Of a DNA stretch of 64,000 nt, positions 1-64,000 are shown one piece after another; positions within the stretch are counted from its first letter, which is position 1; each line of letters starts with the position of its first letter. The notes below the pieces were generated by a model. It worked only from the letters and a program-made list of their open reading frames with translations. It was not told where the DNA came from and did no database searches. The translations under genes were made by a program, and so were the position numbers. The stretch lies in the NCBI RefSeq assembly GCF_021033825.1, contig NZ_JAIFXZ010000017.1:1-64000 (forward strand). Direction: 5' to 3'. The stretch is from Dietzia aurantiaca. GTDB lineage: Bacteria > Actinomycetota > Actinomycetes > Mycobacteriales > Mycobacteriaceae.

Positions 1-67
1 GCGCCGCGCCGTCGAGTCGAGCATCACAGCCGAAACGCCCTCTCGCCGCCGGTCGCCCCGGAACGGG

Positions 68-937
68 TCAGAGCCACGCCACATGCGGCGCGAGCAGCGC
101 GTATCCCAGGAACGCGAACACGTCGAGCAGCGTGTGTGCCAGGATCAGCGGCCACAGTCGGCGCGTGCGCATCCACCACAGCGCGAACACGATCCCCATC
201 GCCAGGTTACCGAGCCCGCCGCCGAAGCCCTGGTACAGGTGGTACGAGCCGCGCAGCACCGCGGTCCCGATCAGTGCGACCGCGGGCGACACCCCGATCT
301 GGCGCAGCCGCACGAGCAGGTAGCCCACCACGAGGATCTCCTCGGCCGCCCCGTTGCCGGCCGCGGCGAGCACCAGCACGATCGGCCGCCACCACGTCTC
401 CGTCAGCCCGGACGCGGAGACCTGCAGGTTGACACCGGCCGCGACCGCGCCCAGGTACAGCGCCAGGCCGGGGATCCCGATCACCGCCGTCAGCGCGAGC
501 CCCCACCCGACCTGCCGCCAGGGCCGGTCGCGGACGAGCCCCACGGCCCGCGCACCGATCCCGGTGTGCGCCAGCAGCACCAGCGGCAGCAGGGCCCACG
601 CGGTCAACCGCAGCACCCCGAGCGCCTGGTAGGCGAGGTCGAGCCAGGACTGTGTGGAACGGGAGACGTTGAGCGCCGCGGTCTGGTCCGCCAGGTCGGT
701 GGGCGCGAGCATCGCGGAGACCAGGTCGAGCACGGCGTAGAGGCCGGACAGGCCGAAGGTGACGAGGAGGACGACGACGACCTCGGCGATCAGCAGCCGC
801 CGGACACGCGGGTCGCTGACCGGGTCGAATCGCGCCGAGTACCGGGCGAACGTCCCGCGGAGGGACAGGGCCCGTCGCAGCCCACCGGGCCCGGGGGCGG
901 GATCCGAGGCTTCGCTGGTGCTGACTTGCACGTTCAC
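68..937 (-). CDS. CPBP-family intramembrane metalloprotease-like protein
   Basis: A 289-residue polytopic membrane protein. Membrane segments are visible around residues 48-73, 103-124, 143-168, 184-207 and 245-285. The CPBP (Rce1/Abi) motifs are recognisable: paired glutamates E199-E200 (EEILVVG), a histidine at 233 (SYHLYQG) and HTLLD at 268-272. The usual motif 1 is EExxxR; here a valine stands where the arginine is expected, so full protease activity is less certain. CPBP proteins cleave prenylated or other substrates inside the membrane and often handle bacteriocins, but nothing here indicates the substrate. The start is GTG at 937, 13 nt after the stop of the upstream membrane-protein gene, so the two are probably co-transcribed. 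Confidence 0.75.
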   Translation of the reverse strand: MNVQVSTSEASDPAPGPGGLRRALSLRGTFARYSARFDPVSDPRVRRLLIAEVVVVLLVTFGLSGLYAVLDLVSAMLAPTDLADQTAALNVSRSTQSWLDLAYQALGVLRLTAWALLPLVLLAHTGIGARAVGLVRDRPWRQVGWGLALTAVIGIPGLALYLGAVAAGVNLQVSASGLTETWWRPIVLVLAAAGNGAAEEILVVGYLLVRLRQIGVSPAVALIGTAVLRGSYHLYQGFGGGLGNLAMGIVFALWWMRTRRLWPLILAHTLLDVFAFLGYALLAPHVAWL

Positions 938-950
938 GACGGTGCCCCGC

Positions 951-1643
951 TCAGTCCTGGAGTCGCACGTGCTCGACGATGCGCCCCATCCAGCGGGCGC
1001 CCGGGGAGGACTGCTGCTCGGTGGTCACGTACGCCACCCACCACCGCTGGTCGGAGTCGCCGAACACCGCGGTGTAGACCAGCCCCCCGGCGTCGAGCCT
1101 GGCCGGGTCGTCGGGGACCACCACGTACGACACGGAGGCCCCGGATCCCGCCTCGTTCTCCACGGTGGCGGTGCGCCGGTCGTCCCGGACGCCGGTGACG
1201 CCCAGGACGTACTGCTGGATGGTCTCGGCGAGAGCGGTGGCGGCGCCTTCGTTGTCGGCGATCGCCGCGGCGGCGATACCGGGCTCGAGGGCGCCGGCGA
1301 AGATGCGGGTGTCCACGGCCCGTCCCGACCCGACCGGCACGAGCTCGAGTGAGCCGAACTCGGCGTCGGCGCGGGCCCGCCACCCCACCGGGACCACGAT
1401 CTCCAGACCCGATGCCTGGTCGAGGTGATAGTCGCCGTGCAGGGTCGAGTCGCGGGGCAGCACCGACTCGGGGGCCGTGGCCACCGCGACCACGATGAGC
1501 AGGGCGAGCAGCCCCAACGCGACGTGGATCGTGCGGGGCCCCCGATTCTCCTCCGGGGTGAGGTGCGAGGCGTCCGGGGCGTCATCCGGGGCCGGGGTGT
1601 AGTCGGCCGCGAATTCCGGGCCGGTGGAGTCGTCGGAACCCAT
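951..1643 (-). CDS. conserved single-pass membrane protein, function unknown
   Basis: A 230-residue protein. The N-terminal 37 residues are polar and acidic, followed by one membrane segment (about residues 38-58) and an extracytoplasmic domain of about 170 residues with the look of a small alpha/beta lipoprotein-like fold (VPVGWRA near its start). I do not recognise a named family. The open frame extends upstream to 1898, but ATG at 1643 is preceded by a TACGCT hexamer 8 nt away and gives a sensible N-terminus. It is divergent from the gene at 1726 and probably co-transcribed with the CPBP protease behind it. Confidence 0.6.
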   Translation of the reverse strand: MGSDDSTGPEFAADYTPAPDDAPDASHLTPEENRGPRTIHVALGLLALLIVVAVATAPESVLPRDSTLHGDYHLDQASGLEIVVPVGWRARADAEFGSLELVPVGSGRAVDTRIFAGALEPGIAAAAIADNEGAATALAETIQQYVLGVTGVRDDRRTATVENEAGSGASVSYVVVPDDPARLDAGGLVYTAVFGDSDQRWWVAYVTTEQQSSPGARWMGRIVEHVRLQD

Positions 1644-1651
1644 CGCTGGAG

Positions 1652-1657
1652 AGCGTA
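1652..1657 (-). promoter_or_regulatory. -10 hexamer for the membrane protein at 1643
   Basis: TACGCT on the minus strand, 8 nt before ATG 1643. The spacing puts the transcription start at or next to the start codon, so the transcript is probably leaderless. Confidence 0.5.
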
Positions 1658-1725
1658 GCAACGCCAGGGGCACCAGGTCGGGCTGTGCGGACGCGGCGGG
1701 GGCGCACGGTGTAGACCTTAAATCC

Positions 1726-2319
1726 ATGACGGTGTCGCTTGAACTGCTCGGCCGTGGCCCCTCACGGCCCGACCTGCTGGACGATCTCGTGGTGGACGAG
1801 GCCTCGATCGTGGAGGTGCTGGGCCGGTGGTCGGTCACGGCGCCGGTGGTGGTGGCGCCGGATCCGGTGACCGGGCAGCCGGCCCTCGACGAGGTCATGG
1901 AGGTGTTGGCCGGGGGGACCCCGGCCGTCGTCGACGTGGCTCCGGGGCTCGCCGCGATCGCCGGTACGGCGGCGCCCGCCGACCCGGCCGCACCGGCCTC
2001 CGGCCCCGATCAGGTCCAGAGTGCCGCGCACCTCGCGGACCTGCTCGCGGTGGCCTCCCACGCCGGCGTGGGGTTCGGCTCGGGCCTGGTGCCCCGCTGC
2101 GCTGACGCCTCGCAGGTGTGGGCTCTGCTGTCCGGTGCGGTCGCCGCGATGACCGGAGCAGACATCCGGGCCGCGATCGCCGAGCCGGACCCGGCCCGGA
2201 TCGTGGGCCTGTCCCGATCGGCCCGGGAGGCGATCCGGGATGTCGTGACGTGCGTGCTCGTGCCGCACGATCAGCTCGCGACCATCGAGTCCGCCCTCAG
2301 CCCGGTGGACGGCGACTGA
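1726..2319 (+). CDS. conserved hypothetical protein next to pheA
   Basis: A 197-residue soluble protein starting MTVSLELLG. It has no signal peptide or membrane helix, and I recognise no catalytic motif. Its position immediately before pheA matches a conserved hypothetical gene in the same mycobacterial neighbourhood (Rv3839 region), but I cannot confirm homology by eye. The frame is open back to 1624; ATG 1726 was chosen because it follows an A/T-rich TAGACC stretch (1712-1717) in the divergent intergenic gap and because the extra upstream residues look non-coding. Confidence 0.55.
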   Translation: MTVSLELLGRGPSRPDLLDDLVVDEASIVEVLGRWSVTAPVVVAPDPVTGQPALDEVMEVLAGGTPAVVDVAPGLAAIAGTAAPADPAAPASGPDQVQSAAHLADLLAVASHAGVGFGSGLVPRCADASQVWALLSGAVAAMTGADIRAAIAEPDPARIVGLSRSAREAIRDVVTCVLVPHDQLATIESALSPVDGD

Positions 2320-2326
2320 CGCTGGC

Positions 2327-2332
2327 TAGGCT
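2327..2332 (+). promoter_or_regulatory. -10 hexamer for pheA
   Basis: TAGGCT ending 7 nt before the GTG start at 2340. It lies in the short gap after the previous stop codon and implies a leaderless pheA transcript. Confidence 0.55.
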
Positions 2333-2339
2333 TGTCGTC

Positions 2340-3272
2340 GTGGTCACCGTCGCCTACCTCGGCCCCCCCGGCACGTTCACCGATGCCGCCCTGCACCGAT
2401 TCCGTGCCGACGCCCGGATAGCGGACCTCCTCGCCGACGCCCGGGCCGTGCCGGCCGGCAGCCCGGATGAGGCGCTGGCCCTGGTCCGCGCCGGCGACGT
2501 CGATTACGCGTGTGTCCCGTTCGAGAACTCGGTCGACGGCACCGTCAACCCCACCAGCGACGCCCTCGCGGTGGGGGACCGACTGCAGATCTTCGCCGAG
2601 ACCCAGATCGACGTGGTCTTCTCCATCCTCGTCCGCCCCAGCACCACCGCGGAGGACGTGACGGTCCTGCGCACCCACCCCGTGGCCGCCGCGCAGGTTC
2701 GACGCTGGGTCGGGGAGAATCTGCCGAACGCGCGTATCGAGACCACCTCCTCCACCGCGGCCGGCGCCGAGGAGGTCGCCGCCGGGAGCGCCGACGCGAC
2801 CGCCGCACCCGCCCGCGCCGGGGAGATCAACGGGCTCGTCCCGCTCGCCGAGAACATCGCCGACGTCGGCGGCGCCCGCACCCGCTTCGTCCTGGTCGGC
2901 CGGCCCGCGCCGCCCACCCCGCGCACCGGCCACGACCGGACCTGCGTGATCTTCGGACTGCCCCATCAGCCCAACTCGCTGGTGCAGGCGCTGACCGAGC
3001 TGTCGATCCGCGACATCGACCTCACCCGCATCGGCTCGAGACCCACGCGCGTCGAGCGGTTCACCTACCTGTTCCACGTGGACCTCGTGGGCCACATCGA
3101 CGACCCGATGGTCGCCGAGGCGCTCGTCGCCCTGCGGCACCGGACCGAGAGCCTGCGTTACCTGGGCTCGTGGCCCGTCGCCGATCTCGCGGAGGCCGGC
3201 TCGCCGCCGCCAGACCGCGCCGACGAGACGGCCTGGCTCGAGGGGCTCCGCCGCGGCGAGGGCGCCGGATGA
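2340..3272 (+). CDS. pheA: prephenate dehydratase PheA
   Basis: A 310-residue monofunctional prephenate dehydratase, converting prephenate to phenylpyruvate in phenylalanine synthesis. The start reads VTVAYLGPPGTF, the classic N-terminus of the family. The catalytic Thr-Arg-Phe motif (GGARTRFVLVG) is at about residues 181-183. An ACT regulatory domain follows (about 200-280) with the phenylalanine-binding type motif near ESLRYLGSW. Length is normal for actinobacterial PheA. GTG 2340 was chosen because of the TAGGCT box just upstream; the frame is open further but yields Arg-rich shadow sequence. The stop overlaps the next gene by 4 nt (ATGA). Confidence 0.93.
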   Translation: MVTVAYLGPPGTFTDAALHRFRADARIADLLADARAVPAGSPDEALALVRAGDVDYACVPFENSVDGTVNPTSDALAVGDRLQIFAETQIDVVFSILVRPSTTAEDVTVLRTHPVAAAQVRRWVGENLPNARIETTSSTAAGAEEVAAGSADATAAPARAGEINGLVPLAENIADVGGARTRFVLVGRPAPPTPRTGHDRTCVIFGLPHQPNSLVQALTELSIRDIDLTRIGSRPTRVERFTYLFHVDLVGHIDDPMVAEALVALRHRTESLRYLGSWPVADLAEAGSPPPDRADETAWLEGLRRGEGAG

Positions 3273-3901
3273 GCGCCCGCCTGCACCTGGTCCGTCACGG
3301 GCAGACACCGTCCAACGTCGCCGGGGCGCTCGACACCGCACTGCCGGGGGCGCCGCTGACCGAGCTCGGTCGCGAACAGGCGGCGCTGGTGGGGCAGGAG
3401 CTGGCCGGCTCCGGGATCTCCCCGACCGTCGTGATGAGTTCCGAGGCGGCCCGGGCCCGCGAGACCGCCGGGCTCGTCGCCACCGAAATGGGCTTGCCGA
3501 CGCAGGCCGTGCCCGGCGTCTACGAGGTGCAGGCCGGCCGGTACGAGATGCAGACCGGTGTCGAGGCGATGCTCGCCTACAACCGGCTCATGCGTGACTG
3601 GCTCGAGGCCGGTGACCTTACCGCTAGCCTGCCCGACGGGGAGAGCGCCCTCGACGTGCAGGACCGGACGATGCCGTTGGTCGCCGAACTGCGCGAGTCG
3701 TACCTCGACAACGGGATCGACGTGGTCCTGGTGGTGCACGGTGCGGTCATGCGGATGATGGCCGTGTTCGCCGGCGCCGCGCCCTCGCAGTGGGCCCTGG
3801 ACAACCACATCGCCAACTGCGGGGTCATCGAGCTCGCCCCGGACGGCGGTGGCTGGTCGTGCGAGCGGTGGGGCGACCACCTGGGGCGGCCCGCGTTCTG
3901 A
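3269..3901 (+). CDS. histidine phosphatase family protein (phosphoglycerate mutase-like)
   Basis: A 210-residue protein of the RHG phosphatase superfamily. The phospho-acceptor motif LVRHGQT is at residues 7-13, with the second catalytic histidine in VVHGAV at about 155. It matches the protein following pheA in mycobacteria (Rv3837c). Without the mutase-specific insertions it is more likely a broad phosphatase than a glycolytic mutase. The ATG overlaps the pheA stop as ATGA, so the genes are translationally coupled. Confidence 0.85.
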   Translation: MSARLHLVRHGQTPSNVAGALDTALPGAPLTELGREQAALVGQELAGSGISPTVVMSSEAARARETAGLVATEMGLPTQAVPGVYEVQAGRYEMQTGVEAMLAYNRLMRDWLEAGDLTASLPDGESALDVQDRTMPLVAELRESYLDNGIDVVLVVHGAVMRMMAVFAGAAPSQWALDNHIANCGVIELAPDGGGWSCERWGDHLGRPAF

Positions 3902-3941
3902 CCCGGGGCGGGGACCGCCGGCGTGCAGGTCGCGGCCGTGC

Positions 3942-4292
3942 TCAGCCCCAGCCGAGCTCGTGCAGGGTCTCGTCGCCGATGCCGAAGTGGTGGGCGATCT
4001 CGTGGATCACCGTCACCGCGACCTCGTGGACCAGTTGATCCTCGGTGGAGCAGAAGTCGCACAGCGCGTCGCGGTAGATCGTGATGGTGTCGGGCAGGAA
4101 TCCCGAATAGGTGGTGTCGCGCTCGGTCAACGCCACGCCCTCGTAGAGGCCCAACAGGCCCGGCTCGTCAGGATTGCGGTCGGCGATGAGCACCACGACG
4201 TTGTCCATGGCCCGGAACAACGCGTCCGGCACGGAGTCCAGCGCGTCGTCGACCAGGTGCTCGAACCGGGCTTCATCGACCCTGATGCTCAC
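3942..4292 (-). CDS. minimal zinc metallopeptidase (MMP-like domain)
   Basis: A 116-residue protein with the zincin motif HEIAHH followed by FGIGDE near the C-terminus (residues 97-108), as in the 'Zn-dependent protease with MMP-like domain' family represented by Rv3836. The two histidines and glutamate for zinc binding and catalysis are intact. It starts at GTG 4292, 22 nt after the septum-formation gene, and is probably in the same transcript. It is convergent with the phosphatase gene. Substrate unknown. Confidence 0.8.
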   Translation of the reverse strand: MSIRVDEARFEHLVDDALDSVPDALFRAMDNVVVLIADRNPDEPGLLGLYEGVALTERDTTYSGFLPDTITIYRDALCDFCSTEDQLVHEVAVTVIHEIAHHFGIGDETLHELGWG

Positions 4293-4314
4293 GATGCCCC
4301 GTCCGCGTCTGGCG

Positions 4315-5433
4315 TCACGGGTTCCCGCCGGGGACGGGCACCGAGATCGTGCTCTGGTCGCCGCCCGTCGTGGCCCCGGCCTCGCCGCCCGGCTGCTGGC
4401 CCGGCGGCGGGATGATCGTGGTGGTGGGCGCGACCGGCGTCTGACCGTCGACCAGCACGCCCTGCGTCGCCGAGCCCCGCAGCACCGCGAACGGCCCCGG
4501 ATCCGCCGATCTCATCAGCCCGCAGTTGACCGTGCGGCTACCGGTGAGCCAGGACACCTCGGAGATCGGGTTGACCAGCGTCGAGATGAGGGTGCTGCGG
4601 CGCAGCGCCTCGCCGTCCCCGAAGTAGGCGATGCCGGCGTCCAGGCATGCCTGCGCGGTGAGTTCGGACTGCACCGACGGCTCCGGCGGGGTGGGGCCCT
4701 CCGGGAAGATCCCGGAGACATCGAGGTCGGACACGATCTCGATCGAATGGTCCTCTGCGCAGGGGATCGGCGCGCCGGGCAGCCCCTCGGCGGTGAACCC
4801 CAGGCACGTGCCGGGCTCCCACCGGCGGTGTTGATCCGCCTCGGCGAACAGCCCGGTCGACAGCGCCGAACGCCCGTCGAGCTCGGACGCGGCGACGCCG
4901 CACAGCACGCTGTGGTCGCCCTTGTCCCACCCCTCCTGCGAGGGCGGGACGACCAGCCCGGTGAAGCGGCCCTCCGGATCGACCTCGCGGCCGCCCGCGT
5001 ACTCGGTGACGAGGGGCAGGCAGCGGTCGGTCCCGACGGGGGCCAGGTCGGCGGAGTCCGGCAGCGGCTGGTCGTCGCCGAACCCGGGAACCTCGGAGAG
5101 GTCGATCCGGGCGGCGACCTCGAACCGGTGCGGCTGCGCGCAGTCGACCGTGTCGAACGACGACACCTGGTCGGCGGCGTCCACGGACCAGGTCAGACAG
5201 GTGCCCGCCGTGGCACCCGCATAGGCGGGGCCGGACAGCGTGCGCGGGTCGACCTGCGGCACGACCGCGGCGATACGACCGGCGCGGTCGGAGCTCGGGT
5301 CGTTGATGGCCGAGACCATGAGCGCGCCCGTGACCGCCGCGCCGGAGAGGATCGCGACGAGTGAGGCCATGACCGCGCCCCGCGAACGGAGCAGGGACCG
5401 ACCTTGATCAGAGGATCGGGAGGTGGGGGTCAT
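4315..5433 (-). CDS. septum formation family membrane protein
   Basis: A 372-residue protein with one N-terminal membrane segment (about residues 20-43) and two tandem copies of a Cys-containing extracytoplasmic module: GTCLTWS with DCAQPHRFEV, and GTCLGF with PCAEDHSIEI. This arrangement is typical of Septum_form proteins such as Rv3835. A Pro/Thr/Gly-rich tail follows. The start ATG 5433 has an AGGAG Shine-Dalgarno 5 nt upstream; the longer frame to 5481 would overlap the divergent ankyrin gene. The role in division is inferred from the family name. Confidence 0.75.
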   Translation of the reverse strand: MTPTSRSSDQGRSLLRSRGAVMASLVAILSGAAVTGALMVSAINDPSSDRAGRIAAVVPQVDPRTLSGPAYAGATAGTCLTWSVDAADQVSSFDTVDCAQPHRFEVAARIDLSEVPGFGDDQPLPDSADLAPVGTDRCLPLVTEYAGGREVDPEGRFTGLVVPPSQEGWDKGDHSVLCGVAASELDGRSALSTGLFAEADQHRRWEPGTCLGFTAEGLPGAPIPCAEDHSIEIVSDLDVSGIFPEGPTPPEPSVQSELTAQACLDAGIAYFGDGEALRRSTLISTLVNPISEVSWLTGSRTVNCGLMRSADPGPFAVLRGSATQGVLVDGQTPVAPTTTIIPPPGQQPGGEAGATTGGDQSTISVPVPGGNP

Positions 5434-5466
5434 CGCTCCTATGATGCCGTAATCCCGCCGTGGCGA

Positions 5467-5472
5467 TAGGAT
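5467..5472 (+). promoter_or_regulatory. -10 hexamer for the ankyrin-repeat gene
   Basis: TAGGAT ending 7 nt before ATG 5480, in the 46-nt divergent gap shared with the septum-formation gene. A leaderless start is likely. Confidence 0.5.
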
Positions 5473-5479
5473 CCCGGAC

Positions 5480-5923
5480 ATGAGCGGACACGACCACGAG
5501 CAGCAGGACGGGACCGACAGCGGTGCGCGTTCGCCGCGCGAAGGCGTGGACCCGGAGGTCCTCGAGTTCGCCCAGATGCTGTTCCAGCTGGCCAGAGACG
5601 GTGAGACCGAGCGGCTCGCCGCCTACGTCGACGCGGGCGTGACCCCGGACCTGACCAACGAGCGTGGTGACGCGCTGCTCATGCTGGCTGCCTACAACGG
5701 GCACCCGGAGACCGTCCGGGCTCTCGTCGAGCGCGGCGCAGAGGTGGACCGGGCCAATGATCGCGGGCAGACCCCGCTGGCCGGCGCGGTGTTCAAGGGC
5801 TACGGCGAGGTCGTCCGCATCCTCTTCGAGGCCGGTGCCGACCCGAACGGCGGCGTCCCCACCGCCATCGACACGGCGCGCATGTTCGAGAAGGACGCCT
5901 TCCTCGAGCTCTTCGGCGTCTGA
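5480..5923 (+). CDS. ankyrin-repeat protein
   Basis: A 147-residue cytoplasmic protein consisting mainly of three to four ankyrin repeats from about residue 40. The signatures are DALLMLAAYNGHPETV, RGQTPLAGAVFKGYGEVV and AGADPNGG. The first 35 residues are polar. The family mediates protein-protein contacts; the partner is unknown. It stands alone between the septum-formation gene and serS. Confidence 0.85.
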   Translation: MSGHDHEQQDGTDSGARSPREGVDPEVLEFAQMLFQLARDGETERLAAYVDAGVTPDLTNERGDALLMLAAYNGHPETVRALVERGAEVDRANDRGQTPLAGAVFKGYGEVVRILFEAGADPNGGVPTAIDTARMFEKDAFLELFGV

Positions 5924-5998
5924 GCCACCGGCCTCGAGTCGCCCCGCGCGGGGTGGAATGTGAGGTGGAGCCCGGGTCGTCGGGTGGGACGGGGCCGC

Positions 5999-6004
5999 TA
6001 GGCT
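5999..6004 (+). promoter_or_regulatory. -10 hexamer for serS
   Basis: TAGGCT ending 7 nt before GTG 6012, identical in sequence and spacing to the pheA box. A leaderless transcript is expected. Confidence 0.55.
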
Positions 6005-6011
6005 GGGGCCC

Positions 6012-7274
6012 GTGATCGATCTCAAGCTGCTCCGCGAGAACCCCGACCTCGTCCGCGACTCCCAGCGGACCCGTGGCGAGGACCCGACGCTGGTCGACCA
6101 ACTGCTGTCCGCCGACGAGTCCCGCCGGACGTCCATCGCGGCCGCCGACACCGCGCGTGGAGAGCAGAAGGCCCACGGCAAGAAGGTCGGCCAGGCCTCG
6201 GCCGAGGAGCGCCCGGCGCTGCTGGAGGCCGCCGGCGCGCTGAAGCAGGCCGTCAAGGACGCGGAGGAGTCGGAGAAGGCCGCCGCCGCCGAGGTCGACC
6301 GGATCCAGCGGCTGCTGTCCAACGTCGTCGAGGAGGGCACGCCCGCCGGCGGTGAGGACGACTTCGTGGAGATCGAGCGGATCGGTGAGATCCCCACCTT
6401 CGACTTCGAGCCCAGGGATCACCTCGAGTTGGGCGAGAGCCTGGGTCTGCTCGACATGGAGCGCGGCGCCAAGGTCTCCGGCGCCCGCTTCTACTTCCTC
6501 ACCGGCTACGGCGCGCTCCTGCAGCTGGGCATGCTGCAGCTCGCCGCGCAGAAGGCCACCGCCAACGGGTTCACCCTGATGATCCCGCCGGTGCTCGTGC
6601 GCCCGGAGATCATGCAGGGCACCGGCTTCCTGGGCGCCCACGCCGACGAGGTCTACAAGCTCGAGGCCGACGACCTGTACCTGGTCGGCACCTCCGAGGT
6701 CGCGCTGGCCGGCTACCACCAGGGCGAGATCCTCGACCTGTCCGACGGTCCCAAGCGCTACTGCGGCTGGTCGTCCTGTTTCCGTCGCGAGGCCGGCAGC
6801 CACGGCAAGGACACGCGCGGCATCATCCGTGTCCACCAGTTCGACAAGGTCGAGATGTTCTCCTGGTGCAAGCCGGAGGATGCCCACGCCGAGCACCAGC
6901 GCCTGCTGGGTTTCGAGAAGGAGATGCTGCAGGCGATGGGCCTGCCGTTCCGGGTGATCGACATCGCCGGCGGCGACCTGGGCTCCTCGGCCGCGCGCAA
7001 GTACGACTGTGAGGCCTGGGTCCCGACGCAGGACGCCTACCGGGAGCTCACGTCCACCTCGAACTGCACCACCTTCCAGGCCCGCCGCCTCGGGGTGCGC
7101 TACCGCGACTCCAGCGGTAAGCCGCAGACCGCGGCCACCCTCAACGGGACGCTCGCGACCACGCGCTGGCTCGTGGCGATCCTCGAGAACCACCAGCAGG
7201 CCGACGGCTCGGTCGTGGTCCCCGAGGCGCTGCGCCCGTTCGTCGGCAAGGACGTGCTCGAACCCCTCCGCTGA
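6012..7274 (+). CDS. serS: serine--tRNA ligase
   Basis: A 420-residue class II aminoacyl-tRNA synthetase that charges tRNA-Ser. The N-terminal coiled-coil arm that binds the tRNA long variable arm spans about residues 30-110. The catalytic core follows, with motif 2 ([14 protein letters not shown] at about 256-269), the TSEVAL serine-site segment and the motif 3 region TLNGT...R near residue 375. Length and start ([10 protein letters not shown]) are as usual. The start is GTG directly after a TAGGCT box, and no T-box leader is present. Confidence 0.96.
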
Positions 7275-7329
7275 CACCCGGCATCCGCTCGGGCGCTCTG
7301 CCCGGGGCCGCGGTCCGCGCGGACGGCCG

Positions 7330-7845
7330 TCAGGGGCGGAACAGCATCATCACGCCGCTCGCGCTGGCACAGGTGCGGCCGTCGGTGTCGGTGACCTTGG
7401 CCTGCACAACGCACGTCGACCGGCCCACGTGCTCGACCTCGGCGCTGATCGTCGCGGGCGTGCGCTCGAGGCGCAGTGCACGGATGTAGCGGACGGTGAG
7501 GTCGAGCGTGTTGTAGCCGACGCCCGGCTCGACGACGGTGGCCGTGGCGTAGCCGAGCGCGGAGTCGACCCAACCCGAGACGATCCCGCCGTGGACGGTG
7601 CCACCGTTGTTGAGCGCCCACTCGGCGGGCGTGGCGGTCATGGTCACCGAGCCCTCCGCGGCGGCGGTGAGGCGCACCCCGAGGGTGTGTGCGCCGGGGG
7701 AGAGGTGGCGCTCGCCGCGGATGATCTCCTCGAGCGCCGCCAGACCGGCGTGCACGCGCTCCGACGGATCGGCGGGCGCTGCGGCCCAGGAGTATCGGCG
7801 GCTGTGCGACTCGGGATCGACCGAGTCGAAGGGGGCGTGGTCCAC
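7330..7845 (-). CDS. PaaI-family hotdog thioesterase
   Basis: A 171-residue single hotdog-domain protein. The segment LNNGGTVHGGIVSGWVD (about residues 83-99) is the thioesterase signature containing the catalytic helix, and the C-terminal strands (GRSTCVVQAKVTD) are typical. It likely hydrolyses an acyl- or aryl-CoA, but the substrate cannot be told. GTG 7845 is supported by a TAGGTT box 7 nt upstream. It is convergent with serS and divergent from the acyltransferase at 7913. Confidence 0.8.
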   Translation of the reverse strand: MDHAPFDSVDPESHSRRYSWAAAPADPSERVHAGLAALEEIIRGERHLSPGAHTLGVRLTAAAEGSVTMTATPAEWALNNGGTVHGGIVSGWVDSALGYATATVVEPGVGYNTLDLTVRYIRALRLERTPATISAEVEHVGRSTCVVQAKVTDTDGRTCASASGVMMLFRP

Positions 7846-7852
7846 GCCGCCG

Positions 7853-7858
7853 AACCTA
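7853..7858 (-). promoter_or_regulatory. -10 hexamer for the thioesterase
   Basis: TAGGTT on the minus strand, 7 nt before GTG 7845. Leaderless arrangement. Confidence 0.5.
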
Positions 7859-7899
7859 CACGGCCACCGACACGGCGGGCCGAGCGCGGCGTGGGCCGC

Positions 7900-7905
7900 T
7901 ACGCT
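7900..7905 (+). promoter_or_regulatory. -10 hexamer for the acyltransferase
   Basis: TACGCT ending 7 nt before GTG 7913. It supports this short form of the protein rather than the longer open frame from 7598. Confidence 0.55.
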
Positions 7906-7912
7906 GTGGGGC

Positions 7913-8779
7913 GTGGAGCTGCTCTATACGGGGATCATCGGGTTCGCCCGCACGATGTTCAAGGTCCAGGGTCTGGACATCACCATGCGCGGGGAGCATC
8001 ACTTCCCCGAAAAGGGCGGTGCGGTGGTGGTGATCAACCACACCGGGTACTTCGACTTCGTCTACGCCGGTATCCCGGCGCGTGAGCACAAGCGCTTCAT
8101 CCGCTACATGGCCAAGGCCGAGGTGTTCGACCATTCGGTCGCGGGCCCGATCATGCGCGAACTGCGGCACATCCCCGTCGACCGGGCGGCCGGCAAGCAC
8201 TCGTTCGACGAGGCGGTCAGGCGGCTGCGCGCCGGCGAGCTGGTGGGCGTGTTCCCCGAGGCCACCATCAGCCGCAGCTTCGAGATCAAGGACTTCAAGT
8301 CCGGCGCGGTGCGCATGGCGCTCGAGGCCGGCGTGCCGATCCTCGCGGTGACCATCTGGGGCTCACAGCGCGTGTGGACCAAGGGCCTGCCCAAGAAGCT
8401 GTTGCGGCCCCGGGTGCCCGTCATGATGGAGGTCAGCGAGCCGATCGAGGCCTACGAGCCCGCCGCCGAGTGCACCGCGCAGGTCCGCGCGCAGATGCAG
8501 GCCACCCTCGAGCGGCTGCAGGACGAGTACGCCGAGCGGTACGGCCCCTACCCGGCCGGGGCGAGCTGGGTCCCGGCGCGCCTCGGGGGATCGGCGCCGA
8601 CGCTCGAGGAGGCGTCGGTGCAGGATGAGGCCGAGCACGCCGAGCGACTGCGGCGCCACGCGGAGAAGGACGCCGCGCAGGGCGGTGGGTCGCCGGCGGG
8701 CGGTGCGGCGCCGCCGTCCGGGGAACCCCGGGAGACCGACGACGGCGACCCTGTGACGGGCGGCCCGAACGTTCCGTGA
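7913..8779 (+). CDS. 1-acyl-sn-glycerol-3-phosphate acyltransferase family protein
   Basis: A 288-residue PlsC-like acyltransferase. Motif I NHTGYFDF (H-x4-D at about residues 43-48) and motif III FPEATIS (about 115) are intact, and the RHIPVDR segment matches motif II. It corresponds by position and sequence style to Rv3816c, next to serS in mycobacteria. The likely role is acylation of lysophosphatidate or another glycerolipid at the inner membrane. The C-terminal 60 residues are low-complexity Gly/Ala/Glu. The GTG start follows a TACGCT box; the stop overlaps the next gene by 4 nt (GTGA). Confidence 0.88.
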   Translation: MELLYTGIIGFARTMFKVQGLDITMRGEHHFPEKGGAVVVINHTGYFDFVYAGIPAREHKRFIRYMAKAEVFDHSVAGPIMRELRHIPVDRAAGKHSFDEAVRRLRAGELVGVFPEATISRSFEIKDFKSGAVRMALEAGVPILAVTIWGSQRVWTKGLPKKLLRPRVPVMMEVSEPIEAYEPAAECTAQVRAQMQATLERLQDEYAERYGPYPAGASWVPARLGGSAPTLEEASVQDEAEHAERLRRHAEKDAAQGGGSPAGGAAPPSGEPRETDDGDPVTGGPNVP

Positions 8780-9666
8780 CCTCCTCAAGACCTCTGCTCG
8801 TCGCCTCGGATGTCGACGGCACCCTCATCGGTACTGACCATCTCGTTCCGGCCGCCAACCGGGCGGTCGTCGAGGACATCGTGGCCGACGGCGCGTCGTT
8901 CATCCTGGCCACGGGCCGGCCACCGCGCTGGATGTCCCAGATCGTCGACCAGCTCCCGGTGGCGCCGTTGGCGGTCTGCGCCAACGGGGCGGTGATCATG
9001 GACACCGACAGTGGCGAGTTCCTGGCCACCACGCTCCTGCAGCCGGACGCTCTCGCCGAGCTCGACGGGATCCTCCGGGAGCGCCTGCCGGGTAGCGGCA
9101 TCGCGGCCGAACGGCTCGGACGCGACGCGGCCGACGCGGACTTCGTCGCGAGTCCTGACTACGAGCACGCGTGGATCAGTCTCGAGCACCTCGAGGTGGG
9201 GCACGACGAGGTTCTGTCCGAGCCGGTGCTCAAGCTCCTCGCCCGGGTTCCGGGGATGCCGAGCGCCGACATGGCCGCCGCGCTGGAGGGGGCCGTCGAG
9301 CACCTCGCGGACATGACCTTCTCGACGACCGACGGGCTCATCGAGTTCGCCCCCCGCGGGGTCACCAAGGCCAGCGGCCTCACCGCGCTCACCTCAGGCG
9401 AGGTGGCGGTCCCGGCCTCGGCGCGTTCGGCGTCCGCGCTCACGCGGGCCGGCGGGGGAGGGACCGGTGGCGGCGCCACCGAGCGGATCGTCCCGGTGAC
9501 CGTGGCGTTCGGCGACATGCCCAACGACGTGGAGATGCTGCGGTGGGCCGATCACGGGGTGGCCATGGGCAACGCGATCGCGTCGGTCCACGCGGTCGCG
9601 GACGAGGTGACGCTGAGCAACGATGACGCCGGCCTGGCGCACGTTCTGCGCCGCTGGTGGGTCTGA
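8776..9666 (+). CDS. Cof-type HAD-superfamily hydrolase
   Basis: A 296-residue HAD phosphatase of the Cof class (Rv3813c-like). Motif I is SDVDGTL (residues 11-17), motif II ATGRP, and motif IV GDMPNDVEML with MGNAIASV near the C-terminus. A C2 cap lies between. Substrate unknown; relatives dephosphorylate small phosphates. Oddity: about 25 residues (about 210-235) of Ala/Ser then GGGGTGGG are inserted immediately before motif IV, breaking an otherwise compact core. It starts GTG 8776 overlapping the acyltransferase stop, so it is co-translated. Confidence 0.85.
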   Translation: MTSSRPLLVASDVDGTLIGTDHLVPAANRAVVEDIVADGASFILATGRPPRWMSQIVDQLPVAPLAVCANGAVIMDTDSGEFLATTLLQPDALAELDGILRERLPGSGIAAERLGRDAADADFVASPDYEHAWISLEHLEVGHDEVLSEPVLKLLARVPGMPSADMAAALEGAVEHLADMTFSTTDGLIEFAPRGVTKASGLTALTSGEVAVPASARSASALTRAGGGGTGGGATERIVPVTVAFGDMPNDVEMLRWADHGVAMGNAIASVHAVADEVTLSNDDAGLAHVLRRWWV

Positions 9667-9703
9667 GACACCCGCTCCCGCGTACCCGGCGCGCAGCCGC
9701 GCG

Positions 9704-9755
9704 CCTCGATGAACTGCCGCTCCCGCCGACGCGCGGGCGGGAGTTCACTTCGAGG
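9704..9755. terminator. GC-rich inverted repeat after the HAD gene
   Basis: Imperfect palindrome: CCTCGA..GAACT.CCGC pairs with GCGGGCGGGAGTTCA..TCGAGG around a 5-nt loop. It lies 37 nt after the HAD stop at a convergent junction, so terminator function is likely. A further copy of GGGAGTTCA follows at 9760. The right arm resembles the hairpin at 37441. Confidence 0.5.
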
Positions 9756-9852
9756 GGCGGGAGTTCAGGCGCGGGATCGGATGCCGGCAGGCGCTGGCGC
9801 GGATGCCGGGGAGGTGTGGCCGGCGGCCGAGCGGGTCGACGAAATAGAGCAC

Positions 9853-9930
9853 GGACCGGTCCCCACCACTTCCCCGGTGTGCCCGCCGCCCCGTGGTGGG
9901 GAGGCGGGCACACCTGGTGGGAGCCGGTCC
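9853..9930. terminator. very long (78-nt) hairpin between convergent genes
   Basis: Nested inverted repeat. Outer arms GGACCGG (9853-9859) and CCGGTCC (9924-9930) enclose CCCACCA/TGGTGGG and then a perfect 12-bp stem GGTGTGCCCGCC (9876-9887)/GGCGGGCACACC (9903-9914). The end is 17 nt past the stop of the PGRP gene, so it most likely terminates that gene and perhaps both directions. No U-tract, as is usual in actinobacteria. Confidence 0.65.
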
Positions 9931-9946
9931 GCGAGTCTGAGGGGTC

Positions 9947-11971
9947 CTACGGGTTCGGCTCGACCGAGATCTCCTTGGTGGCCGGGTCGTAGACCAGGGT
10001 GCCGCCGGTGAAGCGCTGGGCGACGGTCCCGTCCTCGCGATCCGCCTCGCTGGACACCGGCAGTCCGAGCGGCCCGTGCTCGAAGCCCTGGGCGGCCCAC
10101 GCGTCTCCGATCACGCCCCACACCGGATGGGTGCCGGTCCCGGGGGAGGAGTACAGCGCGCCGTTCTCGTGCTTGACCAGCGAGACGTCGCCGAACTTCT
10201 GGATCCCGGACAGCACCTTGCCGAGCGGCCCGGCGAACTGCGCGGCGAGCGCCGCGAAGTCGCCGCCGACCAGATCACCGACCGAGCCCGTGTCGAACGG
10301 GATGTCCGCCAGGGTCATGCCGCCGGTGAGGGCACGGGTCAGGGCGGGCACGTCGATCCGGCCGCCGTTCAGGACGGTCCGCAGCGCGGAGGTCACGGCC
10401 TCCTGGATGCCGGCCTTGTTGATGCCGGGCGCCTGCGAGCCTCCGCCCCCACCGGCGGGCGAGCCCGAGTCGGGGTTGGACGGGGCGGCTCCGCCCCCGC
10501 CGCCGCCCTTGGCGTAGGAGGCCGCGATGTCGCGGATCTGGCCCATCTTCGCGTAGCCGGCGTCGCCGGGGCAGGTGGTGAGGCCGACGTCGCGGTGGGC
10601 GAAGATGTTCGGCAGTCGCACGGAGGTGCCGTAGGCGTACTTGGTGTACGAGGTGCCCTCGGAGTAGTGGGTGTCGGAGCCCTTGGGGTCGATACCGGCC
10701 ACCGAGAGTCGCCAGCCGAGGATCTCGCCCACCTTGCGGATGGTGACGTCGGGCGGGGTGAGGGTCGAGTAGTCGCCCATCATCGAGATGCCCCACGTGT
10801 TGCCGTTGAAGCCACCGGCGTGGGCGCCCTGGACGTTGCGGCTCAGGCCGCCGTGGCGGCCCTCGAAGGCCTGCCCGTACTTGTCGACCAGCACGTTGTA
10901 GCCGACGTCGCACCAGCCCAGGCTCTGGGCGTGGTAGGTGTAGATGCCGCGCATGACTCCTGCGGATTCTTCGCGGGAGTAGTTGTTGCTGCCGGCCGTG
11001 TGGTGGACGGTTGCAGCGGCGAGCGAGTCGTCGTATGTCGCGTTGCGGCAGCGCTGGGACTCATTGGCGCCCCAGCCCGAGCGGGTGATGATCGAGGGCT
11101 GCTTCGCGGCGATATCTCCGTCGGTGCCGGTCCCGCCGGTGGCCGAGACGTCGGCGAACGCGTCGGGGTCCGGGGTCGGGGTGGAGTCGGGGGAGAGCAG
11201 CACGGCCTGCACGGTGCTCGCGTCGAGATCGCTGCTCTCGGCGACCGGCTTGATGTCCGCGAAGCGGGTCGGCACCGGCGGTGCCGAGTCGAACGCGGGC
11301 GTGGCCGGCGTGCTCGCGCGCGCCGGGGCGGTCTCGGCGGCCGGCGTGTCGGTGCGTGCCGCGATGTCCTCGTCGGCCGGGGCCTCGGCGGCGTCGGTAT
11401 CGGCGTCGGCGTCGGCGTGGGAGCCGGGCTGGGTGTCGGGCGCCTCGGCATCCGCGTCCGGCGCATCCGCCAGCGAGCTGTCGGACAGGTCGACGCCGCT
11501 GAGCGCGATCTGCACGGCCGTGGTGTCCAGGCCCAGGTAGACGGGCTCGGTGCCGCCGGTGCCTGTCGTGCTGTCGCCCTCGGCGTCGACCGACTCGGCC
11601 TCGAACCAGGGGCCCCACGAGCCGTCCGGGTTCTGGGCACGCACGTTGGCGACGGCGTCGGGGTGGGAGCCCTTCCAGGTGACGCCCATCATCGAGAACG
11701 GCGTCTCGGAGGTGACCTCCTTGACGGGCGACTGACCGCCGGCGATGTCCCGGTTCACGCCGGCCGCGGCGGGCGCCTCGGCGAGCGGAACCTGGACCTC
11801 GCCGGTGGGCAGACCGGTGCCGGCGGTGGTGGTGATGTCGTCGGAGGACTCGACCAACTGGTCAGGCCCGTATACGGCGAGGGGGGTGACGACGGACGCC
11901 GCGACCGCCACCGCAACGGCGAGGGTCCGGCGTCGACCGCTGAAATGCATGGGGCGGCGTCGTGTGCTCAA
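9947..11971 (-). CDS. secreted PGRP/amidase-like protein with C-terminal LGFP repeat
   Basis: A 674-residue exported protein, the positional counterpart of Rv3811. The N-terminus has twin Arg-rich residues and a hydrophobic signal segment (about 17-33). About 270 residues of disordered, Asp/Ala-rich acidic sequence follow. A peptidoglycan-recognition domain occupies roughly residues 290-490: SGWGANES, TVHHTAGSNNY, a Cys pair around GWCDVGYN, and FAHRDVGLTTCPGD. After a Gly/Pro linker the C-terminus carries an LGFP-type module (HGPLGLPVSSE). The PGRP histidines (HH, H-R-D) and CPG cysteine are present, so amidase activity is plausible. TTG 11971 was chosen for the GGAGAA upstream; ATG 11950 is the alternative. 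Confidence 0.8.
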   Translation of the reverse strand: MSTRRRPMHFSGRRRTLAVAVAVAASVVTPLAVYGPDQLVESSDDITTTAGTGLPTGEVQVPLAEAPAAAGVNRDIAGGQSPVKEVTSETPFSMMGVTWKGSHPDAVANVRAQNPDGSWGPWFEAESVDAEGDSTTGTGGTEPVYLGLDTTAVQIALSGVDLSDSSLADAPDADAEAPDTQPGSHADADADTDAAEAPADEDIAARTDTPAAETAPARASTPATPAFDSAPPVPTRFADIKPVAESSDLDASTVQAVLLSPDSTPTPDPDAFADVSATGGTGTDGDIAAKQPSIITRSGWGANESQRCRNATYDDSLAAATVHHTAGSNNYSREESAGVMRGIYTYHAQSLGWCDVGYNVLVDKYGQAFEGRHGGLSRNVQGAHAGGFNGNTWGISMMGDYSTLTPPDVTIRKVGEILGWRLSVAGIDPKGSDTHYSEGTSYTKYAYGTSVRLPNIFAHRDVGLTTCPGDAGYAKMGQIRDIAASYAKGGGGGGAAPSNPDSGSPAGGGGGSQAPGINKAGIQEAVTSALRTVLNGGRIDVPALTRALTGGMTLADIPFDTGSVGDLVGGDFAALAAQFAGPLGKVLSGIQKFGDVSLVKHENGALYSSPGTGTHPVWGVIGDAWAAQGFEHGPLGLPVSSEADREDGTVAQRFTGGTLVYDPATKEISVEPNP

Positions 11972-13721
<1,750 letters not shown>

Positions 13722-13813
13722 CGCGGTGCCCGTGGCCTGACGCGGTACGCCGCTGAGCGGGCTGCGCAGCCCCGTCGCCGCCCAGCGCCGCCGGCGTCGA
13801 GCGCCGCCGACGT

Positions 13814-13870
13814 CGAGCAGAGGGTTCGGCACACATCTACTCGGCTGATGTGGGCCGAACTCTCTTGAGG
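13814..13870. repeat. 57-bp palindromic repeat, copy A
   Basis: Two 24-nt arms flank a 9-nt centre (TACTCGGCT). The left arm holds CGAGCAG then GGTTCGGCACACATC; the right arm is its near reverse complement (GATGTG..GCCGAAC.CTCT). Same length and layout as copies at 16762 and 47294. It lies between the convergent ends of glf and the SAVED-like gene, consistent with a bidirectional terminator or a REP-like element. Confidence 0.65.
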
Positions 13871-13888
13871 ATGCGTGGGCCGCCGAGG

Positions 13889-15163
13889 TTAGGGCTGCTC
13901 GGCGAGGGCGGCCACGATCTCGGCCCGCTGAGCCGGGTGCACGAGCGTCGGTCGGGCCTCACCGAGATGGACCAGCACCGGCGTCACCGAGGCCCAGAAG
14001 CGGCTCAGCGAACTCAGGCCCGCGTTCTCCGCGTGCGCCTGGATCCGCTCGGCGGCGGAATCGCCCGGCTGCGGCAGGTGTAGGTCCGGTCGCTTACCGA
14101 TGATCTGGTTGTCCTTGCGCTCGGAGATGACGTAGCCCAGCGCGAACCCCACCGAGCGTGGCAGGTCGCCGCAGAGCAGCACGGTTGCCTCCGGGTAGTC
14201 GTCGAGGACGTGCTCGATCGCGCCCGAGAGCTCGACCACCAGGGTGGCGAAGGCCTTCGGGTCTATTTTCCGTCCGCTCGACCCCGGGATCCACCGGCCG
14301 ACGGGCAGCTCCCACGGGCGCAGGTGCACCTCCCCGCCGACGTTCTCGACGGGGCCCGCCACGATCACCACGTCGCAGGTGTCCCGCAGTGGATACTGCG
14401 CGTCGACCTCGGACACCGGCCCGGTCGGCCCCAGCTGCAGCGACAGCCAGACCCGCTTCACCTCGTGGCGGTCGACGCGTGGCTCCACGACGGTCGTCAG
14501 AGTGATGTCCGGGTCGGGCGTCTCGTGGTGGGTGGCCCAGTCGCGCGACGACCACTCGTCGTAGCCATCGTCGAAGTACACCGTCCGCATCCCGGTGTCC
14601 CCGCCCGGGATTCGCGTCGACCGCGGCTCCTCCGGCACTTCGGCGAGCGAGGTCCGCTCCCGCAGCAGGACGTCGTAGCCCACCGATAGCGCGGCGGGGA
14701 ACGAGAGATTGGGGGCGAACAGGTAGCCGGTGGCCTCGTCGTCGTCGTTCATCGCGCGTTCCAACTCGTCGGACACCCGCGCGACGTCGGCGCGCAGGTC
14801 CAGGACGTCACCCACCGCGCCGAACCAGCCGGTGGCCGTGCGGAAATCGAGGCTGCGCGCCCGGGCCATGTCCATCGCGCCCCGAAGGTGATCCGCGGAG
14901 GCGGCCGGCAGCAGGCGCAGGTAGTACAGCGTGCCGTTGCGGTTGATCATCCAGTGCCGCAGCGCCATCATCGCGATCAGGAGTCCGGCGGAGCCCAGGA
15001 ACCACGCCAGGCGCGGCAACGACGTGCAGTGGTGCGACCAGAGATCCGGGACACCGGAGATGGTGCAGGAGCCGTCCGCGCTAATGACGTCATCCGCCAC
15101 GAGGCCGCCGAACGCGGTGGTCAACGCGATGGTGACGGCGATGAGGGTTTCCACGACGAGCAT
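13889..15163 (-). CDS. two-TM SAVED-domain-like protein
   Basis: A 424-residue protein. Two membrane helices lie at about residues 3-24 and 51-70, followed by a long cytoplasmic part. The C-terminal half (about 240-390) resembles the SAVED cyclic-nucleotide sensor of CBASS defence: a strand VWLSLQLG, then a helix and the diagnostic stretch LLCGDLPRSVGFALGYV (compare the family's strand-Pro-helix 'AVPxxxAxxLG' element), followed by NQIIGKRPDLHL. The layout recalls TM-SAVED effectors (Cap14 type). No CD-NTase, Cap2/Cap3 or nuclease is adjacent, so a defence role is not established. Start ATG 15163 has TACCTT 6 nt upstream. Assignment is by eye and moderately sure. Confidence 0.55.
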   Translation of the reverse strand: MLVVETLIAVTIALTTAFGGLVADDVISADGSCTISGVPDLWSHHCTSLPRLAWFLGSAGLLIAMMALRHWMINRNGTLYYLRLLPAASADHLRGAMDMARARSLDFRTATGWFGAVGDVLDLRADVARVSDELERAMNDDDEATGYLFAPNLSFPAALSVGYDVLLRERTSLAEVPEEPRSTRIPGGDTGMRTVYFDDGYDEWSSRDWATHHETPDPDITLTTVVEPRVDRHEVKRVWLSLQLGPTGPVSEVDAQYPLRDTCDVVIVAGPVENVGGEVHLRPWELPVGRWIPGSSGRKIDPKAFATLVVELSGAIEHVLDDYPEATVLLCGDLPRSVGFALGYVISERKDNQIIGKRPDLHLPQPGDSAAERIQAHAENAGLSSLSRFWASVTPVLVHLGEARPTLVHPAQRAEIVAALAEQP

Positions 15164-15169
15164 GGGCCA

Positions 15170-15175
15170 AAGGTA
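15170..15175 (-). promoter_or_regulatory. -10 hexamer for the SAVED-like gene
   Basis: TACCTT on the minus strand, 6 nt before ATG 15163; leaderless arrangement. It sits back to back with the promoter of the divergent DUF5129 gene. Confidence 0.5.
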
Positions 15176-15230
15176 GCCCGGTTCGAGTTCGGGCGGACCT
15201 GGGGCCGGGGGATCGATCGCCCGCGGGGGT

Positions 15231-15236
15231 TAGGCT
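15231..15236 (+). promoter_or_regulatory. -10 hexamer for the TPM/DUF5129 gene
   Basis: TAGGCT ending 6 nt before ATG 15243; leaderless arrangement. Confidence 0.55.
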
Positions 15237-15242
15237 TCCGCC

Positions 15243-16715
15243 ATGACACGAGCGACCTCGCCAGTGCTCCGACTACTCGTGGCGCTCGTCGGCGCCGCGC
15301 TGTTCCTGCTCTCGGCCGGGCACCTCGCCGGCGGCCCCGCGGCACGGGCCCAGGCGCCCGCTCCCGCGCCGGCTCCAGCCGAGACCGCGCCCGCACCCTC
15401 CGACACCGCGCCCGCGACGACGGTGTCGGTGGGCGTCACCGACCGCGCGGGACTGCTGTCGGACGGCGATGACGACCTGCTGCGCACCGAGACACCGCGG
15501 ATCGACTTCCCGCCGCAGGTGCGGCACGTCGAGTACCTGGTCTTCGACGACGGGGGCAGCAATCTCAACGACACGACCCTCGAGTTCGCCGAGGACGAGC
15601 GTCCGGACCTGCTGGCAGAGGACCGGAAGAAGTGGGCGCCGGGGACGCTGATCGTGTCCAACGATGCCGAGGCGCGCGACGTCGGCATCTACTGCGGCGA
15701 CGACGTGTGCGTGGCCATGGACCTCTTCGAGGGATCGCACCTGGACGGCTCGCTCGAGGCGATGAAGGACCCGATGCGGCGCGACAACACCGCCGTCGGA
15801 CTGCTCGCCGGGGCGAAGGCCGCCGCCGATCCCACGGTCCTCGCGCCCGAATCCGAGGGCATGCCGTCCTGGCTGCCGTGGGCGCTCGGCGGCGCGGGAG
15901 TGGTGGGTGCGGGCGCCATCGGTGCTGCCGTGGCGGGCTCTCGCAAGAAGAAGGCCGCCACGGCGCGGGAGCGCTACGACCGGGTCTCTCGCGAGTACGG
16001 GCGGATCGCGGGCGAGCTCGGCGGGCTGGACGTCCGCGCCAACTCCCTACGGTCACCGCTGGCCGACGACGAGCTGCGTGGGCAATGGGCCGACGTGCGG
16101 GACCGGTTCCTCGAGGTGGACGCGATCATGGGCCGGATCGGCGACCTCCGGCCCGAGTCCACGGACGCCGAGTTCCGGGCGGCGGCCGCCGACATCGAGA
16201 CCGCCCACACCACCGTCGACCAGATGGATACGGCGGAGAAGAACATCGATCAGCTTTTCCGCATGGAGCAGGGCGATGCCGACGTGCGGCGCCGCCAGCT
16301 GGGCGAGCTCCGCGAGGACATGGGCGCCGCCGCGCTGGGTGCCGAGGACGAGAGGCTGTCGTCCGAGGCCAGGGCGCTGGAGGCCCGAGCCGACGACTTG
16401 GCCCGGGACACCGGCGCCACCGACTTCATGGACCGCTACGCCCGGTTGGTCGTGGACTACCGGCTGGTCGTCGAGGCCATCCGCGAGCGCGAGATGTCGG
16501 ACGTCGAGGCCGCCGCGGACGCCGGCGACCGCCACGCGCCGCGGCTGTACGACCGCGACTGGCGCGCGGGCTACGGCTACAACGGCTTCGTGCCGTTCTA
16601 CGTGGCCTCGAGCTGGCACTCCCACGACGTGCAGGCGGCGCAGGCGTCGAGCTCCACGAACACCGGGTACTCGAACGCGTCGTTCTCCGGCGGAGGCGGG
16701 TCCAGCGGGTACTGA
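15243..16715 (+). CDS. exported TPM/DUF5129-type membrane protein
   Basis: A 490-residue protein. An N-terminal signal segment (about 9-30) is followed by an Ala/Pro linker and a TPM-like extracytoplasmic domain (about 60-190), starting VTDRAGLLSD and including WAPGTLIVSND and IYCGDD. One membrane helix follows (about 205-225) ending in Arg-Lys, then a charged, coiled-coil-rich cytoplasmic part (240-420) and a Gly/Ser-rich tail (FSGGGGSSGY). This matches the actinobacterial DUF5129 architecture. TPM domains associate with membrane-protein repair, but the function of this family is unknown. It is divergent from the SAVED-like gene, sharing a 79-bp promoter region. Confidence 0.65.
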   Translation: MTRATSPVLRLLVALVGAALFLLSAGHLAGGPAARAQAPAPAPAPAETAPAPSDTAPATTVSVGVTDRAGLLSDGDDDLLRTETPRIDFPPQVRHVEYLVFDDGGSNLNDTTLEFAEDERPDLLAEDRKKWAPGTLIVSNDAEARDVGIYCGDDVCVAMDLFEGSHLDGSLEAMKDPMRRDNTAVGLLAGAKAAADPTVLAPESEGMPSWLPWALGGAGVVGAGAIGAAVAGSRKKKAATARERYDRVSREYGRIAGELGGLDVRANSLRSPLADDELRGQWADVRDRFLEVDAIMGRIGDLRPESTDAEFRAAAADIETAHTTVDQMDTAEKNIDQLFRMEQGDADVRRRQLGELREDMGAAALGAEDERLSSEARALEARADDLARDTGATDFMDRYARLVVDYRLVVEAIREREMSDVEAAADAGDRHAPRLYDRDWRAGYGYNGFVPFYVASSWHSHDVQAAQASSSTNTGYSNASFSGGGGSSGY

Positions 16716-16761
16716 CCCCGCCGCCCCTCGTGGCACGCCGCCCCACCACCCGTCGCCCCAT

Positions 16762-16818
16762 CGAGAAGAACGTTCCGGACACCGCCACTCGGACAACGTG
16801 TGCGGAACGCTTTTCTCG
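16762..16818. repeat. 57-bp palindromic repeat, copy C
   Basis: Arms CGAGAAGAACGTTCCG.ACAC and its reverse complement (GTGTGCGGAACGCTTTTCTCG, mismatches at two or three sites) around a centre containing CACTCGG. It lies between the convergent DUF5129 and cyclophilin genes, 16 nt past the cyclophilin stop. Compare 13814 and 47294. Confidence 0.65.
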
Positions 16819-16833
16819 TGCGGCGACGGACCG

Positions 16834-17556
16834 TCAGCGCTCGACGATCTCCACCGACTCGATGGTGTGCGTGGTCGACGGGGCGCCCTGTGGGCTGCCG
16901 TCGGACTCGATCGACGTGACCGTCTCCATGCCCTCGGTGACGGTGCCGAACAGGCTGTAGCTCGGGGGCAGCGAGACGCCCGAGTCGCCGGTGACGATGA
17001 AGAACTGCGAGCCGTTGGTGTCGGGGCCGGCGTTGGCCATGGCCATGGAGCCGATCTCGTACTCGCCCGCCGCGGGGAGCTCGTCGTCGAACTCGTAACC
17101 CGGGCCACCCGCTCCCGTGCCCTGCGGGTCGCCGCCCTGGATCATGAAGCCGGGGATCACGCGGTGGAACGTGACGCCCTCGTAGAACTTGTTGCGGGCC
17201 AGGAAGACGAAGTTGTTCACCGTCTCCGGGGCCTTGTCCTCGAGCAGGTCGACGGTGACCGCGCCGGCGTCCGTGGTGATGACCGCCGAGTAGTCGACAC
17301 CCGGGGTCAGACACATCGGGGGAGCGGAGGCGAAGTCCGTGGCCCGCTCGTCCGCGCCCTCGGCGGGCGGACACTCGACGGTCGCGTCGCCGCTGTCGGG
17401 TTCGGCGGCCGCGGTGGAGGCGCCACCCCCGGACTCGGCTGCCGGGGTGGGCTCGTCCGAGCTGCAGCCGGCGAGGGCCAGCGGGGTGGCCAGGGCGAGC
17501 ACTCCCAGTGCGGCGCGGAGGGTCGGACGAGGACGGGCGTGGGTGTGGATGCGCAT
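16834..17556 (-). CDS. peptidyl-prolyl cis-trans isomerase (cyclophilin) lipoprotein
   Basis: A 240-residue cyclophilin exported as a lipoprotein. The signal peptide ends in the lipobox LAGC (Cys about 30), followed by an Asp/Glu/Ala-rich linker. The cyclophilin domain (about 85-240) shows FHRVIPGFMIQGGDP and the FxxxxGDxxF-type core NGSQFFIVT. It catalyses prolyl isomerisation at the outer face of the membrane, probably helping exported proteins fold. ATG 17556 follows TAAGTT by 6 nt. Divergent from glfT2. Confidence 0.9.
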   Translation of the reverse strand: MRIHTHARPRPTLRAALGVLALATPLALAGCSSDEPTPAAESGGGASTAAAEPDSGDATVECPPAEGADERATDFASAPPMCLTPGVDYSAVITTDAGAVTVDLLEDKAPETVNNFVFLARNKFYEGVTFHRVIPGFMIQGGDPQGTGAGGPGYEFDDELPAAGEYEIGSMAMANAGPDTNGSQFFIVTGDSGVSLPPSYSLFGTVTEGMETVTSIESDGSPQGAPSTTHTIESVEIVER

Positions 17557-17562
17557 GGAATG

Positions 17563-17568
17563 AACTTA
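17563..17568 (-). promoter_or_regulatory. -10 hexamer for the cyclophilin gene
   Basis: TAAGTT on the minus strand, 6 nt before ATG 17556; leaderless arrangement. Confidence 0.5.
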
Positions 17569-17727
17569 AGCCCTACGGGCCCGCCGGTGGTCCTCGGCGC
17601 GTGGTGAAGGTGGCGGATCGTGCCAGCCGGGTACGATCGATCCGGCTTTCGCCCCGCAGTAGCGAGGGCGTGGGTTATGCAACGTGGACGAGGGCGGCCC
17701 CGGCCGTCGGGACGGGGACGCGCGTAC

Positions 17728-19728
17728 ATGGAACACCGAGGCCACCACGAGGCAGGCGGCGAGATCGAGCGGTCGGTCGCAGCACTTGCGGACCCGCGTG
17801 GCCTGGAATGCCTGCAGCGCATCATCCTGCCGCGGGCCGGTGAGCCGCTGGACGTGCGGTCGCTGTACCTGGAAGAGGCGTCCACCAACGCCCGGCGCGC
17901 GCATTCGTCCAGCCGCACCACGCTGAGCATCGGCGCGGACAGCGAGGTCTCGTTCGCCACCTACTTCAACGCGTTCGCCGCCGCGTACTGGCGCCGGTGG
18001 ACCGTGCTGGACTCCGTCGTCCTACGCCTGACCGTCCGCGGCGCGGGGCGGGTGGACCTCTACCGCTCCAAGATCGACGGCTCGCGCATCGCGATCACCG
18101 GCGACGTCGTGGGCAGCCCCGGCGACACCGACCGCGTGACCACGGTCGAGTTTGTCTGCGACCTCGGCCCGTTCGAGGACGGCGGCTGGATCTGGTTCGA
18201 CCTCACCTCCGACACGGACGTCGAGCTGCTGGCCGGTGGCTGGTACTCGGCCGTCGCCGCGCCGGAGACCCGGCCCGACGCCGGACCCGACGGCCGGCCC
18301 GACCCGTCGGTGCAGGTGCCCAACGACCGGCGCGTCACGATCGGCATCCCCACCTTCAACCGCCCGGGCGACGCCGTGGCCGCGCTGGAGGCCCTGACCT
18401 CCGACCCGCAGGTCGACGCCGTGATCGATGCGGTGCTCATGCCCGACCAGGGCGACCGCAAGGTGCGGGACGAGCCGGGCTTCACCGAGGCCGCCGAGGC
18501 GCTGGGCGACCGGCTGCGGATCTTCGACCAGCCCAACCTCGGCGGTTCCGGTGGGTACAGCCGCATCATGTACGAGGCCCGTCGCCTCACCGACTCGCCC
18601 TACATCCTGTACATGGACGACGACATCGAGATCGAGCCCGACTCGATCCTGCGCGCGCTGGCCTTCGCCCGGTTCTCCACCGTGCCGATGCTCGTCGGCG
18701 GGCAGATGCTCAACCTGCAGGAGCGCAGCCACCTCCACACCATGGGTGAGGTGGTCGGCGGCCACGACTTCATGTGGACCGCTGCCCCGCACGCGGACTA
18801 CGACTACGACTTCTCCACGTACCCGCTGACGGACCGCGACAACCCCAAGCCGCTGCACCGCCGCATCGACGTGGACTACAACGGCTGGTGGATGTGCCTC
18901 ATCCCGCGTGTGGTCGCCGAGAAGATCGGGCAGCCGCTGCCGCTGTTCATCAAGTGGGACGACGCCGAGTACGGGCTCCGCGCCCGCCGGGCCGGGCACC
19001 CCACCGTCACCATGCCCGGTGTGGCGATCTGGCACATGGCGTGGTCCGACAAGGACGACGCGATCGACTGGCAGGCGTACTTCCACCTGCGCAACCGCCT
19101 CGTGGTGGCCTCGCTCTACCACGACGGCGATCACAAGGGGATCATGCAGTCCAGCCTCAAGGCGCTGGTCAAGCACCTGGTGTGCCTCGAGTACTCGACC
19201 GTGGCCATCCAGATCGAGGCGATCCGCGACTTCCTGCGCGGCCCCGAGGCGCTGTACGAGCTGCTGCCCACGGCGCTGCCCAAGGTCCGGTCGATGCGCG
19301 CCGGGTTCCCGGACGCCGTCGTCGTCCCCTCCGCCGTCGACCTACCCGCCCCGTCAGGCGGGCCCGCCGGCATCCACACCGAACCCAAGGGCAGGGCTCG
19401 CAAGGTCATCGCCCTGGCCAAGGGCCTGGCCCACACGTTGTCCCGCGACGACAAGGCGCACCACGAGGTGCCGCAGGCCAACTTCCCTCCGGTCGAGGCG
19501 CGCTGGTACTCGCTCAGCCGTGTCGACGGCGCCACCGTCACCACCGCGGACGGCCGCGGGGTCGTCTACCGCAAGCGCGACCGGGACAAGGCCGCAGCCC
19601 TGTTCAAGGAGTCCGCGGCCCTGCATCGTGAGTTGTACCGTCGATTCCCCGAGATGCGCCGCCGCTACCGCCGGGCGCACGCCGAACTCGTGACCAAGGA
19701 GGCCTGGAGCCGTGTCTTCGACGCCTGA
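17728..19728 (+). CDS. glfT2: galactofuranosyltransferase GlfT2
   Basis: A 666-residue processive galactofuranosyltransferase that elongates the arabinogalactan galactan with alternating beta-1,5 and beta-1,6 bonds. The N-terminal beta-sandwich starts around ILPRAGEPLDVR. The GT-A domain has FNRPGD, NLGGSGGYSR, the metal-binding DDD of MDDDIEIEP, WWMCLIPR, KWDDAEYGLR (catalytic Asp) and IWHMAW. The C-terminal helices match Rv3808c, which has 637 residues. ATG 17728 is my choice; ATG 17677 in frame is possible. Its end overlaps the PAP2 gene by 17 nt, starting an operon glfT2-PAP2-ubiA-aftB. Confidence 0.94.
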   Translation: MEHRGHHEAGGEIERSVAALADPRGLECLQRIILPRAGEPLDVRSLYLEEASTNARRAHSSSRTTLSIGADSEVSFATYFNAFAAAYWRRWTVLDSVVLRLTVRGAGRVDLYRSKIDGSRIAITGDVVGSPGDTDRVTTVEFVCDLGPFEDGGWIWFDLTSDTDVELLAGGWYSAVAAPETRPDAGPDGRPDPSVQVPNDRRVTIGIPTFNRPGDAVAALEALTSDPQVDAVIDAVLMPDQGDRKVRDEPGFTEAAEALGDRLRIFDQPNLGGSGGYSRIMYEARRLTDSPYILYMDDDIEIEPDSILRALAFARFSTVPMLVGGQMLNLQERSHLHTMGEVVGGHDFMWTAAPHADYDYDFSTYPLTDRDNPKPLHRRIDVDYNGWWMCLIPRVVAEKIGQPLPLFIKWDDAEYGLRARRAGHPTVTMPGVAIWHMAWSDKDDAIDWQAYFHLRNRLVVASLYHDGDHKGIMQSSLKALVKHLVCLEYSTVAIQIEAIRDFLRGPEALYELLPTALPKVRSMRAGFPDAVVVPSAVDLPAPSGGPAGIHTEPKGRARKVIALAKGLAHTLSRDDKAHHEVPQANFPPVEARWYSLSRVDGATVTTADGRGVVYRKRDRDKAAALFKESAALHRELYRRFPEMRRRYRRAHAELVTKEAWSRVFDA

Positions 19729-20377
19729 CCCCGCCACACCGGCCACGGCCGGAGTGTCCGCCGGACATGGGGCGACGCCGACGGTCGAGATCCCCGTGCC
19801 GACCGGCGAGGTGCGGCTCCTCTCCGGGATCCAGCGACGACTGCTCGCCGTGCCCGGGTCGCGGGAGGCCGCCGTGACGCTCTCGCATGTCGGTGAGCAC
19901 GCCCTGGGCTGGATGGCGATTGCCGGCGCCGGAATGGTGCTCGACCCCGCCCGCCGGGGCCGGTGGGCGATGGTCGGGGTGGGGACCTTCGGCGCGCACG
20001 CCACCTCCGTCGTGCTCAAGCGTGTCGTCCGGCGCAGGCGCCCCGACCACCCGAGCGTGGCGGTGGGCGTCGGAACGCCCTCGAAGCTGAGCTTCCCCTC
20101 CTCCCATGCCACGTCGACCACCGCGTTCGCCCTGCTCGCGGGGTCGGTCAGCGGCGTGCCGATCGCCCCGGCACTCGTGCCGGTGATGCTGGCGTCCAGG
20201 CTCGTGCTCGGAGTCCACTACCCTTCTGATGTGCTCGCCGGCGCCACGGTCGGTGCGGGCTGCGCTGCGCTCACCCGCGCTGTATGGCCCACTGCGGCCG
20301 TCCAGCGCGTGTTGCCCGAGGCGTTGCGCGAGGCCGAGGCGGGCCCAGGCACCACTGAGAATCCCGAGGAGAATTGA
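19712..20377 (+). CDS. PAP2-family phosphatase (decaprenol-phosphate pathway)
   Basis: A 221-residue membrane phosphatase of the PAP2 superfamily with all three motifs: KRVVRRRRP, PSSHA (catalytic His) and SRLVLGVHYPSDV. By position it is the Rv3807c equivalent, proposed to dephosphorylate decaprenyl-phosphoryl-phosphoribose before epimerisation by DprE1/DprE2; that role is inferred from the literature on the locus. GTG 19712 has AAGGAGG upstream within the glfT2 end. Its stop overlaps the ubiA start (TGATG). Confidence 0.85.
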   Translation: MSSTPDPATPATAGVSAGHGATPTVEIPVPTGEVRLLSGIQRRLLAVPGSREAAVTLSHVGEHALGWMAIAGAGMVLDPARRGRWAMVGVGTFGAHATSVVLKRVVRRRRPDHPSVAVGVGTPSKLSFPSSHATSTTAFALLAGSVSGVPIAPALVPVMLASRLVLGVHYPSDVLAGATVGAGCAALTRAVWPTAAVQRVLPEALREAEAGPGTTENPEEN

Positions 20378-21411
20378 TGACCGATCAGACCGGAGCCCCG
20401 GCAGCCCGGGGCGGGGGAGATCACCAGCTCTTCGGCGCCGAGCCGCACACGGCCAACGAGATCGACGACATCGCGGAGGCGGAGGAGGAGGCCAAGGGTG
20501 CCCCGCCCAAGAACCTCCTCGACGGGATGATCAAGGCGCTCCGTCCGCGCCAGTGGGTCAAGAACGTCCTCGTGATCGCCGCCCCCGCGGCGGCCGGCTC
20601 GCAGACCCTGACCGACTCGTCGGTCCTGTTCTCGGTCTTCATCGCGTTCGTGGCCTTCTGCATGGCCGCGTCGAGCGTGTACCTCATCAATGACGCGATG
20701 GACGTCGAGGCCGACCGCGCCCACCCGACCAAGCGGTTCCGTCCCATCGCCGCCGGCGTCCTGCCCGTCGGACTGGCGTACGGCATGGCGGTGGTGCTCA
20801 TCATCGCGGCGCTGGTCATCTCCGTGCTCTTCGCACACCCGGCGCTGGCGATCGTCGTGGCCGTGTACATCGTGCTGCAGCTCATGTACTGCTTCGGTCT
20901 CAAGCACCAGCCGGTGCTCGACATCGCGTTCGTCTCCTCCGGCTTCCTGCTGCGCGCGGTGGCCGGCGGCGCGGCGGCCGAGGTCGCCATCTCACAGTGG
21001 TTCCTGCTGGTCATGGCCTTCGGCTCGCTGTTCATGGCGGCCGGCAAGCGGTACGCGGAGTTGAGCCTCCACCTGAAGACCGGCGCCAAGATCCGCAAGG
21101 CGCTCGAGAGCTATACGCCCACCTACCTGCGCTTCGTGTGGACGTTGTCGGCCACCGTGCTGGTGCTCTGTTACGCGCTGTGGGCCTACGACCGCGGCTC
21201 GGATCCGGGCCAGCCGGCCGGTGCCGCGATCTGGCTCCAGATCTCGATCGTCCCGTTCACCATCGCCGTCCTGCGCTACGCCGTGGACGTCGACGCGGCC
21301 CAGGCCGGCGAGCCGGAGGACATCGCCCTGGGCGACCGGGTCCTGCAGATCCTGGCCGCCCTGTGGGTGCTGGCCGTGGTGATCGGCGTCTACATCGTCC
21401 CGGCGATCTGA
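20377..21411 (+). CDS. ubiA: decaprenyl-phosphate phosphoribosyltransferase (UbiA)
   Basis: A 344-residue UbiA-superfamily enzyme transferring 5-phosphoribose from PRPP to decaprenyl phosphate, the first step towards decaprenyl-phospho-arabinose. An acidic N-terminus of about 45 residues is followed by seven to nine membrane helices. The first Asp-rich motif NDAMDVEADRAHPTKRFRPIAAG is present (about residues 107-129), as is DIAFVSSGFLLRA. ATG 20377 has GGAGAA 5 nt upstream; the TTG at 20374 is less likely. In the glfT2 operon; matches Rv3806c. Confidence 0.93.
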   Translation: MTDQTGAPAARGGGDHQLFGAEPHTANEIDDIAEAEEEAKGAPPKNLLDGMIKALRPRQWVKNVLVIAAPAAAGSQTLTDSSVLFSVFIAFVAFCMAASSVYLINDAMDVEADRAHPTKRFRPIAAGVLPVGLAYGMAVVLIIAALVISVLFAHPALAIVVAVYIVLQLMYCFGLKHQPVLDIAFVSSGFLLRAVAGGAAAEVAISQWFLLVMAFGSLFMAAGKRYAELSLHLKTGAKIRKALESYTPTYLRFVWTLSATVLVLCYALWAYDRGSDPGQPAGAAIWLQISIVPFTIAVLRYAVDVDAAQAGEPEDIALGDRVLQILAALWVLAVVIGVYIVPAI

Positions 21412-21425
21412 CCCCGGCTCTGGCG

Positions 21426-23453
21426 ATGACGGAAGTGGCGGCGGGCAGGTCTCGCCGGTGGTCCGGGACGGCCTTCTGGGCCGGCGTGGCCGTGGTGGTG
21501 GCGATCTTCTTCGCGGGCGCCTGGCAGCGGCGGTGGATCGCCGACGACGGCCTGATCGTCCTGCGTACCGTCCGCAACCTCATCGCGGGCAACGGGCCGG
21601 TGTTCAACGCCGGCGAGCGCGTGGAGTCCAACACCTCCACGCTGTGGACCTATCTCATCTACCTCACCCACGAGGTCGTGGGTTTCCGGCTCGAGCTCGT
21701 CGCCCTGGGCCTGGCGCTCACCCTGAGCATGGCCGCGGTGGTGTGCGCGATGCTCGGCACCCGCGTCATGTACCGCGGCACCCGCCGAGCCCCCGCCGGC
21801 GTGCCCATGCTCCTGCTGCCGTTCGGCGTGCTCATCTACGTGATGCTGCCCCCGGCGCGCGATTTCGCCAGCTCGGGCCTGGAGACGGGTCTGGTGATCT
21901 GTTGGATCGGCGTCATGTGGCTGGGAATGCAGCTGTGGGCGCGGGCCGGGCATCGCGAGTACCGGTTCGGTCTGCCCGCCCCGGGCGTGGCGGCGCTGGC
22001 GTTCATCGCGGGCCTGGGCCCGCTGGTGCGGCCGGAGATGGCCATCGCGGCGGCGGTCTTCCTCGCGCTCATGGCGGCCGCGCGCCAGTCGTGGCGGCAC
22101 CTGGGCTGGTTGGTGGCGATCGCCGGCGCCGTGCCCGTGCTCTACCAGCTGTGGCGCATGTCGTATTATGCGCTGCCGTACCCGCTCACCGCGGTGGCCA
22201 AGGACGCGGGCGGCTCCAAGTGGGGTCGCGGTCTGGAGTACCTGTGGGATCTGCTGTCGCCGTATGCGCTATTGGTGCCGATCGCGGTGGTGCTGGTCGC
22301 GGGCCTGGTCTCGCTCTGGGCGGTCACGAATCCGCGACCCGGAGCGTGGATCCGCTACTTCCGCAATGGGGGCGGATCCGCCGACGCGGTGGCGGATCAG
22401 GGCGACGACGCCGCTCGCGATGACCAAGGCGACGACGACGCCGTCAGCCGGTTGAACCGTCTACGGGGCGGGGTGCGCTCCACCCCGGTCGTCACCGTCG
22501 CGTTCCTCGCGGTGGCCCTGATCATGTTGCTCTACGTCACCCGCGTCGGCGGCGACTTCATGCACGGCCGTGTGCTGCTGCCATCGCTGTTCCTGTTCCT
22601 GCTGCCGGTCTCGGTGGTGCCGCTGCCGATCGGGCCGCCGCGCGGGGAGCGGGACGGGAGGGTGCGCCGCGTGGCGGTGCCCGTGGTCGCGGCGGCGTGG
22701 CTCGTCGTCGTCGGCTGGGCGGTGGCCGTCGAGGTCACCCAGGACCCCTTCCGCGAGGAGCCCGAGTCCATCACGGCGGCCGGGATCGTGGACGAGCGCC
22801 AGTTCTACATCCAGCGCACCGGCCACCGCCACCCGCTGCTGGCGGAGGACTACCTCGACTTCCCGCGGATGCGCGCGCTGGTGCGGGACGTCTCGACCAA
22901 TCGGACGGGCGCGGTGTTCCTGCCGGTGCCGGGGTTCCAGGACCGTTGGGATGTGGTGTCGTATGACCGGCCCATGCCGGGGCTGGCGCCGTTCGAGCTG
23001 CCCGACGACCCGATCAAGACCGTGGTGTTCCTCAACCTCGGCATGACGAGCATGAATCTGCCGCTCGACGTCAAGGTCTACGACACCGTGGGCCTCGCCT
23101 CGCCGCTGGCCGCCCACACGGACCGCATGGAGGACGGGCGGATCGGGCACGACAAGTTCCTCCCGTACGACTGGGTGATGGCGTCCACCGGGGTGGTCGA
23201 GGATCCTGTGAACTTCCCCCGGTGGATCGACGTCAACTGGGTGAACCAGGCCGAGGTGGCTCTGCAGTGTTCTGCGACACAGGCGCTCATCGAGTCGTAT
23301 TCCGCGCCGCTGACTCCTGAGCGACGGTGGTCAAACCTCGTGAACGCATTCTCATTCGCCGAGTACCGGATGAACAGAATCCCTGCATACGAGGTCCAGA
23401 GGTGTGGTCTGCCCATGCCGGAGGAAGTGGAGAAGTATCAGGGCACTAGGTAG
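21426..23453 (+). CDS. aftB: terminal beta-1,2-arabinofuranosyltransferase AftB
   Basis: A 675-residue GT-C enzyme adding the terminal beta-1,2 arabinofuranose residues that receive mycolates, using decaprenyl-phospho-arabinose. The N-terminal helix is followed by the GT-C acidic motif ADDGLIVLR and the loop GPVFNAGERVESNTSTLW, as in Rv3805c. About ten membrane helices precede a periplasmic C-terminal domain. A loop of about 30 residues (about 315-345) very rich in Asp/Gly sits between helices and looks like an expansion relative to mycobacteria (627 residues). It starts 14 nt after ubiA. Confidence 0.9.
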   Translation: MTEVAAGRSRRWSGTAFWAGVAVVVAIFFAGAWQRRWIADDGLIVLRTVRNLIAGNGPVFNAGERVESNTSTLWTYLIYLTHEVVGFRLELVALGLALTLSMAAVVCAMLGTRVMYRGTRRAPAGVPMLLLPFGVLIYVMLPPARDFASSGLETGLVICWIGVMWLGMQLWARAGHREYRFGLPAPGVAALAFIAGLGPLVRPEMAIAAAVFLALMAAARQSWRHLGWLVAIAGAVPVLYQLWRMSYYALPYPLTAVAKDAGGSKWGRGLEYLWDLLSPYALLVPIAVVLVAGLVSLWAVTNPRPGAWIRYFRNGGGSADAVADQGDDAARDDQGDDDAVSRLNRLRGGVRSTPVVTVAFLAVALIMLLYVTRVGGDFMHGRVLLPSLFLFLLPVSVVPLPIGPPRGERDGRVRRVAVPVVAAAWLVVVGWAVAVEVTQDPFREEPESITAAGIVDERQFYIQRTGHRHPLLAEDYLDFPRMRALVRDVSTNRTGAVFLPVPGFQDRWDVVSYDRPMPGLAPFELPDDPIKTVVFLNLGMTSMNLPLDVKVYDTVGLASPLAAHTDRMEDGRIGHDKFLPYDWVMASTGVVEDPVNFPRWIDVNWVNQAEVALQCSATQALIESYSAPLTPERRWSNLVNAFSFAEYRMNRIPAYEVQRCGLPMPEEVEKYQGTR

Positions 23454-23638
23454 GGTGGCGCCTGCTGTTGTCTCGGAACGGTAACGGCAGGGGATCAAAA
23501 TGGTCCCCGACCTGTAACACCTGTCCCATAGTGCGCGACAGTATTCATGTCGCAGTTCCGGCCCTCCCTGGTGGGGTCGGTCCGATGGACGTCACCGATG
23601 CCTCCCGGGGCACCAGGAACGAACAAAGGAACCAACGA

Positions 23639-24781
23639 ATGTCCCATTCCACCCTCCGGCGCAGGTTCGCTGCCGGGCTCACCGCGATGGCGACCGCCGC
23701 CGGGCTCATGGCCGGCGCCCCGGCCCTCGTCAACGCGCAGGCGACCGAGCCGGGCTCGTCGGCCAGCCTCGGCTCCGCCGGTTCGGCCGAGGCGCCGGCC
23801 GCGGCCCCGGCCGCTGCCCCGGCTGCCATGCCGTTCGGTGGAAATGAGGATCCGGACGGTCAGCGTGGTCGGCTGCGTGCCGGGTGCGTCTACGACGCGG
23901 TCCAGTCCTGGGTCCAGCTGTGCGAGGTCTGGTCGCCGTCGATGAACCGGCACATCAAGGTGCAGGTCCAGCCGGCCCGTCAGGGCGGGGGCAACGCCGG
24001 CCTGTACCTGCTCGACGGCCTGCGTGCGCGGGATGACTGGAATGCCTGGACCCACGACGCCCAGGCGCAGCGCATCTTCCTCATGGACAACATCACTCTG
24101 GTCATGCCCGTCGGTGGCCAGGTCTCCTTCTACTCCGACTGGGAGCGGCCCATCAACCTGGGCGGCAACCTGCTCGAGTACAAGTACGAGACGTTCCTGA
24201 CGCAGGAGCTGCCCGGCTACCTGCAGCGGGAGTTCGGCGTGTCCCCGAACAACAACGCCATCGCCGGTCTGTCGATGGGCGGCTCGGCGGCCGCGACGCT
24301 GGCCGCCAACCACCCGAACCAGTTCAAGCAGGTCTCGGTGTTCTCCGGCTACATGAACCCAACCGCCCCGGGGATGTACTCGATGATCCCGCTGGCAATG
24401 TTCGACCAGTGCAAGTGTGATCCTTTCGCCATGTGGGGCCTTCCGGGCTCCCCGGCCTGGGGCAGGAACGATCCGCTGCTCAACGCGGACAAGCTGCGGA
24501 ACATCCCGATGTACATCACCGCCGGCTCGGCGATCCCCGGTCAGTACGACCAGCCTTCCAGCCTGCAGGGCGTGTTCAACACGTTCAACGGTGTCATCCT
24601 CGAGGGGCTGTCCCGCGGTTCGACCCTGGCGTTCCAGAACACCATGAACGCCGCGTCCAACCGGGCGGTCTTCAACTACCGCGCCACGGGTATCCACGGC
24701 TGGGGTTATTGGAACGACGACCTCATCGACGCCCGTTCCACTCAGATCCTCGACGTGATGAACGCGTACTCGACCTACTGA
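23639..24781 (+). CDS. mycolyltransferase (antigen 85 family)
   Basis: A 380-residue exported mycolyltransferase that moves mycolate from trehalose monomycolate to arabinogalactan or to a second trehalose monomycolate. The signal peptide ends near VNAQA (about 37-41), followed by an Ala/Pro/Ser linker. The esterase core has LLDGLRARDD, the nucleophile elbow GLSMGGS, and the terminal histidine HGWGYWND. Four cysteines, including CKCDP, are unusual for the family and may pair. AAAGGA lies 9 nt before ATG 23639. A 5' leader of about 185 nt separates it from aftB. Equivalent position to fbpA (Rv3804c). Confidence 0.9.
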   Translation: MSHSTLRRRFAAGLTAMATAAGLMAGAPALVNAQATEPGSSASLGSAGSAEAPAAAPAAAPAAMPFGGNEDPDGQRGRLRAGCVYDAVQSWVQLCEVWSPSMNRHIKVQVQPARQGGGNAGLYLLDGLRARDDWNAWTHDAQAQRIFLMDNITLVMPVGGQVSFYSDWERPINLGGNLLEYKYETFLTQELPGYLQREFGVSPNNNAIAGLSMGGSAAATLAANHPNQFKQVSVFSGYMNPTAPGMYSMIPLAMFDQCKCDPFAMWGLPGSPAWGRNDPLLNADKLRNIPMYITAGSAIPGQYDQPSSLQGVFNTFNGVILEGLSRGSTLAFQNTMNAASNRAVFNYRATGIHGWGYWNDDLIDARSTQILDVMNAYSTY

Positions 24782-24861
24782 TGGTCGGCGGCGTCCCGAG
24801 GGGCGTCTTCCGGCGAATAATGGACGGATTCGGCTGATCCCAGCGAGTCCTCACCCGTCAC

Positions 24862-24901
24862 ACCGGGGCCCCGCGCGTAGATTCACGTGCGGGGCCCCGG
24901 T
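24862..24901. terminator. 13-bp perfect stem hairpin
   Basis: ACCGGGGCCCCGC (24862-24874) pairs perfectly with GCGGGGCCCCGGT (24889-24901) around a 14-nt loop, 81 nt after the first mycolyltransferase. Probable terminator. The loop contains TAGATT (24878-24883), a possible -10 for the next gene. Confidence 0.65.
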
Positions 24902-25051
24902 CGTATCCGGCCGCCGGGCTCGGCCGTGGAAGGGGAAACCACGGACGCGCCATGGACTCAGGGCCCCGGAGTCCGGAGCCGCCGGCTGATGCCGGCCGTT
25001 CACTCACGGGATCCGTTTCCAGTCGACGCGGCAAGGAAGAGAACAGACACC

Positions 25052-26995
25052 ATGGCGACCCCCAGCGCATATGTGAGCCCCCGCAGCCGGTGGGCGTCCC
25101 TCGTCGCGGTACCGCTCGTGGCGGGCATGGTGGGCTCCGGCCTCGTCGTGACGCCCCTCGCCGGCGCCCAGGAGACGCCGGTCCGCCCGAGCCCGAGCCA
25201 GGAGGCCCCGGCGCGGGCCACTCCCGCGCCGAACCCGGAGAACGCTCCGGACGCGCCGACCCTGCAGGTGCCGGACGACCTGCCGACCGGCGTGCGGCTG
25301 GACCGCGTGGAGTGGAAGTCCGCGAACCGGGTCGCACTGTGGGTGCAGTCGCCGGCCATGGACGAGGCCGTGCAGGTGCAGTTGATGCTGCCGGCCACCT
25401 GGAACTCCGAGCCGGATCGCACCTACCCCTCGCTGTTGCTCCTCGACGGCCTGCGGGCCCGGGATGACGCGAGTGGCTGGACCCTCGAGACCAAGATCTC
25501 GCAGTTCTTCGACGCCAAGAACGCGGTGATCGTCCTGCCGATCGGCGGCGAGTCGAGCTTCTACACCGACTGGGTCGCAGACGCCAAGGGCGAGCAGTAC
25601 CAGTGGGAGACCTTCCTGATGCAGGAGCTCCCGCCTCTGCTGCAGCGTGAATGGCGTGTCGGCGACAAGCACGGGGTCGCCGGCCTGTCCATGGGTGGCA
25701 CGGCCGCGATGATGCTCGCCCAGCGGTACCCGGACTACTTCCAGTTCGCGGCCAGCTACTCGGGATTCCTCGACACCACCAGCTTCGGCATGCCGGAGGC
25801 CATCAAGGTCGCCATGCAGGACGCCGGTGGCTACCCGGCCGAGAGCATGTGGGGTCCGCTCGGCTCGACGCGCTGGCAGGAGCAGGACCCCAAGCTCCAC
25901 GCCGCCAAGATGCGGGAGCAGACCGTGTACGTCTCCGCGGGCAGTGGCAACACCGGGCCCTGGGACGAGCCGTCCGGCCTCCCGGGGATCCCCACCAACT
26001 TCCCCGGCTACGGTCTCGAGCTGTTGTCGCGGATGACCACCCAGACCTTCGTCAACCGCGCCCGCGAGGCCGGGGTCAACGTCACCGCCAATTTCCGGCC
26101 CTCCGGGACCCATACGTGGCCCTACTGGCAGTTCGAGATGACCCAGGCGTGGCCGCAGTACGCGACCGCGGTGGGCATCGCGAACGTCGAGCCCCCGTGC
26201 GCGGCCGAGGGCGAGATCGCCCGCCTGGCCGAGCGTGAGCCGGGTCTGGGTCCGTGCCTGACCAACGAGTACGACGTCCGCGGCGGTAAGGCCACGGACT
26301 TCCGCTTCGGCCAGGTGTTCTGGTCCCAGCAGACCGGGGCGCACGCGGTCCTCGGTGCGATCGGCGCGGCCTACCAGTCCGAGGACGGCCCGGCCGGTTC
26401 GCTCGGGCTACCCACCTCGGGTGAGAACACGACCCCCGACGGCAAGGGCCGGTACTCGGATTTCCAGAACGGCGTCATCTACTGGTCGCCCACCACCGGA
26501 GCCCACGCCGTCCGGGGCGCCATCCGCGCCATGTGGCAGGAGCAGGGGGCCGAGCGCGGGGACCTCGGCTACCCGACCACCGACGAGATCGCCAACCCCA
26601 ACAAGCCGGGCGTCGTCCAGGGCTTCCAGGGCGGCACGGTCTACTGGTCCGAGGAGACCGGGCCGAAGGTCGTCGAGGGCGAGATCCTCAAGACCTACCG
26701 TGAGGCCGGGGCGGAGAACTCGGCCCTCGGTTACCCCACGACCGACGAGATCGCACTGAGCTCGCGGGGCGGTGCGTTCAGCCGCTTCCAGGGTGGCTAC
26801 ATCTACTGGTCGCGTGGCACCGGGGCCCACGTGATCCCGCGCGGTCCGATCTTCGATGCCTGGGGCACGGTCGACTACGAGCGCGGCCGCCTCGGTTATC
26901 CGACCGGCCCGGTGCGCACCACGCGTGACGGCCAGGTGATGGACTTCGAGGGTGGCCAGATCACCGTCTCAGGCGGTCGGGCGGAGATCTCGTGA
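25052..26995 (+). CDS. mycolyltransferase with C-terminal LGFP repeats
   Basis: A 647-residue exported protein. A signal peptide (about 12-42, ending AGAQE) is followed by a Pro-rich linker. The antigen-85-type esterase domain (about 75-370) has LLDGLRARDD, GLSMGGT and SGTHTWPYW as nucleophile and histidine segments. Four LGFP-like repeats follow (about 400-640): SLGLPTS, DLGYPTTDE, ALGYPTTDE and RLGYPTGP. This composition recalls the PS1-type mycolyltransferases of corynebacteria, where LGFP modules are thought to hold the enzyme in the wall. AAGGAA precedes the ATG. The stop overlaps the next lipoprotein gene by 4 nt. Confidence 0.9.
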   Translation: MATPSAYVSPRSRWASLVAVPLVAGMVGSGLVVTPLAGAQETPVRPSPSQEAPARATPAPNPENAPDAPTLQVPDDLPTGVRLDRVEWKSANRVALWVQSPAMDEAVQVQLMLPATWNSEPDRTYPSLLLLDGLRARDDASGWTLETKISQFFDAKNAVIVLPIGGESSFYTDWVADAKGEQYQWETFLMQELPPLLQREWRVGDKHGVAGLSMGGTAAMMLAQRYPDYFQFAASYSGFLDTTSFGMPEAIKVAMQDAGGYPAESMWGPLGSTRWQEQDPKLHAAKMREQTVYVSAGSGNTGPWDEPSGLPGIPTNFPGYGLELLSRMTTQTFVNRAREAGVNVTANFRPSGTHTWPYWQFEMTQAWPQYATAVGIANVEPPCAAEGEIARLAEREPGLGPCLTNEYDVRGGKATDFRFGQVFWSQQTGAHAVLGAIGAAYQSEDGPAGSLGLPTSGENTTPDGKGRYSDFQNGVIYWSPTTGAHAVRGAIRAMWQEQGAERGDLGYPTTDEIANPNKPGVVQGFQGGTVYWSEETGPKVVEGEILKTYREAGAENSALGYPTTDEIALSSRGGAFSRFQGGYIYWSRGTGAHVIPRGPIFDAWGTVDYERGRLGYPTGPVRTTRDGQVMDFEGGQITVSGGRAEIS

Positions 26996-27483
26996 GGGCG
27001 CGCGTGACGGGCCTGGGTGCCGTCCTGATCGTCACCGGCGGCATGCTCGCCGCCTGCGGTGGCGGCGATTCGACGGTGTCCGGTGTGCCGGACTCCGAGA
27101 CCCTGGCCCCGCCGCCCGGGGGTAGCGCCCCGACCTCCTCCAGGGTGCCTGCCTCCGAGGACTCCGGCCGGTTCACCGAGGCGCCCGCCCCCGTCGCCTC
27201 GGACGCCTCCGGGTTCGACGGCCCCGCCGTGGGGGCGCGGGAACGCGGCTACCTGGAAACCCTCGACCGCGAGGGCATCGAGACCGGGGAGCTGCAGGAC
27301 CCGCTGGTCGCTGCGGGGAACACCATCTGCCGGATCCGGACCACCGGCGGTGCCGCGGAGGAGACCACGACCATCGCCGACGCGGTCGCGGGCCAGATCG
27401 TGGCGGGCGGCTACTCGGATCTCGAGGTCGATCAGGTGTCCCGGATCGTCGTGGACGCCTCCGCCGGCCAGCTCTGCCCGTAG
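26992..27483 (+). CDS. DUF732 lipoprotein
   Basis: A 163-residue lipoprotein with signal peptide and lipobox LAAC (Cys about 23), a Ser/Pro linker, and a C-terminal DUF732-type domain (about 83-163): YLETLDREGI, AAGNTICR and SAGQLCP, with the two cysteines placed for a disulfide. Function unknown; DUF732 proteins are abundant secreted proteins in mycobacteria. GTG 26992 overlaps the mycolyltransferase stop, so translational coupling ties it to that enzyme. Confidence 0.75.
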   Translation: MRARVTGLGAVLIVTGGMLAACGGGDSTVSGVPDSETLAPPPGGSAPTSSRVPASEDSGRFTEAPAPVASDASGFDGPAVGARERGYLETLDREGIETGELQDPLVAAGNTICRIRTTGGAAEETTTIADAVAGQIVAGGYSDLEVDQVSRIVVDASAGQLCP

Positions 27484-27488
27484 CCGGA

Positions 27489-27518
27489 GGCGCCCCGCGG
27501 CGGTGCGTGAGGGGCGCC
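27489..27518. terminator. 8-bp stem hairpin after the lipoprotein gene
   Basis: GGCGCCCC (27489-27496) pairs with GGGGCGCC (27511-27518) around a 14-nt loop, 5 nt after the stop codon. Probable terminator. Confidence 0.55.
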
Positions 27519-27622
27519 ACGTCTCGGCCGGTTCCGGAACCCGCGGGGCCACCCGTGCGTTGAACCGGGCATCGGTCACTGACGGACATCGCCTGTGAGG
27601 TGGCCGGGAAGGAGTACGAATC

Positions 27623-28588
27623 GTGGCTCGTGGATCCCGTGGAGGGTACGGCCGCCGTCTCGGATGCTCGATCGGAGCGCTCGTGATGGTGGTCCTGGTG
27701 GTGCTGGGCGTCGGATGGTGGATCGGACAACGTGGCCTGCCCACCGATCCGGACGGGCCCGTGCCCCCTCCCGAGACACCCGAGATCGCGCAGCCGGCGG
27801 ATTGTGCCGATGTGCAGCTCCTCGCCGTGCCGGGTACGTGGGAGAGCAGCCCGACCGACGATCCGCACAACCCGACGTTCCTGCCGCAGGCGCTCCTGCG
27901 GACGATCACCGATCCGCTGTCCGAGCAGTACCCGGGCGACCGGCTCGAGGTCTACACTGTGCCGTACGTCGCCCAGTTCCGGAACCCGCAGCGGCCCGAC
28001 GAGATCACCTACGACCAGAGCCGTGCCGAGGGCACGGACCGCGCGCGCGCCGAGATGGCCGCCACCCACGAGCACTGCCCCTACACCTCGTTCATCCTCC
28101 TCGGCTTCTCCCAGGGCGCCGTGATCGCCGGCGACCTGACGAACGAGATCGGCACCGGCAACGGCCCGGTCCCCGCCGACCGGGTCCTGGGCTCGGTCCT
28201 CATCGCGGACGGGCGCCGCCTGCCGGGCGAGGGCCAGTCGCCCGGCCTGAACCCGGGCAACGGCCAGGGGATGGAGATTTCCCTGCAGCCGGTCACCGGG
28301 TTCACCCAGCTGATCGCCGGCGCCACCATGACCGGCACCCGGCCGGGCGGGTTCGGGGCGCTCGCGGACCGCACCGCCCAGATCTGCGACTCCCGCGACC
28401 TCATCTGTAACGCCCCGCTCAACGTGGTCGACGGCGCGGCCCGGTTCCAGGAGTTCGTCGCCAACAACGCTGTCCACGCGCTGTACGCGACGAACCCTGA
28501 CGTCATCATCGGCACGACGGTGCCCGAATGGACGATCGGTCACATCCGCGAGCTCACCGACGGTGCGCCGGAGATCGCGCACGGGTAG
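27623..28588 (+). CDS. cutinase-like esterase (Culp6/Rv3802c type)
   Basis: A 321-residue membrane-anchored alpha/beta hydrolase of the cutinase family. An N-terminal helix (about 15-36) anchors it outside the membrane. The nucleophile motif GFSQGAV is at about 165, and the catalytic Asp/His region is PDVIIG...IGHIREL near the end; conserved cysteines frame the domain (DCADVQ, CPYTSF). Its mycobacterial equivalent has phospholipase and thioesterase activity and is essential in mycolate metabolism. GTG 27623 has AAGGAG 8 nt upstream. It sits directly before fadD32, as in mycobacteria. Confidence 0.88.
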   Translation: MARGSRGGYGRRLGCSIGALVMVVLVVLGVGWWIGQRGLPTDPDGPVPPPETPEIAQPADCADVQLLAVPGTWESSPTDDPHNPTFLPQALLRTITDPLSEQYPGDRLEVYTVPYVAQFRNPQRPDEITYDQSRAEGTDRARAEMAATHEHCPYTSFILLGFSQGAVIAGDLTNEIGTGNGPVPADRVLGSVLIADGRRLPGEGQSPGLNPGNGQGMEISLQPVTGFTQLIAGATMTGTRPGGFGALADRTAQICDSRDLICNAPLNVVDGAARFQEFVANNAVHALYATNPDVIIGTTVPEWTIGHIRELTDGAPEIAHG

Positions 28589-28752
28589 ACGAACCCTGCA
28601 TGTCGCGGTTCGACACGCCGACCGCGGGCGTAGATTCGGAGTTCGGAGGTGGCCTGGGGCACGCTGTAAGATCGACCAAGCCTGTCGTCAGTGCACCCGC
28701 ATGTCCGCGGTCGGCGACGTCGACCATCAGACACGGATCGGAACGGAGCAAC

Positions 28753-30708
28753 GTGGAGTTCGAGCAGTACCACGACGCCAGCGGGGCGATTGTCATCCCC
28801 GATCGCACTACTCTGGTCGACTTCGTCGAGGCCAATGTCTCCGCCGCCCGGCAGGATCCGGCGCAGGACGGGTTGATCTACCGCTACATGGACTACTCGA
28901 AGACCCGCGACGGCGAGGTGCAGGAGCTGCTGTGGTCGCAGTTGGGTGACCGCCTCTACGCCATCGCGGCCCGGTTGCAGCAGGTGGCCGAGCCGGGCGA
29001 TCGGGTGGCGATCCTCGCCCCGCAGGGGCTCGACTACATCGTGTCGTTCTTCGCCGCGATCCACGCCGGGCTCATCGCCGTGCCGTTGTTCGACCCGGAC
29101 GAACCCGGTCACCACGATCGTCTCCACGCCGTCCTGGGCGACTGCACGCCGACGGTCATCCTCACCTCCACCCAGTCCGCGGCGGGCGTCCGGAAGCTGT
29201 TCCGTGAACTGCCCGCGCGCGAGCGTCCGCGGACCGTCGCCGTCGACGCCATCCCTGACGAGCTCGGCTCCGGATGGGTCCGCCCGGATCTCGGCGCGGA
29301 CGACATCGCCTACCTGCAGTACACCTCGGGCTCCACCCGGGTGCCCGCCGGTGTGGAGATCACCCACCGCAACGTCGTCACCAACGTCATGCAGCTCTTC
29401 GACGGCCTCGGGCTGAGCCGCGCCTCGCGCGGCGTCACCTGGCTGCCGCTGTTCCACGACATGGGACTGCTCACGGTGATCCTGCCGGCGATGGGCGGGG
29501 CCACCATCACGGTGATGAGCCCCCGCGCCTTCGTCCAGCGTCCCGGCCGCTGGGTCACGCAGCTGGCCGAGGCGGCGGGCGAGGGGGGCGTCGACGGCGT
29601 GTTCGCCGCGGCACCGAACTTCGCGTTCGAGCACGCCGCACGCCGGGGCCTGCCGCGGGAGGGCGAGCCCCTGGATCTGTCCGGTGTCACCAGCATCATC
29701 AACGGTTCGGAGCCGGTCACGCCCGCGTCGATGCGCGCGTTCAACGAGGCGTTCTCCCCGTACGGGCTGGCCCCCACCGCCATCAAGCCGTCCTACGGCA
29801 TGGCGGAGGCGACGCTGTTCGTGTCCTCGCCGCGTAAGGACGACGAGGCGATCGTCATCCACGTCGACCGGGGGGATCTCAACAAGGGCGTCATGACGGT
29901 CCTGGACCCCGCTCAGGTCGAGGGCAACGACGACGCGATCCCGCAGGTCGCCTGCGGGTACGTCGCGCCGAGCCAGTGGGCGACGATCGTCGACGCCAAC
30001 ATCGACGAGACGACCGGCGAACACGACGGCACCGGCCGCGAACTGCCCGAGGGCAGGGTCGGCGAGATCTGGCTCCACGGCACGAACGTGGGCGGCGCCT
30101 ACTGGGATCGCCCGGAGGAGTCCCGGGCCACCTTCGGAAACACGCTGACCGAGCGCCTGTCCGAGGGCAGTAAAACGGTCCGCGAGTTCGGTTCGGTCCC
30201 CGCGGACGGGCGCTGGCTGCGCACCGGAGACTACGGGGCGTACGTCGACGGCCAGCTCTACATCACGGGCCGCGTCAAGGACCTCGTGATCGTCGCGGGT
30301 CGCAACCACTACCCGCAGGACCTCGAGAACACGGCGCAGGACGTCTCCGACGCACTGCGTCCCGGCTTCGTGGCCGCGTTCTCGGTACCGGCCAACCAGC
30401 TGCCGATCGACGCCCGTAACGGCGCGGAGATCGCGGCCGATGACTCCTCGGAGACACTCGTCCTGGTGGGCGAGCGCGCGCCCGGCGCGGGCAAGGCGGA
30501 CCCGGGGCCCATCGCGGACGCGGTCCGTTCGGCGATCTCCGCCAGGCACGGCGTCACGGCACAGGATGTGCTCCTGGTGCCCGCCGGCTCGATCCCCCGC
30601 ACGTCCAGCGGCAAGATCGCGCGCCGTGCATGCAAGACCGCGTACGTCGACGGGACTCTACGCGGAGGACACCAGCAGACCGCCTTCCCCGACCTGCCGA
30701 CGGAATAG
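28753..30708 (+). CDS. fadD32: long-chain fatty acyl-AMP ligase FadD32
   Basis: A 651-residue acyl-AMP ligase that activates meromycolic acid and loads it on the N-terminal ACP of Pks13. The adenylate-forming motifs are YTSGSTRVPAG (about 193-203), SYGMAEATLF (about 349-358), TGDYGAY, and the C-terminal lysine motif TSSGKIARR. GTG 28753 has CGGAG upstream and aligns with Rv3801c in length (637). TAGATT (28631-28636) and TAAGAT (28667-28672) are candidate -10 elements giving a leader of about 80-110 nt. First gene of fadD32-pks13-accD4. Confidence 0.94.
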   Translation: MEFEQYHDASGAIVIPDRTTLVDFVEANVSAARQDPAQDGLIYRYMDYSKTRDGEVQELLWSQLGDRLYAIAARLQQVAEPGDRVAILAPQGLDYIVSFFAAIHAGLIAVPLFDPDEPGHHDRLHAVLGDCTPTVILTSTQSAAGVRKLFRELPARERPRTVAVDAIPDELGSGWVRPDLGADDIAYLQYTSGSTRVPAGVEITHRNVVTNVMQLFDGLGLSRASRGVTWLPLFHDMGLLTVILPAMGGATITVMSPRAFVQRPGRWVTQLAEAAGEGGVDGVFAAAPNFAFEHAARRGLPREGEPLDLSGVTSIINGSEPVTPASMRAFNEAFSPYGLAPTAIKPSYGMAEATLFVSSPRKDDEAIVIHVDRGDLNKGVMTVLDPAQVEGNDDAIPQVACGYVAPSQWATIVDANIDETTGEHDGTGRELPEGRVGEIWLHGTNVGGAYWDRPEESRATFGNTLTERLSEGSKTVREFGSVPADGRWLRTGDYGAYVDGQLYITGRVKDLVIVAGRNHYPQDLENTAQDVSDALRPGFVAAFSVPANQLPIDARNGAEIAADDSSETLVLVGERAPGAGKADPGPIADAVRSAISARHGVTAQDVLLVPAGSIPRTSSGKIARRACKTAYVDGTLRGGHQQTAFPDLPTE

Positions 30709-30740
30709 CGTCCGGCGGCCGGGCTGGCAGAAGGCACCAC

Positions 30741-30765
30741 GGGTGCCCCGCGGCGCGGGACACCC
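30741..30765. other. hairpin between fadD32 and pks13
   Basis: GGGTGCCCCGC pairs with GCGGGACACCC (one mismatch) around a 3-nt loop, in the 90-nt gap. It could attenuate or stabilise the operon transcript rather than end it. Confidence 0.4.
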
Positions 30766-30798
30766 CGGATGACACCCGAGGAAAGGCGAGTCACCCAG

Positions 30799-35810
<5,012 letters not shown>

Positions 35811-35814
<4 letters not shown>

Positions 35815-37364
35815 CGGCGAAGACCACCGCGGACAAGCTGGCGGAACTGCGGGTCAAGACCGAGCAGGCCCTGGACCCGGGCAGTGAGCGGGCCAAGGCC
35901 AAGCGGGATGCCGCCGGGCTGACCCCGCCGCGGGTGCGCATCTCCGAGCTCCTGGACGCGGGCAGTTTCGTGGAGATGGGTCAGCTCGCCAAGGCGCCCG
36001 GTGACCCGAACAACCCGTACGGCGACGGCGTGGTGACCGGCCGCGGCACCATCGACGGCCGCCCGGTGGTCGTGTACGCGCACGACAACACGGTGTTCGG
36101 CGGCTCGGTGGGCGAGGGCTTCGGTAAGAAGGTCTGCGCCATCATGGACTTCGCCCTCAAGGTCGGGTGCCCGATCATCGGTATCAACGACTCGGGCGGC
36201 GCCCGCGTCCAGGACGCCGTCACCTCGCTGGCCTATTACTCGGAGATCTCCAAGCGTCAGTACCCGGCGTCCGGGTACATACCGCAGATCTCGATCATGC
36301 TCGGCAAGTGCGCCGGCGGTGCCGTCTACGCGCCCGTGACCACCGACTTCGTGGTGGCGGTCAAGGACCAGGCGTACATGTTCGTCACCGGCCCCGATGT
36401 GATCAAGCAGGTCACCGGCGAGGAGATCTCCATGGAGGATCTCGGCTCGGCGCTGGAGCAGGCCAAGAACGGCAACGTCAACCACGTAGCGGTGAGCGAG
36501 CACGAGGCGTTCATGTACGTGCGCAACCTGCTCAGCTTCCTGCCGTCCTCGGCCGCGGAGAAGGCCCCGCTGATCAACCCGGGTCTCGAGCCGGAGATCA
36601 CCGAGTCTGATCTGGCGCTCGACGAGATCATCCCGGACTCGGACAACGCGGCGTACGACATGCACGACGTCCTGATCCGGATGTTCGACGACGGCGAGTT
36701 CGTCGAGACTTCCGGCCAGTTCGCGCCCAACATGATCACCGGGTTCGCCCGGGTCGACGGCGAGCCGGTCGGCGTGGTCGCCAACCAGCCGCTGCACCTG
36801 TCCGGTGCCCTGGACATCGACGCCTCCGAGAAGGCCACCCGGCACATGATGCTGTGTGACGCCTACTCGATCCCGATCGTCTACGTGGTGGACACCCCGG
36901 GCTACCTGCCGGGCGTCCAGCAGGAGAAGCTCGGCATCATCCACCGCGGCGCCAAGATGGGCTACGCGGTCGCGGCGTCCTCGGTTCCCAAGGTGACCTT
37001 CGTGGTGCGCAAGGCCTACGGCGGTGCGTACGCGGTGATGGGCTCCAAGAACCTCGGCGGCGATCTCAACTTCGCGTGGCCGACCGCCCGCATCGCGGTG
37101 ATGGGTGCCGAGGGTGCGGTGGATCTGTTGCAGCGTCGGCAGATCGAGGAGGCCGGTCCGGAGGAGGGTCCGAAGCTCCGTCAGCAGCTCATCGACATGT
37201 ACAACGAGTTCATCGCGACGCCGTACACAGCTGCCGAGCGGGGCTACATCGACGCCGTGGTCCAGCCGTCCGAGACGCGTCTGATCCTGCGTGGTGCCCT
37301 CAAGCAGCTCCGCGACAAGATCCGCAACGAGCCGCCACGCAAGCACCCCATCGCGCCGCTGTAG
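35811..37364 (+). CDS. accD4: acyl-CoA carboxylase carboxyltransferase subunit AccD4
   Basis: A 517-residue carboxyltransferase beta subunit. With a biotinylated AccA subunit it makes the alpha-carboxyacyl-CoA extender for Pks13. Characteristic segments include [29 protein letters not shown], the oxyanion-hole region [19 protein letters not shown] and [14 protein letters not shown] 35811 overlaps the pks13 stop (GTGA), so the extender enzyme is co-translated with its user, as in Rv3799c. It ends the plus-strand block and converges on the emb genes. Confidence 0.95.
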
Positions 37365-37440
37365 TTCCCGCGATGGGGGCGTCGTCTCCCCGTACGCCCG
37401 CCCTCGGGCATCTGCCCGCGCGCCTGCTCGCCCAGCTCCC

Positions 37441-37472
37441 ACTCCCGCCCGCGCGGAAGCGCACTCGGGAGT
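37441..37472. terminator. inverted repeat after accD4
   Basis: ACTCCCGCCCGCGC pairs imperfectly with GCGCACTCGGGAGT around a GGAA loop. Related in sequence (GCGGGCGGGAGT, GGGAGTTCA) to the hairpin at 9704. Probable terminator at this convergent junction. Confidence 0.5.
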
Positions 37473-37555
37473 TCATTACCGGGAGCGGCTGAGCTGCTCG
37501 GGGACGCCGGGAGCCGGGCGCCGGGCGCCACCCTCAGCCACGGCTCGGGAAACGA

Positions 37556-37590
37556 CACGGCCCGCGGGTGGGATCCACCCGCGGGCCGTG
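37556..37590. terminator. 15-bp perfect stem hairpin between accD4 and emb
   Basis: CACGGCCCGCGGGTG (37556-37570) pairs perfectly with CACCCGCGGGCCGTG (37576-37590) around GGATC. It is 36 nt past the emb stop (minus strand) and also downstream of accD4, so a bidirectional terminator is likely. Confidence 0.7.
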
Positions 37591-37625
37591 CTCTGCGCAC
37601 ATCCGCCGTCACCGGCCGTCCGGTC

Positions 37626-40600
37626 CTACTCCGGGTTCGTCACCAGGATCGGGCCTTCGGGCGACCACCAGCCCCAGCGGTCCACCGTGTCCACGGTGAC
37701 ATCGGCCGGCCGCGGGGGCTCGGACTGGTAGGTGCCCAGCGGCGCGTAGGCCTCGATGGAGCCCCAGTCGCGGTTCCAGTCGTGACGCAGGTACGACGGG
37801 ATCGTCCGGGCACTCTGCGCGGTCTCCACCCACCCGAGCGGGCCGCCGCCCTCGTACGACATCCACGTACCGGTCGCGCTGACCGCGAGAGGCCGGTCCG
37901 GCAGGATCCGGAATTCCGGCAGCTCGGCCACACCCGCGAAGTGCGAGAACGGACGCTGGCAGGGGAACTGCATACTCACGGCCCAGTCCAGCAGGACCGG
38001 CGAGGAGGACCCGACCATCTCCTGGACCGTCACGAGCTCGGGGGCACGCGGCGGGGTGATGGCCGCCCATTCGTCGGGGGTGAGGTCGTCGTCGTCGACC
38101 CGGATCCGCATGACGTCGGCGTCGGCGGGCACGTCCTCCATCGACACCCGCAGGTTCCGCCAGGTCGGGGCGGGGCCGATGTCGTACGGGACGACGGGGG
38201 CGCCGACCATCTCGACGCCGTCGCCGGTGTCCCGGCCGAACTCGACGGTGACCTCCTGGCCGTACTCGTAGATGCCGTCGGCGTCGAAGCGCCCGATGCG
38301 GCCGGCCGCCGAGATGACCAGCAGCGGGTGCGCCTCGCGGTTGGTCGGCAGCTCGTACCAGCCGGTTTCGAGGTCGGCCTGCTGCTGCGGGCCCGCGAAG
38401 AACGAGCCCAGGACCGGTGTGGTGGCCGGGTCGAGGCCGAACGGCAGCGCCACGGTGGAGCCGTTGACGCCCTCGGCGCCGCGACCGCCGCCCGTACCGG
38501 CGCTCTCACCGGTGTTGACCGAGGGGCCGCCGCCGGGTTCCGAGGTGGTGTTGGCTGCACCCGGGTCGGAGACCACCGCGTCGGCGGACAGGTCGGGAGC
38601 GACGCCGTTCGGGGTGAAGCCGGTGTTGCCGCCGGCCTCGATCGTCTCGGCCATGGCCCGGGGGTCGACGGAGCCGTCGGGCAGCCGCGGCGCACCGAGC
38701 GGGGCGAGCATGCCCGCGTTGGCGTCCGGCTCGACGAGCACCCGGTCGGCGAGCATGCACGGGTTGCCGGCGAGCGCCGACACGTTGCCCGCGGCGATCG
38801 AGTACGCCGGGAACTGCTTCTGCAGCCCCTTGGCGAACGAGGCGACGTTGAAGATCACGAGCAGGCCTGCGACCACCGCGATCGGGGCGGCGGCGAAGGT
38901 CCGCATCCGACGGCGGCCCGCCGTGGTCCTGGGCGCCTGCTCGCCGGTGTAGTCGCGGCGCAGGTGCTGCCAGCCGGCGAACGCGAACGTGAGCACCGCC
39001 AGGACGAGCAGCACGTTGGACGCGGAGATCCCGCTGACGCTCGGCGCCTTGTCCCACCAGGGGATGCCGTAGCTCGAGACGTACCACCACCCGTTGGGGC
39101 CGGCGAACGCCAACGCGAGGACCACCAGGATCACGCCGAGGAACAGGGTGCGGTTGCGGGCGGTGCGTACGGCCGACGCGGAGATGGCGAGCGCTCCCAG
39201 CGCGGCGATCGCCGCACCGATCCCGGCGTACACGCCGAAGTGGTGGGTCCACTTGGTGGGGGAGAACATCATGAAGAACGCGGTGCCCACCACGACGCCC
39301 ACGAGGCGCCAGACGGGGCCGGACGCGGCGCCGGGGACCTTGCCGCGCCGCAGCAGCGTGCCGATCACCACGGCCAGGCACAGCAGCACCAGGAGTACCG
39401 GCAGGCGGCGGGACAGTGACCCGTCCACCGTCGGGATCATCAGGTAGTAGTAGCGGACGAACTCCTCGAACCAGGCCAGGTTGGGACCGATCTCGCCGCG
39501 CACCCGGATGGCCTCGAGGACCGCGGCGAGCGACTGCACGCCGAACACACAGATGAGCACCATGGTCCCGGCTGCCAGGACGGGCGCCACGAGCGCCAGG
39601 TAGGAGCCGACCTGGCGGCCGCGCACCACCACGGTGTGGACGACGGCCCGCAGGCCCATGATGAGCGCGGCCACGGCCATGAGCCCGGTGGGCCCGGTGG
39701 CCAGTGAGAACGAGGCGATGATCACGGCCACCGCGAACGGCAGCATCCGGCGGGTCGCGATGGAGCGTTCGACGGAGACCCAGGTCAGCAGCGCGCCCAG
39801 CGCGATCGCCGGCTCGGGGCGCAGGCCGTTGTTGAACGCCATCCAGAACGCGAGGAACACCGCGGCGGCACTCCACACCACGACGGGCGTGGTGCGGGCG
39901 GCTCGCCCGAGGCGCGGCAGCACCTCGCGGCTGATGACCAGCCAGCACAGGATCGCGGCGAGAAGCGCGGGCAGACGCATCCAGGGGCTGGCCGTGGAGA
40001 CCTGTGCGAACAGGGTCAGCAGGTCGTAGTAGGGCGAGCCGAACGGTGACTCGGGGACGCCGTACCAGCGGTAGTAGTTGGCCATGTAGCCAGCGGGCTC
40101 GGCGGCCCGGGCCATCGACATGATGTAGCCGTCGTCGGAGGTGTTGCCGCCGACGAAGTGCCACACGGCGAGCGTGCCGATCACGGCCAGGTCGGGCAGA
40201 CGCGGGCGGAACCAGCCGCGGGGCAGGAATCGCAGGCTCCGCCTGCCGTCGGTCTGGTCGAGCCCGTGCAGCGCCCACAGTGCGACCGCCGTCGACAGCA
40301 GGCCCAGGACGAGCGCCGCCCACTTCAGCGTGGTGGGATCGGTGGTGAAGCGCGAATCCACCTCGACCGACACCGCGAGCTCCTCCGGCACGGCGGTGTC
40401 GAGGGGCAGATCGGTGTAGAGACCAACGACCATGGGGCGCAGGTTGTCGGCGTCGATGCGGCCGGCCGCGGTGGGGCCGTCGAGCCCCTCGAAGGACGCC
40501 TCCGCGTAGGTGGGGGCCGCCACCACGCTCAGGACACTGCACTCACCGGCGGCGACCTGCTCGCGCGGCGCGGAGACGATGACCCGGTTGCGGGAGACCA

Positions 40601-41024
40601 CGTCGACCGTATCGGCGGAGGCACGGATGAACATCGCGCGCTCTCCGGCCTCCTCGCCGGCGGCCGGGGCGGTGGACAGCAGGATGCCGCCGTCCTCCGG
40701 GAGGTCGGCGACCAGGGTGCAGGGGATGGTCGCGGTGACCTCCTGCGGGGTGTGCGCCATGAGCGGCGCGGTGACCGACTCGACGGACCCGTTCTGGGGC
40801 CACTGGACCGAGGAGGTCGTCTGCGCCACCGGCAGGAACGGCAGGGCCAGGAAGCACAGGGTGCCCACCAGACCGCTGACGATGGCGATGACGCGGAGTC
40901 TGGCGACCCGGGAGTCCGAGGCGACCGGGGCGACCGGGGCGACGTCCTGATCGGATGCCGCTGGAGTGGCCGGGTCGGAGTCAGGGGACGCGCCCGAGCC
41001 GGCTGCGGAGGAAGAGTCTGACAC
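37626..41024 (-). CDS. emb: arabinosyltransferase of the Emb family (downstream copy)
   Basis: A 1132-residue GT-C arabinofuranosyltransferase that extends arabinan from decaprenyl-phospho-arabinose; target family of ethambutol. About 13 membrane helices follow the first periplasmic domain. The catalytic acidic motif and ethambutol region read GNTSDDGYIMSMARA, with Met at the place of EmbB Met306, then YYRWYGVPESPFG. The C-terminal carbohydrate-binding part ends in RWGWWSPEGP. It starts at GTG 41024, 22 nt behind the paralogue, with its own TAGAAT box in the gap. Assignment to EmbA, B or C cannot be made by eye. Confidence 0.92.
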   Translation of the reverse strand: MSDSSSAAGSGASPDSDPATPAASDQDVAPVAPVASDSRVARLRVIAIVSGLVGTLCFLALPFLPVAQTTSSVQWPQNGSVESVTAPLMAHTPQEVTATIPCTLVADLPEDGGILLSTAPAAGEEAGERAMFIRASADTVDVVSRNRVIVSAPREQVAAGECSVLSVVAAPTYAEASFEGLDGPTAAGRIDADNLRPMVVGLYTDLPLDTAVPEELAVSVEVDSRFTTDPTTLKWAALVLGLLSTAVALWALHGLDQTDGRRSLRFLPRGWFRPRLPDLAVIGTLAVWHFVGGNTSDDGYIMSMARAAEPAGYMANYYRWYGVPESPFGSPYYDLLTLFAQVSTASPWMRLPALLAAILCWLVISREVLPRLGRAARTTPVVVWSAAAVFLAFWMAFNNGLRPEPAIALGALLTWVSVERSIATRRMLPFAVAVIIASFSLATGPTGLMAVAALIMGLRAVVHTVVVRGRQVGSYLALVAPVLAAGTMVLICVFGVQSLAAVLEAIRVRGEIGPNLAWFEEFVRYYYLMIPTVDGSLSRRLPVLLVLLCLAVVIGTLLRRGKVPGAASGPVWRLVGVVVGTAFFMMFSPTKWTHHFGVYAGIGAAIAALGALAISASAVRTARNRTLFLGVILVVLALAFAGPNGWWYVSSYGIPWWDKAPSVSGISASNVLLVLAVLTFAFAGWQHLRRDYTGEQAPRTTAGRRRMRTFAAAPIAVVAGLLVIFNVASFAKGLQKQFPAYSIAAGNVSALAGNPCMLADRVLVEPDANAGMLAPLGAPRLPDGSVDPRAMAETIEAGGNTGFTPNGVAPDLSADAVVSDPGAANTTSEPGGGPSVNTGESAGTGGGRGAEGVNGSTVALPFGLDPATTPVLGSFFAGPQQQADLETGWYELPTNREAHPLLVISAAGRIGRFDADGIYEYGQEVTVEFGRDTGDGVEMVGAPVVPYDIGPAPTWRNLRVSMEDVPADADVMRIRVDDDDLTPDEWAAITPPRAPELVTVQEMVGSSSPVLLDWAVSMQFPCQRPFSHFAGVAELPEFRILPDRPLAVSATGTWMSYEGGGPLGWVETAQSARTIPSYLRHDWNRDWGSIEAYAPLGTYQSEPPRPADVTVDTVDRWGWWSPEGPILVTNPE

Positions 41025-41032
41025 GACGACAG

Positions 41033-41038
41033 ATTCTA
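41033..41038 (-). promoter_or_regulatory. -10 hexamer between the two emb genes
   Basis: TAGAAT on the minus strand, 8 nt before GTG 41024, inside the 22-nt gap. It allows separate leaderless transcription of the downstream emb. Confidence 0.55.
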
Positions 41039-41046
41039 GGCGACGA

Positions 41047-44000
41047 TCAGTTCATCGGTCCGGGCGTGGTCCAGCCCCACCGCACCTCACTGCCGCGGAT
41101 CAGCTCGGCCGGGGTGGCCGTGGGGTCGAGTGGCTCGAACCGCTGGAGGGAGCCCCAGTCCCGCGACCAGTCGTGGTCGAGATAGGTGGGGACGGTCACG
41201 GCCTCGACGGTCTGGGTGGTCCACAGCAGCGGTCCGCCGCCGCCCGCGCTCTGCCACCAGTTGGCGGCGGACGAGGATTCGCGGTCGGCGAGGATCCGGT
41301 ACTCGGGGATTTCGGCGACGCCGCCGTTGTGGACGAACGGCCGCTGGCAGGGGAACGCCAACGCCACGACCCAGTCGATGAGGACGGGATCGGTATGGCC
41401 CACGACCTCGTCGAGGGTGCTCAGTCGCGGGTTACGGGGCGGGGTGACGGCGATCCAGCGGTCCGGGTCGAGGTTGTTGTCCTCCACGACGACGCGCACG
41501 ACCTGGGCGTCCTCGGGGATCTCCTCGAGCGGGATCCGCAGGTTCCGCCACGCGGGCGCCGGCCCGATGTCGGTGGGCGTCATGGAGCCCATCACCTCGA
41601 AGTCGGTGGGCCCTGCCGCGCCCACGCGGCCCGGCCGGCCGTACTCGATGCGCACGTCGCCGGCACCGATGCGGCCGGCGACGGCCATCACGAGCAGCGG
41701 ACGGTTGGGGCTGCGGTCGGGGAGTCGGTACCAGGCCGAGGTGAGTTCGGCGGCGACCTGCGGGCCGCGCCGGTAGGAGCCCAGCACCGGCGTGGTCTCG
41801 GGGTCGAGGCCGAACGGTAGTGCCACGGTGGAGCCGTTGACGGTCAGTGCGCCGCGGCCGCCGGTGGTGCCGGCGTCGACGCCGTCGCCGGGATCGCGCT
41901 CGTCGGGCTGGGACTGGGCGAGCGAGCCGGAGGCCTCGGCGCTGTCGACGGTGATCGAATCGGGCAGGCCGTTGGGGGCGAAGCCGTTGACGACGCCGGC
42001 GCCGAGGGAGATCTCGGGCCCGGCGCCGATCGCGGTGAGGATCCCGTCGTTGGAGTTCTCCTCGACGAGCACCGAGTCGGCGAGCGAGCACGGCTGCCCG
42101 GCGATCGCGCGCATGTTGGCGCGGCCGACCGTGTAGGCGGGGGATTGGGCGAACACCGCGGTGACGACGGAGACCAGTTCGAAGATCACGACGGCGAACG
42201 CCACGACCGTCAGGGGTGCGCCGTCGATGCCGCGCCCGTCGCGATGCCGCGCCGCGGGGGTGTCGGCGCGGGAGCGCAGGAACGGGATGTGGCGGGTGAC
42301 CCGGCGCCACAGGGCGCGTCCGGGTTCGTCGGGCAGGAACCCGATGTGGATGAGCCCGGCGACCAGCAGGCACGCGAATCCGCCGAGGAAGGCCAGGTAC
42401 TGGACCTGGACCCCGCCGACGGAGGGGAAGGAGTCGGCGAAGGGGATGCCGTAGTCGGAGACGTACCACCAGGTGTTGTTGGTGGCGGTGGACAGTCCGA
42501 CGACGAGGCACAGCGCCGCCCACACGAGCCACCGACTCCGGGCGAGCGACACGGACGACGAACGAAGGGCGATCACGGCCAGGACCGCCAGCGCCCCGGC
42601 CAGCCCCGCGAAGACGCCGAAGTGGTGGGTCCATTTGGTGGGGGTGAACACCAGGAACAGCAGCGAGCCCGCGATCACGCCGATGAGGCGCCGGGACGGT
42701 CCCGCGGCGGCGCCGGGGATCCCGCCGCGTCGCAGCATGACGGCCGAGACGAGCACCAGGCACATGAGCATGAGCAGGACTGGGAAGCGGCGGGCCACGC
42801 CGCCGTCGGCCGAGACGCTGAACAGTGCTTCCCAGCGTTCCTTCTCGCCGTACCAGGGCAGGCTCGGCCCGAGCTCGGTGCGGATGCGGGTGGCCTCGAG
42901 GACGGCGGCCAGGGTCTGGTCGGCGAAGACGGTGTAGAGCAGCGCCAGGCCCACGGCCAGGACGGGTCCTACGATCGCGGCCCAGCCCACGATCTTCGCG
43001 CGTCGGCGGGCCATGCGGACGAACTCGCGGGCGCCGGCGGCCAGCGCGGCCACACACATCAGGCCGGTGGGCCCGGTGCCGAGGGAGAACGCGGCAACAC
43101 CGATCGCGGCGACCCCCGGCACGAGCCGGCGGGTGGCGATGGAGCGCTCGACCAGCGACCACGTGAGCAGCGCACCCAGCGCGATGACCGGCTCGGGCCG
43201 CAGCCCGTTGTTGAACGCCATCCAGAACGCGAGGAACAGGGCGGCGCCGGTCCAGCGCGGCCGATGCCAGGTGCGGGCCAACCGGCCGAGGCGGGGGATG
43301 ACCTCGCGGCTGATGATCAGCCACGAGAGGATGCCGCACAGCAGCGTGGGTAGGCGCATCCACGGACTGGCGGTGGAGATCTCGGCGAAGACCCGCAGGA
43401 TCTCGTAGTACCAGCCGACCGGGGACTCGGGTGAGCCGAGCCAGCGGAAGTAGTTGGTCATGTAGCCGCTCGGTCCGGCGGAGCGGGCCATGGTGAGCAG
43501 GTAGCCGTCGTCGGAGGTGTTGGCGCCCACGAAGTGCCAGAAGGTCAGGACGCTGATCACCACGCCGTCGACCCCGGAGAGGCGCAGCCACGAGCGGGGC
43601 ACGAAGCGCCGGTCGGAGCGGCCGTCGATGCGGTCCAGGCGGTGCAGGAACCAGACCGAGGCGATCGTGGCCGCCACCCCGATCAGCATCAGCACCAGCT
43701 TGATCAGCGTCGGGCTCGAGGAGTAGCGGGAGTCGACCGTCACCTCGACGGTGGACTCGCCGAGGCCGTCGGGCGCGGTGGCGGCGGTCAGATCGGTGAA
43801 CACGCCGGTGACCTGCGGCCGCATGCTGCCGGGGACGGCGGCGCGGACGGGATCGTCGGCGTCCTCGGGATCGCGGTCCAGGCCGGTCAGCTCGGCGACG
43901 AGGATGCCAGTCTCTGCCCGCACGTGCAGGGTCTCGCAGTCCGCGTCGCGCAGCGTGGCCAGCGGCACCGACAGCAGCGTGAGGTTGCGGACCACCACCT

Positions 44001-44415
44001 CGATGACCGGGTCCCCGGCGGCGTCGGAGGACCGCTGCACCACGAGCCCGTCCGAGATCCGGCCGGGGGCGTCCTCGGGCAGCGTGGAGAACACGACGGT
44101 GTTCTCCGGGACCTGGCTCAGCGGTCCACACGGCGCCGAGATGGTCAGATCGAGTGGCCGCCCGGACACGAGCGGCGAGGTGACCGAGGCGTAGTCGGGG
44201 CCGGCGGTCCACTGCACCTGACTGGTGTCCTGGTGCACCGGCAGCAGGCCGGCGAGGATCGCCAGGAACGCCCCGAGGAAGCCGGTGATGATCGCCCAGC
44301 GGCGGTCGCGGCCCATTCCCGGGTAGGGGTGGAGACCGAGTGGCCGGTCAGGGTCGGTGTCGCGGTGCGGGTCGGCGACACCGTCTGCCCGCTCGTCCGG
44401 CTCGTGAATCGTCAC
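41047..44415 (-). CDS. emb: arabinosyltransferase of the Emb family (upstream copy)
   Basis: A 1122-residue Emb protein, paralogous to the next gene along its full length. A proline/charged N-terminus is followed by the first helix (about 40-60), the acidic motif GANTSDDGYLLTMARS (Met at the EmbB 306 equivalent), FRWLGSPESPVGWYY, and the C-terminal ending VRWGWTTPGP. It occupies the embC position directly after aftA (6-nt gap), as in Rv3793. GTG 44415 has a weak CCGGA upstream and is probably translated from the aftA transcript. Confidence 0.92.
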   Translation of the reverse strand: MTIHEPDERADGVADPHRDTDPDRPLGLHPYPGMGRDRRWAIITGFLGAFLAILAGLLPVHQDTSQVQWTAGPDYASVTSPLVSGRPLDLTISAPCGPLSQVPENTVVFSTLPEDAPGRISDGLVVQRSSDAAGDPVIEVVVRNLTLLSVPLATLRDADCETLHVRAETGILVAELTGLDRDPEDADDPVRAAVPGSMRPQVTGVFTDLTAATAPDGLGESTVEVTVDSRYSSSPTLIKLVLMLIGVAATIASVWFLHRLDRIDGRSDRRFVPRSWLRLSGVDGVVISVLTFWHFVGANTSDDGYLLTMARSAGPSGYMTNYFRWLGSPESPVGWYYEILRVFAEISTASPWMRLPTLLCGILSWLIISREVIPRLGRLARTWHRPRWTGAALFLAFWMAFNNGLRPEPVIALGALLTWSLVERSIATRRLVPGVAAIGVAAFSLGTGPTGLMCVAALAAGAREFVRMARRRAKIVGWAAIVGPVLAVGLALLYTVFADQTLAAVLEATRIRTELGPSLPWYGEKERWEALFSVSADGGVARRFPVLLMLMCLVLVSAVMLRRGGIPGAAAGPSRRLIGVIAGSLLFLVFTPTKWTHHFGVFAGLAGALAVLAVIALRSSSVSLARSRWLVWAALCLVVGLSTATNNTWWYVSDYGIPFADSFPSVGGVQVQYLAFLGGFACLLVAGLIHIGFLPDEPGRALWRRVTRHIPFLRSRADTPAARHRDGRGIDGAPLTVVAFAVVIFELVSVVTAVFAQSPAYTVGRANMRAIAGQPCSLADSVLVEENSNDGILTAIGAGPEISLGAGVVNGFAPNGLPDSITVDSAEASGSLAQSQPDERDPGDGVDAGTTGGRGALTVNGSTVALPFGLDPETTPVLGSYRRGPQVAAELTSAWYRLPDRSPNRPLLVMAVAGRIGAGDVRIEYGRPGRVGAAGPTDFEVMGSMTPTDIGPAPAWRNLRIPLEEIPEDAQVVRVVVEDNNLDPDRWIAVTPPRNPRLSTLDEVVGHTDPVLIDWVVALAFPCQRPFVHNGGVAEIPEYRILADRESSSAANWWQSAGGGGPLLWTTQTVEAVTVPTYLDHDWSRDWGSLQRFEPLDPTATPAELIRGSEVRWGWTTPGPMN

Positions 44416-44421
44416 TCCGGA

Positions 44422-46389
44422 TCACCGCACCACGATCACGGCGAACGGTCCCACGTCGTGGACCTCGAAGTGGGGCCCGGAGACCGCCTCGGCGGGGATG
44501 GTGACGGAGAAGCGCCGCACGTTGGGATCGTTAGGGTAGGTGTCCTCGGCCAGGCGCAGTGAGTAGCCGTCGCCGGTGGGGCGCGCCAGGATCACGTCGG
44601 GGCCGCGCCAGTCCGTGCCGGTCATGAGGGCGTGGAGCTCCTCGCCGCTGGTGGCCTCCTCCCACGCGATCATCGCCGCGTTGCGGTCGGCGTAGCGTCC
44701 CAGCGGGTTGGCGTAATGGGAGGTCACCGCCTGGTAGGCCAGATAGGGGTTGTAGGCGAGGAAGGCGTCCGCGGTACTGACGACGACGAGGTCGGTCTTG
44801 TCGCGGCCCGGGAACGCCTCGGCGATCACGGCGTTGACGTCCGCGTAGTGGGACTCCGGCCCGGGCGGGAAGCGGTCGGCCCGCTCGCCCGACCCGTCGG
44901 TGTCGGTGTAGGCGAGCCGGATCTCCTCGTGTAGGTGGTCCGGGATGCCCTGCACCTGCGCGAGCACGGCCAGGGCGGACACCACGCCCACGGCGGCGCT
45001 CGCCCGCCGTCGGTATCCGGTGGCCTCGGCGGCGGGGCGATCCGAGCCGTTCTGGCGTCCGGCGGCCCGCACCAGCAGCGCGGCGACGTCGGCGATCGCG
45101 AACACCCCGGCCACCATCAGCAGACCGATGAGCACGGGCTCGAGGCGGAAGCCGAGCATGGTGGTGCCGAGAACGGTGACGGCCATCGACGCCAGGCACC
45201 ACAGGTAGACGGCGGCCACGCCGAGCCCGAGTGCCTGCGCGCGGCGCGAGGACCGGGCCCGGACGACGATCCAGATCAGGCCGGCCAGGCAGACGAGACC
45301 GGTCAGCCCGCCGGCGGTCATGGGCAGCGGCAACCGCGCGCCGGAATCAGGCAGGTAGTGCAGGGCGGTGCCGGAGTCGGCCGGCGCCCCGCCGAGCGAG
45401 GCCAGGAGGTAGGGGGCCCACACGACGAGGGCGATCGCGAGGGAGCCGACGCCGATCACGGCGAGCCGGGCCGCGGGCAGCCAGGCCGGGTAGTCGGTGC
45501 GGCCGCGCAGCGCCAGCACGGTGGCGATCACGGCCATCAGCACGACGGTGCCGGCGGCGAGCGCCGTGTACAGGGTGTACATGCTGGCGGAGGCGCCGAG
45601 AAACACCATGGTGGCGACCGTGGCCGCGATGCCGGAGGACTGCGGGACGGGGCCGGGGGCGTCGCCGGCCGGCCGGGCCGCGGTGGGGTGGACGGCGTGC
45701 CAGGCCAGGATCAGCACCGGCGGGATGAACAGTGCCACCACGGCGCCGTAGGGCTCGGGGCTGCCGTAGGTGAGCATCATGGCCGTGGAGACCAGTCCCA
45801 CCACGGCGCCGAGGTCGGTGCGCAGCAGGCGCGTCCACAGGACGGTGACCAGGGCGGCGGCCACGGCCAGCGAGAGGATCGACCACGGTTTGAACGCCGC
45901 CCAGCCCTCGAGCCCGGCGAGGTTGGCGAAGCGCCCGCCCAGCCAGAACCAGCCGGACGGGTAGAACGAGGGCAGGTCGGCGTAGGCCATGTCCGGCAGG
46001 CCGAGCGACGTGGTGGACCGGCTGAGGAACTGGGTGCGGAACTCCTGGTCGACGCTCACGCCGTGCAGGTAGAGGCGCGACGCCGCCAGCGGGATGCCGA
46101 GGGTGGCGGCCACCAGCAGCGCGGACCCGGTGGGCGCGGCGAGCTTGCCCAGACGCACCAGCCCGGCCCGACCGCCCGGCCGCTCACCCGCACGCGCGGC
46201 GAGGATCCCCAGCACCACCAGCACGAGCGCGGCGGTCTGCCCCACGACGGTCAGCGCGCGCAGAACGTTGGAGTTGCCGTACGCGGGGAACGTCACGAGC
46301 GAGAACCCGACGAGGACGACGGCGGTGACGACGGCGGCGAGGAGGGTCGCCGCCCCCGCCAGACCGAGTCCCCGGAGCGCTGGGCGCAT
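44422..46389 (-). CDS. aftA: galactan 5-O-arabinofuranosyltransferase AftA
   Basis: A 655-residue membrane enzyme that primes the galactan with the first arabinofuranose residue from decaprenyl-phospho-arabinose. About 11-13 membrane helices are visible, and the conserved GT-C segment is around DMAYADLPSFYPSGWFWLGGR. The C-terminal soluble domain (about 490-655) contains DLVVVSTADAFLAYNPYLAYQA. It resembles Rv3792 in length (643) and order. The start ATG 46389 lies 2 nt behind dprE2, so dprE2-aftA-emb form one unit. Confidence 0.9.
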   Translation of the reverse strand: MRPALRGLGLAGAATLLAAVVTAVVLVGFSLVTFPAYGNSNVLRALTVVGQTAALVLVVLGILAARAGERPGGRAGLVRLGKLAAPTGSALLVAATLGIPLAASRLYLHGVSVDQEFRTQFLSRSTTSLGLPDMAYADLPSFYPSGWFWLGGRFANLAGLEGWAAFKPWSILSLAVAAALVTVLWTRLLRTDLGAVVGLVSTAMMLTYGSPEPYGAVVALFIPPVLILAWHAVHPTAARPAGDAPGPVPQSSGIAATVATMVFLGASASMYTLYTALAAGTVVLMAVIATVLALRGRTDYPAWLPAARLAVIGVGSLAIALVVWAPYLLASLGGAPADSGTALHYLPDSGARLPLPMTAGGLTGLVCLAGLIWIVVRARSSRRAQALGLGVAAVYLWCLASMAVTVLGTTMLGFRLEPVLIGLLMVAGVFAIADVAALLVRAAGRQNGSDRPAAEATGYRRRASAAVGVVSALAVLAQVQGIPDHLHEEIRLAYTDTDGSGERADRFPPGPESHYADVNAVIAEAFPGRDKTDLVVVSTADAFLAYNPYLAYQAVTSHYANPLGRYADRNAAMIAWEEATSGEELHALMTGTDWRGPDVILARPTGDGYSLRLAEDTYPNDPNVRRFSVTIPAEAVSGPHFEVHDVGPFAVIVVR

Positions 46390-46391
46390 GC

Positions 46392-47153
46392 TCAGAAGGG
46401 GAGCTTGCGGAAGATCGGCCGCGGCACGTGGGTGAGCACGGCCATGACCCCGCCGAACGCGGCCGGGGCGAACACCGCGCCCTTGTCGCGACCGGAGTTC
46501 TTGACCGCGATCCGGGCCACCTCGTCCTTGTTGATGGTCAGCGGGGCCTCGTCGACGTGCGCCGACATGCGGGTGCGCACCTGGCCGGGCCGGATGACCA
46601 GCACGTCGACCCCGTGCTCGGCCAGCGCGTACCCGAGGCCGGTGTAGAAGGAGTCGAGACCGGCCTTGGTGGAGCCGTAGACGAAGTTCGAGCGGCGGGC
46701 GCGCAGACCGGCGGCCGAGCTCATGGCGATGATCCGGCCGTAGCCCTGCGCCTTCATCCTCTCGGCCAGCAGCACGCCCACCGACACGGCACCGGTGTAG
46801 TTGATCTGCGCGATCTGGACCGCCTTGCGCTGGTCCGACCAGAGTTCCTCGTTCTCCCCCAGCAGGCCGAACGCGACGATCGCCACATCCACGTCGCCCC
46901 CGGCGAAGATCCGCTCGAACGCGGCCGGATGGGTGTCGGTGGCCGCGGCGTCGAAGTCCACGACCTCGACCGCGGTCGCGCCGGCGGCCGTCATCTCGGC
47001 CCTGGCGTCCTCGATCCCGGGGTCACCCGGCAGGCACGCCAGGATCACACGCATCGGCCCCTGGGTGAGGTACTCGGCGCAGATGGCCAGGCCGATCTCG
47101 GAGGTGCCCCCGAGCAGGAGCAGTGTCTGGGGGACGCCGACGGCATTGATCAT
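46392..47153 (-). CDS. dprE2: decaprenylphospho-keto-arabinose reductase DprE2
   Basis: A 253-residue short-chain dehydrogenase, the same size as Rv3791. It reduces the 2-keto intermediate from DprE1 to decaprenyl-phospho-arabinose with NADH. The nucleotide motif GGTSEIG is at about 14-20, the catalytic triad segment is MSSAAG with YGSTKAG, and the C-terminal helix ends FRKLPF. ATG 47153 was chosen: it matches the family N-terminus ([16 protein letters not shown]) and has TAGACT 7 nt upstream, while the frame extends back to 47285. Confidence 0.94.
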
Positions 47154-47160
47154 GGACGGC

Positions 47161-47166
47161 AGTCTA
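47161..47166 (-). promoter_or_regulatory. -10 hexamer for dprE2
   Basis: TAGACT on the minus strand, 7 nt before ATG 47153. It gives dprE2-aftA-emb a promoter separate from dprE1. Confidence 0.55.
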
Positions 47167-47242
47167 CCGGCGGACCCTGACACCGCCCCGCCCGTGTGTC
47201 GGGCGTCGCGAAGACCCCTGCCCACGGGCCACCGCCCGGCGC

Positions 47243-47289
47243 CCCTCATCCCCTCATCCCCATATCCATCCCCTCTTCCCCTCATCCTC
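47243..47289. repeat. CTCATCCC-type short tandem repeat
   Basis: Pyrimidine-rich run of CCCCTCATC and CCATATCC-like units in the dprE1-dprE2 gap; no gene visible. Confidence 0.5.
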
Positions 47290-47293
47290 TCGT

Positions 47294-47350
47294 CGAGAAG
47301 TGGGTTCGGACCGCATCGGTCGAGTGGCGTTGTGCGGAACTCTCTGCTCG
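47294..47350. repeat. 57-bp palindromic repeat, copy B
   Basis: Arms CGAGAAGTGGGTTCGG... and ...GCGGAACTCTCTGCTCG, imperfectly complementary, around a centre GGTCGAGTG. Same layout and length as copies at 13814 and 16762. It lies downstream of dprE1 and upstream of the dprE2 promoter, so it may end the dprE1 transcript. Confidence 0.6.
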
Positions 47351-47360
47351 ATGATGCGGC

Positions 47361-47406
47361 GCGGGCTGGGGGCTGGCGGCGCGGGCTGGGGGCTGGCGGC
47401 GCGGGC
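47361..47406. repeat. 20-bp tandem repeat
   Basis: Two complete identical 20-bp units (GCGGGCTGGGGGCTGGCGGC at 47361 and 47381) and a partial third, immediately after the dprE1 stop. Confidence 0.8.
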
Positions 47407-47412
47407 GGCGGT

Positions 47413-48861
47413 TCAGAGCAGCTCGAGGCGCCGGCCCATGTCGGAGACGAACACGCCGTTGGGGTCGATCCGCCGGCGCGTCGCGATCCACGAGTCGATC
47501 TGCGGGTACATGGCGTGGAAGCGCTCGGCCGGCACGCGGGAGTCCTTGGCCGTGTACAGGCGCCCGCCCATCGACATGACCTTCGCGTCGAGGTGGTTGA
47601 CGAACGCGTTCAGCCGGTCGTTGATAGGGAAGTCCACGCACACGTTCCAGCCCTCCATCGGGAAGGACAGCGGCGCCTGGTTGCCGGGCCCGAACAGCTT
47701 GAACACGTTGAGGAAGGAGTACTGGCCGGAGCGCTGGATGTCCCCGATGATCTCCTTGAACCCGTCGACCGCGCCGGGCGGGACGATGAACTGGTACTGC
47801 AGGAAACCCGCAGGTCCCATGGCCCGGTTCCACTCTCCGAACAGGTCGAGCATGTGGTAGAACTGCGGCAACGTCTTGATCTTGTTCCGGCGCGTCCCGC
47901 CCATGCGGTAGTACGCCTCGCCCACCAGGCTGAAGGACCACTTGTTGGCCAGCCCGTTGGGGAAGATGTCCGGGAACGTCAGCAGCGGTTTGGCGTCCAT
48001 CGTCAGCGGGTTCTTCGCGAGCTCGGGTGCGTACTCCTCGAGCTGCGCGAGCGTCGCGAGGCTGCCCCGCGAGATCGCGGCCCGGCCGAGCTTCGGGGGC
48101 GCGCTGATCGCGTCGAACCAGGCGGAGGAGTAGGTGTACCTGTCCTCGGAACCGTCGGTGTGCAGCGCGATCGTCTCCTCGAGCGAACCCGTCTGGTCGT
48201 CGTCGGCGAGGAAGAACGCCGTCTCCGTGCGCGTCATGGCGATCCACACCTTGAGCACGATGCCGGTGAGGCCGTTGCCGCCGACCGTCGCCCAGAAGAG
48301 ACTGCCGTCCTCGTCGTCGTCGGTCCCGCCCGGCTCCAACGTCAACACCCGCCCGTCCGCGACGAGCAGCTCCATCCGCGTGACGTGGTTGCCGAACGAC
48401 CCGGCGGAGTGGTGGTTCTTGCCGTGGATGTCGTGGCCGATCGCGCCACCGACCGTCACCTGGCGGGTGCCCGGCAGCACCGGGACCCACAGACCGAACG
48501 GCAGGGCCGCGCGCATGAGCTGGTCGAGGTTCACGCCGGCGTCGACCACCGCGATCGCCTTCTCCGCGTTGAGCTCGTGGATGCGGTTGAACCTGCTCAT
48601 GTCCAGCACCAGGCCACCGGAGTTCTGGGCGCTGTCGCCGTAGGAGCGGCCGAGGCCGCGGGCGATCACGCCTCGGCGCAGGTGGCCCGGAGACGAGGCG
48701 TTGGCGTCGTTGACCGTCGCGACCGCCGCCGAGATCTCGTCGACCGACCGGGGAGTGAGCACGTGGCTCATCGCGGGCGCGGTGCGCCCCCAGCCGGTCA
48801 GGCGCTTGAGCTCGGTGTCCAGGGAGGACCGGGCCGGGGTCGTGTTCTGTGCAGTGCTCAC
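47413..48861 (-). CDS. dprE1: decaprenylphosphoryl-beta-D-ribose oxidase DprE1
   Basis: A 482-residue VAO-type flavoenzyme oxidising decaprenyl-phospho-ribose to the 2-keto form, the target of benzothiazinones. FAD-binding segments [13 protein letters not shown] (about 67-79) and [15 protein letters not shown] (about 132-146) are intact. The active-site Cys (Cys387 in M. tuberculosis) is conserved in GWNVCVDFP, so sensitivity to covalent inhibitors would be expected. GTG 48861 follows TAGCCT by 7 nt. dprE2 is separated by about 260 bp holding repeats and a promoter, instead of being close as in mycobacteria. Confidence 0.95.
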
Positions 48862-48868
48862 GCAGTCG

Positions 48869-48874
48869 AGGCTA
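48869..48874 (-). promoter_or_regulatory. -10 hexamer for dprE1
   Basis: TAGCCT on the minus strand, 7 nt before GTG 48861; leaderless arrangement. Confidence 0.55.
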
Positions 48875-48951
48875 CCGCTACAGCGGCCCGGGCTCGTCTA
48901 CACGTGGACACTGAGCAGACGGCGCAGGCGCGAGCGCGGATGCCGGATCCG

Positions 48952-50406
48952 CTACGCCTGGCACCCGGTGGTGAAGGGCACGCCCCGGGCGCGGGCGTCC
49001 ACCCAGTCGAGGGCCGGCCCCACCGCGGTGTAGGCGGCGGTGATGTGTTCGCCGGCCACGGGCGTGTACTCGACGTCGGCGCCCGCCTCGCACCATTCGT
49101 CGGTGAGCCGGCGGGCGGTCCACTCGGGGACGAAGAAGTCGCCGGGGCCCGTCGAGGAGCCGGGGCCGGGTCCTATCGGGACGGTGGCGTCGCCGTGCCA
49201 CACCTGCACCGGGCCGGTCGGGACCTCGCGCGGATCGGCGCCGTCGGCGGGGTCGGCGGCGCCCAGCCGGTTGCGGGCCATGACGCGCCGCACGGTCGGG
49301 TCGGTGCGCGGGTCGACGTCGGTGAGCATCGACAGGGGCGCGCGGAGGATCCCGATCGCGGTGTTGGCGGCGGCGCACGAGTCGCGGAGGTGGTAGGCGG
49401 CCACGTCGCCGGTGTCGTTGAGTAGCGGGTAGAGCTCCGGGTACTCGCGGGCGAGTCCGAGCACGGCGGCCCGGTAGAGCCCGGAGGCGACGGTGCCGTC
49501 CATGCTGTCGAACAGGTCGGAATAGTCGGCCGGGACCCCGCCGACGGAGGAGCCGACCAGTACCCCGGTCAGTTCGGGCGCGTACACCGGCTGCAGCTGT
49601 GCCGCCCACCCGGTGGCGATCCCGCCGCCCGAGTAGCCGACCTGCACGATGCGCGAGTCGGCGAACAGGGGACCGGTGTCACCCGGCGGGACGAACGCGC
49701 GCGCGGCCCGCATCCCGTCGAGGACGGCCCGCCCGTTCGCGCGCCCCGCGGCGTACGCGGCCTTGGGGCCCTGGAAGTCGGTCACCACCAGCCCGTATCC
49801 GCGGTCGGCGAGGATCTGCAGGAACGGCGGCAGCTCGATGTTGAACTTGTTGGGCAGCACGTGCGAGGGCATGCATTCCAGCCCGAGCGAGTCGATCGTG
49901 ACATTGAACGACACGAGCGGCCGCGGCCCGGGCCCGTCCCAGGGGGTGGCCGGCTCGAGGATCGTGGAGACGATCTGCTGCGGCTGGTCGTGGGAGTCGG
50001 CGCTCTGCACCAGGACCTGCCATCCCCGACCGAAGTTGCGCATGTTGATCGGCGGGACGGTCACCGGCCGGGTGGCGACGATGGTGCCGTGCGCGGTGGC
50101 CGGGTCGACCGCGGGCGGATCCGAGTACCAGGGGTCCGGCGACGGGCTGGGCAGGTACCGCTCCGGGGTGCGCTCGTGTTCGGGCGCGGGGCGGAAGTCG
50201 GCCAGTGGGTCGGGGAGTTCGACCGAGCCGGGCGAGAGGGTCGGTGTGGCGCCGGGCGAGAGGGCCGGTGCGGCGCCGGGCGGGAAGGTCGGCGCAGTGC
50301 CGGGCGTGTCGGCCACCGCGACGGGGGAGCCGGTTATCACGCAGGCCACGGCCAGGGCCAATGTCGAGACGAGGCGGCCGGGGAGAGGGCGGGGCCGAGG
50401 GGTCAT
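48952..50406 (-). CDS. secretory lipase family protein
   Basis: A 484-residue exported alpha/beta hydrolase of the secretory-lipase (LIP) family. A signal peptide (about 12-33, ending VAVADT) is followed by a Pro-rich stretch of degenerate PGxxPxL repeats. The catalytic core has GYSGGG (Ser about 259), an Asp in WHGDATVPIG and a His in AGEHITAAY. It probably hydrolyses acylglycerols or other esters outside the cell. ATG 50406 has TACCGT 6 nt upstream; the frame is open to 50472. It sits between dprE1 and gtrA, where mycobacteria have no such gene. Confidence 0.85.
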   Translation of the reverse strand: MTPRPRPLPGRLVSTLALAVACVITGSPVAVADTPGTAPTFPPGAAPALSPGATPTLSPGSVELPDPLADFRPAPEHERTPERYLPSPSPDPWYSDPPAVDPATAHGTIVATRPVTVPPINMRNFGRGWQVLVQSADSHDQPQQIVSTILEPATPWDGPGPRPLVSFNVTIDSLGLECMPSHVLPNKFNIELPPFLQILADRGYGLVVTDFQGPKAAYAAGRANGRAVLDGMRAARAFVPPGDTGPLFADSRIVQVGYSGGGIATGWAAQLQPVYAPELTGVLVGSSVGGVPADYSDLFDSMDGTVASGLYRAAVLGLAREYPELYPLLNDTGDVAAYHLRDSCAAANTAIGILRAPLSMLTDVDPRTDPTVRRVMARNRLGAADPADGADPREVPTGPVQVWHGDATVPIGPGPGSSTGPGDFFVPEWTARRLTDEWCEAGADVEYTPVAGEHITAAYTAVGPALDWVDARARGVPFTTGCQA

Positions 50407-50412
50407 GCGTCT

Positions 50413-50418
50413 ACGGTA
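50413..50418 (-). promoter_or_regulatory. -10 hexamer for the secretory lipase
   Basis: TACCGT on the minus strand, 6 nt before ATG 50406; leaderless arrangement. Confidence 0.45.
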
Positions 50419-50489
50419 GCGACACCACATGGGCGTGTGAGCCGGACCTGCGTCGGAGGTGTCGATGTTCACTTCCCGGCGCGCCGACC

Positions 50490-50495
50490 TACGCT
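50490..50495 (+). promoter_or_regulatory. -10 hexamer for gtrA
   Basis: TACGCT ending 6 nt before GTG 50502; it drives the operon gtrA-DUF6541-GlfT2-like. Confidence 0.55.
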
Positions 50496-50501
50496 GGTCG
50501 G

Positions 50502-51023
50502 GTGAGTTCCTCCCCAGACAGCACGGGCACGGGCGGCGCGGACCTGACGGGCGATTCGGTCCTGGATTCGCTGCGCGGCGCCGTCGACCCGCTCGAGTCG
50601 CGGCACGAGTCCGACCCGGCCGCTCCGACAGACCTCAAGACGCAGATCATCCGGTTCTTCCTGACCGGCGTGCTGTCGGCGATCGTCGACTACGGCCTGC
50701 TGCAGCTGTTGATGCTGGTAGGCGTCAGTCCGGGCTGGGCCAAGGCGCTCTCGTTCGTCGCCGGCACGCTCACCGCCTACGCGCTCAATCGGCGGTGGAC
50801 GTTCCAGGCAGAGCCGTCGCGGGCCCGGTTCGTGGCGACGATGTGCCTGTACGGCGTGATGTTCGGCGTCCAGTGGGGCCTGTTCATGGTGCTGATGCCC
50901 TGGTTCCAGAGCATGGGGTGGACCGAGTTCTGGGCCAGCACGATCGGCTACGTGATCGCGCAGGGCGTGGCGACGGTGACCAACTTCATCGTTCAGCGCA
51001 CGGTGATCTTCCGGGTGCGCTGA
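50502..51023 (+). CDS. GtrA-family membrane protein
   Basis: A 173-residue protein. A polar N-terminus of 45 residues is followed by four membrane helices of the GtrA fold: FFLTGVLSAIVDYGLLQLL, a second with the conserved YALNRRWTF loop, and two more ending NFIVQRTVIFRVR. It matches Rv3789, next to dprE1 in mycobacteria, which has been linked to arabinan synthesis as a flippase or as an AftA-recruiting protein; the mechanism is disputed. GTG 50502 is set by the TACGCT box. The next gene starts 5 nt after its stop. Confidence 0.88.
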   Translation: MSSSPDSTGTGGADLTGDSVLDSLRGAVDPLESRHESDPAAPTDLKTQIIRFFLTGVLSAIVDYGLLQLLMLVGVSPGWAKALSFVAGTLTAYALNRRWTFQAEPSRARFVATMCLYGVMFGVQWGLFMVLMPWFQSMGWTEFWASTIGYVIAQGVATVTNFIVQRTVIFRVR

Positions 51024-51028
51024 GCGGC

Positions 51029-53128
51029 GTGACCGCCGTGATCCTGCTGGTCGCCGCGCTGGCGCTGTTGGTGGTGCCGGGCGCGGCGATCTGCCTGGCC
51101 ACCGGCCTGCCCTGGCGCGACGCGGTGGCGGTGGGCCCCGCCCTGACGCTCGCGGTCGTCGCGGTGGGCTGCACGGTCACGGCCGCCACGGACGTGGCCT
51201 GGGCCCCGGCCTCGGCGGGGGCGACGGCGCTCGTGGCGCTTCTGTGCGCCGGGATGGTGGGTATCGCCGCCCGGGTGGCGGCGGGCCGGGCGCGATCGCG
51301 GGGCGGGAACGAGTACGACGACGACAACGTCGTCACCCGCTCCCCGAGGCGGTGGGTGGGCGATCTCGTCGTCGTCGTACTCGCCGCCCTGCCCGCGGTG
51401 CAGTTCGGGATCGCGACGCGCGGCCTCACGGCGATCCCCCAGTACTGGGACGCCCTCTTCCACGGCGGTGCCACACGGTACATCGCTGAGACCGGGCGGG
51501 CCGGCCTGACCGATCTCGCGCCGGTGAGCCAGCCCGCCAACCCGCATTTCTACTATCCGGACACCTATCACGCGCTCACGTCGCTCCTGCTTCATCTTCC
51601 CGGAGACGGCACGCCCGGGGCGCTGAACGGGATGCCGGGCGCCCTGAACGCGATGTCGGCGGTGACGGGCGTGGTGTTCGTGCTGGGCGTGGCGCTCCTG
51701 GCCGGGCGGCTGTGCGGTGGGTCCCGGCTGGCGGCGGTGGGCGCCGCAGTCGTCGCGGCATCGTGCTGGACATTCCCCTTCCAGGTCGTCGGGTGGGGGC
51801 CGTTGCTGCCGTTCGCACTGGGTGTGGCAGTGATCCCGGGGCTGCTGGTGTTGGGAGAGAGGCTCTCGGTAGTGCGGCCCGGCACGACGGGGATCGGTGC
51901 GGTGGTTGCCGCGTTGCTGCTCGGTGCCGGGATGACGGGGGCGTGGTCAGTGCATCCCTCGGTGGCGCTGGCGGCGGCGATCCCGGTGGGTGCGCAGGCC
52001 GTGGCCGGGGTCGTGGCCGCGCCCGGGGTGCGGTCCCGGCTGACAGTGGTCGGCGGATTCGCGCTGGCGACGCTGCCGGTGGGCGCGTACGCGGCGTGGA
52101 CCTTGAGCGTGTTGTCGGCGGATGCCGCGGGCGGCGCGTCGGGATTCTCGTGGCCACGGCAGATGGGGGTCGCCCGCGCCGTCGCCGGGGTGTTCGATCT
52201 CGGTCCCTCCGTGGCGGCGTCCGCCGGGGCGACGTTACTGGTGCTCATCGGTCTGGTCGGAGCAGTGGTCCACCCGCGATGGCGCCGATCGCTCGCAGCT
52301 GTGGTGACGGCATTGGTCGTCTACGGGGTGTTGTATGTGCTCGCCGCAGGGGTCGAGGGCGACTGGGTGCGGGCGTTGACCGGATTCTGGTGGGATGACA
52401 TGTACCGGTTCGCGGCGTTGCTCGCCGTGCCCTCGGCGGTGCTGGCCGGCGCCGGGGTACGGGCGCTGATCCCCCGGGACCCCGCACGCAGGACCGCCGC
52501 GCGTGTCGGAGTCGTCATCGCGACGGTGTGCCTGCTGGCCGCGCTGTCCGGACAAGCGCTTCTGGTGCGAGAGGTGCGGATCTGGGGTTACGGGGACGGG
52601 CCGGCAGTCACCGCTTCGGAGCGCGTCGTCCTGGACCGGCTGGGCGACCTGTATGACGGCGGCGTGGTGCTGGGCGACCCGTTCGACGGCACCGCGTGGG
52701 TGTACGCCCTGCACGGGGTGCCGGTGGTGTTCGGCGCGCCACTGGCCGACGACCCGGTGGCCCAGGTCGGCGGCGATCGCATGACCCTCTACACCTCGAT
52801 CAACCGGTACGGCTTCGACCCGTCGATCACCTACGAGGTGCAGCGGCAGGACGTGCGGTGGGTGGTGGTGGGCACCGGAGTGGTGGGCGGTCCGGGCCGC
52901 CCCGGCGGCTTCATCGGTCTCCACCTCAACCCCCACCTGCGACTGGCGGCGGAGAACGAGGGCGCCCGTCTCTACGAGGTGCTGCCGGTGCCCGCGAATC
53001 ATCCTCCGTCGCTCCCACCACCGGGCATTCCCCCGGCGACGCCTCCCGAACAGCCGCCGAACACCGACTCACCGGTCGTCGACGCGATCCCTGCGGGGCC
53101 GGGGACTAACCTGGGCGGCACCGGATAA
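51029..53128 (+). CDS. polytopic membrane protein of DUF6541 type, possible GT-C transferase
   Basis: A 699-residue integral membrane protein with roughly 12-14 helices starting at the first residue. A periplasmic loop after an Asp/Glu-rich segment carries YWDALFHGGATRYIAETG and FYYPDTYHALTSLLL, acidic and aromatic like the first loop of GT-C enzymes. A soluble C-terminal domain (about 530-660) is followed by a Pro-rich tail. I link it to DUF6541 by overall appearance, not by a search. Its place between gtrA and a galactofuranosyltransferase paralogue suggests a cell-wall polysaccharide role. Donor and acceptor unknown. Confidence 0.6.
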   Translation: MTAVILLVAALALLVVPGAAICLATGLPWRDAVAVGPALTLAVVAVGCTVTAATDVAWAPASAGATALVALLCAGMVGIAARVAAGRARSRGGNEYDDDNVVTRSPRRWVGDLVVVVLAALPAVQFGIATRGLTAIPQYWDALFHGGATRYIAETGRAGLTDLAPVSQPANPHFYYPDTYHALTSLLLHLPGDGTPGALNGMPGALNAMSAVTGVVFVLGVALLAGRLCGGSRLAAVGAAVVAASCWTFPFQVVGWGPLLPFALGVAVIPGLLVLGERLSVVRPGTTGIGAVVAALLLGAGMTGAWSVHPSVALAAAIPVGAQAVAGVVAAPGVRSRLTVVGGFALATLPVGAYAAWTLSVLSADAAGGASGFSWPRQMGVARAVAGVFDLGPSVAASAGATLLVLIGLVGAVVHPRWRRSLAAVVTALVVYGVLYVLAAGVEGDWVRALTGFWWDDMYRFAALLAVPSAVLAGAGVRALIPRDPARRTAARVGVVIATVCLLAALSGQALLVREVRIWGYGDGPAVTASERVVLDRLGDLYDGGVVLGDPFDGTAWVYALHGVPVVFGAPLADDPVAQVGGDRMTLYTSINRYGFDPSITYEVQRQDVRWVVVGTGVVGGPGRPGGFIGLHLNPHLRLAAENEGARLYEVLPVPANHPPSLPPPGIPPATPPEQPPNTDSPVVDAIPAGPGTNLGGTG

Positions 53129-53154
53129 CCGATCTTCAGGAGCGCATCGCCCCC

Positions 53155-55026
53155 ATGGACGCCACCACCGTGACCGCCGCAGGTGCCGACACCGGCGCCG
53201 ACAGCGCCGACCGCGACCTGCTCCTCCAGCGGACCCTGTTCTCGGGCCCCCGCAAATGGGTCAACGACGACCTCTACTCGCGCGTCACCCGCGGCGTCGT
53301 GCGCCGCACCCGCACGGAGCTCCGGCTCGAGCCCGGCGCGGTCGTCGACACCAACACCTACTTCGGCCGGTTCGAGGCCTCCTACTGGCAGCGGTGGACG
53401 TATCTCACCGAGCTGACGGTGCGGGTGTCGATCGAGTCGACCGGCCGGGTGGACGTACTGGTGCGCGCCTCCGACATCGGCTCCCACGTGCGCACGGTGG
53501 ACATGGTCCACCACGACGGCGACGGGATGGCGGTGCTGCACGTCCCGGTGGACACGTTCACCGACGGCGGCGCGATGTGGTTGGAATTCCACGCGGTCGA
53601 CGCCGAGGCGACGGTCTCGGAGGTGGCCTGGAGTACGACGACGACGAGGCCGGTCCGTCGCGCGGCGGTGGCGATCTGCACCTTCAACCGCGCTGACGAC
53701 TGCGCGGCCACCGTGGACTCGCTGGCGTCCGACCCGCTCGTGGCGGACCTCATCGACGACCTCTACGTCACGGACCAGGGCACCGACCTGGTGGAGACCC
53801 GCGATGCCTTCGCGCACGCGGTCGAGGAATTCGGCGACCGCCTGCACTACCTCCGCCAGCCGAACCTCGGCGGGGCCGGCGGATTCAGTCGCGGCATGTT
53901 CGAGGCCACCGCACCGGAGGCCCCGGGGCCCGTGGACGTGTTGCTCATGGACGACGACGTGCGGGTCGAGCCGGAGACCGTGCTGCGCCTGTTCGCCTTC
54001 GCGGCGGTGACACGTGAGCCGATGCTCGTAGGCGCGCAGATGATGTACCTGTTCAACCCGGACTATCTGCTGGTCTCCGCCGAACGCACGCAACTGGCCG
54101 AGCTCAGGGGCGGCCTCGACGCGGACGAGTTCGCGCTGCGCGACGAGTCGGTGGTGGAGAACCTGCAGGAGCGGCGGATCGACGCCGAGTACAACGCCTG
54201 GTGGTCCTGCCTCATCCCCGGTGAGGCCGTGGAGAACGTCGGCCTGCCGATGCCGTACTTCTTCCAGTGGGACGACATCGAGTACGGGTTGCGATGCCGC
54301 CAGGCCGGGATGCCCACGTGCACGCTGCAGGGCGCGGCCGTATGGCACGCCGACTTCTACTGGAAGGACGGCGATGACTTCGGCCAGTTCTTCTCGCAGC
54401 GGAATTCACTGGTCACGGCCTCGATCCGGCAGGGCATCGACCCGAAGGACATGGCCAAGAACCTGGCGCGCACCGTTCTCCGCGCTATCGCGGCCATGCA
54501 GTACGGGCTGGCGGCCACGCGGCTGCGGGGCATCGAGGCGTTCCTCGATGGTCCCGACGGCGCGTTCGGTGTCGGGGACGGTGGACAGCGTGCGTTGGCG
54601 GCGATTCGCGAGGAGCGCGCGGGGTACCCGGAAACCGCCAAGCTGGGCGTAGAGGCGCTGCCGGCCGGTATCACGGTGGAGCGTAAGGTCGGTATCCCGC
54701 GCGAGGACCGCGAGGACCAGGTGCTGGCCAAGCGGCTGCTCGTGCAGAAGCTCGGCCGGCAGCGTCGGGGGGTCGTGGCGATCCCGTACGAGGACGCCGC
54801 CTGGTGGCATGTGGCGCTGTTCGACGAGGTGTACGTGACCGACGCCTCCCAGACCGGGGTGCACCACCGCAAGGTGGATCCGGCCCGTGCCTCCGAGCTC
54901 CAGAAGCGGCTGGCCTCGCTGCTCGCGCGCTTCGTCCGCGAGACCCCGGTCGCGCAGGAGCGCTGGCGGCGGGCACAGGCCGAGCTGACCACGCGGGAGA
55001 ACTGGGCGAGACTCTACGGACTGTGA
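53155..55026 (+). CDS. GlfT2-like galactofuranosyltransferase paralogue
   Basis: A 623-residue protein with the whole GlfT2 architecture: N-terminal beta-sandwich (YFGRFEASYWQRWT matches the YFNAFAAAYWRRWT of GlfT2), GT-A core and C-terminal helices. Catalytic elements are all kept: FNRADD, NLGGAGGFSRG, MDDDVRVEP, YNAWWSCLIP, QWDDIEYGLR and VWHADF. It is therefore probably an active galactofuranosyltransferase (or one with a related donor), not a remnant. CAGGAG lies 11 nt before ATG. It is third in the gtrA operon. Mycobacteria have only the short GlfT1 in this neighbourhood; here a separate GlfT1 is present at 57497. Confidence 0.85.
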   Translation: MDATTVTAAGADTGADSADRDLLLQRTLFSGPRKWVNDDLYSRVTRGVVRRTRTELRLEPGAVVDTNTYFGRFEASYWQRWTYLTELTVRVSIESTGRVDVLVRASDIGSHVRTVDMVHHDGDGMAVLHVPVDTFTDGGAMWLEFHAVDAEATVSEVAWSTTTTRPVRRAAVAICTFNRADDCAATVDSLASDPLVADLIDDLYVTDQGTDLVETRDAFAHAVEEFGDRLHYLRQPNLGGAGGFSRGMFEATAPEAPGPVDVLLMDDDVRVEPETVLRLFAFAAVTREPMLVGAQMMYLFNPDYLLVSAERTQLAELRGGLDADEFALRDESVVENLQERRIDAEYNAWWSCLIPGEAVENVGLPMPYFFQWDDIEYGLRCRQAGMPTCTLQGAAVWHADFYWKDGDDFGQFFSQRNSLVTASIRQGIDPKDMAKNLARTVLRAIAAMQYGLAATRLRGIEAFLDGPDGAFGVGDGGQRALAAIREERAGYPETAKLGVEALPAGITVERKVGIPREDREDQVLAKRLLVQKLGRQRRGVVAIPYEDAAWWHVALFDEVYVTDASQTGVHHRKVDPARASELQKRLASLLARFVRETPVAQERWRRAQAELTTRENWARLYGL

Positions 55027-55159
55027 GCCCAGGTGCGGGACGAGTCACGCCGGGCCGTGCGCGGGACTTTCTCCACAGGCCGTCCCCTGTCCACAGGTGA
55101 CCGGCTCGACGCCCGTTTTCGGCGGGGCGGCAGTCACCGCGTAGTACACAGTGGACGGC
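55027..55159. other. intergenic gap with two DnaA-box-like nonamers
   Basis: TTCTCCACA (55069-55077) and CTGTCCACA (55087-55095) differ from TTATCCACA by one and two bases. No other origin features are visible, so this may be chance. Confidence 0.25.
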
Positions 55160-56251
55160 ATGAATCCGTCTGCTCCGATCACCCCGTCGACGTTTCCCGC
55201 ACTGTCCGATCCCGTCGGTGAGCCCTGGCCGCTCGAGCTGCAGATGCTGCCGCCGGGACCGTTGACGTCGGCCGAACTGGCGCAGCAGGTGTCGCCCTCG
55301 CTGGTCAGGAGGCATTACCGCCGGATCTGGCATGGTATGTATCGGCGCGAGGACCAGGCCGACGGTCTCGAGATCCGCAGCCGCGCGCTGGCAAAGACCT
55401 TTCCGGACGGTGTCCTGCGCGGGCGCAGCGCGGCGCTGATGTGGGGCGACGACTCGGCGCCGGAGGACGCGCCACCGGAGATCTGGCTCCCGGCCACCCG
55501 CCGGACCCGTCAGGGGCGGGTGTACCGGTACGGGGCGATGCCCGGGCACGCGATCACCGAGGTCGACGGCGTTCGGGTGACGACGCCGCTACGGACCTGC
55601 CGCGACCTTGCCGTGGACCTCGAGTTCGAGGACGCGGTGGTCTCAGTCGAGCGACTGTGCGCGATGGTGGCGGAGTTGCCCGCCCAACTGCGGGCAGCGG
55701 CCGAGCATCCGATCGGGCGAGGGGCACGCGACTTCGAGCAGGTCGTGCGGGCCTGCGATCCACGGTCGATCTCGGCCATGTCATCCCGGGCGCGGATGGT
55801 CCTCGCGGATGCGGATTGTGGGGACTTCGGACACGGTCACCAGGTGCGGCTGGGCAGAAACTTGGTCGAACTGCCGCTGGCCGATCCCGTCGCGAGATGC
55901 GCTGTGTACACCTCACCAGCGCCGGTATCGGCACCGGCATCGGTGCGGTGGGGCACGTCGTCGCAGGCGGGGGACGCGGAGTCCCTCCGGGCGCGCAGGG
56001 ACAGGGCCTCCGCTCGTCATCAGTCCCGGCTCCAGGGCGCCGGCTGGACGGTGATCATCGTCCGTGAACGGGCGCGAGGGGTCACGACTCTGCTGCCGCG
56101 GCCGGGCACGGTTCCGGAAACCGGACCGGCGGGCGTTCCCCGGAGGGCCGCAGGCTTGTTGGCCGCGCGGTGGCCGACGACCGAGCTCCGCCTGCCCGCT
56201 CACGGGGAAGCCGCCAGTGACCCGCACGGGCTCTGGGGCTCACCGTGGTGA
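55160..56251 (+). CDS. AbiEi/DUF559-type protein with degenerate nuclease half
   Basis: A 363-residue protein. The N-terminal half follows the pattern of the many actinobacterial AbiEi-like proteins: LTSAELAQQVSPSLVRRHYRRIWHGMY (winged helix), RGRSAALMWG, VYRYGA, GVRVTTPLRTCRDLA. It then reaches ACDPRSISAMSSRARMVL, where relatives have DPRSESPLESRLR. The C-terminal restriction-like fold is recognisable only by RARRDRASARHQSRLQGAGWTVIIV; the usual V-D and E-x-DG residues are not found. It is probably inactive as a nuclease. GTG 55151 is an alternative start. No partner toxin or methylase is adjacent. Confidence 0.5.
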   Translation: MNPSAPITPSTFPALSDPVGEPWPLELQMLPPGPLTSAELAQQVSPSLVRRHYRRIWHGMYRREDQADGLEIRSRALAKTFPDGVLRGRSAALMWGDDSAPEDAPPEIWLPATRRTRQGRVYRYGAMPGHAITEVDGVRVTTPLRTCRDLAVDLEFEDAVVSVERLCAMVAELPAQLRAAAEHPIGRGARDFEQVVRACDPRSISAMSSRARMVLADADCGDFGHGHQVRLGRNLVELPLADPVARCAVYTSPAPVSAPASVRWGTSSQAGDAESLRARRDRASARHQSRLQGAGWTVIIVRERARGVTTLLPRPGTVPETGPAGVPRRAAGLLAARWPTTELRLPAHGEAASDPHGLWGSPW

Positions 56252-56282
56252 CCGCCGGGTGCGGGGCGCTTCCCGCGGGAGA

Positions 56283-56756
56283 TCAGTCCCGGCGCCGGAC
56301 GGACATCGTGTGTCGGGCCTCGACCACGGCCTTCTCGCGGGAGTCGACGATGAGGGCGGTGTGCACCACGCTGGTGCTGCGCTGTACGGAGAGTTGGTCG
56401 CGGATCATGTCGGCCTCGGTGGCCGGGACCTCGACCCTGCACGTCAGCCGGCCGCGGCCCGGCCGGTGGAAGTCGATCGTCGCGCTCTTCGTCCACACCT
56501 GATAGCCACCACCGAGCTGACCGGACAGCAGCGCGCCGTAGAGCACGTCGGTGGCGGCGAAGAGCGCGCCCCCGAACGCCGTGCCGTTCGTGTTGGCGGT
56601 CCACGGGGCCACCCGCATGGTCAGCTCTCCGCTGGTCCAGTCCGGGGCGATGTGTCGGATGCGGATCCCCGACCCGAGCAGAGGCGGGTAGAGCGACGCC
56701 AGCACGGGGAACGCCGTGGGGCTGGCGGAGTAGCGGTGCAGCATCGTCTTGGGCAC
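56283..56756 (-). CDS. DUF4442 hotdog-fold protein
   Basis: A 157-residue hotdog-fold protein of the DUF4442 type: central helix segment NTNGTAFGGALFAATD, then VWTKSATIDFHRPGRG and the C-terminal VVEARHTMSVR. Probably an acyl-CoA thioesterase, but unproven for this family. GTG 56756 is supported by TACGAT 6 nt upstream. It stands alone, convergent with the AbiEi-like gene. Confidence 0.75.
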   Translation of the reverse strand: MPKTMLHRYSASPTAFPVLASLYPPLLGSGIRIRHIAPDWTSGELTMRVAPWTANTNGTAFGGALFAATDVLYGALLSGQLGGGYQVWTKSATIDFHRPGRGRLTCRVEVPATEADMIRDQLSVQRSTSVVHTALIVDSREKAVVEARHTMSVRRRD

Positions 56757-56762
56757 GCCATG

Positions 56763-56768
56763 ATCGTA
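56763..56768 (-). promoter_or_regulatory. -10 hexamer for the DUF4442 gene
   Basis: TACGAT on the minus strand, 6 nt before GTG 56756; leaderless arrangement. Confidence 0.5.
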
Positions 56769-56814
56769 ACTTACTCACCGGTCAGTTCGCGCCCGGCCGG
56801 GGTCGGCCGCGGGA

Positions 56815-56880
56815 CCACCGCCCGGGGTCAGCCGCGCGGCCACCGCCCGGGGTCAGCCGCGCGGCCACCGCCCGGGGTCG
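56815..56880. repeat. 25-bp tandem repeat at a gene end
   Basis: CCACCGCCCGGGGTCAGCCG followed by CGCGG is repeated at 56815 and 56840, with a partial third copy from 56865. The stop codon of the maleylpyruvate-isomerase-like gene falls inside it (56853). Confidence 0.8.
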
Positions 56881-57452
56881 CGACCGGTCAGCGCGAGGGC
56901 CGTGTGGCGCGCGGGGACGTCGGGGCCGTCGAAACCCGGAATCGGGGGGTCGAACAGGTCCGGCGCGGGATTCTCGGCGAGATCGGTCCGGACGAACTCC
57001 AGCACCGCCTGCTCGAGATCGTCGCCCCACGGCAGGTCGCGGCCCTGGGAGGCGGCGATGTCCCAGGCGTGGACCGCCAGATCGAAGGTCTGCTGGGCCA
57101 GATAGTGCCCGGCCGGCGCGCTGCCGTAGGAGAGGTTGACCTCTGTGTCCGCGCCCGTCCCCCGCCACGCGGCGGACACCGGCGCCCGCACCCCACGCCA
57201 CTGGTCTACGAGGTCGGGGCCGGACATCTCACGCAGGCGGCGCAGCGGGCCCTCGAGGTCCTCGGCCACCTCGTCGACCGTCCCGCCCGCGAGCAGGCCC
57301 GGAACCCAGAGTTGCTCGTCCACCACGTGGGAGAGCACCTCGCGCGCGGTCCACGAACTGCACGGCGTGGCGGCATCCCAGTCGGTGGCTCCCGCCAGGG
57401 CCTCCTCGAAGACGTCGGCGGCGCGGGCTTGCAGGGCGATCCAGTCGGTCAT
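56853..57452 (-). CDS. TIGR03086/maleylpyruvate isomerase N-terminal-like (DinB fold) protein
   Basis: A 199-residue protein of the mycothiol-dependent DinB-like superfamily. It shows the helix-bundle pattern WDAATPCSSWTAREVLSHVVDEQLW with the metal-ligand histidine, and the second ligand region DLAVHAWDIA. These enzymes use a metal and often mycothiol for isomerase or transferase reactions; the substrate is unknown. ATG 57452 has GGGAG directly upstream. The C-terminal end (PGRWPRG) is encoded within a 25-bp tandem repeat, so the last residues may have been altered by duplication. Confidence 0.75.
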   Translation of the reverse strand: MTDWIALQARAADVFEEALAGATDWDAATPCSSWTAREVLSHVVDEQLWVPGLLAGGTVDEVAEDLEGPLRRLREMSGPDLVDQWRGVRAPVSAAWRGTGADTEVNLSYGSAPAGHYLAQQTFDLAVHAWDIAASQGRDLPWGDDLEQAVLEFVRTDLAENPAPDLFDPPIPGFDGPDVPARHTALALTGRDPGRWPRG

Positions 57453-57496
57453 ACTCCCATCATGCGCTCCCGGCCACCTCGCCGCATCCCGCCGGC

Positions 57497-58651
57497 TCAG
57501 GGCTTGTCGAAGTGCTCGCCCGCGCCCATGCGTTGCAGTCGCAACCACTCGCGGAAGCCGGCCGGGTCGCGGCGGGAGACGAGGAAGTACCAGCCGAATC
57601 GCACGATCTCCTGCGGGATCAGCTTGCGCATGCCCGGCTGGGACAGCAGGTAGCCGCGGTTACGGTAGGTGAAATGCCGCTTGACCGGGTCGTCCGGGAA
57701 CTGCGTGTGCATGCGGCCGCCGAGGATCGGTTTGAACTCGTCGGAGCCCTGCGGGTGCAGGTACGCGGTGGTCAGGCAGGTGCCGAACGGTAGGCCGGAG
57801 CGTGCCAGGCGGCGGTGCACCTCGACCTCGTCGCCGCGGATGAACAGGCGCAGATCGGGCACGCCCACGCGGTCGAGCGCGTCGGCGGTGAACAATGCGC
57901 CGTTGAACAGCGAGGCGATGCCCGGCAGCAGGTCGGTGCCCGTCCCGTGCGCCCCGGGCGCCCCGGCCGGGTCCGTCGCCACGTCGCGCTGGTCGTCGGC
58001 GAACAACTCGCTGCGCCACCGACGCCACACCAGACCGCGGCGCAGGGGGAAGGCCAGACGGTCGGGGTCGTCGAGGTCGCACACGACCGGCGAGACCTGG
58101 GCCAGGCCGTGGCGGTCCATGCAGCCGAGCAGGGTGGCCAGGACGTCTGGGCCCTCGGGGCGGCCGTCGTCGTCAGCGCACCACACCAGGTCGGCACCGG
58201 TGGCGAGGGCGTGCAGCATGCCGAGCGCGAACCCGCCCGCGCCGCCGAGGTTGTGCTTGGAGCCGATGTAGGTGGCCGCGACCGGCTGCGATTCGACCAG
58301 CTCGCGCACGGCCTGCTCGTCGGCGTTGTCCACCACGACCAGGTGGTCGATCGGCCGGGTCTGGCCGGACACCACCTCGAGGGAGGCGCGGAGCTGCTCG
58401 AGGCGGCGATGCGTGACCACCACGGCCACCACGCACCGCGAGTCGGCGGATCGCTGCCCACTTACGCGCCCGGATTGCGCACTTTGCGCCGGGTTGCGCG
58501 CCCTGTTTGCGTCGTTCCGGGTGCGCAACTCGTCAGCGCCGGCGCCGGACTGCGGGCCGCCCGCGCCATCGGCCAGCGCGCCGCCAGCGTCATCCGCCCT
58601 CGCGTCGCCCGCGCCGGAGCCGTCGGACCCCACCCCGGCCTCAGCCCTCAC
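57497..58651 (-). CDS. glfT1: galactofuranosyltransferase GlfT1
   Basis: A 384-residue GT2-family enzyme that adds the first galactofuranose residues to the decaprenyl-linked rhamnosyl-GlcNAc acceptor. The core starts at VVAVVVTHRR, with KHNLGGAGGFALGM, the metal motif WCADDDGRPEG, FIRGDEVEVHRRL and HFTYRNRGYL. Rv3782 has 304 residues; the extra 75 N-terminal residues here are Ala/Gly/Asp/Ser-rich and lack structure. GTG 58651 overlaps the wzt stop by 11 nt. Third gene of the wzm-wzt-glfT1 operon. Confidence 0.88.
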   Translation of the reverse strand: MRAEAGVGSDGSGAGDARADDAGGALADGAGGPQSGAGADELRTRNDANRARNPAQSAQSGRVSGQRSADSRCVVAVVVTHRRLEQLRASLEVVSGQTRPIDHLVVVDNADEQAVRELVESQPVAATYIGSKHNLGGAGGFALGMLHALATGADLVWCADDDGRPEGPDVLATLLGCMDRHGLAQVSPVVCDLDDPDRLAFPLRRGLVWRRWRSELFADDQRDVATDPAGAPGAHGTGTDLLPGIASLFNGALFTADALDRVGVPDLRLFIRGDEVEVHRRLARSGLPFGTCLTTAYLHPQGSDEFKPILGGRMHTQFPDDPVKRHFTYRNRGYLLSQPGMRKLIPQEIVRFGWYFLVSRRDPAGFREWLRLQRMGAGEHFDKP

Positions 58652-59459
58652 GCTTCATCCTCTCCATGTACTCCGCGATCGAGCGGCCGGCCTCGGGCCC
58701 CTCGTAGGCGGTGACGATCTCCTCGATGCCGCCGCTCTGCCGGATCCGGCCGTGGTCGATCCACATCGCGGAGTCGCACAGCTGCGCGAGGAACTCGTTG
58801 GAGTGCGAGGCGAACACCAGGATGCCGGAGCGCGAGACCAGGTCGGCCAGCTTCACGCGCGCCTTCTTCATGAACTCCGCGTCCACGGCGCCGATGCCCT
58901 CGTCCAGCAGCAGGATCTCGGGATCGATCGAGGTCACCACGCCCATCGCGAGCCGCACGCGCATGCCGGTGGAGTAGGTGCGCAGCGGCATGTCGAGGTA
59001 GTCACCGAGCTCGGTGAAGTCGGCGATCTCCTCGACCTTGGCCTTCATCTGCTTGCGCGTCTGCCCGAGGAACAGACCGCGGATGATGATGTTCTCGTAG
59101 CCGGAGATCTCCGGGTCCATGCCCACGCCCAGGTCGAACACGGGCGCCACGCGGCCCCGGATCCGTGCGGCGCCGCGGGTGGGCTCGTAGATGCCCGACA
59201 GCAGCCGGAGCAGCGTGGACTTGCCGGCGCCGTTGTGTCCGACCAGGCCGATGCGGTCTCCCTCGCGGAGGGAGAGGGTGATGTCCTTGAGGGCTTCGAC
59301 GACGACGACGTTGGACGCGTTCCGCCCGATCGCGCCGCCTGCGGACCCGAGGACGGCCTTCTTGAGCGACCGCGACTTGGCGTCGAAGATCGGGAAGTCC
59401 ACGCAGGCGTCGACGCAGTCGATGGACACGCCGCCGGGAGTGGGCGCAGCAGGACTCAT
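58641..59459 (-). CDS. wzt: galactan ABC exporter ATP-binding subunit Wzt
   Basis: A 272-residue ABC ATPase powering export of the lipid-linked galactan. Walker A GHNGAGKST (about 83-91), the signature YSTGMRVRL (about 182-190), Walker B ILLLDEGIGAVD (about 203-214) and the switch His in FASHSNEF are present. It matches Rv3781 in size and lacks the C-terminal carbohydrate-binding domain found in some O-antigen Wzt proteins. It starts 12 nt after wzm. Confidence 0.92.
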   Translation of the reverse strand: MSPAAPTPGGVSIDCVDACVDFPIFDAKSRSLKKAVLGSAGGAIGRNASNVVVVEALKDITLSLREGDRIGLVGHNGAGKSTLLRLLSGIYEPTRGAARIRGRVAPVFDLGVGMDPEISGYENIIIRGLFLGQTRKQMKAKVEEIADFTELGDYLDMPLRTYSTGMRVRLAMGVVTSIDPEILLLDEGIGAVDAEFMKKARVKLADLVSRSGILVFASHSNEFLAQLCDSAMWIDHGRIRQSGGIEEIVTAYEGPEAGRSIAEYMERMKREG

Positions 59460-59471
59460 GGGTTGTACCTC

Positions 59472-60359
59472 CTACACCCAGTACGGGACTCGGGAGCGGA
59501 ACTTACGCAGGGCGAAGAAGGCCAGCAGCAGGCCGACGGCGGTGCAGCCCAGGACGATCCACCAGTGGTAGGCGGCGACGGGCTGCCCGAGCATGGGCGC
59601 GCGGACGATCTCCAGGTAGTGGTAGAGCGGGTTGAGTTCGGCGATACGGGCCCGGTCGGCGATCTGACCCCCCTGCTCGTACAGCGTCTGCGTGGTCCAC
59701 ACGATGGGGGTCATGTAGAACAGCAGCTGCACCATCGAGTCGAGCAGCGGCGCGATGTCGCGGAAACGGGTGGCCAGGATGCCGAACAGCATCGATACCC
59801 ACACGCCGTTGATCATGAGCACCGCCAGGCCCAGGGCCGACAGCAGCAACTCCCAGCCCAGCGGGCGCGGGAAGACGATCATGAGCACCACCCAGATGAC
59901 CAGGTTGTGCACCAGGAACAGGAACTGACGCCAGACCAGCCGGTAGACGTGCACGCTCAGCGCGCTGGGCAGTTGCCTGATCAGGCCCTCGTTGGCGATG
60001 AAGACCTCGGAGCCCTCCTTGATGCATCCGGAGATGAATCCCCACATGATCAGGCCCACGGTGACATGGGGCAGGAAGTCGGCGAGCGGGATCTGGAACA
60101 GGATGGAGTAGAGGAACCCCAGTGCCACGGCCATGACGCCGGTGGCGATGGTGATCCACAAGGGCCCGAGCGTGGAGCGCCGGTACCGCTGCTTGATGTC
60201 CTGCCAGCCGAGGGAAAGCCACAGCTCGCGCTGGTGCAGCCCCTGCCGGAGGTCGCCCACGGCACGGCGGAAGGTCTGGGAGTCATTGACGATCTCGCCG
60301 CGTGCGCGCTCGTCGGGGAGCGTCGCCGAGGTGGTATCGGGATGGGACTGGTCCTGCAC
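59472..60359 (-). CDS. wzm: galactan ABC exporter permease Wzm
   Basis: A 295-residue ABC-2 permease with six membrane helices. The N-terminal cytoplasmic part shows LWLSLGWQDIKQRYRRSTLGPLW, and the C-terminal part ELNPLYHYLEIVRAP is typical of polysaccharide exporters (Rv3783). With Wzt it flips the galactan precursor across the membrane. The open frame runs back to 61289, but GTG 60359 (VQDQSHPD) has TAGGCT 8 nt upstream and is the sensible start. Confidence 0.92.
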   Translation of the reverse strand: MQDQSHPDTTSATLPDERARGEIVNDSQTFRRAVGDLRQGLHQRELWLSLGWQDIKQRYRRSTLGPLWITIATGVMAVALGFLYSILFQIPLADFLPHVTVGLIMWGFISGCIKEGSEVFIANEGLIRQLPSALSVHVYRLVWRQFLFLVHNLVIWVVLMIVFPRPLGWELLLSALGLAVLMINGVWVSMLFGILATRFRDIAPLLDSMVQLLFYMTPIVWTTQTLYEQGGQIADRARIAELNPLYHYLEIVRAPMLGQPVAAYHWWIVLGCTAVGLLLAFFALRKFRSRVPYWV

Positions 60360-60367
60360 GAACGCGA

Positions 60368-60373
60368 AGCCTA
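60368..60373 (-). promoter_or_regulatory. -10 hexamer for the wzm-wzt-glfT1 operon
   Basis: TAGGCT on the minus strand, 8 nt before GTG 60359; leaderless arrangement. Confidence 0.55.
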
Positions 60374-60413
60374 CTAGAGCGGCGGGCCTCGGCAGCCCCG
60401 CCGCGAGGGAGCG

Positions 60414-60419
60414 TAGACA
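60414..60419 (+). promoter_or_regulatory. -10-like hexamer for the MDR oxidoreductase
   Basis: TAGACA ending 6 nt before ATG 60426. The last base departs from TANNNT, but the spacing is the same as elsewhere. Confidence 0.4.
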
Positions 60420-60425
60420 GTAGGC

Positions 60426-61442
60426 ATGACGACCAGCACTCAGATCCAGCTCGCCAGCCGACCCCGAGGATGGCCGACGCACGAGAACTTTCGCACGGTC
60501 ACCGTCGAACTCCCGGAGCTCACAGAGGGGGAGATCCGGGTCGCGAACGAGTTCGTCTCCGTCGATCCGTACATGCGCGGCCGGATGAACGAGGGCCGCT
60601 CCTATATCCCGCCGTTCGAGCTCGACCAGACCATGACCGGTGGGGCGGTGGGCCGCGTGGTCGAGTCCCGCTCGGACGAGCATCCGGTGGGCGCGGTGGT
60701 CCTGCACGACCTCGGGTGGCGGGACGTGGCCCAGGGGCCGGGCCGGCAGTTCCGGGTGGTCCGGGAGATCGACGGCGTGCCGAACTCCGCGCACCTGGGG
60801 ATCCTCGGCACCACCGGGCTCACCGCGTACGTGGGGCTCATGCACGTCGGGCGGTTCACGGCCGGGGACACGGTGTTCGTCTCGGGTGCGGCCGGGTCGG
60901 TCGGCTCGGCGGTTGGGCAGATCGCGCGGCTCGAGGGAGCCTCGAAGGTCGTCGGCTCGGCCGGCAGCAGGGAGAAGGTGGATACGGTCACCGGGCGGTA
61001 CGGGTTCGACGCGGCGGTGAACTACAAGGACGGCCCGGTCCGCACGCTCCTGCGCGGGCACTTCGGCGACCGGGACGGCGAGGGGATCGACGTCTACTTC
61101 GACAACGTGGGTGGCGACCACCTCGAGGCCGCGCTGGACCTGATGAACGACGAGGGTCGCATCGCGATGTGCGGCGCGATCAGTTCCTACAACTCCACCG
61201 AGCGCGCCCCCGGGCCCGACAACCTCTGGCTCATGATCACGCGCCGGCTGACGATGCAGGGCTTCACGATCAACAAGCAGATGGGCCACTACAAGGAGTT
61301 CGTGTCCAAGGTCGCCCCGTGGGTGGCCTCCGGCGAGCTGGTCTTCGATGAGACCGTGGTGGACGGGATCGGCAATGCCGTCGACGCGTTTCTCGACATG
61401 ATGGGCGGCGCGAACGTCGGAAAGATGGTCGTCAAGATCTGA
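60426..61442 (+). CDS. NADP-dependent MDR-family oxidoreductase
   Basis: A 338-residue zinc-independent medium-chain reductase of the leukotriene B4 dehydrogenase/CurA type. Diagnostic segments are VDPYMRGRMN (about 39-48), the nucleotide motif GAAGSVGSAVGQIA (about 157-170), YFDNVGGDHLEAAL and GFTINKQMGHY. It reduces alkenal or enone double bonds with NADPH. It has no evident link to the cell-wall genes and is divergent from the wzm operon across 66 bp. Confidence 0.88.
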   Translation: MTTSTQIQLASRPRGWPTHENFRTVTVELPELTEGEIRVANEFVSVDPYMRGRMNEGRSYIPPFELDQTMTGGAVGRVVESRSDEHPVGAVVLHDLGWRDVAQGPGRQFRVVREIDGVPNSAHLGILGTTGLTAYVGLMHVGRFTAGDTVFVSGAAGSVGSAVGQIARLEGASKVVGSAGSREKVDTVTGRYGFDAAVNYKDGPVRTLLRGHFGDRDGEGIDVYFDNVGGDHLEAALDLMNDEGRIAMCGAISSYNSTERAPGPDNLWLMITRRLTMQGFTINKQMGHYKEFVSKVAPWVASGELVFDETVVDGIGNAVDAFLDMMGGANVGKMVVKI

Positions 61443-61548
61443 CCCTGCACCTCACGGCCGGCGCCGAGGCGGCAGGGCCGCGCGTCACCTGGACGCATGA
61501 CCTGGGGTGGGGCGCTGGGCGTCGGGCGCGGTGCGGCAGGGTGGAGCC

Positions 61549-62991
61549 ATGTCGTCCCCGCTGCGCCGTGCCGCGTCCGTCGATCCGTCGCCGCCCTCGC
61601 CGGGTGAGAGTCTGCCGGATCGTGTCGCCGCCGGGCTGCGGCAGCGGGCGCGTCGTTCGCTGGACGGACTGCGCGCCGCGGCGGACGCCCGCTGGGGTCG
61701 GCCCCGCGATGAGAGCCGGCCGATCTACCTGGTGGCCCCGGCCGGCCACCCGAACCACGGCGACGAGCAGCTGCTGGCCGGCTGGCTGCGCTACCTGCGG
61801 CATCGCCTGCCCGGTACGCCCGTGGTGGTGGACTGCCACACGCCCGGCCAGGCCGCGGTGCTGCATCACGCCGAGCATCCGGACGTGCTGTTCACCGACA
61901 CGCTGTGGCGCCTGGCGGGGGAGCACGCGGGGCACGAGCCGTCCGCGGCCGTTGCCGACTCCGGCGCCGACCCCGCCGCCGCGGCCGTCGCGTTCTGCCG
62001 GCACGCGGTCGCCGACCTCGGCACGCGCCCGGCGCTGGCCTCGGGCATCGAGCTGCTGCGCAGCGCATCCATCATCCACCTGATCGGCGGCGGCTACGTC
62101 AACGACCAGTGGCCGCATCACCTCGGCGTGGTGGCCGGCGCGGCGGAGGCCGGCCGGCTGGCGGACGCGAACGTGGTGGCCACGGGGCAGGGCTTCGCCC
62201 CGTTCGCGGACGTCGGCTCGCTCGCCGACGCGCTGGCCGGGTTCGACCTGGTCACCGTCCGCGACGCCGCCTCACGCGACCTGCTGGCGGGCACCGACGC
62301 GCCCGTCCATCTGGTGGGCGACGACGGCTGGCTGTCCCTTGCCGGCGGGGGCGGGATCGAGGCCGGCGACCACCCCGTCTACTCCGACGACCCCCACGCC
62401 GCCCGCGACCTCGTGCTGTGCGCGCAGTCGGATCTGGCGGAGCCGGAGGTCGTCGCCGCGGCCGTCGCGCGGATTCTCGCCGCCTGGAAGATCCCGGGGG
62501 AGCGGATCACCGTGGTGGAGTCGATCCCCGGCGGGGACCGCGTGGTGTGGGACCTGGTGTGTGCCCGCGCCGACGCCGCGTCCGCCACCGGCGCGGGGAC
62601 CGTCGGTGGGGGTGACGACGACGAGGTGGGCCGCGCGCTCGCCGGTATGCAGCTGCCCATGGCGCGTTTCGTGCCGTTCCAGGAGCTGTGGGCCACGGGA
62701 CTGCCTGCACGGTCCGGGCAGGTGTGGCTGACCACCCGTTTCCATCCACACCTGTTCGCGGCCGCGCGCGGGGCCTCCGGGGTGGCGCTCCGGAGCGGGT
62801 CGGCGTACTACGACGTCAAGCACGCGTCGCTGGCCGATGCGGGATCGCCGTGGGTGACCGTGAACGCGCACGACGTCGTCGTCGACCCCCAGGTCCCAAA
62901 CCCGCCGACGGCGGGCGGCTTCGACTCGTCGGCGGTGTCCGCGCTGATCGCCGCGGCGGAAGCGCTGGCCGACGAGGTGTACCCGCTGTGA
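61549..62991 (+). CDS. polysaccharide pyruvyl transferase family protein
   Basis: A 480-residue protein of the CsaB/WcaK-type family that transfers pyruvate ketals to sugars. The N-terminal Rossmann segment has PAGHPNHGDEQLLAGWL, and the middle shows IHLIGGGYVND and VRDAASRDLL. The C-terminal half contains the conserved TTRFHPHLFAAARG with the catalytic-site histidine and GSAYYDVKH. It may modify a surface glycan. ATG 61549 has GGTGGAG upstream. The stop overlaps a 40-codon remnant. Confidence 0.8.
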   Translation: MSSPLRRAASVDPSPPSPGESLPDRVAAGLRQRARRSLDGLRAAADARWGRPRDESRPIYLVAPAGHPNHGDEQLLAGWLRYLRHRLPGTPVVVDCHTPGQAAVLHHAEHPDVLFTDTLWRLAGEHAGHEPSAAVADSGADPAAAAVAFCRHAVADLGTRPALASGIELLRSASIIHLIGGGYVNDQWPHHLGVVAGAAEAGRLADANVVATGQGFAPFADVGSLADALAGFDLVTVRDAASRDLLAGTDAPVHLVGDDGWLSLAGGGGIEAGDHPVYSDDPHAARDLVLCAQSDLAEPEVVAAAVARILAAWKIPGERITVVESIPGGDRVVWDLVCARADAASATGAGTVGGGDDDEVGRALAGMQLPMARFVPFQELWATGLPARSGQVWLTTRFHPHLFAAARGASGVALRSGSAYYDVKHASLADAGSPWVTVNAHDVVVDPQVPNPPTAGGFDSSAVSALIAAAEALADEVYPL

Positions 62992-63110
62992 CGCCGCAGG
63001 ACATCGACCTCGACGGGCGGCGCTTCGCCGGCGTGACCAACTCCGCCGACGGCGAGGTGGGGCAGGCGACGGTGTTCGCCTACCACCAGGACGGCGAGGA
63101 AATCCGGTGA
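62988..63110 (+). pseudogene. truncated GRRFAGVTNS-type small protein remnant
   Basis: A 40-codon frame (GTG 62988, overlapping the previous stop) encodes DGRRFAGVTNSADGEVGQAT then VFAYHQDGEEIR and a TGA. This matches the first 40 or so residues of a widespread family of about 105-residue proteins usually labelled 'n-acetylglutamate synthase', which continue with ATYSGG. Here the remaining two thirds are absent and the following bases do not resume the pattern in any frame I can see, so it is a broken gene. Confidence 0.5.
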
Positions 63111-63201
63111 TCGGTTAGCGGTTTTCGGATCGCGACCGCAGCGGTACCGTCCCCACGACGGGCCGATGACACGGCCATCCGCGATCGCGAGAGGATCCGA
63201 A

Positions 63202-63690
63202 ATGTCCGAGGACACCCGTTCACCCGAGCAGATCGTCGCCGACCTCGTCGAGAAGTCGCCCATCTGCATGGTCACCACCACTGCGGCCGATGGCCGCCTC
63301 GAGGCCCGGCCGATGACGCGGCAGGACTCCGCATTCGACGGCCGGATCCGATTCCTCGCCCCGCGCGACGGTGATCTGGTCACCGAGGTCCGCTCCGACT
63401 CGAAGGTCAACGTCTCCGTGCAGTCCTCCGACGGATTCGTGTCCGTCTCGGGCCGGGCGGAGATCGACGACTCCCGCGAGACCGTCGACCAGAACTGGAA
63501 CGCTGCGGCTGAAGCATGGTTTCCGGACGGCCCGGAGACGGCCGTCGGACTCGTCGTCCACGCCGACTCGGCCGAGTACTGGGACTCGAGCGGCTCCACC
63601 ATCGCGCACGTCGCGTCGTTCGTCCGCGCGGCGGTGTCCGGAGACGACCACACGCCCGATATGGGCACGAGCGGCACAGTGGAGCTGTGA
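63202..63690 (+). CDS. pyridoxamine-5'-phosphate-oxidase-like (general stress protein 26 type)
   Basis: A 162-residue split-barrel flavin-binding protein. The segments SPICMVTTTAADGRLEARPMT and IRFLAPRDGDLVTEVRSD match the stress-protein 26 subgroup (Pyrid_ox_like), followed by VSVSGRAEI. It probably binds a flavin or F420; the reaction is unknown. ATG 63202 has GAGAGGA 7 nt upstream, preferred over ATG 63166. Confidence 0.78.
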   Translation: MSEDTRSPEQIVADLVEKSPICMVTTTAADGRLEARPMTRQDSAFDGRIRFLAPRDGDLVTEVRSDSKVNVSVQSSDGFVSVSGRAEIDDSRETVDQNWNAAAEAWFPDGPETAVGLVVHADSAEYWDSSGSTIAHVASFVRAAVSGDDHTPDMGTSGTVEL

Positions 63691-63738
63691 GATGACGCGC
63701 TCTTCCACGGCCGCGCGAGACGCCGACAGGACCGGCCG

Positions 63739-64000
63739 GTGACCGACCCCCGGGGCGATTCCGCTGTCGCACCTCGTGCGGTCCTGGTGATCGGGGCAAC
63801 AGGGTACGTCGGCTCTCGGCTGGTCCCCCGGCTGCTGGCCGACGGGGCGCGTGTCTCGGTGCTGGTTCGTTCGCCGGACAAACTCGAGGACGTCCCGTGG
63901 CGGGAGGCCGTCACCGTCCACCGGGGCGGTCTCGAGGACGAGGAGACACTGACGGCGGCGCTGAGTCAGGTCGATGTCGCCTGCCACCTGGTCCACGCCA
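63739..64000 (+). CDS. NAD(P)-binding atypical SDR, truncated by window end
   Basis: The first 87 codons of a reductase, starting GTG 63739. The Rossmann motif VIGATGYVGSRLV (about 17-29) is followed by the Arg of VLVRSPDKL and VDVACHLVHA, the pattern of NmrA-like or atypical SDR proteins. The C-terminus lies outside the window, so the substrate class cannot be judged. It starts 48 nt after the stress-protein gene and may be co-transcribed. Confidence 0.7.
   Translation, partial: MTDPRGDSAVAPRAVLVIGATGYVGSRLVPRLLADGARVSVLVRSPDKLEDVPWREAVTVHRGGLEDEETLTAALSQVDVACHLVHA

Follow-up and report, generated by a model that had tools for sequence, protein, structure and literature searches.

Among the described systems closest to the Dietzia protein reported here are the Cap14/TM-SAVED effectors of CBASS, represented by the PADLOC SAVED_TM profile and by the PDB entries 9om7 (BtCap14), 9wq2 and 9wq3 (3TM-SAVED). 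According to excerpts of PMC10419184, Cap14 exerts its toxicity on the inner membrane by oligomerising. Cap1, to which our protein can be likened by description, contains two TM helices, and its pore opens on cA4 (PMC12642688, in part). In the Panoptes system, the membrane effector OptE is kept inactive by a nucleotide that is made constantly, and some mCpol operons reportedly encode 2TM-SAVED proteins (PMC12657218, in part). OptE, too, has two membrane helices and a domain that senses nucleotides, but this domain is a beta-barrel and not SAVED. In the excerpts of PMC12657218 and PMC10419184, SAVED effectors act with a dedicated nucleotide synthase; the portion of PMC12657230 covered here contains nothing on SAVED. 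CARF homologues are also plentiful outside CRISPR-Cas (PMC12669027, in part), and orphans of the wider family are therefore perhaps not rare. The literature on Dietzia and CBASS and on orphan SAVED/CD-NTase proteins that we searched does not describe the gene, and CARF classification work may cover related orphans.

Unlike the genes of Cap14 and CBASS, the Dietzia gene has no adjoining CD-NTase, and the models searched found no match in its genome; the gene is kept at one chromosomal site and its product carries paired loop cysteines. The protein is like the membrane CARF/SAVED proteins of type III CRISPR systems in the profiles that it matches and in the type III loci, with III-D-like Cas5/Cas7 profiles, in which its non-Dietzia relatives lie, whereas Cas10 and RAMP were both matched in 0/23 Dietzia genomes. 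We favour, with a probability of roughly 60%, the reading that it is an orphan TM-SAVED-type effector or sensor.

The gene, its neighbours and the anatomy of its product

The gene was studied in a window of 64,000 nucleotides from Dietzia aurantiaca (contig NZ_JAIFXZ010000017.1, positions 1 to 64,000), whose genome, G000, groups with Dietzia. A preliminary description had placed an open reading frame at 13889..15163, with glf, a DUF5129 gene and glfT2 as neighbours. Frame and neighbours were both confirmed: the frame runs on the minus strand from an ATG at 15163 to a stop at 13889 and encodes 424 residues, and glfT2 lies beyond a cyclophilin-type isomerase gene, which we add to the locus. The features are as follows.

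12522..13721, plus strand: glf, UDP-galactopyranose mutase, a flank outside the feature (PF03275, E 1.1e-80)
13889..15163, minus strand: orphan two-TM SAVED-family protein, 424 aa (open reading frame and PADLOC profiles)
13976..14539, minus strand: C-terminal SAVED half, about residues 209-396
14624..14947, minus strand: N-terminal cytosolic half, residues 73-180 (63/108 residues invariant in 15 Dietzia copies)
14954..15013, minus strand: second hydrophobic membrane segment, about residues 51-70 (KD 2.05 over residues 52-68)
15014..15103, minus strand: loop between the membrane segments, residues 21-50, holding Cys33 and Cys46
15104..15163, minus strand: first hydrophobic membrane segment, residues 1-20 (KD 1.92 over residues 1-19)
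15243..16715, plus strand: DUF5129 gene, a flank (PF17173, E 1.2e-21)
16834-17556, minus strand: cyclophilin-type isomerase gene, between DUF5129 and glfT2

The SAVED-family gene is convergent with glf and divergent from DUF5129, with 79 bases between the two starts. Its codon-position GC (0.70/0.48/0.92) is similar to that of the neighbours. A promoter and terminator scan gave no promoter-like site, and the sole terminator-like site was inside the gene.

The two N-terminal membrane helices of the preliminary description correspond to two hydrophobic segments in KD hydropathy. The structure model has a helix at residues 2-19 (low confidence) for the first segment and one at 49-76 (mostly low confidence) for the second. 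The second segment is short in the D. aurantiaca copy: its KD is 2.05 over 17 residues and 1.51 over 19, and the best 19-residue KD of the soluble part, 1.39, is just below the latter value. In the other 14 Dietzia copies it has a KD of 1.42-2.37 over 19 residues. Both segments are found in 15/15 aligned Dietzia copies, the second being weak in an extra copy in genome G190. The loop between the segments would lie outside the cell, since basic residues come after the second segment. Cys33 and Cys46 in this loop are invariant in all 15 aligned copies, and no other cysteine is. In three type III relatives of the protein both are missing, the aligned loop being free of cysteine.

Residues 73-180 are the most conserved soluble part of the protein, with 63 of 108 residues invariant in the 15 copies versus 44 of 121 in residues 233-353. 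The model gives this half no confident fold, with a pLDDT below 50 across most of it. A local alignment matches the two cytosolic halves, with 8 of 500 shuffles equally good, lending weak support to a possible SAVED-like internal repeat.

Relationship to TM-SAVED proteins

The PADLOC profile SAVED6--SAVED_TM (PDLC02014) matches residues 2-416 of the protein with E 1.7e-73 over profile positions 6-312 of 314. Further PADLOC matches are to C3a205 (E 2.6e-30) and to membrane-associated CARF (E 9.4e-17). The SAVED_TM profile matches all 16 members of our profile A1, which include three type III relatives. With a full-length SAVED_TM match and N-terminal TM helices, the protein belongs by sequence with TM-SAVED proteins. 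The preliminary description had likened its C-terminal region to SAVED, a relationship supported by the profile and, for the C-terminal half, by alignment with SAVED structures. In a VIA-align 2 comparison, ranks 1-20 are all SAVED structures, aligned to the C-terminal half; rank 21 is an esterase with a Z of 5.8, equal to that of the last SAVED row. Neither comparison pointed to the absence of a SAVED fold or to another family, a result that covers the C-terminal half.

Pfam (E up to 1) and NCBIfam found no family in the D. aurantiaca protein, SAVED included, and Pfam found SAVED in two of the 16 A1 members (best E 0.27). Two of the 16 also match a small model, 'Unk_01'. A PDB sequence search with the protein returned five matches, the best with E 0.6, with no SAVED entry and no Cap14 among them; one with profile A1 returned none. 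A PF18145 search of G000 gave no match, but it carries no weight, since its positive control also matched nowhere. Alignments of A1 with two TIR-SAVED proteins in hhalign were weak (probability 3.0 and 5.6%, E 0.015 and 0.007).

When 201 genomes of the family were searched, drawn from a larger group and including 16 Dietzia, relatives were found in three of the 185 others (G191, G031 and G028), and in all three the relative adjoins type III CRISPR genes. Among the neighbouring proteins scanned, these were Cas10, III-D-type Cas5 and Cas7, and Cas6 in G191 (four proteins), and III-D-type Cas7 in both G031 (one protein) and G028 (two proteins). G028 has two relatives in one locus (L035, 8037-11722), in opposite orientation beside the type III CRISPR genes; there the Unk_01 domain is a separate small protein whose gene adjoins one of the two. 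Across 396 genomes of the phylum, G000 was the sole match to profile A1, with four candidates scored per genome in the rows listed. PDLC02014 gave four further weak matches in the same genomes. One, in G428, is to the C-terminal part of the profile, in a protein that has a Pfam SAVED match (E 6.5e-15) and a weak TIR match; those in G225, G240 and G362 looked, on inspection by eye, like chance matches. The plasmid, viral-contig and phage collections searched yielded no relative. A search of a contig collection with the protein found relatives in two Dietzia (83 and 85% identity) and in one Actinomycetales MAG (69%).

Distribution, loss and selection in Dietzia

The SAVED-family gene is present in 14 of 23 Dietzia genomes; among the 15 of good quality (completeness 90% or more) the count is 11. 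Eight of the 23 are below 90%, G201, G202 and G207 being 64-83% complete. The contigs of G203 and G204 stop at or within glf, and these two genomes, taken as non-carriers in the count, are therefore uninformative on the site. The 13 carriers in which both flanks can be read all have the gene in the interval from glf to DUF5129, in the orientation opposite to those two genes. In the fourteenth, G206 (85% complete), it adjoins DUF5129 and the contig stops before glf.

Constant as the position is, the view of the preliminary description that the gene is fixed between glf and glfT2 is weakened. It is absent from G003, G034 and G170, in which glf adjoins DUF5129 and glfT2 is in place, and from the divergent outgroup G150, where DUF5129 is also missing at the locus. 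In G150, the most divergent Dietzia, the isomerase gene is gone as well and glf stands directly before glfT2 (L079). Several genomes show other arrangements. In the MAG G205 the interval from glf to DUF5129 holds a tandem pair of TM-SAVED copies that are 72% identical to each other (L040, 8694-11266; the same site in L082); this pair may be ancestral, with one copy kept in other species. The extra copy in G190 lies outside the glf locus (L025, 9373-10635), is 66% identical to the D. aurantiaca protein and has a third-position GC of 0.78, compared with 0.93 in its downstream neighbour. Between its isomerase gene and glfT2, G160 carries an additional DUF5129-like gene (L027, 5412-9021), 65% identical to the D. 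aurantiaca DUF5129; its first is 82% identical.

We compared a tree of seven neighbouring proteins with a tree of the SAVED-family protein (midpoint root). Four groups are common to both: G000, G200 and G190; G055 and G205; G127, G115, G180 and G088; and G139 and G102. Within the first group the trees disagree, joining G000 with G200 (support 0.76) or with G190 (0.94), and they also disagree on the place of G072. At the deepest split, G055 and G205 branch first in the neighbours' tree and the group of G000 branches first in the midpoint-rooted gene tree. This conflict would be explained by transfer, or by an ancient tandem duplication, perhaps still visible in G205, after which most lines lost one of the copies. 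G003 is sister to the carrier G102 (support 1.0) and G034 to the carrier G088 (0.997), and at least two losses in Dietzia are therefore likely; G170 looks like a third. Loss, the tandem duplication in G205 and the extra copy in G190 resemble the turnover of immune genes.

These losses bear on the suggestion that the protein senses envelope status, in which its two-cysteine loop would follow redox or wall state outside the cell while a former SAVED domain relays the signal or is tuned by a nucleotide. The constant place between glf and DUF5129, the 79 bases between the divergent starts, and a cysteine pair that is invariant in Dietzia and missing from the type III relatives all favour such a role, and the pair and the constant site keep it in play. 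However, the gene is on the opposite strand to both glf and DUF5129 and thus outside their operon, and its relatives outside Dietzia sit in CRISPR loci. The arabinogalactan genes and DUF5129 are independent of the gene, since G003, G034 and G170 retain them without it. This weakens the envelope link, and a gene that can be lost while the wall genes stay in place is not likely to be essential to the envelope; its repeated loss fits a conditional, immune-like role better. We regard an envelope sensor as unlikely.

Where the gene is present, it is maintained. All 15 aligned Dietzia copies are open with no internal stop, and the sixteenth, in G206, is open over the stretch read. The dN/dS (NG86) is 0.12-0.45, with a median of 0.28, over all 105 pairs among the 15 copies, and the gene is under purifying selection. 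That a decaying, functionless remnant would also be lost repeatedly, and would have no partner among those searched for, is in its favour; intact copies under purifying selection argue against it, and we consider it improbable in the extreme.

Signal source and probable function

The preliminary description called the protein solitary, and this held for the classes searched: G000 has no match to SMODS (PF18144), Cas10 (PDLC00919), RAMP (PF03787) or mCpol (PF18182), nor to one PADLOC cyclase model. A CD-NTase in operon or genome, which would mark CBASS, was thus not found in G000 with PF18144 and that one model. Across Dietzia, Cas10 and RAMP, the marks of a type III locus, were each matched in 0/23 genomes, eight of them below 90% complete; the positive controls of each matched 4/14. 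mCpol, the mark of Panoptes, was also matched in 0/23, with a weak control that matched only Thermotoga, below the cut-off. Because the partner genes searched for were not found, we do not file the protein under a CBASS or type III module. The alternative offered by the preliminary description, a defence effector whose synthase is elsewhere, may still hold, but no synthase of the searched classes turned up elsewhere in G000.

A synthase could be supplied from time to time: CBASS or type III systems that arrive and leave on mobile DNA would then use the protein in trans. SMODS is matched in three of the 23 Dietzia genomes, and two of these, G190 and G115, are carriers. But 12 of the 14 carriers have no SMODS match, the third SMODS-bearing genome, G170, is a non-carrier, and candidate effectors are encoded at the cyclase loci themselves, in G170 a TIR-SAVED protein and in G115 a patatin-like one, recognised by eye. 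Use in trans by such systems is in our view very unlikely. In the G190 locus two SMODS matches lie close together (the three loci are L084, L085 and L086).

Alternatively, the protein could respond to a housekeeping cyclic dinucleotide, for instance c-di-AMP from a DAC synthase; an excess would activate it or, as with OptE, the nucleotide would hold it off until removed by a phage. The DAC domain of c-di-AMP synthases is found in all 11 good-quality carriers, G150 lacks both DAC and the gene, and the 2TM-SAVED partners of mCpol and the inhibitory signalling of OptE (PMC12657218, in part) offer precedents. However, DAC is nearly universal (14/15 good-quality genomes, 19/23 overall) and its presence therefore tells little. 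The three good-quality non-carriers G003, G034 and G170 also have DAC, which thus marks availability and not linkage; the carrier G206 (85% complete) has no DAC match; and mCpol is matched in none of the 23 Dietzia genomes, by a weakly controlled search. We consider this reading quite unlikely. G150 is the sole good-quality Dietzia genome without a DAC match.

Our preferred reading remains an orphan TM-SAVED effector or sensor. By analogy with Cap14 and Cap1, the protein most likely works as TM-SAVED effectors do: two helices would anchor it in the membrane, the cytosolic SAVED-type domain would be expected to bind a cyclic nucleotide, and binding would lead to assembly of the protein and to opening or damage of the membrane. 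The signal could come in trans, from a mobile or unrecognised synthase, or from a housekeeping nucleotide. The SAVED_TM match, the SAVED structures at ranks 1-20, the type III neighbours of the relatives, the immune-like turnover and the dN/dS values count for this reading. Against it count the lack of a Pfam SAVED match, the weak hhalign result with TIR-SAVED, the low pLDDT of the N-terminal half, the esterase tie at Z 5.8, the tree conflict at the deepest split and the lack of relatives in the plasmid, viral-contig and phage collections. Of the preliminary interpretation as a whole, the SAVED relationship, the membrane segments and, for the classes searched, the solitary state are supported; the fixed position and the link to the envelope are weakened.

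An antiviral role of the protein is plausible, and it probably originated in antiviral signalling and was then kept at one chromosomal site across much of Dietzia. Effectors that have lost their synthase should decay, and the persistence of this one therefore hints at a changed role. One speculative form of such a role, which we hold to be quite improbable, is a guard protein kept on the chromosome: a TM-SAVED receptor rewired to a housekeeping nucleotide (e.g. c-di-AMP), with a putative extracellular disulphide loop as a second input, that would need no dedicated synthase and would fire when the nucleotide pool is upset by phage or by stress on the wall.

A receptor that is intact across the genus, at one site, with no recognised synthase provides a tractable case of how immune sensors outlive their system and of which signal such a sensor then follows. 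Close sister genomes with and without the gene (G102 and G003, G088 and G034) make this question directly testable.
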